This document shows positions 1 through 64,000 of a DNA stretch of 64,000 nucleotides, piece after piece. Source of the stretch: Polychytrium aggregatum (taxonomy: Eukaryota > Chytridiomycota > Chytridiomycetes > Polychytriales); assembly GCF_025602895.1 (NCBI RefSeq), contig NW_026516205.1:1054001-1118000 (forward strand), written 5' to 3'. The notes beneath the pieces were generated by a model. That model had not been told where the DNA came from, ran no database searches, and worked only from the letters and a program-made list of their open reading frames with translations. A program made the translations under genes and the position numbers. Every line of letters starts with the position of its first letter. Position 1 is the stretch's first letter.

Positions 1-874
1 GATCAGTCTGCGACCGCTGTCGTCCGGGGTCTCACACAGACCGATCGCAGCAACAACAAGCAGACCCAAAGCCTGCCGGTCGCCAGCCTCTCTCTGCCCC
101 TCTCCTCTGCGGCTGTTTGCCGGCTCTCCACACTGTAGGCGGCTGCCAGGGGCATTGTGAGGTCCCCTGATCTTTGCCCCCTCTTGCTCGCCAGGCCCTG
201 GCCCCCCTGCTCCATTGTACCCTCGCGGCGCTAAAAATACGATTCCGAAAGCTAATCAGGCTGCCGCATTCATCGTCGCCGCCCTTCCATTCACCTCCGA
301 CCCTATTCTCTTCAGAAATCCAAACAAAGGGTGGCTATCCTCATTAAAGACGATGCCTCGATTATTCCGCTGCAGCCTTCTCCTCCTGCTATCCCTCCTC
401 CTTCTGTTCGGGCTTCCTTTATATACCAAGTGGCTTCTGTGACGCTACCACAAGACTCTTGGTGAAAAATCCTGCCAAGAAGCTCATCTGCGAAAGGGAG
501 AGGCGTGCGCGAGGACCGACACCGTTCGAAGAAGGTGACAATGTTCTCCGTGTCCTGCGCTGCATCTGCATGGGGTCGACGATCCGCTGCAGTGCTGGTC
601 TCTGTCTGAGGCTCCACATCCTGCCACATAGCGCTGCTCCTGCTTGCCGAGCGTCACCCAGACTTGTTGGCTGGGGCGGGGCACTCGGCTGGTGGCGATT
701 TGCCGCTGCACCCTTGTCGCTGCATCCCTGTCCTTTCATGTTCTAACCAGTCCCAGCACTCCTGCCACATCCCTGGCTCACAGCAATCTCATCAGCAACT
801 CCCATCTCTGGTCTCCGAACCGACGGCTGTCACTCATCCCTGTCAACACCGCCTGTGCACCAGCAAACGCCACC

Positions 875-3101
875 ATGAACCAAATGATGTCTCCTGGACC
901 CTACCCGCCGCATCTCCTCAGCAACGGAAACAACGCCATGATGATGCCAACAGTGGGCAACATGATGAATCCCATGTCGCCGATAAGCTCGATCCACCGC
1001 AACCCGTCGCAGTCGCCGTTTTGCGCCTCCAAAAACATCAACAGCACAGTGAATGTACGTTGCAGCCGTCCGGCCTCAGGAAGCGGTGGCCAGGCCGTTT
1101 CCCTCTGCGGGTTGGCGAGAGTTGGTCCGGCAGAGCTTTGATGTGTTGGGCCCATGAATTGAATTGGCAGGTCTGCGCGTAGTTGTGTGCTTGTGCCGGC
1201 GACGGATGTGGGGCCTGCGTTCTGTGAGTGCATATGGCGATTCAGGCGACTATCACTGTGTTTGGCTGCTTGTGATGGACAGTGGCTATCCTCAGCCAGG
1301 GCCGAGAGTGTCGGGAGATGGCGCTGATCGCTCGGGGATGTATGCAGCGACGACGCATGTGTGCTAGTCGCAAACTTGATTTTCTAACCCAATGCGTCGC
1401 TGGTGGATCCATCTGCTTCCTCTCTGGCGGATACTTTGATGCGAATCGCTGTCCTGGCGAACCGGAAACGGCCTCGGATCACATCCCTCGCTGGCGTTGG
1501 TCCCTTCAGTTTGTCCACAAACTTCATGGGTATGTCCTCTTGACCAGACATTGACTATGGGGGCGCAGCTCAGCGAATGTGCGCACCGATCGACCCAGGC
1601 CGGGCGGCTGGAGTCTGCTGGTCCCCAACGCACATTCCGTCGAACCACACATCTGACTCTGCTTCAACCACAGCATGGTGATCGACAAGATGTACCAGCA
1701 CCTGATAAGCTGGAACTATTCTGGGTCATCCTTTGTTGTCTGCAATGTTCTGGAGTTCTCGCGAGATGTGCTTCCCAAGCGTAAGCAGAATGTGATCGAC
1801 AGCGCCGCCCGTTGTCCGTTTACCGGATCTGTTGTTTGTGGCTTGTTGCTCTCGCCTTGGATTGCGGCTTTCGTCCCCTCCTTTCTTCATGGCATGTGTG
1901 CTGACCATCGTCCACCCATCCACCCATCGATCCATCCACCCATCGATCCATCCACCCATCGATCCATCCACCCATCTACCCATCTACCCGTCGTCGGTTG
2001 ATCGATTCCCCCCCCCGCAATCTCGCCCGGTAGACTTCAAGCATAACAACTTTTCGAGCTTCGTGCGCCAGCTCAACATGTATGGCTTCCACAAAGTAAA
2101 CAAGTCCCCACGGGGTAGTCGTGCCCTTGCCGAGAACCAAGTGTGGGAGTTCTCGCATCCAAAATTTCTGCGGGACCGACCCGATCTCCTCGACGAAATC
2201 AAGCGAAAGACGATCGAGTCCGAGACCTTGAGACGTGAGACTGGCGACATCCAAGCGCAGATGCAAATGATGCAGGTGCAGCAGTCCGATATGATCCAGC
2301 AGCTGCAGCACATGCAGGATGCCTTCAGCCAGGTTCTTCGTGAACTGGCCGACTCGCGCCGAAAGCAGGTCGTCCACCAGCAGATCATGAAGAGCATGAT
2401 GGACTACATCAAGCAGAGCACCCCGCCCACACGTGAGTTGCTGCACCCTTTGCCCGCCTGGCTCGCTCTCGTTCTGCTGCCCTGCGCTGCCGGTTCATAG
2501 CAATCGTCCTCTGACAGCCATTTTTTGCCTTCTTTCCTGCTGCACAGATGTCCCCCCAGAAATCATGACCGAGTTCTGCGACCCAAAAGCCCAGGAACGT
2601 CCTGAGGAGCGGGTACCTCCAGGAGCACATCTGTACATGCACGCCATCAACAACCCCAGCATCGGAGCCCACAACGGCACCAACAGCTCCAGCAGCAACA
2701 CCTTGAACGACTCGATGCCCAACTCCCAGACCAATTCGCAGAATCCTCCGCACGGGCTCGTCCTCGATGCCAACCTGACCAACCGGATCACCTCGGACCC
2801 TTATCTGTTCGGCGGCCACGGCACCGTCAGCGGCGCCGAAAACCCGCACCTCCACCCTCAAGTGATGCTTCCTTACCCACAATTTGGCGCCAACTATCTC
2901 CCAACCGCCACCATGGGCGTCTTGGGCTCGGGAGTTACCAACCATGGTCTCATCGAGGACGTCCTCAGCGACCATCTCCACGAGAACATTGACGAGATCG
3001 ACAGCCTGAACTCGCCCTTTGACGACAACCCCCAGTCCAGAATCGACTCGGAGTTTGGCGAGTTTGGTGCCTGCGAGCCCCTTCCAGAGTTTCGCATCTG
3101 A
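875..3101 (+). CDS. Heat-shock-factor-type transcription factor
   Basis: Predicted sequence-specific transcription factor of the HSF family, expected to bind heat-shock elements as a trimer in the nucleus. Five exons join in phase (875-1054, 1510-1529, 1674-1780, 2034-2432, 2548-3101) to give 419 residues. Residues 61 to about 160 form the winged-helix domain, from FVHKLHG through [20 protein letters not shown] and YGFHKV. A glutamine-rich heptad region (HR-A/B coiled coil) follows to about 235, then a Ser/Asn/Pro-rich tail with acidic C-terminus suited to activation. The start has a strong context (gccaccATG). Exon 2 is only 20 nt, and the DNA-binding domain is cut by two further introns. 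No receiver domain is present, so it is not Skn7; Hsf1 or an Sfl1-like factor are both possible. Confidence 0.9.
1908..1995 (+). repeat. ATCC-rich minisatellite in intron 3 of the HSF gene
   Basis: Tandem copies built from CATCCACC and CATCGATC words occupy the 3' part of the third intron, ending about 40 bases before the acceptor at 2033. They are not translated. Confidence 0.85.
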
Positions 3102-3772
3102 AGGCGGCTGATCCAGGCAGCCCCGCCCACCACTCCCCCCCCCACAAACACCGAAGGATATCCAGACTCGCTCTCACGGGTCTGGCTTCGCTAGCCCACA
3201 CCAACTTCCCTCCCACACACTTTCACCCGTCCCGTCCCGTTCCTTCTCTTCTCTTCTCTCCCGCCATGCCCTTCTAATTTGACTCCGCAAATGCCAATAT
3301 ATACTACACCTCGCTCACCCAGTCCGACTCTATCGCCACCACATTCTGTACGATCCAATACCCAAAGCTCAACCGAGTCAAGACATGAGCCCTCAGTCCC
3401 CAGTCCCCAGTTCCCAGTTCCCAGTCACCAGTCACCAGTCACCAGTCACCAGCTCCTAGTCCCTTTGTCTGCTTGTCCTTGATTCCTATATGTACAATTT
3501 CTCCAAAACGAAGAAACTAAATATATTACAGAGCGCACTCTGTTTGACAGTTGACTACTGGCTTTATGGATGCGAATACGCACATGTTCGTGAATTGTCC
3601 ATCCGATTCAAGAAAGCTGGCAAGAGCGTCAGTGCTGATGAGTGGGACACCTCTCGTTGATGATTCGCCCAATGTATTGTCCCTTTGTCTGTCTGTGGCA
3701 ACATCGTCTGTCCATCAGTCGCTCTGGATGGTGCACCAGGTCCAGTTCGTCGGGTCGTTTCCAGTGCTGCCG
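3102..3772. other. Convergent intergenic region
   Basis: Shared 3' flank of the HSF and BTB genes. It holds pyrimidine-rich sequence after the HSF stop, a degenerate 7-base tandem repeat (CAGTCCC, CAGTTCC, CAGTCAC) at about 3392-3455, and AT-richer sequence near 3490-3530 that could carry polyadenylation signals. I see no gene in it. Confidence 0.6.
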
Positions 3773-6700
3773 CTATCCCTTCTGAGCGGCACCAGCGCCT
3801 CCCTTGGCTCGCACACGCATTTCCATAATCTGTCGAGTGAGCTCGATCATTTTCTTGGTATCTGAAATTGAAGATTTTCGGCCACGGGCAAGGGGAGGGA
3901 TGTGGGGAGGGGGCGGTCAGGGCAACTGTCGTCGCTCAGCCCTTCGTCTCTCCCTCGCTTCCTCCATCCCTCGCCCTCCCCCACATACGAGCACTGCTGG
4001 TTTTGCGCTGTCCCATGACAGTTTTCGCTCGTCTCTCTGTGCCCGACTTTTGAATAGCAAATCAAGGAGACTTATATCAGAAACAGTAAGGTTCAATGAC
4101 CTACCCAGTGCCCGCTGCTTGTACTGAGGTACCTTCACTGCGCCGGATGACATGCTCTGGCTTGTATCTTTGAAGCCCGGGACCTTCGGGTTGATTGAAA
4201 GAAACACAACGTTAGATACTCGCCCTCTACATCTGCATCCTTCAGCCTCAGAAGATATCATGGCGCGATATGAAAGATCAAAGCTGTGGTGGCTCGTCGT
4301 TGATCCAAAAGACCTCGTCTGGTGAGCACACATAACATCTGCCCCAAACTAGCACTCACGCAGTCCCTCCATTTGCCGTAGACCATTGCCCCTCGTTGGG
4401 TTTCCATAGGAGTCTTGGTGTTGAAGATGATGGCACAGTCGATCGCAGCAGAGATATAGTCCCGGTTCACGCTGAACGACTTGGCGATGCTCGGGTTGTA
4501 GTTTGGATCGATGTTATGGTGGAAGGGCTTGCATCCCTATCGCCAACGCGATCGTCAGTGCGGCTCGCCAACGCTGCAGTCGCATCGGTGGCACGCATCG
4601 GTGGCACGCATGGTATTGCCTGATCAAGTGTATGGGCTGCCGATGTGACCTGCGCTGTCGCGAGTGTCCCTATTCGTATCTTCCTCCTCTCGACCAAAGC
4701 GGCTCAGAATGCTTCGCAGACCTACCTCCGAGATATGAAACGGATGGAAAGCATAGTCGGTGGCCCCACAGCAACCAAATGTTCCAACGGTCGAGTCGCT
4801 TCCGGAATACAGGGGTCGCTGGAGATGCTTGCGACAGTTCTGAAAGTCGACGCAGAGGAATAGGCTGCCACATGACTGGCACTTTAGGTGGTTGACCGTG
4901 CTCCAAATCCTGAGTGGGGATGGGTCCCCAAAAGAAGGCATGTGCTTAGTCCTTCTGCTGACAATGGCAGGTGATTGTGTGCTAAGGAGGGAGAGGAGTG
5001 CTCTTCAGCGGTTCTCGGAGCCCGTTCTTGGGGAAGGGGTGCGTTTGTCTCTCCCTCTGTTGCTGTGGGCGCTTGACGAGATAAGCTCGGGGATATGTGC
5101 AACGAGCTGTTACCTCCAGAAGATATTCTTCCAGCTAGGGTCCTGGCTGTGTATGGTGGCGATGTACTCGTTGATATTGAAGTTTGGATCTCTGTGTGAG
5201 GCAGAGGGAGAGGGACAGACGGCGATACTCGATGAGACTGGCATGCACGACATTTCCGCTGCCACCCCAAACCAGCTGCGACTGAACCCAGTACGCACAT
5301 ATTGCCCCCCCACCCCTCATATCATGCCATACCGGGTGTGTGCCGCCGTGATTTCGCCAAAGTAGTCCACCAGGATCCTCCCTTTGTCGCACCGGATGGA
5401 TTTGTGCAGCGACTTTGGGTAGACCTTCTTGCACACCATGCAGCAGTACAACTGAACGGATCGGGGATCGTCTCCGAGCACCTCGCAGGTTTTGTAAAAG
5501 TAGATCTGGCTTGAGATCTTGTCGCGCGGATCGATGATGCGACCAAGCTCCTCGAGCGAGAACAACCTGGCAAGTCTGAGTGTCGTTGCCAATGTGAGTG
5601 AGTGAGTGAGTGAGTGAGTGAGTGAGTGAATGCCGAGGGCTGCTGGGTAAACATGGGGAAGCGTTGATGCAGGAGCGCGCCATGTAGTTTGTAGCTCGTA
5701 GCGATTCACCTCGACTCACTTGATCATGAGCCCTTTGTTGATGCAGCTCATATCGATGGGGACTGTCGCAGCAGATTACCACCGGAAATGGCATCAATGG
5801 AGGGGAGCATCGTGGCAGTTTGAGCAGACATGGCGACGGTGCGACGGGAACAGGATATCGAGTCGAGTAGCGTGGGATCAGTCCAACGATTAGATGGCCA
5901 GTGGATTCTGACTTGGGTCTCTCTCTCACACACACAGGCCAGAGAGCCATGCCAACCTTTGACAATCTCATTGATGTGGTCATGCAGGTACTTGAGACAA
6001 ATGTCCTCCAAAGGCAGCATTTGCAGAAAGTTGGAGCTGATCAGGATACTGATTGCCGTCCTTGGCTCTACATTGCGTTGGGCCGCAGCCACAAATGAGC
6101 ACCAAAGTGAGCAAACCTTGACCACACCAGATCCGGCACGAATGGCGGGGGCACTGGGAAATGCACAACCCAACGAATCGATGGGAAGCCGGTGGGACAC
6201 ACTGTCTCTCTCGCGCAGCGCAGGACTGGATCGCTTGCTCAAACGAGCTCATCGAATCATTTCAAGCATACCAAGCGAGGGCCGCTGTCGAGTGATATAG
6301 GACATGAGCCATTCAAAGACTTCGATATCGCAGTGGACGTCAATGTCGATGTGGTCGGTAGAGTTGCGGTCGTTGAGGTATGTTGAAAAGTACTTCATTT
6401 CGCGAAAGAGAAGCTGGCGCTTGCAGTAAAAGTCCCGCTTGGCTGTCGTGCACAGCATGGCGAACAGAGTGCGAGGCTTGAGAATCATGTCAAAGAGCAA
6501 GGGGCCACCGGCACTCATATCGTTGGAATTACAATCTTGAACTCGGTGTGCTTCAGGGAGGCTGCTGTGCTCGAGGGACAATCCTCAGGCAGCGAATGGG
6601 TCTGTCAAAGCAGACAAACACTCGCAAGCTCAACCCAGTTCCCGATTACCGCATCGCGCTCTCTCTCTCTCTCTCGCTCTCTCTGCTTGCATGGCTTCCA

Positions 6701-6816
6701 GTACCGTTTCTGTTCTCATCAAAGACGTGAATGATTATGTCCTTGCGGCGCTCTGAACTGGAGCTTGACGCCGCAGCCGAGGCAGGCTCGCCCGACTTGA
6801 TCGAGTTTTGAGGCAT
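3773..6816 (-). CDS. BTB-domain protein of the SANBR (KIAA1841) family
   Basis: Homologue of the animal SANT-and-BTB regulator SANBR; in mammals this protein represses class-switch recombination through its BTB domain. Its role here is unknown. Ten exons fit in phase: 6705-6816, 6272-6442, 5957-6067, 5720-5762, 5333-5575, 5114-5191, 4726-4909, 4360-4536, 4105-4183 and 3773-3861, giving about 428 residues. The BTB core (about 25-130) includes KDIIIHVFDENRN, LLFREMKYF, DVHCDIEVFEWLM and AISILISSNFLQM. It is followed by the family-specific region: SCINKGLMIK, a CCMVCKK pair, CQSCGSLF, and GTFGCCGATDYAFHPF leading into GCKPFHHN. The start ATG at 6816 opens a Ser/Ala-rich leader. The N-terminal SANT domain of animal members is absent. 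The 5' edge of the ninth exon could instead be 4246. Confidence 0.85.
5594..5629. repeat. (GAGT)n microsatellite inside a BTB-gene intron
   Basis: About nine GAGT units on the plus strand. In the sense of the minus-strand gene this reads (ACTC)n and lies about 20 bases upstream of the 3' splice site at 5576, where the branch point is expected. Confidence 0.9.
6659..6684. repeat. (CT)n microsatellite in the first BTB-gene intron
   Basis: Dinucleotide CT run with one interruption, located within the first intron just downstream (gene sense) of exon 1 of the minus-strand gene. Confidence 0.9.
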
Positions 6817-7833
6817 CTGTGTCGAGCACGATCACAGGGAAGAGGGAGGGGGAGCGCGTGGAGATGCAAGGCTGGGTTATGGGAATCATGCTGCGTTTGG
6901 TTGATTCCCGCGTCTGGCTCAAAGCTCGCATAGTTTCTGCAGGGAAACGACCTACTTCTGCGATGCTACTCCGGGTGACTGTGTTCGTCCGGGGTTTATC
7001 GCCTCGACTCCATTCGTATTGAACTGCGGCTGCACAGAGCCGTGCCGGCGAGAGATGTTCGACGATTGCAGCGACGGTTAGCCCGCACCGCCCGTTTAAG
7101 CAAAGGGGCAGACGGCAATCAGGCCAATACACGCCAATGCAGGACAGTCGGGCGAGTAAATGGAAAAGCTGGTCAGAGCATTGGACCAGAGACATATGGG
7201 CTCGGCCGCCATGGCAGAGCTAGAGATCCGATTGATCGTGGATGTGCAATCCGCGAATAAGACACAAGAGGGACGGGAGAATCGTAGCGTACGCTTCTGC
7301 TTGGGATGAATAGGCGCACTCTTGGCCTCGGGCAGCAAGTGTGCCCCGTAGGAGTTCCAGTCGGGCATCGTGTCGAGTCGGCTGCGAAAAATGCGACGGC
7401 GGGTTGGGCTGCGGTGTCTGGCGAGGTGGCTTCGACAACCACCCAGGGCGGGACATCGAGTGCGAGCCGCTGTGATTGGCGGCGAGGGCAATCTCCGGGC
7501 CATGCCGACGATCTGGCCATGTATCTGCCAAGCAGAGATACTCTGCTCCAGATAACGAGGTGCGCACCGACTGTACTGTCGATTCCCTCGCCAGTCGATC
7601 TCCGTTCGTGGAGATTGGCCACGCAGATGCAGAAACGCGGCGCCCCAAGGAAAGATTGCGGACTGATCTCAGAAGCGATTCTGCGAGCCAAGACAGATGC
7701 ATGCCACATCGTTGCGATCAGCGGCGATGTGGCGCAAAACATTGTTCCTCTCACAGGTGTGTATTGGTTTGCTGTGAAGTTGGCGTATCCATCGATTGAC
7801 TCTCAATCTCGGGGACAGCCGAGTCTTTGCTGC
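6817..7833. other. Intergenic region between two minus-strand genes
   Basis: Promoter side of the BTB gene and 3' flank of the RING gene. Open frames exist on both strands but none shows a recognisable family. One minus-strand stretch starting at an ATG at 7370 (MPDWNSYGAHLLPEAK, then a GTACGC donor-like site) reads like a genuine N-terminus, but I cannot connect it to further exons. Confidence 0.4.
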
Positions 7834-10150
7834 TCAGCGGGTGCCCAGTCTCGACTTCTTGGCACCGGTTCTTGCGTTTCGGGTGCGGCTGGACTGCGGC
7901 GGTGTAGCAGCGGGCGTGGACTCGTCGTTTGAGTCGTCTTCGCCTTGGCTAGATGATGACAGGAATTCGTTGTCGCCGTTGAGCAGTGCCTCGAGACCAG
8001 CAGCGTGGTCGTCGTGAGAGACAGACTTTCGCTTTCGGGGACTCTGGACGCTCGCGACCGTGAGGGGGCTGACATCCGTTGAAGTACTGCCTTTGACTGC
8101 CCGACCAGGAAGTCCCTGACGAGGCATTTTGGGTGGGGTCTGCGGATCCAAAACGACGACGTGCTCGTCGGCAAGGCTTCGTTTGGCAGCCTTGGGTTTT
8201 GGTGGTGCTCTGCGGCTGGGGCCTGGATCTCCATCGACAGCATTCACAGCTGGACTGCTGCTGCTCGGTGCGCCTGCGGTTTCGTCGTCCGAATCCAGCA
8301 CGACAACACGCTTGGCTCGTTTCGACGATGATAGCGCCAACGACGGGATCGGACGGGCTGGCTGCACATCGAGCTTGCTGTCGGACTCGCTCTCCGAAAG
8401 CGGCACATTGCGTGCCGAGGGGACTCTGATGAGCTTGCCTGTCAGTTCCAGCAAGACCGATGGTCAGGAAACCCAATCGATGGCCATATCGAGTGCCAAG
8501 GGCATCTGGGCTTCAAGCAGTGACCGACTCGCCAGCCGACATACCCTTTCTCTTTGGAGCATAGTCTTCGTCGCTCGCAGGCTCTTCCTCGTCGTCGTCG
8601 TCATCGTCGTCGTCTTCATCGTCGTCGTCGAGCTCTTCCTCGCTCTCGTCTCCGTCTTCCATCAGCCTAATGCCGCCATCATCACTCTCTGCTGCCTCGT
8701 CCTCGATATAGTGGTAGTGACTGTCGCTGCCATCGTCATCGGTGGCAAGATACTCGTCGTCCTCGTCCTGCTCCGAGTCGTTGTTTGTGTACTCGTCGTA
8801 CGGGTCGGTTTCATCGACGCCGAACGCTCTGAGGGTGGCTTCGTCATGGTCATAGATCTGTCCACAGTTGATGCATTCGGTTCCAGTGATTTCCCAGCCG
8901 CAGGAACCACAACGCCGAACGCCGTCATCGTGGTCCAAGACGGCTTGGGTCTGTGCAGCAAATATAGTGCCCCAGGGATCGCGCATCTCGTCGGAGACAT
9001 CTGGGTGGCATTTGCGAAACAGGCAGTGTTTGCTGAGTGGGCTCGAGCGATGCTGCTCTTGTTTTTCAGTTTACCCTCCATTGTCACATCTGTGAGGAGT
9101 GTGGCACTAGCGATGCTGAGGCTCGTTCCGATCTTACCGAGCAAGCGCTTGTAGTGTTCCTTCTTCGATTTGCCCTTGGGGCCGTCAGGGAGGCTTTGGA
9201 TGATGGACTTTGAGACAACGGATTTAATCAAGTGTAACCGCAGAGACGGCAGTTTGGCGGTGTTGCCCTCTATGTTGCTTGGAACGCATTCCTCATCGAG
9301 ATGGAGGTGCTGTCGACACTTACATCAATGTGGTGCCTCAGGAGCAGGGTGGGAACGGGTTTCTGTTCGATGTGTCCTCGGCAGGTCGGACAACGCTTGC
9401 GCTCGCCCCGCTGGAGCCAAGAGCGGATGCAGCCAAAGCAGAAGCTGTGGCCTAAACAACAGACATCGCATTGGTACCAACACAGCGGACAGTGTCGTGT
9501 GCATCTCCTCTAGTGTGCCGGAGCAAGGAGCCATGCTGCTCTTGGGAATTCAAAATGACCCGCCTCGACGTGTGTCGCCATCGATTGCAGTTTGTGTCAT
9601 TCCAAAGTTGCACTCTGGACATACCACACTCAATGGTGTGCGGGGCCACCATGATCTCCAAACAGATGGCGCACACCAGCCAGCTGAGCGACTCAGCATC
9701 TAGGATCAGGGCATGGTAGTTTCGATGGAAGAATGTCCAATGTGGAGTTAGTGGGTGGTGACTGCTGGCGATGAGTTTGGGGGATGTGCCCCCCATCGAA
9801 TGCTTGTGGCGGTGCCGTATCTGCCTTTCATCATTCCCCTCTCACGGACTGACAATATGGCCGCACTCGGGTTGTCTACCTTGAGTTCCCTTGGTCCCAG
9901 AAGGCCTCTTGGCAGGGTCGTCTTGACCGACGGCGGGATCGCACTGCACTGATACGCTGGTGAGTTGCGGGCACAGGTTGCATTGGACGTGGACTGAGGC
10001 TTGGGGCCGAGTGGGTCGTGCGCTGGCTTGTCCGAAAGCGTTGTCTGTCGTGCGCTTGTCTTTGGTGCAGCTTTGGGCTTGAGCCTGGGTTTGGCTGGGG
10101 TTGCTGGGCACTGGGACGCTGGCCGACGAAGCAATAAAGTCTTCGAGCAT
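7834..10150 (-). CDS. RING-finger E3 ubiquitin ligase, Psh1-like
   Basis: Predicted nuclear E3 ubiquitin ligase. In yeast, Psh1-type RING proteins ubiquitinate mislocalised centromeric histone H3; that substrate is only an inference here. Six exons join in phase: 9880-10150, 9625-9699, 9324-9451, 9138-9267, 8545-9057 and 7834-8438 (573 residues). The RING finger covers about 100-145 (CAICLE, HTIECGHSFCFGCI, RCPTCRG). A second zinc site of CxxC type (CGSCGW with ECINCG) follows, then a long Asp/Glu tract and a basic/serine-rich C-terminus with a VVVLDSDDE motif resembling SUMO-interacting sequences. The exon at 9057 uses an AAG acceptor, chosen because it alone keeps the zinc-site frame. The start could be an upstream in-frame ATG at 10243. 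Confidence 0.75.
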
Positions 10151-10354
10151 CACCACTGGGAAGCACGAACCAAGGCGTCCACGGCCGTGAGTAGTGAGCA
10201 TATGATCGGGGGACTCGGTGAGATGTGCCGAGAGTAATACCATAGTAGGGGGATGGCAAGGATCAAGATTCGCATGGCAAAGCGTGCTGGATGCAAGCCC
10301 CGGTCGTTCAGCACCCACGGAGAATGCTCGTTCGGGGAGGATTGGGGTGGTGGG

Positions 10355-10996
10355 CTAAGGAAAGGGCTCGGTCACAACACGGAATGCAGACGACATACTC
10401 TTCGACTGCAGGCGCTGGACTGACGACAGGAGCGACAGCGAGAGGGGCGTGCACGCTTCCGGATACTTGGTGTGCAGCACTCTCTCGAGCGAGGAAGTGT
10501 TGATGCTTGATCCAGGATGCAGCATCGCTGTGATCTCTGGTGGCAGCTGGCCCGACGGAGCAGGCTTGCTGACGGCTTGGGGCGGCAGATGCTCGGGCTT
10601 GACGGTGTTCATATCTTCGGTGTCTGCCGGTGGACTGAGATCCGGCTCGGCCGTGCTGCTGGTGCTGGTGCTGGTGCTGGCGATCGCGGCGGCTGCCTGG
10701 ACGACTGCTGCAGAGCCCGCGGGGCTGCCGGCGCTCTTCTTCTTGCCCTTCTTTTTCTTCTTGGTCAAAGTGGCGAAGTCTGGGGTTCGGGCGGGGCTCC
10801 CCCCGCTCGGGCGGGCCTCTGGCTGCCGCATCGCTTGTCGCTGCTGCTGCTGCTGCTGCTCGCTTGCGGGATCGGTCGCAGGCCGGCAATCAGATCGGGA
10901 TCGGCGGGGTCTTGTGCATCCGCCCTCGCAGACAGGCGCTGGATCCGGCTGTGCCACCGGCTCGAGCCGCACTCCAATCTTTCCCGATATGGGCAT
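10355..10996 (-). CDS. Low-complexity hypothetical protein (polyQ, poly-Lys)
   Basis: Unrecognised. The open frame begins MPISGKIGVRLEP and contains a run of six glutamines, a KKKKKGKKK basic cluster that could act as a nuclear signal, Ser/Thr and Ala repeats, and a more ordinary segment near the C-terminus (LPPEITAMLHPGSS). It lies between the RING gene (same strand) and DNA ligase (divergent). The frame stays open upstream to about 11077, so the true start, and any intron near 10450, are unsettled. It could also be an upstream exon of the RING gene. Coding status rests on composition only. Confidence 0.35.
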   Translation of the reverse strand: MPISGKIGVRLEPVAQPDPAPVCEGGCTRPRRSRSDCRPATDPASEQQQQQQRQAMRQPEARPSGGSPARTPDFATLTKKKKKGKKKSAGSPAGSAAVVQAAAAIASTSTSTSSTAEPDLSPPADTEDMNTVKPEHLPPQAVSKPAPSGQLPPEITAMLHPGSSINTSSLERVLHTKYPEACTPLSLSLLSSVQRLQSKSMSSAFRVVTEPFP

Positions 10997-11364
10997 AGCG
11001 TTTGCCTTTTCGGCCGACTCTGGCTCTCTTGCTTTCGATCGCCAACGAAGCGCTTTGGTCTTCCTGCGCGCATCCACTCCAACGGAACCCAGGTGTGTAT
11101 TCGCCGTCGCTGCTGATCAGCCGATCGCCCGGAGCATACAAGTACGGCGCTTGCCTGATCCTGCTTCATCCGCTCACACTGCCTGTCGTGTGCGCTCGGT
11201 ACTCGTCTGACCTCAGCCAGCGCATGTTCGTGCGTCGCCTCGCCGTCCTCGCCGATCCCAGCAGCCGCTTTCCCCGCCGTCTGAGCAGCGCCATCTGCGT
11301 CCCCCAAGTCTGGCCGATCCGACTTTACGTCCTTCCCAGCCTCCGCACAAGCCCGTTCATCGCC

Positions 11365-14300
11365 ATGAAGCAGCCCACACTCAAGTAAGCGTCGCTGCCC
11401 AGGCGCCAGACGGATTCGCCACGAGGGCGACACTGCTCAGGATCGACAGTGCGTCGCCGGGATGTATCTGGCGATATTTGCATCAGCCATGGAGCTGGAT
11501 GCCGACGGGAAATATGGCTGCTGATTGAAATATCGCCATCCGTTGCGATGTCGATACGAACCAGATTCTGGCTGAGCTCGGCATCGTCCAAAGGCCAGCC
11601 CTCGGCTCGCGAAGCATCGAGCCGCACCAAGGCACAAGAGAACACCGACGGAGGCGCTGTTGCCGAGGAGGCGTCTCGCATGGACTCGTCAGCCGCCAGC
11701 GACGATGACAGTGCCGCTGACACCACCAAGGCCGTTGCAGCGTCGCCCGAGAAGCCGCCAGCCAAGAGTGAGTTGCCTCCCGCCCCCGTTCTTCCTGTTG
11801 CTGGACCACAACGAGCTGTCACAGCGACTCTCAAAGACTGCAAGGCCGGCCCAGACAGCATGTTTCAGACACACCATGTGGTCTTGGTGGACTGACGCCG
11901 ACCGCTCTGCCGCTTCTCCCTTCTTCCGACGACTCTTTGGGACGGTGCACAGAGCGCCGTGTCCGCCAGATCCGAGACGAATCGGACTCATCGGACCACG
12001 AAGCTTCGGCCAAAGTAGCAGAGCCCTCGAGCAAGAAAGCGCGGACAGCCTCCCCAAAGCGCGGAGGATCACCCAAGTCGGCTCGCTCAGGATCCCCCGA
12101 GCCCCCACATCAGGCGACAGAGCTTGAGCCGACCAGTCTTGCCAGCCCTGCTCAGTCGCCCGCAGCACCTGCAGCCGTTTGCAGCGGAGATGACACAGAC
12201 GCCGACAGCGATGGCGCAACGAATGCCGACAGCGACGACGAGCCGAAGCCCAAGAAATCGGTAAGAGCGATGGACGAGCACCACGAATCATCGAGCCAAG
12301 GGGGAGGGAGCATTCGATTGTCGGCAATGCCTTGCTCGACAGCTAAAGGCGTTTGGCGACGGGAATGGGCAGAAAAAGGCAAGCTCTCCCAAGAAGCCGG
12401 CAAAGAGCGCCAAGACAGCGGGAATCTTTGGCATGTCGACCCAGTCCAAGCCTTCAGAGTCTCAGTGGAAGGCAGGATCCAAGTATGGCAGCAATCCAGG
12501 ATCGGATGCAGTCTGGGGCCGAGCATTCTTGCGATGTTGTTCGATTAACGATCTCAATTCACCGCGATGCACCCGATGCGCTTGATCGCTGGATGCACTG
12601 GGTGTGTCCATCGTATGTGCAACAGGGTTCCATATGCCGCCCTCTGCGAAACCTTCGTCCAAATCGAGGCTACCACAAAGCGGTGAGTTTTTGATTTTGG
12701 CGGCAAATGCATCGCTGGAAATCGACTGGTAGCGACCGATGACTCCATCCTGACCCAAGCTGTCTTTGTTGACGATTCGGGCCCATGCAGGCTGGAGATC
12801 ACCGATATCCTGACCAAGTTCTTCCAGCGGGTTATTTCGCTGAGCCCTTCGAACCTGACCCAGTGCATCTATCTGTGCATCAACCGCGTGAGTCCATGCA
12901 GGGCAGAGGCGCTGTTGATTGGTTGAGCCACTGTAACAAGCGCGAATGAGGAGGGAACGGGTGTTTCGTCACGGCGCAGCTGTGCTAAGGCTATGGGTAT
13001 CTCCCACATGCGCCGGCAGATCGGCCCCGAGTACGAAGGTCGCGAACTTCACGTCGGCGACAGCATCCTGATGAAAGCTGTTGTGGAGGCCACGGGACGC
13101 AATCTCCAAGCGCTCAAGGCCGATGTGGTCGAGCACGGTGACTTGGGAACCGTTGCCGAGCAGAGCCGCGGCAAACAGAGGACCCTTGCGACTCCACAGC
13201 CACTGACTGTTCCTCAAGTGTTTGACACCCTGAAGACCATCTCGGAGATCACAGGAACGAGTGTAGGTGGCTTTGAAGTGTGGTTGAGGCGGGGAAAGAG
13301 GCGTCAGATAGCATCATGCTGCGACACACACGGCTTCTCGCGGCAGAGGAATGGAGGTGGCGGGCTTTTTTTCGATCGAAAGAATGGGTGAGAGGGATGC
13401 TGTTTCTTGATCAAGCCGTGCTGTGGCTGACGAGCGTGTCTGCAGTCCCAGAAAAGAAAGATCGACCTGATTCGCAAGATGCTCGTCGCTTGTCGCGAGA
13501 ACGAAGCCAAGTATATCATCAGGCAAGCGTCCGGACAAGAACACCGGCTTGGCACGCATTCACGCCCTGCGTGGGAATCGATTGTGCAGGCCTCTGACGT
13601 GGCGTCTCTCGAACACCATCTGCTGCTGTCTGCAACAGATCTCTTGCTGGCACGTTGCGTATCGGCCTCGCCGAGCAGACAGTTCTCCAATCGCTGGCAC
13701 GCGCGTTTGTGTTGAATGATTCCGGTGAGTCGTTTGGCTAAGGACGCTGTTTCTGGGACAAAGTGTCAAGGAACCGTTGGTGACGACGGCAAATGCTCCG
13801 ATCCATCACGGCGATGCTTGCGGATGAGGCAGCTTTGTGGCGGTCGCGTGAGATCCCCGTTCTCATAGCCAGTGTTGGCACTCCGTGATCCGCTGTGCCA
13901 GAGACTCGCAAGATGTCCAAGGACAAGCTCGAGAACGAGCTCGCTTCTGCGACGGCAATTGTCAAGCAAGTTTACACGTGAGTGGCCGCGGCTGAGCTGC
14001 CATGAGCCCGAAAGGGAGCTTTCTCGAGCTGACGTTATCATGCACAACAGGGAGCTGCCAACATACGACCAGATCGTCCCGGCGTTGCTGGAGCACGGCG
14101 TCCACCATCTGCCAGAGCACTGCAAGCTAACTCCAGGTAAATCATGCTCGAGCGCGCATGTCTTGCCGGCAATGTTGTGGGGACTAACACCCAGATGTGT
14201 GTGGCCCGGCCGGTACAGGCATTCCGCTCAAGCCCATGCTTGCCCATCCCACCAAGAGTCTGACTGAGGTGCTGGATCGGTTCGAGAACATGACCTTCAG

Positions 14301-16310
14301 TTGCGAATACAAATACGATGGCGAACGCGCTCAGGTAAAGATCAATCGGCGCTGGAGCAGCGAGACAGAGTAGCGGACTGGGTAGAATAGCACACGAGCC
14401 TGTTGCTGTTGGAGGAGAGTGTCGGAGCGGCGAATGGCGCGTTTGCATACACTAACGATTGGATGTGTTGCGACACTGGCGTCCGATGCTGTTCCAGATT
14501 CATCGCCTGGAAGATGGCTCCGTCATGATCTTCAGCAGAAACTCTGAGAATCTGTCAGTCAAATACCCGGATATCATCGCCCGTGTCCCCGCGGTATGGA
14601 ACTCCCACGAGCGCCTTCAAGCGGGTCGCTGATGGATGTGATATGTCGCTGATGAACAGTATCTCGTGTGAGGGCAGGAATGTGGAGGTCTCTGCTGGGT
14701 CCTGACGCTGACCGACTCGATCGATATTTATGCATGCTCGTCGTGGACGTGGGGGTTCCCCAGATATCCAAGCCCGATGTGACGTCGTTCGTGCTGGATT
14801 GCGAGGCTGTTGCCTGGGACCGCGAAAAGAAATGCATCCTCCCATTCCAGGTGCTGAGCACACGCAAGAAGAAGGACGTAACCGCGGAGGAAGTCAAGAT
14901 CCAGGTGTGCGTGTTTGTGTTCGACCTGCTGTATTTCAATGGAAAGGTAAGGCTTGAGCTGGAGGAGAAGGGTCAGACGCAGCGTAGAGGCGAGGTTGTG
15001 GCGATCACGGTCTTGGTGGTGGCGGTCTTGGTTGCGATGCCCTTGGTGGTGGTGGACGGGCTTCATTTGGTTGATCATGATTCGTTCCGCAGCCCGTGAC
15101 TGGCGAGCCTTTGAAGACTCGTCGGCAGCTTCTCGAAGAGAACTTTATCGAGATCGAGGGAGGATTCCACTTCTCCAAGAGCATGGAAAGCAGCAACGTG
15201 GAAGAGATCCAGACCTTCCTGAACGAGGCGATTGTTGGTACGTCGAGGGAGGGGTGCAGGGCGGTGATGATTTCAGGATACTCGCAGGACCGGGCGCCAT
15301 GCTGCACTTGATGGGAGGGTGAGCATTGGGCAGTAACCGAACAGAGTCGCGACATGGGTCCAAGTGACGGATGTGCGGCTATGCTTTCGACAAAGTCTGC
15401 ATGCTAACAGTGTCGTTGCGCATCTGTGGTGGCTGGTGTTCCAGGCAACTGCGAGGGCCTGATGGTCAAGACGCTGGAAAAGGAGGCCAGCTACGAGCCA
15501 AGCAAGCGCTCACGAAACTGGCTCAAGGTAATCCTTCAAGGGCAAACTGATCCATCAGGCGCGGGGTTGAACAGCACGACTAAGGATGCTCGCCGCACAC
15601 ACGATGGTGCCCTGACCACCGATTCGAATGCTCAATGTAGGTCAAGAAGGACTATCTTTCGGGTCTCGGCGACTCGCTCGATCTGGTAGTGATTGGCGGC
15701 TGGTACGGACGAGGCAAGCGCACGGGCACATACGGAGCATATCTCTTGGCCTGCTACGACGAAGACCGCGAGGAATACCAGAGCATCTGCAAGGTAAAAT
15801 CGGCCAGCAAGGGAGCACACTGCCGGTGTGGTAGTGGGTGATGGCTATGGTTGTCGGCGAGAGTGGTGAGAGGCGCAGTCGTGGTGAAGGCCAGTTCGAC
15901 TGATGATGGGCAGCTTTAACTGACGCTGGACACGGACGCAGATGGGCACCGGCTTTGACGACGAGAGTCTGGCGGGCCACTACAAGTTCCTAAGCGAGCA
16001 CACCATCGAGGCACCCAAGAACTACTACAACATCAGTGACAACCCGAACGTCCGGCCGGATGTGTGGTTCGATGCCGTGCAGGTCTGGGAAGTCAAGTGT
16101 GCGGATCTGTCGATCTCGCCAGTGCACCGGGCGGCCATGGGGCTCGTTGCCGAGGATAAGGGCATCAGTCTCCGATTTCCACGATTCATCCGCATTCGCG
16201 ACGATAAGGGCCCGTCGGATGCCACGTCGGCGGCGCAGGTTGCGGAGATGTATCAGAGCCAGAACATCAACCCCGTGCACGGAAACAAGAGCAGGGACGA
16301 CGACTTTTGA
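11365..16310 (+). CDS. CDC9: DNA ligase I (ATP-dependent)
   Basis: Replicative and excision-repair ATP-dependent DNA ligase that seals nicks between Okazaki fragments. Eighteen exons fit perfectly in phase to 845 residues: 11365-11384, 11565-11767, 11953-12260, 12343-12482, 12626-12682, 12791-12887, 13020-13262, 13446-13522, 13639-13724, 13902-13977, 14051-14136, 14219-14334, 14498-14593, 14764-14946, 15093-15237, 15445-15527, 15641-15793, 15942-16310. The N-terminus has a PCNA-binding-like QPTLKFW motif spanning the first splice junction, then an acidic/basic disordered arm with KKRRVRQ. The DNA-binding domain includes [15 protein letters not shown]. Catalytic motif I is [10 protein letters not shown] with nucleophile Lys about 496; others are [18 protein letters not shown] and [10 protein letters not shown]. 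Intron 8 is a GC-AG intron. Confidence 0.96.
13523..13638 (+). other. GC-AG intron in the DNA ligase gene
   Basis: The donor reads ATCATCAG followed by GCAAGC, with no GT nearby that preserves the frame. Joining to the acceptor at 13638 restores the ligase sequence [16 protein letters not shown], so the non-canonical donor is required. Confidence 0.85.
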
Positions 16311-16980
16311 GTGTGCGACGAGGCCAAGCGGGACTGCGAGGGGTCGCGGCAATACAGCGCTCCAAGTGAATATGGGAGGCACCGTTTTAAGCCAGGGCAG
16401 TTGTTGCTTGCCGGGAACTGAATACATGCGCACCAACTGCAATCATGGCCAAACAGTATACTCGAGGAGACCGAGGTCGTCATCGCCTTTGCAATGCGTC
16501 ATGGCGCCAAGGCAAGGGCTATGCATCCAGTCCCAGGAGGCAGCGGTTTGCTCGGTACTTTGGGCAGTGCAGGTCGATTGTGCAGGTCGATTGTGGAAAC
16601 CGGAGAGCGACCCGCGGTCGTCACTCGGGGTGATCTGTTGAATTGCATGTGGCTCAGTGGACTCGTCCTCGTCACATACTGCATGTTCATGGAAGCGGGT
16701 GCGTGTATACAGGAGCGCCATGGACAGGAGTTGTACACCCTGCGCACTTGTCGTTCCTGCATGGTGACAAGCCGGCGCACCAGGCACAGGCGCGGTGAGA
16801 CGATGCTGTGCAAGCCCAGGCGCACAAACGGTCGTCCGAAGCGGAAGCTGGTGCCTGGAGAAGGAGGGGGCTGGTGCGAGAAGAGGGTGCTTGTGCGCCG
16901 TGCTGATGCGGCCATCACAAGCACCCAGCCGACGCAAGGAAGCAGCAGACCAGCGACAACGACGTGGGTCTGGAAGGAGC

Positions 16981-17031
16981 AGGCGGATGGCATGCGGATG
17001 GCATGCGGATGGCAGGCGGATGGCAGGCGGA
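16981..17031. repeat. GCGGATGGCAT/GCGGATGGCAG minisatellite
   Basis: Five tandem copies of a 10-11 base unit (GCGGATGGCA with small changes) in the gene-free tract. Confidence 0.85.
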
Positions 17032-18404
17032 CCCGAGAACAGGCGATAGCGCCGGCGATTGCCGGCTGGGGCCGGGAACAAGCCGGCGCGGAAGGCACCC
17101 GGTATGTTCCGCAAGGGGCGGCACGCGCGGCCAGATGGGACAGGTGGGACAGGCGGCGTGGGCGCGGGAGGCGACAGGAGACGGGCAAGGGCGCCGGGCG
17201 ACACCAACCAAGGGGCGAGGAGCGACGCGCAGGGGCGCGTGCGCAGACGCGTGGTGCGGCGCGGCACTGCAGACAATGGGGAGACCAAGCAGACGACTAT
17301 GGACAGGGCGGGAGCACAAGCGGCCTGTGCTTGCGACACAGTACAGTGGCACCTTCTGTGGCCCCAAAATGCGAGTTGACGCGAAGACACGCGCAGGGGG
17401 CGGATATGCGCCGCGGCGATGGAAGGGAGCCGGGCGAGGCGGCGAACATCGGCCAGCGACCGACGACTGCTGTGCGGCGGCAGTCAGGGCGCCTCCGAAG
17501 GTTCACGCAATAGCAGCCGCTGCTGCAGACAGGACGATGGCCGCAGCATATCGGGCCAGCCAACACAACACACGCGTTCGCAGGCAGTCCGATGCGCACT
17601 CTCACAGATCGGCAGCGAGAGGCGGTCGCGGTGGGGGGACAAACAGAGGCAGCGCAGGCCTTTGTGTCGCGGCGCCCGATGACGAGCCCACATGATCAGC
17701 CGGCTGTGTGACCACGGTTCTCTATCTCTCGGGCAACAAGGCGGCCGTGCAACCGGCGGAGGCAGGAGCAGAGCCGATTGGGGAGGCCAGGGCCGCGAGA
17801 CACGCGGCGGGGCCAGACAGGCGATACAGCAAGCGACGGCGCCGGTGGCAGGCGGGGTGCGGCTCAGTGGGCCGCACAAGCCGCGCAGACGCGCCAACGC
17901 CAAACAACGCGCTGCAGACAAGGGCCAATAAGCCGTGAGACAAGCTGCCACTGTGGCTGCCTCGCGGGCTGGCGCGGAGCGGCCGACGGCACAGAGGACA
18001 ATGGGGATGCTGCGTCGGACAGCAAGGGCACTCGCTCACACAGACAGGGGACCGCGGCAAAGGACGCAGCGCGACCCGCGCGCCACCGCGCACAAGGGGC
18101 GAGCCCAGAAGCCAGTATCGGCCGTGGTGGCGGCAGGAGCACCTTGTGCGGCGCGGCAGGCGGGTGCGTCACGCCGCGGGGGCGGCAGCAGCACAGCGGC
18201 GACACGGGGACGTGACGCTGCCCAAAACGGGCGAGCGGTGCGCGTCGGGAGGCGCGATGCGACGCGTTCAAGGCAGGGCAGGCTGACAAGAAGGGCGGCG
18301 AGATAGGGGGGGCCTTGTTGCGGATGATCCAAGGCGGCTCTGTGTCATGAGCGGTATGAGAAGAAAGAGGTCGCCTTGCTGCCACAGGGCGAGAGCAGAT
18401 CGCA

Positions 18405-18453
18405 ACAGAGAGAGAGGCAGCGAGAGAGAGAGGCAGCGAGAGAGAGAGGCAGC

Positions 18454-18484
<31 letters not shown>

Positions 18485-18525
18485 AGAGAGAGAGGGAGGG
18501 AGAGGCAGCGAGAGCGTCGCCAACA
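18405..18525. repeat. GA-rich repeat tract
   Basis: Imperfect (GA)n interspersed with GCAGCGA words, followed by a CTCTCCACA repeat at about 18537-18575. It lies 0.9 kb upstream of the NDT80-type gene. Confidence 0.85.
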
Positions 18526-19404
18526 CGGACACACACTCTCTCCACACTCTCTCCACACTCTCCCCACACTCTCTCTCGCGCTGTGGCACAAGCGCTCTCG
18601 CCCGCACTCTCGCCTGCCCTCGCCCGCCCCGCACCACAGACGCGGCTCGCGCTTGTTCCCCGCACAGTCGCCGCCCTCGCCTGGTCCGGCTCAGCAGCCA
18701 TCCCCTTGCCCCGGCGCCGTCGCGCCTCGGCGCTCTCGCCGGCCTTCTCGCCGCGCGTCTCGCCCGCCCTCGCTGCTGCGAGAGCCGCTGTCGCCGATAT
18801 AAGTGCCTGAGCCGCCTCGCCGTCCCTTCGGGTTTCGATCGCCCCCGACCGCTGCGTCCCACTTGTCCCCCCAATTCCACTTTTCGTACGCCATTTCACC
18901 AACGCACTTTTCTCCTGTTGTGTAAAGTTCTTCTGGTTCCATTTTTTTCATCGTTTCGCTCTGCGATTCCTGTCTCCGTATCCTTTGCACCTCGGTCCTG
19001 TCTGCAGTCGGCCGTGCTCTGTGATTCCGTCCCGGTCCGCCAAACTCTCGCACCAAGTCAGTACCAACTGCCACAATCTGCTGCCACCTCCCCCCTCAGT
19101 CCAAGGTACTATTGTCGAGATCATCCCCCTCCCTCGCGACTGCCATCCGACCCTCATCCACAACACCGCACCGACACACCGATATTTTCATGTGTGGGGC
19201 CATGGCCTCGCTGCTCGCGTATCAGGACGGCATGGCAGTGTCTCCCCATTCTGCCACTGCGATTGCCACCATAGTTGCCACCACAATCGCCCACTGCCTT
19301 TTGTTGAATCAGCCGAGTGCTCGCGACCCGTTCCACCGCTTGCTGACCCACTGCAATTTCCTCTGTCTCTGGCACGGCTCTCCCCCGAGCAGTATCATAG
19401 AATC

Positions 19405-21690
19405 ATGTCTGCTGTCGAAGGCCATATGCAGCCCTTCATGTCTCAGCCTCCTCCGATGGTGCCGCCCCCGCGACCCAGCGCCCTCGTCACCAGCGGCCCG
19501 GCCATCTACGGCAACGGTCCCATGAGTGGTCCCATGAGTGCTCCCATGAGCCCCATCAGCGCTGTGTATGTTTGATTGCGACAGAGAACTGATTTGCTTT
19601 CCGATATCGACCCTTTACTCGCGCTGCAGCATATTGTGTCGCCTCGGCTTTCTTGGTCGTCGTCGTCAGCGTTGTGTCCTCCTCGTCTTATGCTTCCACC
19701 AGCTCACCAAACTAACTGCTTTCTCCTTGCTTGTCGTTCTCTCTGGTGTTCATGCGAACCTCCTTCGCCATCCTGTCGACCAACAGCCCCCAGTACATGT
19801 CGCATTCTGCCCCCTCCTCGCCCATCCCGGTGCCCATGGGCGTCCAGTCCCCCTTCTCTCCCCACCGTATGCCACCCAGCACCCCCACCTCGGGCGTTCC
19901 TCCGCCGTCGCCGCACACCCCGCAGCCCTTCTCGGTCTCTCCCATGCAGTCGACGGGCTCGCGGCGTCGTCGAGGCGAGCATCTCAGCTATCCCGATCTG
20001 AGTGGCGGTCCGTTCTTCAAGGTCACCAAGCAGTTCCACATGCTCTACAGCATGGACCGCGGCCGGATGTGAGTGTTGCCCCTGCCGAGCTGTGTGTCGG
20101 ACCTGGGCATCCTATCGGGCATCCTATCGGTATCTTATCGGGCATCCAGCCTCCAAGGATTGCCGCTCGAATCGCTCTAACCAACACCCGTGTCCCAGGT
20201 TCCCTGTGCGTATCATCCCCAAGGTTGACCGCGGCTTCTTCCTCGCCGACAACGACTGGACCTGCTATCGCCGCAACTACTTCCAGGTCTCGTGCGCCTT
20301 TTCCACCATCGACAACCCCAGCCAGCAGGAGGCGGATCTGCCCTGTATCATCGACATTGATGGAAACCAATCCAACGTCACTGGGTTCCTGATCGGCATC
20401 AACGCCCGCGTTGCCAACGGCGAGAAGCGCATCGATCTGGTTCAGCACACCCCCAAGCGCGACAAGGGTCCCCAGACGATCCCCCAGCTCAAGGCCATCA
20501 AGGCTGGCGGCAACCCCAACCAGTACAACGGCATCGCCGCCAACCAGCTCGTGGTCACTTTTGAGCGTCTGCAGTTCAAGACCGCCACCGCCAACAACGG
20601 CAAGCGCCGGGCCGCCCAGCAGTACTATGTCATGATCCTGGAGCTCTGGGCTCAGTGCGAGGACGGATCCCAGGTCAAGGTTGCCGCCGTCGAGTCGGCT
20701 CCGCTGGTTGTTCGCGGCCGCTCGCCGGGACATTACGCCGACGGCCAGGTTACCCCCGAACGCGCTCCCAGCTCGGGCTTCACCCTCGATCCCTACCACC
20801 CCCGCACGCCGCTGGCCTCGTACCCGATGGCCCCGCCTGGCGCCATGCTGTCGTATGGCTCGGCTCCCACCCCCATGATGCCCAACCCCTCGTACGCCCC
20901 GGCCGCCGAGTCGTATGTGCCCCCGCCCCATCTTGGCCAGGGCATGCCTCCTGGCATGGGTGGCCACATGCCTCCCGTTGGCTGGGGCCGCGGCCGCCAC
21001 CCTGCCATGGGCGAGCACGGCCCGGAGCACGGCCCGGAGCACTACCCTCCCGAGCAGGGCCACCCTCAGGTCCAGTCGCACTATCCCTCGGACCAGCACG
21101 ACCCCTACGGACAGGAGCACCCCCAGGCCCCGCAGTTTGGCCAGCCTCCCGAGAACGGACACGGCGGGCCCCAGCACTACGCCCCCGCCGACATGCAGCA
21201 CCATCCGCACCACCCGTCGCAGCCCATGCACCACCAGCCGCCCCCGGGCTACCACGGCAACCCCGGATACGACCCCAGTCTCGACTACAGCGAGTATCGC
21301 CAGGGCGACGATGCCGAGAACATGAAGCTCATGTCGCAGGCGCCCCACCACCATCAGGAAATGCCTACGCCTCAGCACTCGCCGCTGAGGCCCTCGAACC
21401 AGCTGCCTCACGCCATGGATGCGGGCGAGCACGACCCGCAGCAGCAGCAGCAGCAACAACAACAACAGCAGCAACAGCAGCAGCATCCCCATGCTCAGAT
21501 GCCGCACCACTACCAGCCGATGCACCCACATCCGCTGCAGCAGTCCATGCATCACCACCCGATGCAGCACCCGTCGCATCCGATGCAGCCACAGGGCCAG
21601 CCCCTGCCACCGCATCCGCATGCACAAATGGCCTCACATCACATCGCCCCTCAAGCCATGCACGAGATGGTCTCGTACAAGACTGAGTGA
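19405..21690 (+). CDS. NDT80/PhoG-like transcription factor
   Basis: Predicted transcription factor with the immunoglobulin-fold NDT80 DNA-binding domain found in fungal meiosis, sporulation and nutrient regulators. Three exons (19405-19565, 19787-20068, 20199-21690) give 644 residues. A Pro/Ser/Met-rich N-terminus precedes the domain at about 125-350: IIPKVDRGFF, DNDWTCYRRNYFQVSCAF, GFLIGINARV, ANQLVVTFERLQFKT, and the terminal VVRGRSPGHY signature. The C-terminal half is rich in His, Gln and Pro, with a polyglutamine run near 21437-21482. The second intron contains imperfect TATCGGGCATCC repeats. Family membership is clear; the exact orthologue is not. Confidence 0.9.
21437..21482 (+). repeat. 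CAG/CAA polyglutamine-coding repeat
   Basis: Fifteen consecutive glutamine codons mixing CAG and CAA, in the C-terminal region of the NDT80-type protein. Confidence 0.9.
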
Positions 21691-23504
21691 GCGGCGAATC
21701 TGACTCTATAGCGGCGTCTTTTCATCCACCCACTCACCCCACTCCCCTCTTCCTTCTCACTCGCTCCTCTCCCCGTCTCTTGCTTTCTCCTGTCTCCTGC
21801 TTCGGCGCCGACCCCAGTGACAATATCTTGTCGTGTGTGCCTCTATCTGTTTGATCTGAACCTGTCCCCTCTCCGCCCTCTCTCTCTCCTCGTTCCCTGT
21901 GGCTGACTCATTTGCTGCTTCATTCCCTCTCTCTGCTTACCTTCGCTCTTTTTTCCCTGCCAGTCTCGTCTCCTTGGCTTCTGTCGTTTGTCCTGCTCAC
22001 CCTTCCCCCTTTTTCCCTTTCCTTGCGTTTCCCCTTGACCTTTCCATTTCCTTTTCGTTGACTCTGTTTGCTGCTTTGACATTGACTCCTCTTTTTTTTT
22101 TTTTACCTTCTTTCCTTCCATGCGTTCTCTCCGTTCGTCCCCTCGCCCTATTCTATCCCGGCCCTATTTCGTTTATCTACTCTCCTTGAGTTTGATTTGC
22201 ATCCGACAGTCGCCCGTCTCCCCTGTTGTGTCCTATATATATACATACAATTTCCTTCTGGCTCAATCACCGCCTGGTCTCAGATGGAGCCCAAAGAACC
22301 CACATGCGCGTGCATGGCGGAGAATCGTTGCTTCGGGGTGGGCGAAACAGAAGATGAAAGGAAAGTGTGTGTATGTCGTACATGCATGTGCATATGGGTG
22401 TGTCTGTATGTCGCACGCGGATGAAGGAGCAGTGTCCCGCCCCTTCGAATCGCCATATATCCCGCTCACCCGCCGCAGTGGATCATGGAGACTGGTCTTT
22501 GGTCGATTGTCAGAGTGTGTTGTAATTTAAGGGTGGATGTTATGTACATTCGGCAAGGTAGATTCTGCCAGGAAAGTCAAGGCCAACAAGCAACACAGCT
22601 CATCATCATGGCTTGGAGCTCCTCAACTAACCAGTGAAGCCAGAGACAGGGGAGTGGCGAGCGGTGATAAAATAAGGATCGAGCAAGTACATGTGTGCGA
22701 GAGAAGGATAGAGAGTCGGAATGAGGAGGGAGGGAGGAGGAGGAGATGACAACGATGCAATCAGAGCAAAGAAATACAGACGCAAATACGCGAGATATAA
22801 TCACAGTAGATGTAGTGGGGAGGGGCGCGGGTGGAGTCGGCGAGATGGCAGGTGGAGGAGACAAGTGCTATGATGGGCAGGGGAGAGCAGTGCAGGATCG
22901 GCAAAGCAACAACGAAAGCAATAAGCAAGCAGAGTAATAAGAACAAGTCATCAAATGGTGCTATGAGAGAAGCAAAGGATGAGCCGGCGGACTGGTCGCA
23001 TTTCGTCCAGAGAGCGCCCCGGTCCTTCCTTCCTTCTGCTCCTTGCGAATGAAACGAAATAATAAAGAAGGGGAGACCCATCGATCACACGGACATACAC
23101 AGCACACGGACTGAACGAGTGTGTGTCGTGGTACATCGGTACCTCGGCCCCGGTGATCGGCGGCTGGTGTGGTATGGCGATATCACAAGGTGCGCCTGCT
23201 CGATGTTGAAACTACATTGGCCGCTGGCACCGGTGCCCGTACCCACGCTGCTGATGTCAGTGGTGTCTATGTGTCGGTGGTGTCGGTGTCGATGGTGTCG
23301 GTGTCGGTGTTGATGGTGCAGCTCCATGATATGGTGTTTGATGGGAATAACCGGCTTGTGCAGTCAAGAAACCAGACGGTCAGGCAGCCAGGCAGTCCAG
23401 GTCGTCAGGAAGCCAGAGAGTCAGCCGGGCGAGCGAGCAGGCGCTGGAGCAGGAAACCAGGACCGTGCGCCGCAGGGAGACTCATGTCTTTGCACACTCT
23501 GAGC
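21691..23504. other. Convergent intergenic region
   Basis: Between the NDT80-type gene and the reductase gene. The first 500 bases are strongly C/T-rich with a T11 run near 22092, consistent with a 3' UTR or termination region. AT-richer sequence follows. Degenerate TGTCGGTGTCGATGG repeats occur near 23265-23320. I see no gene. Confidence 0.5.
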
Positions 23505-25048
23505 TCATGAGATGAACGGTATCAGACAGGTGCGGTCTGTCGGGTATCCGTTCGTGACATAGTTTCGATACCAGTTCCGGGTCTGGTAGGCTCGGCCGTA
23601 CATGCTCAGTCCAATGTAGAGCGTCTGCCCATAGACGGTGGGTCGGTGGGCAATCATCGAGAAACCCAACCAGCTCAGGAGCTCGAAAAAGTAATGCGGG
23701 CACGTCGTGTACACAAACAGCCCGCCCTTGGGTATCCGGTATGGCCGACTTCGGTTCTGGCTCGGCGAAGGCTCTGGATGTTTTATGCGCATTGTCGGAT
23801 TAGTATTCCTTCAGATGAGCAGCTCGTTTAGGATATTCATCGGCCGCGTGGCCGTCGGCTCCCTTCTGCCAGCGAGGCAGTGCCTTTGGAGCCCATGAGC
23901 GTCGTACGAGCCGAGCTTTGAAGCAGCCACTCACGATCGTATCGTCTCGATCGAGGACAACCATGCGCTGCGCTTGTGTCGATCGAACTCAGCAGCACCT
24001 TGCCGTGCGATCCGCCCGATCTTCCTCTCCTCGGCTCCAACGCGGCACTTACCATGTTTCCGCCGCCGAAGCTTGGCAAGCAGGCGGTGATGATAGATTC
24101 CCGCGCCCAGGGCAAAGGCTACCAGCGGTGTCGGGAAAACGAGCTCAATCAAGTTGCCGTCGCGATCGCCGTCGAGACACAGGACGCTGTAGCAGTTGAA
24201 TCCCGCGAGAATGATCTGCTCGGAGAGAATAAAGGCCAGGGCGCCTCTGGAGATGGTCGGGTTCGAATGCTTGTCGATGAGCAGGGTCTCAAATAGCCGT
24301 TGGCTGCATTTGACAAAGTGGAACAGGTACGTGACGACATGGTATGGGTAGTGGATCGTGCCCAGGGCAAGATAGGCGAACGTCACAAAGCCCAGGGTGA
24401 ACAGATGCACCAGGATGAGCGATCGGCGTGTTGGCAGCTGCTTGGTCTGGACCATGAACTTGTACCGGAACTTTGAGTAAGGGGCCTTGACGGGTGGACC
24501 AAAGCATTGGCCATGTGTCGGCCAGCGCACAGGCAGCGTATCAGAGGCATGTGATAGTGTCGTCGAGAAGTTTGGGGGATGTCGAGAGCGTTGGGGATGT
24601 CGAGCGCCAAGATGTGGGGATGCGCAGAATTGGAAAGCTGGCGTTAGGCATGTGCTGGGGGGGGGGAAGAAGTGCGCCATTGAGCAGCGCATGCCCGCAA
24701 GGGTCCCGAAAGCGACTCTGACAGGGTATCCGGGCAAAAGTGTCCCTGGCGATCCAGCGCAGCTGCTTGGCCAGTCGTATCGGGCAAACCCAAGATCAGC
24801 AGCAATGGAATAGTGCCAGCCGCCCATCCGACGGCGTCGCAGCATCCAACAAGCGCTGCCCTACATACGTTGAACTTGCCGCTATACTCCATGTATCCGG
24901 CGACGAGGCCCACCAGCAGAAACAGGACAAAGAACATGGGTTCCGACACTCGTCCGTTCCAGGGATCTCTGCTCATCCAGGCCTTGATCAGCTGCCGCGA
25001 CTGCTCGTTCAGTACAGGCGAGCTGTAGTCGAGTGTGTGGTCGTGCAT
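23505..25048 (-). CDS. Steroid 5-alpha-reductase-type membrane enzyme
   Basis: Membrane reductase of the SRD5A/TECR superfamily, which reduces double bonds in steroids, enoyl-CoAs or polyprenols with NADPH in the endoplasmic reticulum. Exons 24869-25048, 24053-24485 and 23505-23773 fit in phase to 293 residues, a normal length. The C-terminal half carries the family signatures: IYHHRLLAKLRRRKH, RIPKGGLFVYTTCPHYFFE, ELLSWLGFSM, RNWYRNYV and the ending LIPFIS. Several hydrophobic segments precede them. The branch sequence TACTAAT lies before the last exon. The second exon's 5' edge is uncertain, and the first intron (24486-24868) may hide another short exon. Substrate cannot be told from the sequence. 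Confidence 0.75.
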
Positions 25049-25967
25049 TGCCCGCTGCGCTGTCCGGCTCTGCGGGCCAGTGAGGAAAGCGATCGGCGGC
25101 GTTTGTGGCTCGGCGGTGCGTTTGTGCTTGGCGATGTCTCTCTGGCTTTGCTGGCCGAGGGGAAGCGTCGATCGAAGCAGGGTCGAGACGGCGACAGCGA
25201 TTCGGACCGGCGCCTATGTGCAAACGCTGAGGGCGAGCCGGGGCGTGGACTGCGGGTGGAGTGGGCTCGACGGAGACGGACCAGGGCCAGCAGGCGATCG
25301 GCGAGGGTAGTCCGGCACGGCTGACGATATCGGGGTTGGGAATCTGTCCAGCCGAACGAGCGATACGACGAAAGTCAAGTCGGCCAAGACCTGGACTGGC
25401 GAGACCCCCTCGGGCGAGAAGGCGCAGGGCAGCGGCATAGCAGGGAGCAGCCACAGAAACTGTTGCTGCGCAGGCGCGGCGAGAGCAGACGCGCACCGAG
25501 GTGCCCGCCGAGAGCACCACCGAGAGCCGCTCGGTGAGAAGAAAAAATGTGCGAAGAGCCATGTCGCACAACACGATCTCGTGCGACCGTGACTCCCGTG
25601 AGCCGCCCCGGATTCGCCCGGTTTCATGTGCTGCAGCACAGCCGAGGGTGCATGGACGACAGCACGGATACATGGACGGCAGCACGGATGCATAGACGAC
25701 AGCACGGATGAATGCGCAGTGTCGGGCGAGAGGATGTGCGAGCTTTGCATCCGGACGATCGCCGCCGTTGGCCAAGCCGGGGTTCACGGCGGTGCTGAGC
25801 GGCATTGCTCCTGGCCATGGCCGCCCCGCTCGCTGGGCGGGAAACTACTGCCGCCCAACTCTGTCGAGGACTTGCGGCAACGACTTTCGTCGGGGCCTGG
25901 ACTGGGCTTTACTGGAATCCCACATCCGTCTTCCGTGTCGGCCGCTCTTGGGGTTTCGCAATCCGCA
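25049..25967. other. Divergent promoter region
   Basis: Between the reductase gene (-) and the CatSper-like gene (+). GC-rich, with a short tandem GGACGACAGCACGGATACAT-type repeat at about 25652-25710. Long open frames on the minus strand look compositional only. Confidence 0.4.
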
Positions 25968-28900
25968 ATGTCGTTTGCACGGAGAGGGGCCCCTGAAAAT
26001 GGTACGTCCCGTCCAACGCCCCATGCCTCTCGCTCAAGCGCTCCGCGTCCGACTCAGTCTGATTTCCCTCTGTCTCTGGTGGCCGATGGACAGCGTTCCA
26101 CGACCTCTCAAAGCGAAGCACAATCTTCCGATCCAAGTTGATCGAGGAGTTCCAGCTCCTCGACAACATCTCCAATTCCTCGGCTGGAGGACGCGCTCCG
26201 ACACATACTTCGAGAGATATTGCCGGTACTGTTCCGCGACTATGTGGATCCCGAAGATGGCCCATCCGAACCCATCCATGGCAGTGATCGCCAGAGTCGC
26301 TCATGTCCCTCGCGTCTCCCCCCCCCATGTGTTTCTTATGGATCTGCACTTCCAAGCACAGACCCGAAGGCGCGCAAGCTCATTCTGCTGGAGGACCCAT
26401 ACCAATGCATCAAATTCCAGGTGCGGTGCGGTGCGCACCCAGATGCTCGTCGATGACAATGGCTGCTATCTACCGTCCTCATTCGTCCTGGAATCCCCAC
26501 CTCCCTTCCGGAATGCACCGTTGATGCTGATTCAGCACCTTGGCTCCATCGCTTACCACACCCTATCGCCTCAATCGCATCGATATTATCGAAACGGCTG
26601 GACTCGCTCGTGTCGTGCCATGGCCACCAGCCTTTCAAGCGCACCCAGCTTACCGATGAATTTGCCCTCACCGATCGCCGCCTGACTCGCACGAGAAACC
26701 GGCGCATCGTTCCCATCGGGGCATGGGCAGGATGGATCACCCACCGTGAGTAGGAGCCCGGCACGAATTCGATGCGCCGGATGACGCACCGAATTCGTGC
26801 CTGTGAAGCCTATCGACCGCCTTGCATCCACCAGAACACTGACTTGCTCATCAACGTGTCACTGCGGCGTCAGACAAGTGGTTCGAAGGATTCATGCTCG
26901 TCGTCATCGTCTCGAACTCGGTGATGCTCGGTGTCCACGCCGGTAAGGAAATGCATCTGAGACGATCCAGCCGCCGATCCAGCCGCCGATCCAGCCGCCG
27001 ATCCAGCCGCCGATCCAGCCGCACATGCCTCATTCCCGTCAAATCGACCACACATCCTCGACTCGACTCAGCCGACACTCACCACCATCCGCTCCCGTTT
27101 GCAAGAGCTCGCCGGAACCCAGGAGTCGTACTGGTTTCTGTTTCAGTTCATCAAGATCTTTGACGACTTTTGCCTGCTCATGTTTGTGCTCGAGATTGTG
27201 CTCAAGTGGATGGATAGCTTCTGGAACTTTTGGAAGGACGGCTGGAACATTGCCGATTTTGCTATCACCGTCCTGGTACGCTCACTGAAGTTCCGGCCAC
27301 ACTTCCCGACCTCGCCTCGCTTCGTCGCACCCCACATCCGCTGTTACCGGGAGAGCAGAGACACGAGGCTTATCGGTCATGGGTTGCATTGCACCAGTCG
27401 GCCATTCCAGAGCTCGTCGACTTGACCGGCACCGTGGGGTCCAACTCATCAATCTCCAAAATCCTCAACGAGATGGGCACCCTCCGAATCCTCCGGGCAC
27501 TGAAAATGGTGGCGCGCTTTGGCACACTCAAGATCATTGTCATGACCATCATCCAGGCATTCCAGGTTCGTCGCTATTTCGGATGATCGGAATGTCCTTG
27601 GTGCGGGGACAAAACGCAATCGGCACTCGCTTGTAGTCATGGAAGGTGGACGTGAGCATTTGGTTGCATCACATGGCCTCCTCCCTCCCCCTCAACAATC
27701 AGTCCTGCTGATAGGCCATCTATTCCATTCCCATGCAGTCGATGGCGATGATCATGCTTCTCGTTGGCTTGGTTGCATACATGTACGCAGTCATCGGCAT
27801 TCACCTGTACGCGGGCAGCGACACGCCCAACAACACTTCGCCGTTTGCAAATGCCTTCGTGTAAGTGCTCGCCCGAAATCGCCGTATGTCCACGAATGGA
27901 TGGATGAGCTTTGTCCAATCCAATCCAATCCAATCCAGTCCACTCGCTTGCGCTTGGCACCATGAATCCATGCCTCTGCCGAGTCTGACCACCTCCTTGT
28001 GTGCATGTGTACATTTCCGTTGATGTTTCTGGCGGTTTCAAATGGCAGCAACGTCGAGTCATCCATGCGGACGCTCTTCCAGCTGATCACCCTGGATTCA
28101 TGGGATCCCATCAATCGATATCTGGCGACCGTCGCCGATCCCGTGATATCGCAGATATTTGTGATATCGTGGGTTTGGCTTGGGGCCTTCATTTTCCGCA
28201 ACATTTTTGTTGGCGTCATGGGTCAGTATATCGAATCGGCGCCGTGTCGAGTTGTGATGCAGACTCCAGCGCGAGTGGGCTTGGACAGGCGAAGTTTGAT
28301 GTCGACGAGTTCGAAGAGCCAGCTGTTGCTCCGCACTGACAATATCAATTCCCCTTTGATACTTTGGACTTTGATCTATCTATGTATCGTTGTTGCAAAA
28401 CCACTCATGGCATGGTCGTAACAGTTCACAACTTTGATAAAATCAGCGACAAACTCAAGTCTGAGCGCGAGGAAATGAGTCGATTGAAGAAATACGAGAA
28501 AATGAGACGAAAACTCAACAAAGAACTTGAGATTCAGGGCAATCTGCAACGAGTCGGGTAAAAATGGGAGAGGGAGTGTGGCAAGTGACCGGGAGGGGCT
28601 GCCAAGGGCAAGCGCCATCGTCTATACAATCCACCGGCTTGCTCGCGAGGAATGCCGGCGTTTGGGCTTGGCATCCAGCGTCTGACTATACCTTATCGTC
28701 GCGTAGGACTACCACGGAGCCCATCCGAGAGAGCGGACTGGAGCATCTGCCAAAGTCAGTTTCCTTGGCTCGGCAATGTCGAGATGGCCTATGCAAACGA
28801 CGCAAGCGTTGCGGTCAAAGTCTATGGAATCCACATGCAGCGCGGTACTCAGATCGAGCGTTTGCTGCGTGGTGATGACTAACGCCTGGTCCTTTGATAT

Positions 28901-29431
28901 CGGATCCTCCTCAGGAGCGACCAAGTGATGCAGAGTATCCAAAAGCTGCTCCTGACAAACCAGGAGATTTCCGAGGGGTGGGAAAAGACCGTCCAGGAAA
29001 CGCTGCGTGCCATGACGGCCATTCCCACGGAGACCATGTGGTCGAGAGACACGCTGTTCAAGGTGCGGATGCTACAGTCCACCAAGATCCCCTTGGCGTC
29101 GTTGCTTGACTAACGCATTCCGGCCCGTATAGTACTTTCAAATCATGGAGACATTGCAGGTATGCTCTACTGTCCTACATTCAGTGCAACAACACGCAAC
29201 CGTGGCTACAACATGGCAGAACATACAGCGATCCTCACAGCCTGTTGTGTCTCCCTTGTTCCAACAGGAAAACATGCGGGAGTATCAAGAACTGCAGATG
29301 ATGGCAGGTACGGCTATCGAGTGAGCTCAGATGGCTGGAGTCGATGTCTTTGACTCGGCCGAGACACTTTGTTGCTGATATGCGCAATCTCGCCCACAGC
29401 CTGGCTCCTCATGGAAATGCACGACACCTGA
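25968..29431 (+). CDS. CATSPER2: CatSper2-like voltage-gated calcium channel
   Basis: Single-domain six-transmembrane cation channel subunit; CatSper channels carry alkalinisation-gated calcium into flagella. Solid exons in phase are 26631-26745, 26874-26942, 27106-27275, 27398-27565, 27739-27860, 28049-28221, 28425-28557, 28915-29062, 29133-29159, 29268-29307 and 29400-29431 (398 residues). They contain S1 (KWFEGFMLVVIVSNS), S3 (WNIADFAITVL), the S4 sensor LRILRALKMVARF, the pore TLDSW matching the TxDxW rule, S6 (FRNIFVGVM), a coiled coil, and the CatSper2-type tail DTLFKYFQIMETLQENMREY. The N-terminus probably starts at 25968 (MSFARRG, exon to 26001, then 26094 onward with RSKLIEEFQLLDNIS). 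Its path between 26094 and 26631 is unresolved and changes frame near 26170. Confidence 0.88.
26958..27022 (+). repeat. 12-base minisatellite in a CatSper2 intron
   Basis: Five to six near-perfect copies of CGATCCAGCCGC in the intron between the S1 exon and the following exon. Confidence 0.9.
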
Positions 29432-30561
29432 AGCACGATGTGCGGCACTCCGCCCATGAGCTGAAGCCAAAGGAGGAAAACACCCTCGCTTGGCTATTGC
29501 GGTGCACCAAATGGCGATTTCGTTCGCCGACATGGGCATCCACGTCTTGTTTTGGACCAGATTCGTTTGCTACAGCGGCGCTTCGTTACAGCTGTGTCGC
29601 CTCGCTCACCAAAGTGTGCACCCAGGATACAGCCAGTACAATGCGCAACGGGGCAGTGTGCCCCCGAGTGTCCTTGGCATCAACCGCTGCTTGTTGGTTT
29701 TGGAAGCGCTGGCTGAATATATCCGTCTGATCTCCTGTGGCGATGATCGAACGGCATTGACGTCGCGATGCGTGGGGTGTAGTTCATTCATTCGATGTAG
29801 GAGGATGGTGCGTACACTCGGCCACCTGGACAGCTACATGGGCGCTGAGAGCGCACTGTTTAGTCGTGACCCAGGTCCCAGAATGAAGCGACAGCCCACC
29901 TCATTGAATCCTCGCCCCACTCGCGACGGCGGGCTGCGTTGTCGAGAACATGATTGGGACAGCTCGCTTCATTGTCCCCTCCGCGAACGCCAGCCCCGGT
30001 TCTACTCAAGGAGCCGGCTTTCTCTGCGACGGAAAGATGCATTCCGGCACCGGCCTCTATCCATTGTCCCGGCTTCGAATTATGAGTCACTGGGTCTCCT
30101 CGCAGGCCACATCACTTCCGGCCTCCTTCTGCCGCCTTTTGATATCCTCCAAGCCCAGCTCGCATCACTGATCCTGTCACCAAGCCCCTGCTGGTATCTT
30201 GCTGGTGTTGCACCAGTGTCTTGCCCTGCATGAGATGGCTGTACCAGGAGCAAACCATCTCCGGCATCTTCCCGGTCATCCCGCCGGCCATCTTGGACAC
30301 CCTTGCTCCACCGGTATTTGCTCGCCAAACGCACGATGCTCCAAAGTCGAATCGCCGCACACAATACCTCAACCGCAGACCACTGATCACAGTCTTTGGA
30401 TGCGCACCGCCCAGCAGCTCAGTCACCGTACCCGCCGTGCTGTGCGGCTGCCGAAGGTCCGGGATACTTTGATCGACCTCAGGTCAGTCCATGCGGCTCC
30501 CACGGTGTTGTACTTGCCAATGGCGCTCATGTTTCTAACGAGCAATGCTTTCCCTGACCAG
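29432..30561. other. Region between CatSper2-like gene and next gene
   Basis: No complete gene recognised. The last 100-300 bases probably contain the 5' exon or exons of the following gene: an exon ending ...FDRPQ at 30482, with donor GTCAGT, would join in phase to the exon starting at 30562. Confidence 0.4.
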
Positions 30562-31454
30562 GAGACCGAGATGCCGTGGCCACTGACCCATCCCGACCAG
30601 ATATACCGCAATCACCCGCCGCGCTTCATCGACACATCACTTTGTTCAGCCCAGCAGTATCCTGTCCTTGAGTACGACCCGTACCTCGTCCCCGACGAGT
30701 ATTCTCAATACCTCCGACATCCTGGTCCGACTTATCCGACTGTGGGCGCCAGTGACCCATACTACTCGGCTCGCGGAGATATGCCATTCTGGCTGGAGAT
30801 TCCTCCTGAGCCTGTTCGATCCTTTGAGCGGCATAGGGACCGTGAATTCCGGTTTGGATACGACTTGCCGCCACCGCCGCATCCGCAGCGAGCCTCCAGA
30901 ACTCGGCACCCTGCTGCCGAGAGTCTCTCCGGGCCCCATAACCTCCCCGAGATTTCCTTTGCCGAGTCGGCCCGACTGGCTCGCCGCAGCTTGCGCATCC
31001 ACTCGCGACCTCTGAATCAGCCCGACCACAAGGAGGCCCTGACAACGCGCGAGCGATACATGTCTTCCAAGGTCCTGGCCTCCACCAAGGACGGGGCAAA
31101 CATCGACTATCTTCCGTACTCGTTCCAGGACTGGCTCAAGCTCAAACAGCGAGATGGGCAGATGAAGCTCGGCGGTCTTGGACCAAACGAGAACGACAAG
31201 TGGCTAGAGAGCGTAAGTGTTTCGTGTGTCCAGCTACCAGAGCAGCAGCATGGCATGGGCGAGACTTGAGATGCTCAGCGGCCGGTCCATTCGCCACATA
31301 AGCGAGCGGAGGCACTGGAGCAGTCACAATCGCAGTTGCTAGCCTCAGTCTAGGTCGCTTTGCGCCAGCCTTGGATACGATCATCATCATCACACACTCT
31401 GCTATATCCGGACAGAACAAACGAAACACTCGAATCCAAGCCTATGTGCAATCG
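30562..31454 (+). CDS. LGGLGP-motif protein, possibly ciliary (partial model)
   Basis: Two exons are clear: 30562-31212 and 31416-31454, joined in phase. The first exon is Pro/Tyr/Arg-rich (DPYLVPDEYSQYLRHP, DLPPPPHP) and ends with YLPYSFQDWLKLKQ followed by MKLGGLGPNENDKW. The second adds a short basic helix, NKRNTRIQAYVQS. From memory this C-terminal pattern (PYT/S..D..L...LGGLGP) resembles ciliary proteins such as the JHY family, but I could not verify it. Directly downstream of a CatSper gene, a role in the zoospore flagellum is a reasonable inference. The start codon and the 3' end beyond 31454 are not resolved. Confidence 0.5.
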
Positions 31455-31729
31455 GTAAGACCAGTACCATTGTGATCACACACGAATGCCAGGCTCGTTG
31501 AAATGTGACGCCATACACTGATAATCGCCATTATGTGTATGATCCAACGATCCGCAATGGTGCGACTTCCAGCTCCCGTTAGTGACGGGCGAGCAGCATT
31601 CCGGGTCGGGTCTTGGCCATCGGTCCCAGAGCATCTCGCGCAGCTCGCACAATACCAAGGGCTGACCCACAGCGTCTCTGGATTCACGGGATTGAATACA
31701 CTTTGCCATTCCTGTGAGCTTGTCATCGA

Positions 31730-31763
31730 GACATTGGGACATTGGGACATTGGGACATTGGGA
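31730..31763 (+). repeat. ACATTGGG tandem repeat
   Basis: Four copies of the 8-base unit ACATTGGG between the LGGLGP-motif gene and the helical-repeat gene. Confidence 0.9.
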
Positions 31764-31989
31764 TGAAAGGGGCAGCCGCTGGACATCCACGTGATCGAGA
31801 CGATCCATGAGTGCGGTGCATGCACTCGGCCATCAGGATAGCTCCATGGATGGACTCCCATATCAAGATAGTCAAGTCATTCGGGTGACTTGGCCTCCAG
31901 TCTCCCTGGACACGCCGTTTGGTCATGGTAGCGATGGGCGGGTGCGTGCTTTCAAGGCCCAGAAAACAGCGACGGGGGTTTCGTTTTGA

Positions 31990-34900
31990 CCGCGCTGCAA
32001 ACGTCGCCCTGGATCTTTCGTCGCCGCTGGCGGCCCTGCTCGAGATGACACCAGCATCGATACAAAGCGGGCCATCTGCCGCCCGTAGCCTTGGCTCCTC
32101 GCTACTGCTGCTCCTCGACGTGCCGGAGTCTGTTCTCAAGAAAGCCTGCTCGAAGCCGCTGTCGCAGCTTGCCCAGTGTGTGTGCCTCTGCATCGACGTC
32201 CGGTGTTGATCTGCTGCCTTCGTACCTGAAACCAGTGTCTCAACTCCATTTGAACACTGTTCGTCAATTCTTCCCTGTTTCCTTGGTCCCCTGTTCCAAT
32301 ATCTCCCTGTCCCCCTGTCCCCCTGTTTCCCTGTTTCCCTGTTTCCCGGACCAGCACCCGTCGTCCATGCCCTGAAGACACTTGACGATCATCTCGGCGG
32401 CCCTCTGGCGGATGCATCAGCATGCCAGACTATCCTATCGCCCCTCAAGGACAAGGTGTGCCAGACCTCCAGCTCATCCCATGTGCCCATCAGCCATCAA
32501 GAGTATTGATGGACTCTGTCGTACACTTGCCGGACTCGGTCCTCCGCCCCGGTGTTGCATTTTCGGTTGTTCCTCGTGGCAATGCGATCAGCGCCATGTC
32601 GCTCTGTGGAAACTCTGCGGACACTCTGCGGCCCTGGCGTTTGACCCAATCGTACCGCCTCGATCACTTTCTCTAGATTCTAGCAAAGTCGGATACTCCA
32701 GCCAAAGCAAGGGCAACGCATGTCCTGCGATGGATTCATCACGAGCAGCATGGCGGGTTGCTGCTCCAGGCTCTCGCGGCGATGCTTTCGCTGGACAAGA
32801 AAACGAAACTTGCAGCAGCCCAGCTGGTCGAGTGTTTGCTGGATCCATGGCCGTCCGTGTTCACCTCGCCTTCAACACCACCATCCATATCGGTGTCGAC
32901 CTCGGAACCAGCATCTCCGCGAGATAGTCGTGAGACGGCATCCATTCAAGTCCTGCGGCTTCTGATCGACATCGTGGAACGGGATGGGTAAGTGCATTCT
33001 GAGGGATTCAAATTCGCTATGGACACCATCTCAACCTCAGTCATGAGCAGCACAATGCCTCTGGTTATTTATAGGTCGATAGATTTCAACCGGCTGGGAG
33101 CAAGCTAAATCAGTTCGATTTCCTTGTCCAGCGTTCAGGACGAGGACGGAGCCATTCTACCGACCAGGCTGACCAGCACAGCGGCTCAGTGCGCCATCGT
33201 CCTATGCGACTATCTGCTGGGACAGACTGAGAGTGCACCAATCGTATCCACAGCCTCGCCGTCGTTGATTCAGCAACTCGAAGATGAAGAGTCTGTGGCC
33301 GTCGATGCACCGATGGTCGAGGATCTACTGGCGGCCATGATCCGGCTGGTAGCCGCACTGGCCCAGGTACGTTTTATCCGATGGCGCCGTCATCTTGACG
33401 CATGGGGTCGCCGGTCTTGATGGCTCGATGCATCCAAACTAACAAACATTCTTCCTGCTCCGGTCTGGGCAATAACAACTGGATGGTCGTGCAATCGCAA
33501 ACCTCGTGGGCGATGCTTGCATTGGGCAGCTCAAGGTTGAAACTTCGCTCCACAAAGGCGCCCTCAAGGTCCTGTCAGGCGTGCTGCAGTCCATGGCACA
33601 TGCTGCTCCGACGAATGGTCCGTTCGAGTCTGTGCAGTTCATCGGTCGTGGAGGGCGGGGGGGGGGCGGATGTGGGAAAGATCGGCAAGGCCACTCGCAT
33701 TCACTGTTGCTGATGTCCTTGCTGTCCTCTCATTCTCCCGTTCTCCCGTATTCCAATCAGCACTCATACCGGATTTGACTCGGATATGGGCGGCGTTCCG
33801 AAAGGGATATGACATCAAAGTATGCACATATGCACCATCCAAGTTTGGCCGGTTCGTGCAGCGAACAATCGACGAGGTGAGTCGTGCGTGGGTCAAGATA
33901 TCGTAGGTCGGCACTGTTGGGTCAAGTCCTGGTCGGTCACCGATGCGTGTCTTGGTGGAGGGAGGGGGACAAGCTTGAGGCCAGTCCATGTATCAATGGA
34001 TGTTGCTGGAAGTATTGCACAGACACGTCGTGCGACTTGTACTTGACGGATGCAACCACCACCTCAGGGAACATCTAAGAGTGGCGACATTTTCTTGTCA
34101 CTTGTGACACTGTCCATGTCTTTCAGCCTGCGAAAGCCGGCCGACCTCGACTCGATTGTTCATCAAGCTGACTCCAAGATCATGGAAACGATATCGCTCT
34201 CGGTATGTGTCATCGTCGATCACTGGATGTGGGTCGCCGGCATCCTATATCGCATTTTGCTGTGGCACCTGAGGACAGGGATGCTCTGTCGCCAAATCGA
34301 CAACGGTTGTCAAACAGCCTATTCGAGCTTGCTTCCAGTATTTCAGAATCAACGGAGAAATGCTGCGATATGCTTCGTGTTCCTCTGTGTCGTATCCTGA
34401 TGTCTCGGCCACCTCTATCGCAACTATTGGAGATTGCTCCTGGATCCTCGTCGACGGTGCGCTCGCTGGGTTTCCACTTGATGAGATTTTGCCTCACACT
34501 CCGCGGAGCCGAGACTCTCGTCTCCGAATCCGAATCGCTCGTTGCCATTCTGGACGAAGCCGACGAGGTCTCAGAAGCAGCCATTGGACTCCTGGCCGAC
34601 TGCGCCTCAAGCCATCCCGAAGCCGTTTTGCCGTTGATATGCGGCCGGATGGACTCGGGTTCCGTCGGCAAGCGCCGCAACGCCTTGCTGGTTTTGGAGG
34701 AAATCGTCTCGATCAACAAAGGCGTGATACAGCACCATCGCCGATCTGGCCTGAGGTAGAGTCGGACTGGTGACCAAGCAGTTGCCACGGGCATGTGTAG
34801 ATAAGCGGCCATCCGGATCGGTGGGTGTGTGCGGGGAAGGATGGAAGGCGGTGCCATCCCAGATGGGTTATCTCCACGCTCATGAGTGTGTTCGGTATTC

Positions 34901-37876
34901 ACGTTACTGGCTTTCCAGGGACATGCTCTGTGGACAACTCTTGAATCGCCTCGGGGACGACGACATCAAGCTGAGAAATATCACGACCCGTCTCTTTCGG
35001 ATGCTTGGTGGGTGCCGCTCTGCTTCCTTCAAAACAATTGCGAACGTGCTGTCATCAGAGACGGGCCGCTTGCTGCACAGTCTGGTTTGTTCACTGGCTT
35101 GCTCACACTCGAGCACATTCGCTCCCACGAAAACACGTCCACAGCCCTCCAACTTTTGCTGCCCAAGCTGACTCCGCTGCTGGAGCACACCGATGCACGG
35201 ATCCGAGCTGCAGCTGAGGCTTCCCTCGTGCTGGTTCTGTCCGAGGGCCGCCCACCGACCAAGAACATCGAGATGTTTATTGAGTTCATGAGGTCCGTCC
35301 GCATACCTGCTTGGCACTGAGCTATCGATCGACTGCGGGCTATTTGTGAACAAAGACATGGGAGAGTCTGCTGCGCTCATCGTGCTGATACTGTCCGCTG
35401 TCTGGTTGTAGGAACTGCTACTGCGGAGTTGCCGACGATCAAAACATGATCTCTCCAGAAATCCGGTCTCCAAATGACATTCGACCCACAGGAGCGACAC
35501 AGACGCCCGCAAAGGAGGTTGCAGGTATGTACACTCAAGCCAACTAGGACCAACATCCAGTGATCCAACAGCGCGCCATGGTGATTGAGGCCCGAAATCC
35601 GGCCCAGCCCAGTGGTGTTGAAGCACTCGCTGCTGCGAGGCATAGTGACCAACGAGGACCAGCTCGCACACTCACCGGCCGCTCTGCTTTCCGTTGGACT
35701 GCCAGACAAGAGGCTCTCTTATCAGCTGCGAGTCATCTCCAAATGGGCCGGCGCGCTCAGCCCCGAGTCGTGGATGGAAACGCTGCCTGTGATTCTCGCC
35801 AAATGCTACTCGTCCCCAGGAGACACAGTTCTTGTTCGTGCACTCAGCGCGATGAGCGCATACTGGACTGACCATAATGTCATCGGCGCCATTTGTCGCC
35901 AAATCCTTGACATTGCGGTCGCCCAACCACGACTGACAGACGAGCTTCTCAATGATCCGAGTCCAGACTCGGCCGACCAAGTCCGAGGGTTGTTGTTTGC
36001 GCGATTGAGTCCTATGCTGGTATTCAAGGTGCTCTCGATTCCTGCCATCGGCTCATTCGCTCTTCGGTCTGAGGCCGAACGAAACCAAGCAACCGCGGAG
36101 TGCCGAGCAAAGACTAGTATGGATTCCTGTGCTGAAAGTATCGCAGACTACCGTCCACATCAGTCAGATAGCTGCAACGAGCCTCATGGCCAAAGCAGAG
36201 ACGAGGGTAATCCGGATGTGAGCAACCACGGCGACTCTGTTGCTGATGCCGATCTCTGCCCCCGGCTCGTCAACGAGTTTATCACCCGGATCGAGTCGAC
36301 GATGGAGTATGAAGAAGTTCGAAGGCTGGCCGCAGAGCTGGTCGCGCGCTTCCCTCTGGAACTTATCGGCGACTTGCTGGTTGATAAGTTTGAGCACTCG
36401 ATCGGTGAGCAGCAGTGGCTTATGGCTCGATCGTATGTGTTTGCGCTCTGCAACATGATCGCCACACATCAAGATCTGTCGATCTCGACGGTGCGCTCGA
36501 CCTCGCCGCTCCAGCCGCAGCAGTCGACCAGGCTTGTCGCTGCGGCTCTCAGGGTCATGATGTCGTCCGAGAACACAGGTGGGTCTCAGCGAGCGGCAAG
36601 TCGCCGATTGGATTGATAGCAATGGCACATGTGGTGCTGATCCCCGAACATCATCTTACTCTCACAGCAGACAAGAACACGATGAAGAGCCTCGAGGCCG
36701 GATGTCTGGAGTGTTTGGCGCTGCTCGTCTCTGTCTGCTCCACAAAGCGCTCGCAGCAAGCCGCAGTCAAGGCCGACGCTGCGAGGGCGAGAATTCAGGA
36801 AATTGATGCCACCGACATAGCCGCTGGACCTGCGACGTTATCCCCGCTCAACGACGTTGTCGATGCCATGCTCTATCTCTGCCATCCACTTGCCTTGGTC
36901 GAGGCCAGCGAACCGAGCCAGCCAAGTGACGAGTATGCAGCGCTGTCGAGATCGAGCTACTTTAAGGAGCTGTACACATCGCTGCGGTCGATCTGCATCC
37001 TGCCCCAAGACCAGCGGCGATCACCGTCGGCATCAGGGACGATCCGGTATGAGGTCGCGACACACTTTTGCAACGCCGTGGCGACGGCAGTCAACCATCT
37101 CTCTCCGCCCAAGTCGACTGGCACCGCCGCCCAAGCTGACTCCGAGTCGAGTATTCGAGATGCCAAGCATCAGGGCTTGCTCTGGCTGGCAAGTCGCAGC
37201 TATCGTCGTTTCCTGGATGTGGCGCACTGGGCCTCGGGCCAGGTCGGCGTCTTTCCCGAGCTTGATATCGTTGGAGGATCCTGTTTTCAGGTAAGCAGAT
37301 CCGGCCACTCAACATCCACACGCCTGGCCCAAACACCGAGCCGAAGCAGTTGGCTGACCACAGTTTCGTTCGTGGCAATGCTCCAGACACTGTTTCGTTT
37401 TGTGTACGGTCTCCGAAGCGAGAGCGATGCGTGGATCCCAGACACGATGGATGTGTGTCTTGTCGGTCTCCGGAGCAGCGGAAGGCTGGTACGTACTTTT
37501 CGAGTGGAGAAGTTCTGGTCGGTCGAAGCAGTCGCAAAGGCGAGGGTCTTGGTTGCTCCAAGTGCTCGACCAGTACTGAATGGATCGGATACTTTGAACA
37601 CGCCGCCAGCATCGGAGACTGCAAACATGATGGATGTGCTGCCTTTCTTGAATGCATTTTCTGCACCCAGCATACCATTAACCAGCATTCTGTTTTGCCC
37701 AACAGATCCACAACCACGCTCTCAAGCTGATGACGGCCTGTATTGGAACATCCACAAAGTCCCTGGCTGATCCTCTGAGGTCGCTGCAGACCCGGAAGAC
37801 GCTCGAAGACTTTGTTCGGACGACGAACGACCCGAGCAGCAAGGAGCTGGCGCAACGAGTCATGGCCAACATGTAA
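31990..37876 (+). CDS. Large helical-repeat (ARM/HEAT-like) protein, unrecognised
   Basis: A long multi-exon gene, not identified. Coding exons alternate with short introns from about 31990 to the stop at 37874. Clear ones include 32677-32987 (HVLRWIHHEQHGGLLLQALA), segments at about 33120-33365 and 34390-34755 (EAAIGLLADCASSHPEAVL), 35585-36579 (RVISKWAGALSPESWM; LLFARLSPMLVFKVL) and about 36670-37290. The C-terminus is SLADPLRSLQTRKTLEDF through LAQRVMANM. The protein, likely over 1,200 residues, is almost wholly amphipathic helices with Leu/Ala patterns typical of ARM or HEAT solenoids. No catalytic motif, signal peptide or membrane segment was seen. A scaffold role is likely. The start codon was not located. 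Confidence 0.6.
32270..32347 (+). repeat. CCCTGTTT/CCCTGTCC repeat in an intron
   Basis: Degenerate tandem CCCTGTTTC and CCCTGTCCC units run almost up to the 3' splice site (...GGACCAG at about 32354) of an intron in the helical-repeat gene. This provides an unusually long pyrimidine tract. Confidence 0.8.
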
Positions 37877-39857
37877 ACGGATCCATGCTTCTCATGGCGC
37901 TCGACCAAACCGGATGAACCGACCGGAGCGTGCCGGTCAGGCAAAGTGGCACAGAGATAGCATGTCCCCATGGGAATGCTTGGGCGACTGGGCACGATAA
38001 CGGCGGCCAGATTGCCACGGGTCGTGCTGAGGAGCATCAGGTCAGGAGCGAGGCAAGCGGGCAAGGGAGACCGAAGACACCACCAGGCAGCAAGAGCAGA
38101 AAGGGGTATGCAGGGCCGAAGCGATGCCTGGCCTTCCAATGAACACAGGCACGAGCCATGCCACAGCGCCTCGGGACCGACGCAGCGCACAACGGCGGCA
38201 CATGATTCGCAAGTTCCCACAGAAACGGCGGTCGATACGGACCGCCGCGACTCAGCCAGCGCAGATCAAGTCCACGCGACCCAGCGCAGGACCACCATGG
38301 TGGCGCCGGACGGATCGCAGCTTGCGACTGGCCCGACACAGGATCTGAAATGAACAGGCTGCGCAGGCGAGCGGCAGCAGCTCGTTGGACAGACGAACAG
38401 CCACAGCAATGGAGTACGGCGTGGTCGCACCCTTGAGACGGGCTGACCAGTATCCCGCTGGATGTTGCAGCAGCTGCGCCGCAGCCGATCGGCGATCGGG
38501 CCGTCCAGCTGCATTTGGCGGTGGGGGATGTGAGAGGGGCGGGTGGTCCGGCAGCAGCACCCAAAGCAGGCGGCGGCATCCAGCGATGGGAGGGTGTTCA
38601 TTGGACCCGTCACAGACAGACGACCATCCACACAGCACATGCGGCTGATCATGCCCCAGAGGAGACGCGGATGCATCGGCCAGGCAGCGAAACTCCATCT
38701 GGCGAAAGAGTCGTGGGGGCGAGAAGGCCGGTGGGGGAAGGGACGGGAACGGAACAGAAGCAAGTCGCCAAGAACGAAGGGCGAGGGCAGCACCCACCCT
38801 CGGCCGGGGCCAGGCCCCAGAAGGCAGCTGGCAGGCGGATCGAAGCAGACAGGCGGGTCGATAGAAGCAAGAAGTCGATGCATCGGAGCCATGGACAAGG
38901 AATAGACCGCTGCGCGGCTGTTGGACATGCACATCGAATGACCCGGCGCGAGATGGGCCAGACGCGCCGACAAGGCGGCCCGGGGCGTGACCGCGCACGG
39001 CGCGGCGAACGTGACCGCAGCGTGACACAGCGCCTCCGCACCCGTCACGAGACGGTCACGCGGCGGTCCCACGCGCCGACGCGGTCGCCCTTTGGGTCCT
39101 CTGCTGAGCCTGTGTTGTGCTGCGCTGTTGTTTCTGCTGCAAGGTCGATGATACTCGGCGATCCTGATGCCATGCTCATGGTGTGCTCATGGTGCTCATG
39201 GTGTGCTCATGGTGTGCTCATGCTATGTTCATGCTGCTGATGGGGTGCTCAGGTACTGCCCATGCGCCTCGGCCTGTGTCGCGACCCTTGCTCGGGTTGC
39301 CTCCCGCCGCCATGGTGTCCAGTCCATGTGTTCTCCTTGTCCCGCGCATTCTCTTTCCTGCCCTTGTCTGGTCTGTTCCAATTCTTGCTCGCCTCTCTTT
39401 GCCGCCGCACATTCTCTTCCCGCTCTTTCGCTGGCATTGCTGTTCGTGGCCGACTTGTGGCTCCTGCCCTGACTGCCCTGGCCTCCCTGGCCGCCCTGGT
39501 CGCCTGGGTGGCGCGCTCGGGCACCTCTCCTTCTGTCCTTCTTTCTGTCTTGCTGTCCTTCTGTTCTGCTGTCCTTCTGTTCGGTTGTGTTCTGTTCTGC
39601 TGGCCGTCCCGGGCATCGTTCACCCCGTCCCGTGTTCTGCCACGCCTCCTTCGCAGTCGCACCCGCACGCCTGTGTTCTTTCCGTCCAATGCATCTCTGG
39701 TCGCGTGGGCTGTGGGGTCCCTCTGCCGCCTTCGGGTATATATGCCGGCTCCCAGCCCGGCCCTTCTTGCTCCCCACCAGAAGTGACCTCTCCACCTCGG
39801 GCCATCCCCCCTCCCTCTGGACCTCTTGATCTTGGAGTGCCGCCCTCTCCCTCCGCC
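37877..39857. other. Intergenic region upstream of the chitinase gene
   Basis: About 2 kb with no recognisable gene. GC-rich overlapping frames occur on both strands. A degenerate GTGCTCATG repeat lies at about 39168-39240. The last 600 bases are C/T-rich on the plus strand and end in a TATA-containing promoter. Confidence 0.5.
39737..39743 (+). promoter_or_regulatory. TATA box of the chitinase gene
   Basis: TATATAT in GC-rich surroundings, 115 bases upstream of the chitinase start codon. A CT-rich stretch follows that would be the initiator and 5' UTR. Confidence 0.6.
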
Positions 39858-42800
39858 ATGCTCGTCTCCTCCTCCTCCACCGTCCTCGCTGCCACCGCCC
39901 TCGCTGCTGGTGCCGTGGTTGCCGCCAGCCCCCTCGCTGCCCGCGGCAACTTCTCTCCCCAGCGCATCATCGGCTACTACGAGTCGTGGTACTACTACGA
40001 CAACAACAACCTTCCCTGGCAGGTGCGAACACAGCGATTGCTCTTGGTCCGCATGCTGTGACGGTGATGTCGCTTGGAAACTCACTCCCTTGTCTGGCTT
40101 TGCTCGCTGCAGTTCACCGCCAAGGCCACCGCCTCGTACACCCACATCAACTGTGAGTATTCGGCCTCACGACTCAGTCTACCCCCATCGATGCGGCCAC
40201 CATTTTGGTAGCACGTTGATCTGCGTCGCCGATACTAATTCACTGTTCCTGATCGACAGACGCCTTTGCCACTGTCGCCTACCACACTCCCACCGACCAG
40301 TACTATGGTATCTATCGCGCCCTCGGCCCAGTCTCTTGTTGTTACCATTTTGTCCGACACTGAACGTCAGAGCAGTCTCAACTTACGCTGCCTTTCTCCC
40401 ATCCGCTGCCGCTCAGTCGATTTCACCGACACCTGGGCTGACTACGTAAGGCAACTTGCGGAGGATTCTTGTGCATTCTTGTGCATGCCCGGCTCTGATT
40501 TGTGGCGCCCATGCTCGTCCACTCACACGAGTTTCTGTACAATCTACAGGAGGACTGTGTCGACAGCACCTGCCCCAGCCAGTGCATTGCCATTCCTCCC
40601 TCGAAGCAGTGCAACAAGTCCGGCAACATTGCCATGGTTCCCTACAGTGAGTTCTTGCGTCGCCTTGAGCCTGAACCGAACCACCTTCTGCTTACTGGCG
40701 ACATACTCACAATTTCCGTCGCCATCCAGTCGGCTACAACACCTCTTGCCCCGCTACTTCGTGCTGGAACCCCTCTGAAGCCCCTGGCTCTCCTCGCAGC
40801 CCCCCTTGTGAGGCTGTCTTGACTGCCGTAAGTGAATTGTCGACCATGACAGCCATGCCAGTGGCTCATGAGCTCGACCGCAGCAACCCAGATCCGCGGC
40901 AACGATAGCAGTGACAACCCCAGTACTCCGAATGCTTTGATTAATCGCTCTGCAACAAATCTCTCGTCGCTCGCGCTGCTGTTCCATCTATCAACACAAC
41001 TGCCCACGGTGCTCCATCAGACCAACACCCAGTACGACTCCACCTCTAAGAACGCCTACATCTGCGGCAACTACGCCTATGTGTGAGTACCACGCTGCCC
41101 TTCCCCACTCTATTTCTTCAAGCCATATCGCTCAGGAATCTCTCTGCTTTCGTCGCATTCGTTTTGCGAGCTGAGCTCCGCTTACCAATCTATCGACCGA
41201 CTTGCGACAGCCTCAACAAGGTCAAGCCCACCATGCCCAACACCAAGTTCCTGATCTCCGTTGGTGGTTGGTACGACTCCAACCTGTTCTCGGCTGCCAC
41301 CGAGGACAAGTACATCGATGCCTTTGTTACCAGCGTTGTCAAATACGTCCAGTTCTTTGGCTTTGACGGTGTCGATTTCGACTGGGAGTACCCCGGATGG
41401 TAAGCACTGTTCCTTGGGACCTGCAGCAGCAGCAGCAGCAGCAGCGTGCCATTCCCTGTCCCAGATTTGCCCATTATATGTCAATGTATAGCGCACCAAG
41501 CGGTTGATGTTTTCTGACGGAGCACCGTTGCGCTTTCCCAACTTACGACCACAGGGAACACGGCGGTGAGGCTGTTACCAGCACTGCCCCTGCTGCTGCT
41601 GGCAACGGCGATACCACCTACGACTGCTCCAAGACCACCTGTGTCTACCCCAACCGCAACAATGACAAGACCAAGTTCAACAACCTGCTCACCAAGGTCC
41701 GCGCCGCCTTTACCGCTGCCGGCAAGACTCCCTCTGGCAGCGACTACCTGATCACCATCGCCGCCCCCGCTGGTACCGACAAGATGGACAAGCTCGATAT
41801 GGCCACCATTTGCTCTGCCGTCGACACCGTCAACGTAAGTGCGCCCCATCGCTTTGGACCGTCCAAGTCCACTTCATCTGCCTGAGAGGTGTGAGCGTTG
41901 ATCGGGTGAGCAGCCCAGCTTGCTGTCCTCTAACAACGTGTCATCGCCCTCCACCTCGCTTTGCTTTGTCCATGCGACGCATTTGCTCTAGATCATGACC
42001 TATGATATCCACGGTGAATGGGAGACCCTCACCAACCACCAGGCCGCCATGTTCGATGGTAAGTTGGCGTGGCAAGTCCCTGTAGCTCATCTAACGCGGC
42101 CTGCAGCCGCCGTTCTGGCCATGCTGGATGAGTCCAGACAGCGTCTAAGAAGCTTCATTTTCGCCAACAGACACCCCTCCCACCAACCCTCCCAACCCCA
42201 TCGCTCCCACCTCGGTCGAAATTGCCGTCAACACCTGGCTGACTGGCTGCCCTGCCAGCAAGGTCGTCGTTGGTGTTCCTTTCTACGGCCACAAGTGGTA
42301 TGTTTTGGATTCGTTCTCACATCTCCGCCCCCCCCTCTTCGAGACATGGCAAAGTGACAAATGATTTTCTCTGTCTCTGACCTGCCACGATGTCGCCCTT
42401 CCACAGGGTCCAAGTCCCTGCCGGCAGCAACTTTGGTCTCTTCCAGAACGGCACCGCCCCCACTGATGCCGCCGGTGGCAGCATCAACTACAACGTGATC
42501 ATGGCCGACACCACCCTGACTACCCACTGGGATCCTGTTGCTCAGGCCAGCTGGGCTTACAGTTCGACTGAGTCGACCTTTTACTCGTACGATACTCCCG
42601 AGGCTCTCAACAACAAGGCTGCCTACGTCGCCAACAACAACCTTGGTGGCTTCATGGTATGCGCGTGGCTCGGTGCTGGCTCCTGGCTGCAGCATTTGCT
42701 TGTCATTTGATTCGACGGATGCGCCGAGTGGGGGAAGCCGGGCTGATCCGGCCGATTCAAATCCATTGGATTGCGTCGCTATTCTGACACCGAAAATGGC

Positions 42801-43316
42801 ATGTTCATCTTGCAGGTCTGGCCCATCGATGGTGACAGCAATGACGCTCTGATTAGCGCCCTGTTCACTTCCAGCCTTGCACCCAGCGCCACCCCTTCGT
42901 CGACCACCGGTGCCCCCACCACTACCACTACCACTACCACTACCACTACTCCTTCCAAGACCACTACTACCACCACTCCCACCACCACCACCACTACTAC
43001 TACCACCACTACTACTTCTCCCGTCAAGACCACCACCACCACCACCAAGACTTCCAAGTCTTCCACTACCAAGTCGCCTTCCAAGTCCTCCACCACCACC
43101 ACCACCACTCCTGCCAAGACCACCACTACTACTACTTCGGCCTCGCCCTCTCCCACCGGCTCTCTCCCCAGCCCCGGTAGCCCCTGTACCTCTGGCTATG
43201 CTTGCGGTTCTGGCAACAGCATCTTGGTTTGCTCTGCCGGCACCTACGTCTCCATCGGCACGTGTCCCTCGACCCTCCAGTGCCTCCCCGGCTCCTTCGT
43301 TTGCGGCCTGGCTTAA
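39858..43316 (+). CDS. Secreted GH18 chitinase with Thr-rich linker and Cys-rich C-terminal module
   Basis: Secreted family-18 glycoside hydrolase, expected to cleave chitin of the fungus's own wall or of its host or substrate. The first exon (39858-40022) encodes a signal peptide of about 22 residues and the first barrel strand (RIIGYYESWYY). About a dozen short exons follow. Catalytic motif FDGVDFDWEYPG (DxxDxDxE) lies near 41365-41400, preceded by KFLISVGGW. Later come IMTYDIHGEW, VVVGVPFYGHKW and GGFMVWPID. An unusual Cys-rich insert (EDCVDSTCPSQC, CPATSCWN) sits before the SxGG strand. The last exon, ending at 43316, has a Thr-rich, probably O-glycosylated linker (about 42904-43150) and a six-cysteine tail (CTSGYACGSG...FVCGLA) suggesting a carbohydrate-binding module. 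Only the first and last exon limits are given as exact. Confidence 0.9.
42904..43150 (+). repeat. ACC/ACT-rich threonine linker
   Basis: Runs of Thr codons broken by SKT/PVK words, coding for the linker between catalytic and C-terminal modules of the chitinase. Confidence 0.85.
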
Positions 43317-43774
43317 ACAAGTCTCTCCTTCACCCGCATGCTACCCGTAGTTCCGACATCCCCTCTTGACTCTTCTATGGATTTACTTGCAGCTGCGGAA
43401 AGCTCATCGTCCTTGATGGGATCCCTACTGCCCTCACTTCCTCGTTTTCCCACCCCTCTTCCCTTCTTATCTCCGTGTATTGGGTCCGGACCTTGTCTCC
43501 TGTTAATATCGTCGCAAACCCTCTCCTCAAACTCGCCCCCCCTCCCTTACAGCGTTCCCAAAACGAAATGGGACACCTCGTTTTGAGCAGGAGCTGAATA
43601 CACACTCCCACACCAAGACATTGTGCCGGTCGATCATTGCCACATGAGATCGGGGGTGTATTCAAGGCGGACATAATCACACGGCCCGTCCGCTGGGGCC
43701 TCCGATGCCAGAGAGAGAGGGACACTTTCCCGTTTCGTTATGGATTTGACTGACTGTGTATTGACAGCGCAGGC
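43317..43774. other. Convergent intergenic region
   Basis: Between the chitinase and glucoamylase stop codons. Pyrimidine-rich at the left; no gene seen. Confidence 0.6.
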
Positions 43775-45617
43775 CTAGAACTGACTAACCAATGCCAGCA
43801 CAGCTCTGTCGGCGTCGATATCGTCGTCCGCCACAGGCCCCACCTGCACAGCCTCGTGGTGCGAGACCATTCGCAGCCGCTCCATTTGCTTGACGACTTC
43901 GGCACGCCGCCAGGTCGCCGTCATGAAGCTGGCGTAGCTCCACGACAGATGACGGGCGCCGCGCATTGCGCCGTGGTGGCGGTCAATCTGCTCAGACATG
44001 GATCCGTCTGTTGGGGTGTGAAAGCGAACCCGGCGCAGGAAGGCATCGCCGGCGGCGCTGAGGTTGCCGACTATAGACGTGAACAGCTCGGGATACTGCC
44101 GGTGTCTGAGCAGGCCTCCGGAGGCGACCGGGAACGACCCCGACGGCATGCCGAGGATCTCTTCAAGCACAGGGATCAGCGGCTCGGTGACCTTGATGTG
44201 CGATTTGCTGGCCCACTTGGCGGAGCAGTAGTACAGCAGCTCGGCGTAGCCGCAGGTGCCGAGGACCCACGGATTGCCGCCCGTCATGCTGTCGCCGTCA
44301 TAGACGTCTTCGATGTACCGACCGATGGCGGGGCCCATGAGTCCGCCGGTGAGATCGCGGCGGACAGCGTTGATGGGGTAAAGCCGCTGCATGGCATGCA
44401 TCATCTCCAGAGCCGTGATCAGCACTTCGCCGCTGCAGGGATACATGTACTCGTCGCCCTCGATCTGGCCCTGGATCGATGCAAGGATAACGGCGAGATC
44501 CAATCCAGCCTTGCCCTTATTGTCGCCGCGCCAGTCGAGAGTCTCGATAAGTTGCTGGCGGAAGGGACTCCAGTGCTCGCGCAGACTGACTTCGACGCTG
44601 CGGGCATGGTGATAGTACCACTTGGCAGCCCCCTCGTCGTTCATCAGGCGGGCAAATCGCCAGCCATACTCAAGCGCCGCTCGTTGGACGGCCTTGGTGT
44701 GGAAGTGGTGCCCATCGACCTCTTCCCAGAGCTCGAAGCCGTGATGGGGCCAGGACTGCGCGACATACTCCAGGTCCCGCTTGAGCGGGCTCGAAGAAGG
44801 GTAGTTGCTGTCGTAAATGAACTCTCGGATCTTGTCGGGTGAATGGTCCTTGTCGAGATAGGCGACGGCGAAGCGGATGAAGACGAGAGCACGAAGGGCT
44901 GGACCGTCGTTCTGCGGACGGCCCCAGTCACCGGCAAAGGGTCGCCCGTCCTGCGAATCCGGAGGAAGGCAACGCCGATCGAGGCCCAAGCAGGGATCAG
45001 GATCGGTGGGCGAGCAACCAGCAACCAGCAACCAGCAACCAGCAACCAGCAACCAGCAACCAGCAACCAGCAACCAGCAACCAGCAGCAGATCGCCACCA
45101 ATGGCATCCAGGGCCTTTCCCCGCATTGCTCTCGCTGCCAACCACAGGACCCATGAAGGGAGGACAAGGCAGTCGGACTTACCACATGAAACTTGGGCTC
45201 GCCGAGGCCGCCGCTTCGGTTGGGCACTTCCTGCAGTCGCTTGGAAAAATGCACAAAGCTCCAAATCAGCGACTCGTAGCGGGCCTCTTCCGGCGACCCG
45301 GGTTTCGCTTGGCGATAGAGGCTCACGACGACGTCCATGACCAGGGCCGAGTCCCGGATCCAGGTGTAGAAGTAGTCGGGGTGCGATCGCGACGGCGAAG
45401 CAATGACGGAGCCATTGTTGAAGATGTTTTGCAGTAGACGGTCGTGGGATATGTTGTATTGCTGCTTGATCCATGGGGCCAGCGTTGCGTCGAGCTCAGG
45501 ACCAGGGATCGGGAAGAGACTGGCGAGGGCCGGGCCGACAAGGCCAACCAGGAGCAGAAGCAGCCAGCGCAGGGCGATCGGGCGGGTGAGGCGGATCGGC
45601 ATGCGAGTCGGCATCAC
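43775..45617 (-). CDS. Secreted GH15 glucoamylase
   Basis: Glucan 1,4-alpha-glucosidase that releases glucose from starch or glycogen ends outside the cell. Two exons (45183-45617 and 43775-44950) give 536 residues. A hydrophobic leader (RWLLLLLVGLVGPALA) is the signal peptide. The GH15 hallmarks are DYFYTWIRDSALV, EPKFHV joined across the intron to DGRPFAGDWGRPQNDG, and FELWEEVDGHHFHT, which contains the expected catalytic glutamate region. GGNPWVLGTCGYAELLYY and a C-terminal LSWSYASFMTATWRR follow. There is no starch-binding domain. The single intron (44951-45182) contains a 7-base tandem repeat. A TATA-like GATAAAAGC lies about 100 bases upstream. Confidence 0.95.
45007..45084. repeat. CAGCAAC 7-base tandem repeat in glucoamylase intron
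   Basis: About eleven copies of CAGCAAC on the plus strand (GTTGCTG in gene sense), filling the middle of the only intron of the glucoamylase gene. A related CAGCAAG repeat occurs at about 61477-61503. Confidence 0.9.
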
Positions 45618-45712
45618 GATGGGTACAGGTTGCTATCGCCGACGACGAGGAGAAGAGGACAGCGCCGCAGATAGATGGGTGCAGAAGGCATGCCAAGGGC
45701 GAAGAATGAGCG

Positions 45713-45721
45713 GCTTTTATC
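45713..45721 (-). promoter_or_regulatory. TATA-like element of the glucoamylase gene
   Basis: GATAAAAGC on the minus strand, 96 bases before the start codon, in otherwise GC-rich sequence. Confidence 0.45.
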
Positions 45722-45952
45722 TCGCGAGTCAACCAGGGTCATTTCGATCACCAGGGAGACAGCGGGATGTCCGACTGCATCCCTGTCCGCACAGAAGCCT
45801 CGATTGGTGCGGCTCCCGGATAGGGGACCCAGCGGGCGGCCTATCGATACGGCAAGGATGCAGTCAACCGAGTGTATTGTCGACGGCGGACGAAATCGCA
45901 TGTGGATGTGTATTGCCCGGAGCAAGACCTCGACGAGACACCCTTCCCAACA

Positions 45953-47703
45953 TCACCGGGGTGGCCCCCCATTCAGGCCGACAGAGAGATCCAGGAACGA
46001 GATGTTGCCATGATCGACGACGGCGACTTTGAGCTCTGCTGTCTCCGGAAGCGCACTGGCCAATTCCTGAATGTCCTGCATCGAAAAGAGCGCATCGGCG
46101 ACACTGTTTGGCAGGACCCATGCGCCGGCCGATTAGCATCCCATCCGCCGGATCCCCCCCCCAGAGGAGATATGCGGCCTGGCTGTCTTACTTTACGACG
46201 GCAATGTGAAAGTGCGGGCTGCCCATGTTGGACTTTTTGAATCCCGGGTTGGGCTTCCAAACAACAAAGTCCGCTGCTTTCGGTGCTGGGCGGCTGGTCC
46301 ATCGATCGAGGCGGTCGATGATCCTGATCCGGTCGAAAACCTGGTCTGTCGAGTCGTTTGAGACGATGGCATTGCTGCGACAGTCCTTGATCCAGCCTCA
46401 GCGACACTAACGCCCTGGCCGAGATCGCCAAAGGAATCCGCTGCGCTACTTGAGGTTGCTCTTGCACATACCATATGATTTTAGCGAGCCCGGCAGGACC
46501 AGCGGCCGACAGGGCAATCGCAGTCCGGCCATGCGAAAAAATCGATAGCATGTCGAGACGACAAGATCCTGGTGCCCTGTGGGGTTGAGCAAACGCCGTT
46601 AGACATCATCGGCTCTTTGGAGGCTGCCCGATAGGCGTTCAGAGAGCCGACAAGCCAGATTGATGCACGATGGGATGCATCATGGTGGCCGAGCATCGAT
46701 TTAGGACGATACCAACACATCCACCAATTCAACAATATGCTTGACAGAGCCCTCGGACGGGCTGGTGACGAGGGCAGAGTCGACGCTGGTGGGGATGGGC
46801 TGCACTGGGAGCGGCGGAAGACTATGTATCCCAGCCGCCGAAGATAAGCATAGACCTGGAGCCAGACGAGCGAGCGGGCGATGATGCTTTAGTTATGCCG
46901 GTGTGTCGCCGCCGATCAAACACACCGACGTGCGTTTGACAACTCGCCATCGAAACCCACCAAATACTGATCTGTGGTGATGGTCTTGTCGCTGTCGCCC
47001 AAAAGAAGGTACCATGCGTGCTGAATCGAGATCCCGACGCCGTGGTGCTTGATCTTGAGAAACCCACGTTCGGCCAACCACAGAGCCTCCTCGGGATTGA
47101 GATAGAGCTGTCCACGGATCGTCTGCCCCATGGTGCGGAACAGGGTTCCTTTATTGTTTGGAACATGAGTGAGCTTGGTATCTGGGCAAAGAGTGCCTTC
47201 GGCGATCTGTTTGCTGGTGTCATCGAGCGGGACGGACGGCCCGGCGTCCAAGTCAGTGTCTCAGCTCTCATAAAATCTAGATGATACCGCCGATATGATC
47301 AAGGTCGACGAAATATGAGTCGGGGCGGCTTAGACTCGATGGTGTGAGCCCAAAGGGCCTGACAACCTCGATTCGAGGCTCACTTTGTTGTGTTGCGTTC
47401 TTCGGCGAGGACAGTAGCCAGGGCATGGCGGGACTGCTCCAGCGCCGCCGCCTGCTCGAGTGACGACGGGTCTGGGGCTCCGTCTTTTGGTCGACGGATG
47501 GATGCCAGTTGATGTCTGGACAAGGGTTGGGGATCAGCAGCAGCGACAGCATGCGATGGGGCGGGGGACTCGGCATGCTGGACCGATGCGACAACATTGC
47601 AACGGGGATGTGCGTGGTGGATCACTCACGATCTGGATGCTAGCAGATCGGCATAGTCTCTGGCCTCGCCATCGTCATCGGCGGTTTGATTGGGTTGGCT
47701 CAT
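45953..47703 (-). CDS. SEN54: tRNA-splicing endonuclease subunit Sen54
   Basis: Structural subunit of the Sen complex that removes introns from precursor tRNAs. Exons in phase: 47630-47703 (start MSQPNQTADDDGEARD), 47384-47515, 46961-47213, one beginning at 46855, then 46192-46340 and 45953-46103. The N-terminal domain reads RTMGQTIRGQLYLNPEEALW and ERGFLKIKHHGVGISI, then VYAYLRRLGYIVFRR. The C-terminal domain has DFVVWKPNPGFKKSNMGSP and AVVDHGNISFLDLS, the expected Sen54 signatures. The donor that ends the 46855 exon is not resolved, so the linker between the two halves (46341 to about 46800) is uncertain. It is divergent from the A-T-R gene and upstream of glucoamylase on the same strand. 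Confidence 0.88.
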
Positions 47704-48359
47704 TGCGACAGATAGGACGATCTCGCTGCTTCGGATCTGGCCGGGCTGGCTGCTTTTGGGGCCTCAGAGGCGGCGCAGATCGGATCAGACAAACAGAGAC
47801 GAGCCGAGCCGCTTGACATTTGCTTCTCCCTCCCCGGGCGAGGCAGGACGCACCGCATACTGGATCCTGCATGCGCCCATGATTCTCGATGGTCGCCAAC
47901 CGCAGTTTTGTTTGACCTGCAAGAGCCCGCCCATCTTCAAAGCACCAGCACACCTCACCACCGTCCTGGACTGACTCCGTGGGGCAAACACCTAGGAAGA
48001 TGAATTGATGCCTGGTCGAGTGGGTATGGTTCTCTTGCCGTGTTTCCGCGAGCGCTCAGTCATGGGTGTTCTGCTCGGTTTGTTTGCGCTGCAAGGATGG
48101 TCATCCAAGCAGCCACCAACCACCATGGAACCTGCTGATGTGGGCCCGAATGAGACGACTGCTCGTGGATCGAATGGCATGGACCCCACCCGAAGCACAG
48201 CAGCGACGGCAGCGGCAATGCCCCGGCAAGTGCCTTCGGCACCGCAAGCGAGCCGGGTGCTGCCTTCCGTCTCCTTCGACTTGGTCACCGTTCTCCTGGC
48301 CTCGTTTGCACGCCTTGGTGTCGAAAGTCCTTCCGCCTCTTTCATCCCACCTCTCCGCC
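47704..48359. promoter_or_regulatory. Divergent promoter region between SEN54 and the A-T-R gene
   Basis: A 656-base gap between two start codons on opposite strands. No recognisable motif apart from C-rich sequence just before 48360. Confidence 0.4.
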
Positions 48360-51300
48360 ATGCTCAGAGCCTTCTCCTGCTGTTTCGGAGGACTCGCAAC
48401 CCCACCCAAGGACCGAGATGTCTCCCCGCAGACCCCTGTCTCCCAACAGCCAACGTTTCGTCCTCAGCCCGATCCCTTTGGCCCCTGGCTCCATCCCGTC
48501 GAGTGCCTCGTCAACACCGCTCGCGCTGAACCCGATGCCCTCCTGATCAACACCTACGAGAACGGCGACTCGGAGCGCTTCAGCTATCTCCAGGTGTGGA
48601 GAAGAGCTTACTTGATCGCCCAGGCCCTCAAGGCGCTTCCTGGCTGGAGCGACGACGGCCACGACGTCATCGGCACATTCTGCGAGGCTGAAGCCAGCTG
48701 GGTGATCTACTCGTTCGCCGTGTGGATGCTGGGCAAGTGAGTATCCGCTATTGGTGTGGTGTGATGTTGTGATGTGAGTTGTGAACATCAATTCAAGCAA
48801 GGGACACGTTCAACCCTTGTTCTGTACCATGACAAGGGTCGAGTCTCACCTGTCTCTTGAACTCCATCCAGGAAAACACTCAACTTTGCCCTCAACCTGC
48901 CTCCTGCAGCCCGCAAGGCCCTGTGCGAGAGGTATGTCCCTGCCATGTTGTCGTGAGGATGAGCAGGCTGGTCCGGGGTTTGAATCGGGCCAGCTATGCC
49001 CGATCCCGATCTGACACTCACACCACCATCAACCGACAGACATGCAATCAAGTACATTCTCTACCACCATACCAAGCCAGGCCGTACCGAGGGTGTGACC
49101 CTGGTCGATGCCGCCGCCTTCCCGCCGCTGGACGACATTCCACCCCCGTCTCTTGAAGTCTGCGAGCCTCTCGATGAGTTTGTGACCTTTCAGTGCACCT
49201 CCGGAACGACAGGTATGTGACCCAGGAGGTGCGAATTGTGGAAGCTTAAGGTGCACAACTCGATGATTGAAGGACATGGAGCAGTGGCGATGTGATGATG
49301 GGCCAGAATGACTTGCTCTGACGATCGTGTGCTGTCCACAACACCGACTCCTGATCAATCCCAGGCGTCCCCAAGTCGTGAGTGGCCCAACGATGACTAT
49401 TGCATATGACATGAGATATGCAACCGCTCCGTAATAACCTTCAAACCACCGATGTGATCGCTTCAGATACAAGTTCTCTCATACCGGTGCCATCGCGATT
49501 CGGAGTGGTCTGAGTATCATGAGCATTTGCGTTGGGCTTTGTCAGGTATGGCCGTAACATCTGAGAGCAAGATGAACTTGGGGAAAGACTCCATCGCAAC
49601 TAAGCCCGTGGCCATCAGCTTCCTTCTTTCGCTGCAACGATGACTCTCCTCCTGAGCACCTTCAACTTGAAGGGCTCTGTTTGGCTGCCCGAACCTACTC
49701 CGAACACTGCCGAAAGAATAAAGAGCATCATCCAGATGTTGGATGATGGAGTGTGGTACATATATATGGTACGTATTGAGCATATTCCGCATTCCTGTTG
49801 ATTGTCTGTGTGCTGAAAAGCAATGTTGCCTGTTGTGTCTCCTCCCAGACTCCCTCCTTCATGAAGATGGTCGTCCGTGTGGCCCAGTCGCAGAATCCCG
49901 ATGTTAAGTGGCCGATTGCCAAGAAAATCGGCCTGGGTTCCGAGCTCGTACCGCCGAGTACTGTTCAGAGCGCACGGCAGATGTTTCCACATGCCGAGTT
50001 TCGAATGGTATATGGATCGAGTGAGGTACGTGAAAGGCGGCGAATCAAGGCTGGCATGGCGTTCCTCAATCAAAGATGGGTTCTCACCCCACCTTGAACC
50101 CAGTCACTCCTCATCGGTGCGACTTCTGTTTTCAGTCTTCCAGCCGACAATAGTCTTGCTCCCAACAAGCTGGTCTACAAGCTCATGAGACCCGGTGTGA
50201 GATGCCTCCTCTTTGACGAGGAGGGCAATGTCGTCGACCAACACCAAACTAAGGAAGGAGTCCTCGTCTTTGCCGTCGACAAGGACCATCCCATCAAGAA
50301 CCACCCCAACTTTGTCAATGCAAATCCGAATGACAAACTCGCCTCGTTCGGCTTCCTCGAGGATGGCTCGCCCCGAGTCTGCACCATGGACTGGGTCGAG
50401 ATGGTTGGCGAGAAAGAGTTCACTGTGATTGGAAGGTGAGTCGATGGCTGGGTGTTGCATCTCTCATTGATGGCGAATGCACATCTGGCATCCTGAGGAC
50501 ACATCCCACTCCTGCATCCCGAGTACTCACGCCATCCATTCCCTCACTTCACACCATCACTCCAGATTCGACCAGAAGATCAAGGTCAACGGCGTCTATG
50601 TCGACCTCAACGCCCTCGAGGAGCTGGCCAACGAAAACATGTCCAAGGTCATCTCGGACTGCGCCTTCATCCAGACCTCCGAGAAGAAGATCGTGATGCT
50701 CTTTGTCCGCAGAAGCGGCTCTGAGGTCAACCCCACTCCTGCCGAGCTTCTGCAGCTGACCGAGGACATGTTTGCGCTGACAAACGTCGCCAAGTTCCCG
50801 ATCCACAACTGCTTCGAGCTCGACGAGTTCCCCTTCAACGACTCGGGCAAGCGCGACCTCAAGAAGCTCAGGCGCATCGCCGAGAATGTCGATCAGTTCG
50901 GCAAGTCGGTCGAGTACCCTCGTTTGAAACTCGCCAACACTCCCCTGTCCCGCACTGCCGCCAAGATATCCACACTTGGCAGCCAGATCCTCGACAACCC
51001 CGTCCTCGACGGCCGCAACTACTACATCGGCGGCGTCGGCTTTGACTCGCTGAGTGTCGGCCGTCTGTCCCTCGCCATCAAGGACGAGTTCAATGTCGAG
51101 GTCTCGCCGATGATCTTGCTGTCGAACGGAATGACACCGACTGATGTCGCCCAGCTGGTTGTCGACATCCTCGACGACAGACCGATGATTCCCCCGACCG
51201 TCCATCTGGCTGCCGAGGCCGTCAAGCTCGACGATGCGAGTGTGACGGCCGAGGGTCTCCCTCCGTTTGTCTATCCCAAGGACCCTCGCGGCATCGTCCT

Positions 51301-52818
51301 GACCGGTGCCACTGGCTTCCTCGGTGCCTTCCTGGTCTTTGAGCTGGCACACAAGTTCCCTCGGGCCAAGATCTACTGCCTCGTGCGGGCTCCGACCGAG
51401 CAGGTGGCTGTCGAGCGCATCATCAGCACGGCTCAGAAGTTGGTCCTCGATCCGAGCCAGAGAGCCTTCCTTGACCACAGCCTCAAGTCTCGACTCGTTG
51501 GACTGTGCGGCAACCTGTCGCAGGACAAGTGGGGACTCTCGGACGAGCGATGGAAGGAGATCAGCGAGGAGACCGACACGATTGTCCACAACGGCGCCGA
51601 GGTCCACTGGCTGTTTGACTATGACAGACTCAGGGGACCCAATGTCCTCAGTACGGCGACGGCCCTGAGACTGGCCACAACCCACCACCTGAAGCCGCTG
51701 CACTACATCTCGACCATCGGTACGATCCCGATGGCCAAGAAGGCAGACAAGCCGCTCGAGGAGACGATCTACTCGGCCTGGAACATCTCTGGCGGGTATT
51801 CGCAGACCAAGTGGGTCTCTGAGCAGCTGGTCAACAAGGCACGATCGAGGGGAGTACCTGCGACGATCATTCGTCCAGCCGTCATTGCCGGCGACAGCCA
51901 GTACGGAGGTGAGTCGAATGTGATGTGGTGTGGTGTGGTGTGGTGTGGTGTGGTGTGGTGTGGTGTGGTGTGGTGTGGTGTGGTGTGGTGTGGTGTGGTG
52001 TGGTGTGGTGTGGTGTGGTGTGGTGTGGTGTGGTGTGGTGTGGTGTGGTGTGGTGTGGTGTAGATGTCTCAATCGCCACATGGATTGACCATGAATCGAT
52101 GGTCTCGATTGCCGAGTGCCACTCACCCACCAATTGACACCAACTGACACCTTCACACCCTCCATTGCTCCAGTGTCCAACTCTGATGACTACATCTGGC
52201 GATATGTCAAGGGATGCATCCAACTTGGTGTTGCTCCCTCGCACGCCACTCTTGTCACGATGACCATGGATCCCGTCGACCATGTTGCCAAGGTGGTTGC
52301 CGAGATTGCCGGCTCGGAGGAGTCCCTGTCCAAGTTTGTGTTCCACATCAGCGACTCGGAGCACAGGTGAGGAATGTGTGGTGTGATATGGTGTGATATG
52401 TTGTGGTGTGGATGGTGGATCCTGACTCTGATTACTCACTCACTCACTCACTCACTCACTCACTCGCCACAGTGTCCTCACTGAGACCCGGCTGTTTGAG
52501 ATTGTCAGGAACCATGGCTGGCCGATCCTGTTCGAGACCCGCGAGCAGTTCAAAGAGGCATTCCACTCCCACCCCGCCGTCGAGAGCAACGCCCTGTTCC
52601 CGCTCATGCACATCATGATGGACATGTCCTTCAAGATCGACAACGCCAACACCCGCTCGATCTACCCGACTCCCTGTCCCTCGCTGGAGGAGGTTGTCGA
52701 GAAGTGTCTCAACTATCTGCACCACGTTCGCTTCTTGGGCGATCCCCTGGACCCGTCTTCGTCCTTCAAGATCAAGTATCCCGAGACCAGCGCGGCCACC
52801 CGCACCGGCCGCAGCTGA
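48360..52818 (+). CDS. Adenylation-thiolation-reductase (A-T-R) NRPS-like enzyme
   Basis: Carboxylic-acid-reducing enzyme with three parts: an adenylation domain that activates an acid with ATP, a phosphopantetheine carrier, and an NADPH reductase that releases an aldehyde. Exon 1 (48360-48736) starts MLRAFSCCFGG. Adenylation motifs are TFQCTSGTTG joined to VPKS, the YGSSE motif, and TVIGRFDQKIKVNGVYVDL. The carrier site is GGVGFDSLSVGRL with the modified serine. The reductase has GIVLTGATGFLGAFLV for nucleotide binding and SGGYSQTKWVSE as the YxxxK catalytic pair. There is no condensation domain. The layout resembles Lys2 aminoadipate reductase and fungal aryl or fatty acid reductases, but substrate is unknown. 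Introns at 51907-52173 and 52369-52472 carry microsatellites. Confidence 0.88.
51924..52061 (+). repeat. (TGTGG)n pentanucleotide microsatellite
   Basis: About 27 almost perfect TGTGG units, starting a few bases after the GTGAGT donor of an intron in the reductase part of the A-T-R gene. The array is nearly uninterrupted. Confidence 0.95.
52437..52464 (+). repeat. (ACTC)n microsatellite next to a 3' splice site
   Basis: Seven ACTC units ending about 10 bases before the acceptor (GCCACAG, 52472) of the last A-T-R intron. Same sense-strand unit and position as the array in the BTB gene. Confidence 0.9.
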
Positions 52819-53080
52819 TTGCATCTGAGCTTTGTAAATTGTGGTTGATGAATGTGGCATATATTAGAGCGCATCAAGCTGGTCGATGCAAATGTGGTGT
52901 CGTCGCGGTTCGCCACCGTTTTGTGATATTGACGGTCATAACTTGCTCTCATATATGTGGCAAGGCACAACTGGGGCAACGATGATGGTGCCGATTCATT
53001 GCCTTTACATTGATGAGCGCCCAACGCTCGTGCTGAACACTGAAACAAACAGTGTGTTCGGTTCTTTTATGGAGTTGAGG
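52819..53080. other. Convergent intergenic region
   Basis: 262 bases between the A-T-R and NLR-like stop codons, AT-richer than the genes, with no gene. Confidence 0.6.
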
Positions 53081-56000
53081 CTAAACAGCCATCGCTTCGA
53101 TTTTTTGAATGTTTTTGAGCACTCTTACAACCGCCGGATGATCGTCTCGACCGTACACTTTCATGTAGATAGTGAATGCTTCATTATAGTGTTTCAAAGC
53201 GTCGGCCTTTTGTCCCTTCGCCTTCATCACGAGCCCAATATTATTGATAGCTCCGGCCACGTCTGGATGCTCGCTAGTGCCATAGAGTTTGATATAGATC
53301 TCGAGTGCATTTTGGAAATGTTGGAGAGCTTCGTCATTGTGTTTCTGCTGGGCAGTTATTGCTCCCATGTCGTTGAAGGCGGAAGCAACTTCTATATGCT
53401 CGCGTGTGCCGAATACGCTGAGGCGAATATCTAGCATCTCTTTGGCAAGCTGGAGAGCGTCATCAAGACGGCCTTGGAATCTTGCTATCGAACTGATGTG
53501 CTCGAGTGTTTGGGCGATATCGGGGTGCTCACGAGTACCCAAAATCTTGAATTGGATAGAGAGGGCCTCTTGATACATTTCAAGTGCTTGATCATAATGT
53601 CTCTGATCCTTTGCAATCAGCCCAATGTTATTAATGGTCCCTACAATATCAATATGATCACGAGTTCCATAAACTTGTGTCATGATATCGATAGATTCCT
53701 GGAAGTAGACCAGTGCTTCATCCAGGCGTCCTTGGTCATATTCAAGCAGGCCCAAATCGTTGAGAACTGCGGCGATTTCCGGATGCTGGCGCATTCCATA
53801 GACTTTGACCATGATTTCAAGTGCCTCTTGATAGTAATTATGGGCATCGCCCAATTGTCCTCGAGCGCTCGCCAGCAGACCCAAGCTTCGAAGGACTCCT
53901 GCTATCAAAAAATGATCCCGGGAATGGTAGGCTTTGGTGTAGATGGCGAGAGATTCCTCATAGTGCTTGAGGGCGGTGTCGAAGTGACTGAGTTCATATT
54001 CCAGACTTCCGATTGCGCTCAAAGTTGAGGCAACAGCTGGATGATCACGGGTAGCAAAAGTCTTGACCATTATCTGGAGGGCTTCGTGATGCAGCTCGAG
54101 AGCATCGCTCAAGCGCCCTTGATCGCTTGCCAAATGGCCAATATTATTGAGGATTTGAGCAACATCGGGATGCTCGCGAGTACCGAAGAGTTTGACGCTG
54201 ATATCGAGGGAGTCTTCATAGTATTTGAGGGCGGCGTCGAAGTGTCCAAGTTCCCGTTTCACACCCCCAATACTCGTCAGAACGGCGGCAACGTCGGGAT
54301 GCTCTCGAGTACCAAAAGCCTTGACCATTATCTGGAGGGCTTCGTGATACAGCTCGAGAGCATCGCTCAAGCGCCCTTGATGGCAGGCGAGCATTCCCAG
54401 GTTGGTGATGGTTTGAGCAGCCTCTGGAATTTCGCGCTTTCCAAACACCTTGACCAAGACCTGCAGTGACTCTTCATAATATTGAAGAGCCTCTTCCACA
54501 TTTCCTAGATCGCCTTCCACCGCCCCGATGTTGTTCAAGGTCGCGGAGATATCGGGATGCTCTCGAGAACCGTAAACCTTGATCATTGTTTGGAGGGCTT
54601 CACGATGCAGCTCGAGGGCATCCTCCAAGTGACCTTGCTGGCTCTTGAGCATCCCGACGCTGTTGATGGTTCTAGCGATGTCGATATGCTCACGGGTTCC
54701 ACGGAGCTTGATAGTGGCGTCAAGATCTTCGAAGAGATACTTTGAGGCAGTAGTCAGGTCGGCCTGTTGTAGCGCGACATTCCCCAAACCATTGAGGATG
54801 GGAATAACGTTCTCGTGGGCTCGAGATCCGTAGAAATTGACAGTCTTATCCAGAGCTTGATTGAATTTTTCCATAGCTTTTTTGAGCAGCGGTCGATGTT
54901 GAGCGAGCCTTGCAGCCTGAAACTCGACTCGACCATGCAGTTGCTTGGTGTAAACCTCTGGCACTGTATATTCGGCGTATTGATCGAGATGCTCCGCAAA
55001 TGATTGTGCCTTGATATCCATCGACTCGGCTAACTCGAGCAACACTTCACCAGTTGCATCTTCTATTCCTTCGGCATCCAGTTCATTGTGTGCCTGGACA
55101 TACTCTCGAGCCACTTGCTGGGTGAGCGAGTGGGTCGAGTACTGTCCCTCGGCTCCACTTCGGAGGAGACCACTCTGGACCATCATCTTGATCAGATCGG
55201 TCACTGTGGACAGGAAACTGATCAATTCCATGCATCCATGCACTGGCACCATTGATTGCACTTCGATTCAATCCCGACTCACCTTCGGTCTTGAGCTCCA
55301 TCTTCTGTGCAATCGCCTTGATCAACTCGAACTGGATGTTGGTCGGCGCCACCAGACTGAGGGCACCGAACAGCCTGGCTGCCTCGATGCCCTCATCCCC
55401 TCGCCTCATCAGCGAGTCCAGCGACAGATCCACAATCACCTTGAGCGACGACCGCGTGTCGTCATCGCCATCCTGCAGCTCCAATGCTCCTGCAAACGTG
55501 GCCTCGAGCACCAACAGGGGAGTGTCGTAGTTCTCGGCAAACGTCATGAACGTCTGGATGACGAGTGGATATCCACTGATCCTGGCCACGATGCTGTCGA
55601 GGGATTTCCTGGCCTCGTCCGACACAAGTCGCTGGACAATCATTGGCGACGACGACATGATATAGTCGAGTGTAGTTTTGTCGTCCCAGTTGCCGAGACG
55701 GAGCAGATCGTGCTGGAAGCTCGGTGCCTTGGTCTCGAGAGCACTGACGAATGCACCAGGAGGCAGCGAGGCCAGCCGGGTCGTCATCACCACATCGCCG
55801 CCGAACCCGACCGACTTGGAGTGCTCAAACACAGAGTCGACCACGTTGATGTCATCGACATTGTCGAGCACCAGGAGATAGCCGTGAGTGTTGGCGAGGA
55901 ACCTCGAGGCATGTTCCTTGATCACATCGGGCTTGATACCAGGGAACATGTCGATGAGTCCATCGAGGGCAGTCGACTCAGTCGAGCAGTTGATCCAGAA

Positions 56001-56855
56001 GACCTGGCGGTACTGTGGCTTGATGCCGATGGTCTCGGCCTTGATGGCGAGGAGGTCTTCCTTGTTGCTCGCATTCATAATGCCCATCATGAAGAACAGG
56101 ATCTGGACAGCCAGGACGGACTTACCCATGCCACCCATGCCAGAGATGACGGCACGGCCAGTCAGGGTGAGCTGCTTGAGCAGGGTGTCGAGGTGGGCGG
56201 GGTCGAATCGGAACTTGGAATCGCAAAAGTATTTGCGATGGATGGCCGTAATGAGATCCATGTTGGGTGGGATGGGATGGACGAGGTTGAGGAGGCGGTA
56301 GACTCGCTTGTGCATCTGGTCGGGACGGAAGCCAAAGGACTGGATCTGGTTCACTCTGCCGAGGATCTGCTTGAGGGGGGCAAAGGCAGGGTCGTCGGGG
56401 AGGGACACCATGTACGGTAGGAAGGGAGTGAAGTCATCGACACCATCCTTGGTCTCCTTGGTGGCGATTCCGAGGGGAAGGACAGGCAGGGAGCGTTTGG
56501 CATCCTTGAGATCGAGGGCGGTCTTGATTTCAAGGACTACATTGTCCTCTTGGCCATTCTTGGTCTTGTCCTTCATCATGTCCATCGAGGCCTTGCTGAG
56601 GAGCAGGAAGACGGCTTTGCTGGTGGGGAGGGCACTGATAGAACTGGCTGGAGGGTCGCTGGGATTGTTGAGGCAGTCGACATCGTGGAAGACGGAGAGG
56701 GGTTTGCCATATCGACGGAGGGCGACCGAGGTGAGCACCTCCTTCAGAGCCTGGACAGTGGCAGCATCAGTCTGGGCTTGGTATGAGAGGAACAGGTCGT
56801 GGTCGGTGCCGTGGGCAGGGCAGGAATAGAGCTGGTTGCTGGTGGCGGTCAGCAT
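53081..56855 (-). CDS. TIR-NB-ARC-TPR (NLR-like) receptor
   Basis: Signal-transducing STAND ATPase with NLR architecture; fungal relatives act in allorecognition or innate-type defence, but its role here is inferred. Two exons (55283-56855 and 53081-55203) join in phase to 1,231 residues. Residues 15 to about 145 form a TIR-like domain (DHDLFLSYQAQTD, SVFHDVDCL, SKAVFLLLSKAS). The nucleotide-binding module has a P-loop GMGGMGKS at 239-246, kinase-2 YLLVLDNVDD at 326-335, and VVMTTR at about 355. From about 600 on there are some 14 tetratricopeptide repeats of 42 residues, with the recurring GTREHPDVA signature of kinesin-light-chain-type TPRs. A LINE sits 81 bases upstream of the start codon. 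Confidence 0.88.
53150..54900 (-). repeat. 126-base coding tandem repeat (TPR array)
   Basis: The TPR part of the NLR-like gene is a periodic array with a 126-base unit, best seen as repeated GACCATTATCTGGAGG and TCGGGATGCTC words on the plus strand. Some units are close to identical, suggesting recent duplication or conversion. Confidence 0.75.
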
Positions 56856-56926
56856 GGCTGGACGGGGTTGGAGGATGAGAGGCAGAAACCAAGGCAGCCA
56901 AGGGATGGTCTGTTGAGAGAAGAACA

Positions 56927-56936
56927 GGGCTTGGCG
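56927..56936. repeat. 5' target-site duplication of the LINE
   Basis: GGGCTTGGCG (an A just before it is also shared), matched exactly at 59229-59238. Confidence 0.75.
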
Positions 56937-59228
56937 ACGTCGAGCCCCCTACACCGAGCCAAGAGCGTAGACGACTCCCCCCAGCTACGAGCTCCCCATA
57001 ATCAGCCCACGGGCAATCAAGGAGGCGATCATTACAACACCACGAAGGAAGGCCCCAGGGTCGGACAGGATCAAGATCGAACTGCTCCAGCCCAACGCAT
57101 ATAGAGTCTCGATATGGCTCTACTTCCTCATGGGAGCAGCCATCAAGGCGTCCGTGGTCCCAACTGAGTGGAGTACAGTGCTGATCCATCCCGTCTACAA
57201 GAACAAGGGATCGCCCCTCGACCCCGCAATGTACAGGCCGATTGGACTGACCCAGGTCTGCCGAAAGGTTGTCGAGCGAGCACTGCTGCCGTTGCTCAAC
57301 CGAAAGCTCGGACTGATGGACATTGCCCAAGGTGGATTCCGGGCCGAGCGAGGCACCCTCGACCAGATCTTTGGCCTGGACACGCTCATCAAGGACCGCC
57401 AGCTGGCGGGCGAGGAGTACTCCCTGGTGTTCCTCGACATCAAGGCGGCCTACGACACTGTCTGGAGGGAGAAGCTCTGGGACAAGATTGAAGAGCGCAC
57501 CCCATGTACGATCACCCTCAGGCTCTTGAAGGCCATGTTCGACGATGTGAAGATTCAAGTCGTTAGCAAGAGCCGTCGGTCCAATCCGGTCTGGCTGCAG
57601 AAGGGACTGATCCAAGGATCGGTGCTGAGCCCGCTGATGTTCAGCGTGTTCATCGACGACCTCCCTGGGAAACTCCGGGCAGACGATGGAACGACCCTAA
57701 CCACCACCCGAGGACGAGCCGTCCAGGTCAACTCACTGTGGTTTGCCGACGATGGGGTGCTCATCTGCCGCCCCAACCAGACCCAGCGCCTCCTCGACAT
57801 CTGCGAGGCCCACAGCATCGAGAATCGATACCAGTTCTCGCCCCCGAAGTGCGAGGTGATGTTCACCGAACAGCACCCAGAGAAGGATGCCAAGGTGCAC
57901 CTATACGGCAAGGAGCTGCCAGTCGCCAAGGAGTTCCGGTATCTCGGAGCCATCGTCGACATCAACGGCTTCAGGATGGACCGCCAGATCCAGAACCTCA
58001 CCCACAAGGCTAGAGGTGCCGCCGACAAGCTGGTGAAGCACGGAATGAGTCTGGGCCGATACTCGGCCAAGACGGTGACGAGGGTGTTCAAGACCTTCGT
58101 TCGGCCCATGCTCGAGTATGGACTGACCCTCGAAGTGCTCACGAAGCAGCAAGCCGTGACACTCAGACGAGCACAGATGCACTGTCTGACCCGACTCTTC
58201 AGAGTGGTGCGGAACACGTCCTACGGAGCGATGCACCTCGGATGCGGACTCATCACCCTGCCCAACCGCCTCAAGCAGCTGGCCCTCCAGAACCGAGCCG
58301 TCTGGGAAGACCGTCTGGACCACAACGACAAGATGGTCTCGATGGTGTTGAGATATTCCCGCATCCAGCCCAGCCTGATGGATGCATCCCTCGGCTCCCA
58401 GTTCTACCTCGACGAGTACTGGCGGCAGCTGATCGTGCTGAAAGAGCAGTGCCAGCCGGACTACCCGATGAAGGAGCTGTTCAGGAATGGCTACTACCAG
58501 CTCCCAGGGCCACCAGTCAAGCTGCAGATTCACATCGAGGACGCGCAAGGCTTCGACAGGTCAAAGGAACTGACCTCGGCCCGCACCGTGACGACGACCA
58601 TGTCGGGACTGTGGGCCGAGCGAGGGCCCAAGAGAGATCGATACTATCACAACATGATGGTAAGATGGACCCTGGGTGCCTTCCCCGGACACCCGTATGG
58701 CCACTATCGGCTGTGTGTCTCCTGCACGAAGAGCCGAGGAGAGTTCGTCGCGATGTGCCAGACCCACACCCAGAGCTGCGTCGGAAGAGGCGGCTCGTGG
58801 CAACGGATAGCGGACGAGTTCAAGCTGCGGCACCCCGAGTGGCAAGAAAGCGGCCACGAAAAGGTCGGTCCGATCGATAAGCTCCTGAACCTGACGAACG
58901 TAGTGGGTTGCTACGAGCTGGATGGCATGAGAAGGTTCAACTGGCAAGACCCGGATGTACACCTCCTGTGGCGAACACTCCGAAGGGTGTTCAAGACGCT
59001 GATCATCGCCAAGGCGGGGTGGAAACCCCCCAGGCGATAGGCGGCATGGTCGAAGCAGAGCGAGAGATGAGGGCATATAGCTTTCATCGAACGCAAACTG
59101 CCCATTAGGCCTATGAGTATTCCATCCCTTGTTATTTTTCTCCTTCTTTTTCTTTTTCTTTCCCCCAAGTACTGCTAGGGCCGACCAGGCCTTGATAGCT
59201 TTAAAGTGAAATATATATATATATAAAA
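56937..59228 (+). mobile_element. 5'-truncated non-LTR retrotransposon (LINE)
   Basis: About 2.3 kb inserted between the NLR-like and Sel1 genes. It holds one reverse-transcriptase frame, a 3' UTR and an AT-repeat/A-rich tail, and is bounded by a 10-11 base direct duplication. The endonuclease part and first ORF are missing, as is typical of incomplete reverse transcription. Confidence 0.85.
57130..59040 (+). CDS. LINE reverse transcriptase (N-terminally truncated)
   Basis: Reverse transcriptase of a non-LTR retrotransposon. The frame is open from about 56970, before the first ATG at 57130, and includes RKAPGSDRIKIELLQ, so the ATG is probably not the ancestral start. Palm motifs are YRPIGLTQVCRKVVE, FLDIKAAYDTVW (first catalytic Asp), KGLIQGSVLSPLMFSVFIDD, and LWFADDGVLICRP with the paired aspartates. 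The thumb region follows, and a Cys/His cluster lies near the C-terminus (CVSCTKSRGEF, CQTHTQSC). No stop or frameshift interrupts the 636 codons, which implies a recent insertion. No apurinic or restriction-type endonuclease domain is present. Confidence 0.9.
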   Translation: MGAAIKASVVPTEWSTVLIHPVYKNKGSPLDPAMYRPIGLTQVCRKVVERALLPLLNRKLGLMDIAQGGFRAERGTLDQIFGLDTLIKDRQLAGEEYSLVFLDIKAAYDTVWREKLWDKIEERTPCTITLRLLKAMFDDVKIQVVSKSRRSNPVWLQKGLIQGSVLSPLMFSVFIDDLPGKLRADDGTTLTTTRGRAVQVNSLWFADDGVLICRPNQTQRLLDICEAHSIENRYQFSPPKCEVMFTEQHPEKDAKVHLYGKELPVAKEFRYLGAIVDINGFRMDRQIQNLTHKARGAADKLVKHGMSLGRYSAKTVTRVFKTFVRPMLEYGLTLEVLTKQQAVTLRRAQMHCLTRLFRVVRNTSYGAMHLGCGLITLPNRLKQLALQNRAVWEDRLDHNDKMVSMVLRYSRIQPSLMDASLGSQFYLDEYWRQLIVLKEQCQPDYPMKELFRNGYYQLPGPPVKLQIHIEDAQGFDRSKELTSARTVTTTMSGLWAERGPKRDRYYHNMMVRWTLGAFPGHPYGHYRLCVSCTKSRGEFVAMCQTHTQSCVGRGGSWQRIADEFKLRHPEWQESGHEKVGPIDKLLNLTNVVGCYELDGMRRFNWQDPDVHLLWRTLRRVFKTLIIAKAGWKPPRR

Positions 59229-59238
59229 GGGCTTGGCG
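59229..59238. repeat. 3' target-site duplication of the LINE
   Basis: GGGCTTGGCG directly after the AT-repeat and four A residues that end the element; identical to 56927-56936. Confidence 0.75.
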
Positions 59239-59532
59239 CCAAGGACCAGGCACGACTGGGCTGGCAACTGGCACCACGGGACTTTTGGGTTGGTAATCAA
59301 AATCCACTCAGCTGCAGGGTTCCCTGGAAATCAAGTTGATCAGACCGGGCCAGCACCGCAACTGTGGGGTTGGAATCGATTCCCAGACCACGGTTCACCC
59401 ATCGAATAGTCCCTCCGTCTTGATCCGCCTCGCTTTGCTTTGCCCATCTCGCATCTCTTTCCCCCATCCAACCATCTTTCAAGATCTGCTGAAACGCTTC
59501 GCCTCCATCCACAGTCGCAGTCTCGCATCGCC
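59239..59532. promoter_or_regulatory. Remnant of a formerly shared divergent promoter
   Basis: 294 bases between the LINE and the Sel1 start codon. Removing the LINE and one duplication copy joins this to the 81 bases before the NLR-like start, giving a divergent promoter of about 375 bases. Confidence 0.5.
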
Positions 59533-61062
59533 ATGAATGCCAGCGTCGCTTCCTCCTGCACTCGACCGATGACTCGCCTGGCCGTCGACGACCACAGCCC
59601 GGACATCTTTGCCATCGTTTGCTTCAACGAGCGCTTCCAGCTCGCACTTGACCATGTCGCCATCAAGACCCTGCTCCAAGTGTGCAGGCGGGCACGGCCT
59701 CTCCTGAGCTCCAAGCTGCCTCGCTTCCACCGCTGGTGCCAGAATGCAGAACTACGTCATCCAGACGGACAGATGCGGATCGGCCTCACACCCAGCGACC
59801 GCATTGCACTCGCCCTGCACTGCAATGTGCCACCCACAGCCGACCGATCCTGGCTCGTTGCTCAGGCGGACCAAGGGTGCCCCGCTGCCTCGTTCTTCCT
59901 GGCCCGGATCATCCAAGTCCATCTCGACGGACAGCAGTCCGTAAGCCGGGCAGCGCGGCGGTCTCAGTCTCAACAAATCTTCCGCCACCTGGAGAATGCA
60001 GCCCACACAAATCATCCGATGGCTCAGTTCCACCTGGCCGAGTGTCATCGCAATGGCATTGGAGTCGACCAGGACCACACCAAGGCTGCCGAACTGTATC
60101 GCTGCCTTGCGGATCGTGGACTCGCACAGGCCCAAGTTGCTCTCGGCCGATGCTATGAGACCGGCGAAGGAGTCGAACAGGACTACGACACCGCCATCGA
60201 GTGGTACTCCAAGGCTGAAGATCAAGGCAGCGAAGACGGCCGACTCCACATCGAGTTCCTTCATGGGTGGTTCTCGTTCACTGGCCACGGTGTCGAGCAG
60301 AGCGATGTCGATGCCCTCAATCACTGGCAGGAGGTCAGCACCAAGTCGACGGACCCGGTCATCAAACCGATTGCCACCCACATGGTTGGGTGGATGCACT
60401 ACCTCGGCCGGGGCACACAACAAAACCAACAGAAGGGCATCAAGATCATTCGCGAGAACGAGTCGAGAGACTTCCGTCTCGGGGAGGACGAGAGCTTAGC
60501 ATCATGGCTAGCCTTTGTGTCCTCCCTGTCACCAGCCGCCTGCAAGCTGTTTCAGCTGTGCAATCTGGGATCAAATCGAGACTGGCTCTACAAGCACCTC
60601 AAGGCTGTGTGTCTGGTCCAAGGGTTCGGTGCTGCGAGAGACCATGAAGCGGCAGCGAGCATCTTTGAGCAGCTCGCCAATGACGGCCACAGCGACAGCC
60701 AGCTCTGGATTGGCGAGTGCTATCGATGCGGCTGGGGGAGGCCAAAAAATTACTCAAGGGCATTCGAGTGGTTCCGCAAATCCGCCGATCAAGGCAATTC
60801 GTACGGGGAGTGGATGGTCGGCATGTGCTACTACTGGGGATACGGCGTCGACAAGGACCACTCCAAGGAAATCGAGTGGTATCGCAAATCGGCCGAGCAG
60901 GGCAATCGATACGGCCAACACTATATCGGCGACTTCTACGAACGCGCTGATGGTTTCCTCAAGGATTCTGAAGCTATGTTTTGGTACCATAAGGCCGCGG
61001 ACCAAGGATTCAGATACGCCATCGACAGTCTTATGAGGCTCGACAGTGGCCCTGACCCATGA
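59533..61062 (+). CDS. Sel1-repeat (SLR) protein
   Basis: Intronless 509-residue protein made mostly of Sel1-like repeats, helical pairs that scaffold signalling complexes. Residues 1 to about 130 are a non-repeat N-terminal part (HVAIKTLLQVCRRARPLL). Repeats then run to the C-terminus with the usual pattern, for example AQVALGRCYETGEGVEQDYD, WYSKAEDQG, WMVGMCYYWGYGVDKD and WYHKAADQGF. A central block (ATHMVGWMHYLGRGT, then DWLYKHLKAVCLVQGFG) is shared with the kinase gene downstream. The start was chosen at the ATG in 59533-59535 (context cgccATGAAT), after a TC-rich leader. No catalytic residues are seen. Confidence 0.9.
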   Translation: MNASVASSCTRPMTRLAVDDHSPDIFAIVCFNERFQLALDHVAIKTLLQVCRRARPLLSSKLPRFHRWCQNAELRHPDGQMRIGLTPSDRIALALHCNVPPTADRSWLVAQADQGCPAASFFLARIIQVHLDGQQSVSRAARRSQSQQIFRHLENAAHTNHPMAQFHLAECHRNGIGVDQDHTKAAELYRCLADRGLAQAQVALGRCYETGEGVEQDYDTAIEWYSKAEDQGSEDGRLHIEFLHGWFSFTGHGVEQSDVDALNHWQEVSTKSTDPVIKPIATHMVGWMHYLGRGTQQNQQKGIKIIRENESRDFRLGEDESLASWLAFVSSLSPAACKLFQLCNLGSNRDWLYKHLKAVCLVQGFGAARDHEAAASIFEQLANDGHSDSQLWIGECYRCGWGRPKNYSRAFEWFRKSADQGNSYGEWMVGMCYYWGYGVDKDHSKEIEWYRKSAEQGNRYGQHYIGDFYERADGFLKDSEAMFWYHKAADQGFRYAIDSLMRLDSGPDP

Positions 61063-61681
61063 GCTACCCCAAGCGCTTTGCCGGCTCCTCTCCCCAAGAT
61101 CATCGCTGCATCACCGAAGAAACGAGCAAGCACCATAATTGTGAGGGACTGACCCACATGTGAACATGACGCGAGAGACTACTCACGTCATTCCTGCAAC
61201 TTGTCCACCATCGCGCCATCAATCACATCACTTCCCACGCCTCGACACACTTCTCGACCCGAGTCCACCCCCGTCCCGTCTCGGACTCGAAATATAAAGA
61301 ACCCTCGCCTAGAGCTCCGGGACGGGGAGGGGACTCGATCGGGGGGATCTTGAACTTCGACCCACGCCCTTTGAACGCTGAATAAATTTATCTTCAACCT
61401 CCTCTTTTCCTGGCCCTCCCATCATGGATCCTGACAATAATTCAACACGGAACATGGGGCGAGCCCAAGTCCCTCAGCAAGCAGCAAGCAGCAAGCAGCA
61501 GGCGATACCACCAACCGAGCACAGATGCACTGCTTGACGTCGCTGTTCCTGGGTCAACCGAAACACACAATGGGCAGCCACAAGTGTCGATCAGCGATTG
61601 ATCGGCCACATCAACGATACCATCGTCTGTTTCGATATGCACAATGGTTTTATTCTTGCGCAGCATATACATATTCAGAAA
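61063..61681. other. Convergent intergenic region with promoter-like sequence
   Basis: Between the Sel1 and kinase stop codons. Although convergent, it holds a TATA-like TATAAAG (61293-61299), a TC-rich stretch and an ATG, described in the next entry, plus a CAGCAAG repeat. Confidence 0.4.
61424..61537 (+). CDS. Possible small ORF or remnant gene start
   Basis: A 37-codon frame (MDPDNNSTRN, then Gln/Ala/Ser-rich sequence encoded by the CAGCAAG repeat), 125 bases after a TATA-like element and preceded by a C/T-rich leader like those of neighbouring genes. It may be the surviving 5' end of a deleted gene copy, or chance. No homology recognised. Confidence 0.15.
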   Translation: MDPDNNSTRNMGRAQVPQQAASSKQQAIPPTEHRCTA

Positions 61682-63613
61682 TCAACGCATGAACTGAAGG
61701 TACAATCCAATCATGCTGATCATCGTAGCCATGGCGCTGACAGCGCCGCTGACACCCAGATTGGCCGACCGCATATACCACAGGGAGGCAGTGGGCATGC
61801 TTCGAGCAACTCCGAGACCGTAATAATAGCAGTCTCCCAGGGCCCGCATTGCATAGGGGTTCTCCTGGTTGACGGATTTGTTGTACCAAGACAAGGCCTT
61901 GAATCTGGCTCGGGATGTTCCCAGGCAATACGAGTAGCAATGCCCCAGCCAGTACTGGCTGTCGCTATGTCCCTGTTTGGCCAGCTCCTTGAAGATTGTG
62001 AAGGCCTGCGTCTTGTCCTGCAGGGTGCCGAATCCGTTGACATAGCACACCGCCATCAGATGCTTGCAGAGCCAGTCGTATTCGGAGAGTGTGTGGCACA
62101 GCTCGAAGAACTTTTTGGCTGCAGTCGCTCTGGATGAACTCAAGGTGAAGCCGCTGAGGCACGCCTCTTCGCCAAGGCCAAAGTGAGAGGCCGAGCCTTC
62201 TTTGATCATTTTGATTCCGGTTATTGTGTCTTTTCCAGTGCCGCGGCCCAGGTAGTAGAGCCAGCCGAGCATGTGTGAGGCCATTGGCTCGAGAGCCGGA
62301 TCGCCAGATTCTTTGTGGACCTTGGTCCAATGGGTAAAGGATTTGGAAAAGTCTTGCTGGACACCACAGCCAGTCATGTACATCCATCCAAGATAGAAGT
62401 GGGCCTCGAGATTGCCCTCATCCGCCATGCGAGAGAAGATCTGCACAGCTGTTGTGTTGTCGGGCTGGCTGGGCTGGCTGTGGGTGATGTACTTGGCAAC
62501 AAACTTGGCCAATCCTTGCGGCATTTCCAGCGGCTTGATCGAGCTTTCGGCAACATCGAGGGCAGCATCCGGGTCTCCGCTCTGGAAGCGCAGGGCCAGA
62601 GAGGGCGGAATATTGCAATTTTCAGGAAGTTCCATAGACGCCAAATCGGAAGTCTTGGGAGAGCCAGAGGCGGTACTGGCACCGGAGCAGCTGGAGCTGT
62701 CCGATACCACTTCGGAGCTGTCCGATACCACTTCGGAGCTGGATGGCTCAGGAGTCGGGCGGATGTAGTCCTTGTAGCGATCGAGGCTCTCGACAATGCT
62801 GGGGAACTCGGGGCGGTCGTTGGGATCTTGCTTCCAACAATCGCTGACGAGCTGCCAGACGTCGTCGGGGATGCCTTCGAAACGGCTGGGCCGACCACCC
62901 TCGAGAACATAGTTGCAAACGGTGTAGCCACCCATGGATTGTGAGCTGAGTACCCAGGGGGTCGCGGCGTTGTTGAGGACAGTGAGGATGGTGATGGCAA
63001 AGGCAAAGACATCCGAGCGCTTCGTGGTCTGCGCTTCGTGGTTGGAGCCCAGCAGCTCGGGGGCCATGAAGCCTGGAGTGCCGCAAACGGACACTCCCTG
63101 CTGGTTGTTGGTCTGGGCCGAGTCGGTCCAAATGTGGGACAAGCCGAAATCCGAGATGACGGCTGAAAACGATGCATCCAACAGAACGTTCATTGGCTTC
63201 AGGTCGCCGTGAACGACGTTGTTGCTGTGGAGATACGCCATGCCCAAAGCCACTTGGCGAAGGAGGCAAAGCTTCTCCTCGAGGGGACGAATGTTTGCTG
63301 GATCTCTGACATAATCGTGGAGGGTGCCGTTGGGCATGAATGGTGAGACTATGCAGTGCTTGGAGTTGTTGTCGCAGGCGCCGAAGAGCGGAAGAACGTG
63401 TCGGTGGTTCAGTCTGCGCCAGATGGCGATTTCTTTCCGAAATTCGACCAGCTCTGCATCGGAGTGGCCGCGAAAGGGCTGCTTTACAGCGACCACGGCG
63501 TCATTGTACGAGGCCTTGAATACTTCGCCCCAGCCGCCGTGGGCAATGGGAGCAAGAGTCCAGTTGGTGATGCTTTCAGCGGCGATGTTTCGAGATGAAG
63601 TTTCGGTCGACAT
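61682..63613 (-). CDS. Protein kinase with C-terminal Sel1 repeats
   Basis: Intronless 643-residue protein. An active-looking kinase domain of tyrosine-kinase-like (TKL) type spans about 18-280: glycine loop AHGGWGEVF, Lys44 in VAVKQ, catalytic loop VVHGDLKPMNVLL (HGD in place of HRD), SDFGLS, and CGTPGFMAPELL. A Ser/Asp linker with a 7-residue duplication (SSEVVSD) follows, then Sel1-like repeats from about 390 to 620 (HFYLGWMYMTGCGVQQD, YWLGHCYSYCLG), ending in a hydrophobic stretch that could be a membrane anchor. The start is the ATG at 63613 (context atcaccATGTCG); an upstream in-frame ATG at 63688 gives an unlikely hydrophobic leader. The Sel1 block is paralogous to that of the neighbouring gene. 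Confidence 0.9.
   Translation of the reverse strand: MSTETSSRNIAAESITNWTLAPIAHGGWGEVFKASYNDAVVAVKQPFRGHSDAELVEFRKEIAIWRRLNHRHVLPLFGACDNNSKHCIVSPFMPNGTLHDYVRDPANIRPLEEKLCLLRQVALGMAYLHSNNVVHGDLKPMNVLLDASFSAVISDFGLSHIWTDSAQTNNQQGVSVCGTPGFMAPELLGSNHEAQTTKRSDVFAFAITILTVLNNAATPWVLSSQSMGGYTVCNYVLEGGRPSRFEGIPDDVWQLVSDCWKQDPNDRPEFPSIVESLDRYKDYIRPTPEPSSSEVVSDSSEVVSDSSSCSGASTASGSPKTSDLASMELPENCNIPPSLALRFQSGDPDAALDVAESSIKPLEMPQGLAKFVAKYITHSQPSQPDNTTAVQIFSRMADEGNLEAHFYLGWMYMTGCGVQQDFSKSFTHWTKVHKESGDPALEPMASHMLGWLYYLGRGTGKDTITGIKMIKEGSASHFGLGEEACLSGFTLSSSRATAAKKFFELCHTLSEYDWLCKHLMAVCYVNGFGTLQDKTQAFTIFKELAKQGHSDSQYWLGHCYSYCLGTSRARFKALSWYNKSVNQENPYAMRALGDCYYYGLGVARSMPTASLWYMRSANLGVSGAVSAMATMISMIGLYLQFMR
62697..62740 (-). 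repeat. 21-base coding duplication in the kinase linker
   Basis: Two exact copies of a 21-base unit coding SSEVVSD between the kinase and Sel1 parts. Confidence 0.9.
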
Positions 63614-64000
63614 GGTGATGCAGATGACGGCAAGGGCAGAGGGAGGGGCAGAAGGGGGCAGAAGGAGGGGACAGCTGTGACGAAGCAAAGTGCGTTCGGA
63701 AAGCGGGTTCTCGAGTAGGGTGCGCAGAGGACGGTGGTTGTGGAAAGCAAACGGCGACCACCATGTCGACGGGGTTCATATACTACGTGATCGGGCACGG
63801 GTATCTTGGGAATGGTGGCGGTGGCAAGCCAACGCAGCGGCCAGGGGTCGAGTGGCGATGTGGGTGGAGGGTATCACCTCGCTGCGCGGAGGTATCACGT
63901 TGCTGCGCGGAGGGTATCACTTCGGAGTGCCAATAGAGTTCCATCTCGACCTCCCCAGTTCGCACAGTCGGTCCAGAAAGAAACGGGACAGTCACTCTCT
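63614..64000. promoter_or_regulatory. Promoter region of the kinase-Sel1 gene
   Basis: Upstream of the minus-strand kinase gene, running to the window edge. It contains a 21-base direct repeat annotated separately. No other gene is recognised. Confidence 0.4.
63870..63924. repeat. 21-base direct repeat in the kinase promoter
   Basis: Two and a half copies of GGTATCACCTCGCTGCGCGGA, about 260 bases upstream of the kinase start codon. Spacing of two helical turns would suit a repeated protein-binding site. Confidence 0.7.

Follow-up and report, generated by a model that had tools for sequence, protein, structure and literature searches.

A dispersed chytrid NLR family with a near-uniform signalling exon and copy-specific TPR arrays, seen at a locus shared with Sel1 and kinase-Sel1 genes

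The window analysed here, a stretch of 64,000 nucleotides from Polychytrium aggregatum, holds three genes in a row that had been read as an NLR-like receptor, a Sel1-repeat gene and a kinase fused to Sel1 repeats. These identities are borne out, since all three genes are open and their products give the domain matches listed in Table 1. The receptor gene is intact, running from an ATG at 56855 to a stop at 53081 with a single GT-AG intron.

Table 1. Features of the locus, in window coordinates
Feature	Position	Strand	Details
TIR-NB-ARC-TPR receptor gene	53081..56855	-	Two exons, 1231 aa; open frames, NB-ARC and TPR_10 matches
Receptor exon 1	55283..56855	-	TIR (aa ~1-165) and NB-ARC, Walker A GMGGMGKS; probably a homogenised cassette; ~90% identity at many dispersed loci
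Receptor intron	55204..55282	-	79 nt; donor GTGAGT, acceptor CACAG; frame preserved across splice
Transition zone	54914..55033	-	Receptor exon 2 codons ~57-96; paralog similarity drops away here
TPR array	53144..54820	-	Thirteen 43-aa units, exact 43-aa period; diverged among paralogs
Left target-site duplication AGGGCTTGGCG	56926..56936		71 bp upstream of receptor ATG
5'-truncated LINE (RVT_1)	56937..59227	+	RVT_1 96 bits; starts 82 bp upstream of receptor ATG
Right target-site duplication AGGGCTTGGCG	59228..59238		Perfect 11-bp match to left copy
Duplicated segment, part inside window	59499..64000		Whole segment 4,814 bp; 100% identical inverted copy at C223:1147819-1152632
Sel1-repeat gene	59533..61062	+	509 aa; Sel1 165 bits
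Block in Sel1 protein common to kinase-Sel1 protein	60175..60903	+	Sel1 protein aa 215-457
Kinase-Sel1 gene	61682..63613	-	643 aa; kinase and Sel1 74 bits
Block in kinase-Sel1 protein common to Sel1 protein	61754..62467	-	Kinase-Sel1 protein aa 383-620
Protein kinase domain	62783..63550	-	PK_Tyr_Ser-Thr 173 bits

The NB-ARC domain of the receptor scores 28.1 bits against a Pfam cut-off of 23.5, and 11 stretches match TPR_10, establishing the C-terminal superstructure repeats. Pfam finds no TIR family in the window protein at E 10, and we accept the N-terminal TIR because of matches elsewhere in the family: a paralog (L070) that is 42% identical to the window receptor over this region matches TIR_2 at 35.8 bits (cut-off 28), and the family profile matches the TIR chains of SARM1 (E 0.0037) and also matches Roq1 (E 0.05). 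Among seven family members scanned for TIR_2, one scores above the cut-off, five fall under it and the window protein gives no match. The Walker A motif GMGGMGKS is present in all 14 near paralogs compared (window copy counted), as is the glutamate of an LEI motif that aligns with HKEI of SARM1, the SARM1 residue being one that we take to be catalytic. In a wider alignment of ten receptors, the P-loop GK is absent from one (L071) and the SARM1-aligned glutamate from two (L069 and L074). Judged by its domain content (NB-ARC, TIR and repeats), the window receptor is a canonical intracellular NLR, or STAND receptor. In such a protein the concave face of the TPR array would be where ligand binds, NB-ARC would serve as the switch, and the TIR, with its SARM1-aligned glutamate, may consume NAD+ and so lead to a death or defence response.

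Read by eye, the kinase-Sel1 translation retains VAVK with the catalytic lysine, HGDLKPMN (HxD), DFG and APE, and these motifs, together with the PK_Tyr_Ser-Thr match, mark the product as a TKL-like, candidate active kinase. The paralogous block predicted in the Sel1 and kinase-Sel1 proteins is real, at 42% identity over 243 aa (E 5e-62). An F-box was considered at the N-terminus of the Sel1 protein, but the resemblance was by eye only and none was found in any of the five N-termini scanned. Both genes lie in a duplicated segment whose identity starts 34 bp before the Sel1 start codon and stops at the window equivalent of 64312; its inverted copy, and with it a second Sel1-kinase pair, lies about 30 kb from the pair in the window. 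No gene from our receptor list falls within 26 kb of that second pair on its Sel1 side.

The LINE insertion between the receptor and the Sel1 gene also holds up, given its reverse transcriptase match and the perfect 11-bp target-site duplications at both ends, and copies of the element elsewhere in the genome are 95-99% identical. Once it is subtracted, only 376 bp separate the receptor and Sel1 start codons, so the divergent arrangement is real. The original prediction that the two were divergent neighbours before the LINE arrived therefore stands as regards the arrangement, but either the LINE or the Sel1 block may have come first. An allele with an empty site was not seen among the matches listed (39 of 857 candidates scored).

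The same prediction went further, and took the three genes as a candidate defence or non-self recognition module in which the Sel1 protein could recruit or compete with the kinase through the common block; in a true module of this kind the receptor would signal via the kinase. Of the circumstances named in advance as speaking against the prediction, one half, that the families be dispersed in large numbers, is what we observe. The receptor family occupies 73 dispersed places (81 matched rows minus 8 fragment rows removed by hand), and the Sel1-block motif matches 291 times in the genome compared with 0 for a reversed control. First-look candidates in the Sel1 and kinase searches numbered 865 and 1278. 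For co-location we used 100 listed places of the 291 for the Sel1 block and 69 kinase places (from 113 matched rows), with 62 mitochondrial-carrier genes, hand-merged from those listed among 155 matches, and the best 65 of 579 LINE candidates as controls. Within 10 kb of a listed Sel1 or kinase gene lie 21/73 receptors, 18/65 LINE copies and 2/62 mitochondrial carriers; receptors thus differ from carriers (P 5e-5) but not from LINE copies (P 1.0). The Sel1 and kinase lists are partial, and allele pairs raise every one of these counts; collapsing allele-like and block copies by eye leaves about 46 distinct receptor loci, of which 15 are within 10 kb. The LINE control is itself uneven, with 12/24 close copies and 6/41 distant copies within this distance.

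There are points in favour of a module. When receptors are placed at random in the same contigs, 3.6 of 52 would be expected near a Sel1 or kinase gene whereas 17 are found, an excess of about five-fold (P 0.0005, the test minimum), and all three families also come together within ~11 kb on C1 (receptor, Sel1, kinase) and on C358 (kinase, receptor, Sel1-type match). The common block shared by the Sel1 and kinase-Sel1 proteins is genuine as well. Against this, LINE copies are similarly near these genes, and order and orientation vary from place to place. The duplicate Sel1-kinase pair also has no receptor alongside. In 32 receptor upstream flanks of 1.5-2.5 kb (20 plus a further 12 of ~1.5 kb each) a kinase gene occurs in five and a Sel1 gene in one, and ten frames scanned from flanks with neither match include two WD40 proteins and one LRR protein. 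Inside this one genome, no receptor-Sel1-kinase order or adjacency beyond background was found. The LINE control, the variable order and the duplicated pair lead us to reject a fixed three-gene module, and we regard a true defence module of the kind described above as very improbable; any link of the receptor to the Sel1 or kinase proteins is one that we could only infer.

A looser form of association might still be envisaged, in which head-to-head pairs of a receptor with a kinase-Sel1 or Sel1 gene are selectively kept for a promoter in common, with the partner swapped over time. Divergent pairs ~0.3-0.55 kb apart do occur with a kinase (the C312-type block and C68:231), with a Sel1 gene (C364/C385 and C101) and, leaving out the LINE, in the window. 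However, the excess over LINE copies at 1 kb is not significant, with 8/73 receptors compared with 3/65 LINEs (P 0.22), or nine receptors (P 0.14) if a 5' fragment on C101 is included, whose omission from the 73 places leaves the count one divergent pair short. Few of the eight are independent, since five are kinase-headed with one spacing (the three compared being near-identical) and two are allele-like. Four kinase-headed blocks (L049, L053, L057 and L058) are 97.1-99.5% identical, and the recurring head-to-head receptor-kinase pairs are mainly copies of one block. Independent cases of divergent pairs number five or six among the ~46 loci collapsed by eye, and positions 59239-59498 give only one match, of 13 bp and at chance level, to the other receptor and Sel1 flanks compared. 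A weak specific receptor-Sel1/kinase association may be present at 1 kb, but we think it quite unlikely that selection has kept such pairs. The simplest reading of the co-location is a repeat-rich compartment common to all the families. The three genes would then be independent members of three expanded families which, with the LINE, occupy one duplicating, repeat-rich part of the genome and so end up together.

The receptor is what distinguishes the locus: over many copies its signalling half is near-uniform, and its sensing half is copy-specific. Against the window copy, exon 1 has a dS of 0.13-0.18 in 12/13 paralogs (0.34 in the other, L007), whereas exon 2, where the TPR half is usually saturated, reaches a pS of 0.64-0.85 at codons 60-135 in all 13 and of 0.64-0.79 at codons 135-400 in the 12 that were measurable. 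Along exon 2, mean pS in eight paralogs rises from 0.26 (codons 17-56) to 0.66 (codons 57-96) and 0.75 (codons 77-116). Synonymous constraint is rejected as the cause of this uniformity, given that nine out of nine diverged paralogs reach an exon 1 pS of 0.37-0.74.

A trio of recent duplicates, at C358:278064, C358:352749 and C361:263612, was compared in the same way. Their exon 1 sequences differ pairwise at 71, 53 and 85 of 1572 nt (3-5%), yet exon 2 differs at only 3, 10 and 13 of 1449, the intron at 0 of 82, and none of the three pairs shows a difference in the 150 bp upstream of the ATG. Most of the variable sites in exon 1 (53/71, 35/53 and 66/85) have both states among 11 other paralogs, and the nearest paralog switches along the exon, which is thus a mosaic. 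Since exon 1 differs between near-identical sides and its variants are mostly common to other paralogs, ectopic gene conversion of the signalling cassette is the interpretation we draw. RIP-like mutation does not explain the differences, as exon 1 has a TpA/ApT of 0.23-0.29 and exon 2 one of 0.48-0.61 (four genes) and the variants are shared with paralogs. It could be argued that the TIR-NB exon was instead copied onto many older TPR genes in one recent burst of exon shuffling, with no conversion continuing, and the similar exon 1 dS of 12/13 paralogs to the window copy would fit this. The mosaic exon between near-identical sides in the trio speaks against it, and we consider such a burst unlikely. 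Divergence in exon 1 and in the TPR half is still correlated (rho 0.36 over the 52 pairs outside the trio, P 0.009; L002, L003 and L007, three loci with partial exon 1, are omitted from the pairs). TPR divergence is unsaturated in 2/9 pairs among other paralogs (dS 0.78). Ectopic conversion would then keep the TIR-NB exon near-uniform while each locus retains its own TPR array. On balance we favour a large NLR repertoire with a common TIR-NB cassette, interchangeable among dispersed loci through ongoing conversion whose limits lie near the start codon on one side and near the beginning of the TPR arm on the other, beside long-diverged ligand-binding TPR arrays that stay separate.

Within the 43-aa TPR unit, entropy peaks at positions 14, 7, 36, 17, 18 and 10, and these six most variable positions of the 43 include all five equivalents of positions 2, 5, 9, 12 and 13. 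In the parts considered here, Dyrka et al. 2014 (PMC4986451) describe fungal NLRs with, as in the window receptor, NB-ARC followed by TPR_10-type repeats, and locate the variable sites on the concave side of the TPR array; the most variable positions in our alignment include those reported as lining the ligand face. Repeats within a gene are highly conserved in that account (85% or more) and vary in number. The window family is different, with TIR as effector and a mean within-gene unit identity of 0.39 for the window array and of 0.40-0.75 for the ten other loci (L024, L025 and L027 being omitted from the unit analysis). Positive selection was not detected in the TPR half, where dN/dS is below 1 wherever measurable.

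TIR has been described in NLRs of Chytridiomycota (PMC9815663), in line with the window receptor, although the portion of that paper considered here contains no description of the cassette homogenisation seen in this family. The survey in PMC12258605, as far as consulted, lists some chytrid species with as few as one NLR and one ascomycete with 315. Exchange among loci also shapes the NWD/HNWD genes of Podospora (Paoletti et al. 2007, PMC1805685), but there, in the part of the account used, homogenisation affects the WD repeats, and the NACHT domains have diverged more; the window family shows the opposite, a uniform nucleotide-binding half with diverged repeats, and is not of the NWD type. 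The zebrafish NLR-B30.2 genes (PMC4852459, in part) resemble the window family, since there too the nucleotide-binding half stays uniform inside each group owing to gene conversion, but domains and host differ and conversion there also affects the recognition domain, B30.2. As for the neighbouring genes, Rhizophagus irregularis (PMC8647823) likewise has expanded kinase and Sel1-like families and high-copy genes near transposable elements, but those elements are Mutator-like, and "NLR" occurs 0 times in the text as consulted.

Taken as a whole, our explanation is that three independent families share one repeat-rich region of the genome, and that one of them is a canonical NLR whose exon 1 is homogenised by conversion, to which we would give a probability of roughly 0.7. 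The locus carries a caution: where members of expanded families lie side by side within a repeat-rich compartment, their adjacency gives little ground for proposing a functional cluster. If the conversion reading is correct, this is a germline design of many sensors with a common output, opposite to what Podospora shows. A flagellated fungus would then carry dozens of related NLR loci with a homogenised signalling half and a sensing half free to diverge, and would offer a direct view of how a genome gains sensors without breaking their common output.

The locus was followed through a search of the 64.7-Mb, 418-contig genome, in which the window lies at C223:1054001-1118000 (C-numbers denote contigs). 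From left to right it carries the receptor, a LINE fragment, the Sel1 gene and the kinase-Sel1 gene. The divergent arrangement originally proposed for the receptor and Sel1 genes is borne out, with the two on opposite strands and their start codons 376 bp apart if the LINE is removed, as is the paralogous block proposed for the Sel1 and kinase-Sel1 proteins, which share 243 aa at 42% identity; their paralogy is therefore old. The LINE starts 82 bp 5' of the receptor ATG and may affect receptor expression. A flagellated fungus would be in keeping with a radial-spoke family match above cut-off in the genome combined with a reductase gene elsewhere in the window (PP-binding, 21.6 bits; NAD_binding_4, 180 bits). 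A near-perfect TGTGG array of ~29 units (51919-52061) lies at the end of the reductase open frame, both strands being open, and a perfect 7-bp repeat, AGCAACC, runs for 10.6 copies (45013-45086) through several overlapping open frames.

Features of the receptor-Sel1-kinase locus (window coordinates)
Feature	Position	Strand	Details
Receptor gene	56855-53081	-	one 79-nt intron, 1231 aa
LINE fragment	56937-59227	+	perfect 11-bp target-site duplication
Sel1 gene	59533-61062	+	
Kinase-Sel1 gene	63613-61682	-	

The further proposal that the three genes form a receptor-scaffold-kinase module fared less well. The 4,814-bp segment that begins 34 bp before the Sel1 ATG (window part, 59499-64000) recurs 29.5 kb further along in inverted orientation, at 100% identity (C223:1147819-1152632). 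Past the second copy's Sel1 start, 1.5 kb of different sequence contains no receptor, and the nearest one among the receptor matches listed is 26.7 kb off; the Sel1-kinase pair thus exists without an adjoining receptor, which argues against a fixed three-gene unit. No match was found in the other receptor or Sel1 flanks compared for the 260 bp separating the LINE from this duplicated segment. By eye, the right flanks just past the duplicate are still alike. The identity may therefore reflect an assembly effect, or a conversion tract in an inverted duplication that is itself older.

Dispersal of all three families in large numbers had been named in advance as part of what would count against the module, and this part is what was found. 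Receptor TIR-NB exons gave 81 rows at 73 places, about 46 distinct loci when judged by eye; for the Sel1 family 84 of 865 candidates were scored, and 113 listed rows from 1278 kinase-Sel1 candidates fall at 69 places. The Sel1-block motif (up to two mismatches) occurs 291 times genome-wide, against 0 for the reversed pattern. From these counts and the motif control, all three families are therefore large and dispersed.

Nor does adjacency within the genome clearly exceed the background of a repeat-rich compartment. Measured against a partial list of 205 Sel1/kinase places, with allele pairs inflating every count, 21/73 receptors have such a place within 10 kb, and random placement on the same contigs of the 52 receptors with known contig extents gave 3.6 expected versus 17 observed (P 0.0005). 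Receptors clearly differ from mitochondrial-carrier genes (2/62; P 5e-5) but not from LINE copies (18/65; P 1.0), although this second control is uneven (close copies 12/24, distant copies 6/41). Across C1-C157 alone, the part of the genome covered by the listed Sel1-block motif matches, the figures are 12/29 for receptors, 10/28 for LINEs and 1/33 for carriers. Within 1 kb, 8/73 receptors compare with 3/65 LINEs (P 0.22), or 9/73 if a C101 fragment is counted (P 0.14). The proximity excess is about that of a resident of a repeat-rich compartment.

The arrangements themselves vary. Among 32 receptor upstream flanks (12 of 1.5 kb, 20 of up to 2.5 kb; E 1e-6), a kinase was present in five, a Sel1 gene in one, a LINE piece in eight and none of these in 18. 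Four of the kinase flanks (receptor loci L049, L053, L057 and L058) are mutual copies at 97.1-99.5%; the fifth, L060, is separate. A Sel1 gene divergent to the receptor is present at C364/C385 and at C101, and receptors at C1, C9, C13, C40 and others are followed 3' by Sel1-block genes. Ten frames from flanks lacking a Sel1, kinase or LINE match included two with WD40 and one with LRR; the WD40-repeat frames (L062, 2-2386, minus; L067, 907-2499, minus) possibly represent another receptor-like class. Closely related receptor blocks were seen on C312, C70, C222, C339, C225 and C28, and in five of them (C339 excepted) the receptor and a kinase-Sel1 gene stand head to head; several lie within ~10-30 kb of a contig end, which suggests subtelomeric spread. 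LINE remnants at L022, L024 and L029, ~215-265 bp 5' of the receptor start, all end at element residue 436, hinting at one ancestral insertion in common.

Turning to the receptor itself, Pfam recognises NB-ARC (28.1 bits) and a TPR array in the window protein and no TIR at E 10; the TIR_2 cut-off is passed by one diverged paralog (L070), the other five of the six scanned scoring below it. Searched against PDB sequences, a ten-member family profile recovered SARM1 TIR chains (E 0.0037) and Roq1 (E 0.05), with the LEI glutamate of the family aligned to the SARM1 HKEI. This glutamate and the P-loop are kept in 14/14 near paralogs, window copy counted; in the wider ten-member alignment the glutamate is absent in 2/10 and the P-loop GK in 1/10.

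The two halves of the receptor have diverged very differently. Exon 1, the TIR-NB cassette, shows dS to the window copy of 0.13-0.18 in 12/13 paralogs (0.34 in L007), whereas pS in exon 2, the TPR half, is 0.64-0.85 over codons 60-135 (13/13) and 0.64-0.79 over codons 135-400 (12 measurable paralogs). Sliding windows across eight paralogs place mean pS at or below 0.26 throughout exon 1 and at 0.66-0.80 across exon 2 codons 57-156, and all 22 exon-1 matches scored stop in the stretch from 53 bp 5' of the ATG to 9 bp inside the reading frame. Of nine pairs of other paralogs, TPR dS was milder (0.78) in two and almost nil in two pairs from a recently duplicated trio (L023, L024, L025). Diverged paralogs have exon 1 pS of 0.37-0.74 (9/9), and exon 1 is therefore not synonymously frozen.

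The trio is informative here. Its pairs differ at 3, 10 and 13 of 1449 nt in exon 2, at 0/82 in the intron and at 0/150 immediately before the ATG, beyond which the flanks become unrelated. Between these near-identical sides, the exon 1 copies show 71, 53 and 85 differences over 1572 nt (P 3e-17, 1e-7 and 3e-13 against exon 2). At 53/71, 35/53 and 66/85 of the variant sites the two alternative bases are each found among a further 11 paralogs, and the nearest paralog shifts along the exon. Mutation alone accounts poorly for these differences, which are best explained by ectopic conversion of the cassette. Exon 1 and TPR divergence are still correlated (rho 0.36, 52 pairs, trio left out; P 0.009), which counts against the conversion being complete.

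For the TPR half, 110 units of 43 aa from 11 loci were aligned, and we take G13 and A25 of the unit to be consensus TPR positions 8 and 20. The equivalents of positions 2, 5, 9, 12 and 13 are then all within the six most variable of 43. According to one study, TPR positions 2, 5, 9, 12, 13, 33 and 34 are the most variable and lie on the concave ligand face (PMC1261162). Such a pattern, general to TPRs with diverse ligands, is consistent with diverse recognition; dN/dS in the TPR half stays below 1 wherever measurable, giving no sign of positive selection.

TIR NLRs have already been reported from Chytridiomycota (PMC9815663), and in Rhizophagus kinase and Sel1-like genes are expanded near transposable elements (PMC8647823). 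Homogenisation affects the NACHT within groups of zebrafish NLRs (PMC4852459), whereas in Podospora NWD genes it is the repeats, not the NACHT half (PMC1805685). No description of the TIR-NB cassette pattern in a zoosporic fungus was found among titles and abstract openings of the openly accessible literature. None of our results connects the receptor with either the Sel1 or the kinase protein. From what is known of these families, ligand would be bound at the TPR face, as in a standard NLR, with NB-ARC as the switch and TIR NADase activity as the output. Conversion would ensure that the half responsible for oligomerisation and signalling stays compatible among all members of the repertoire as their sensors diverge.
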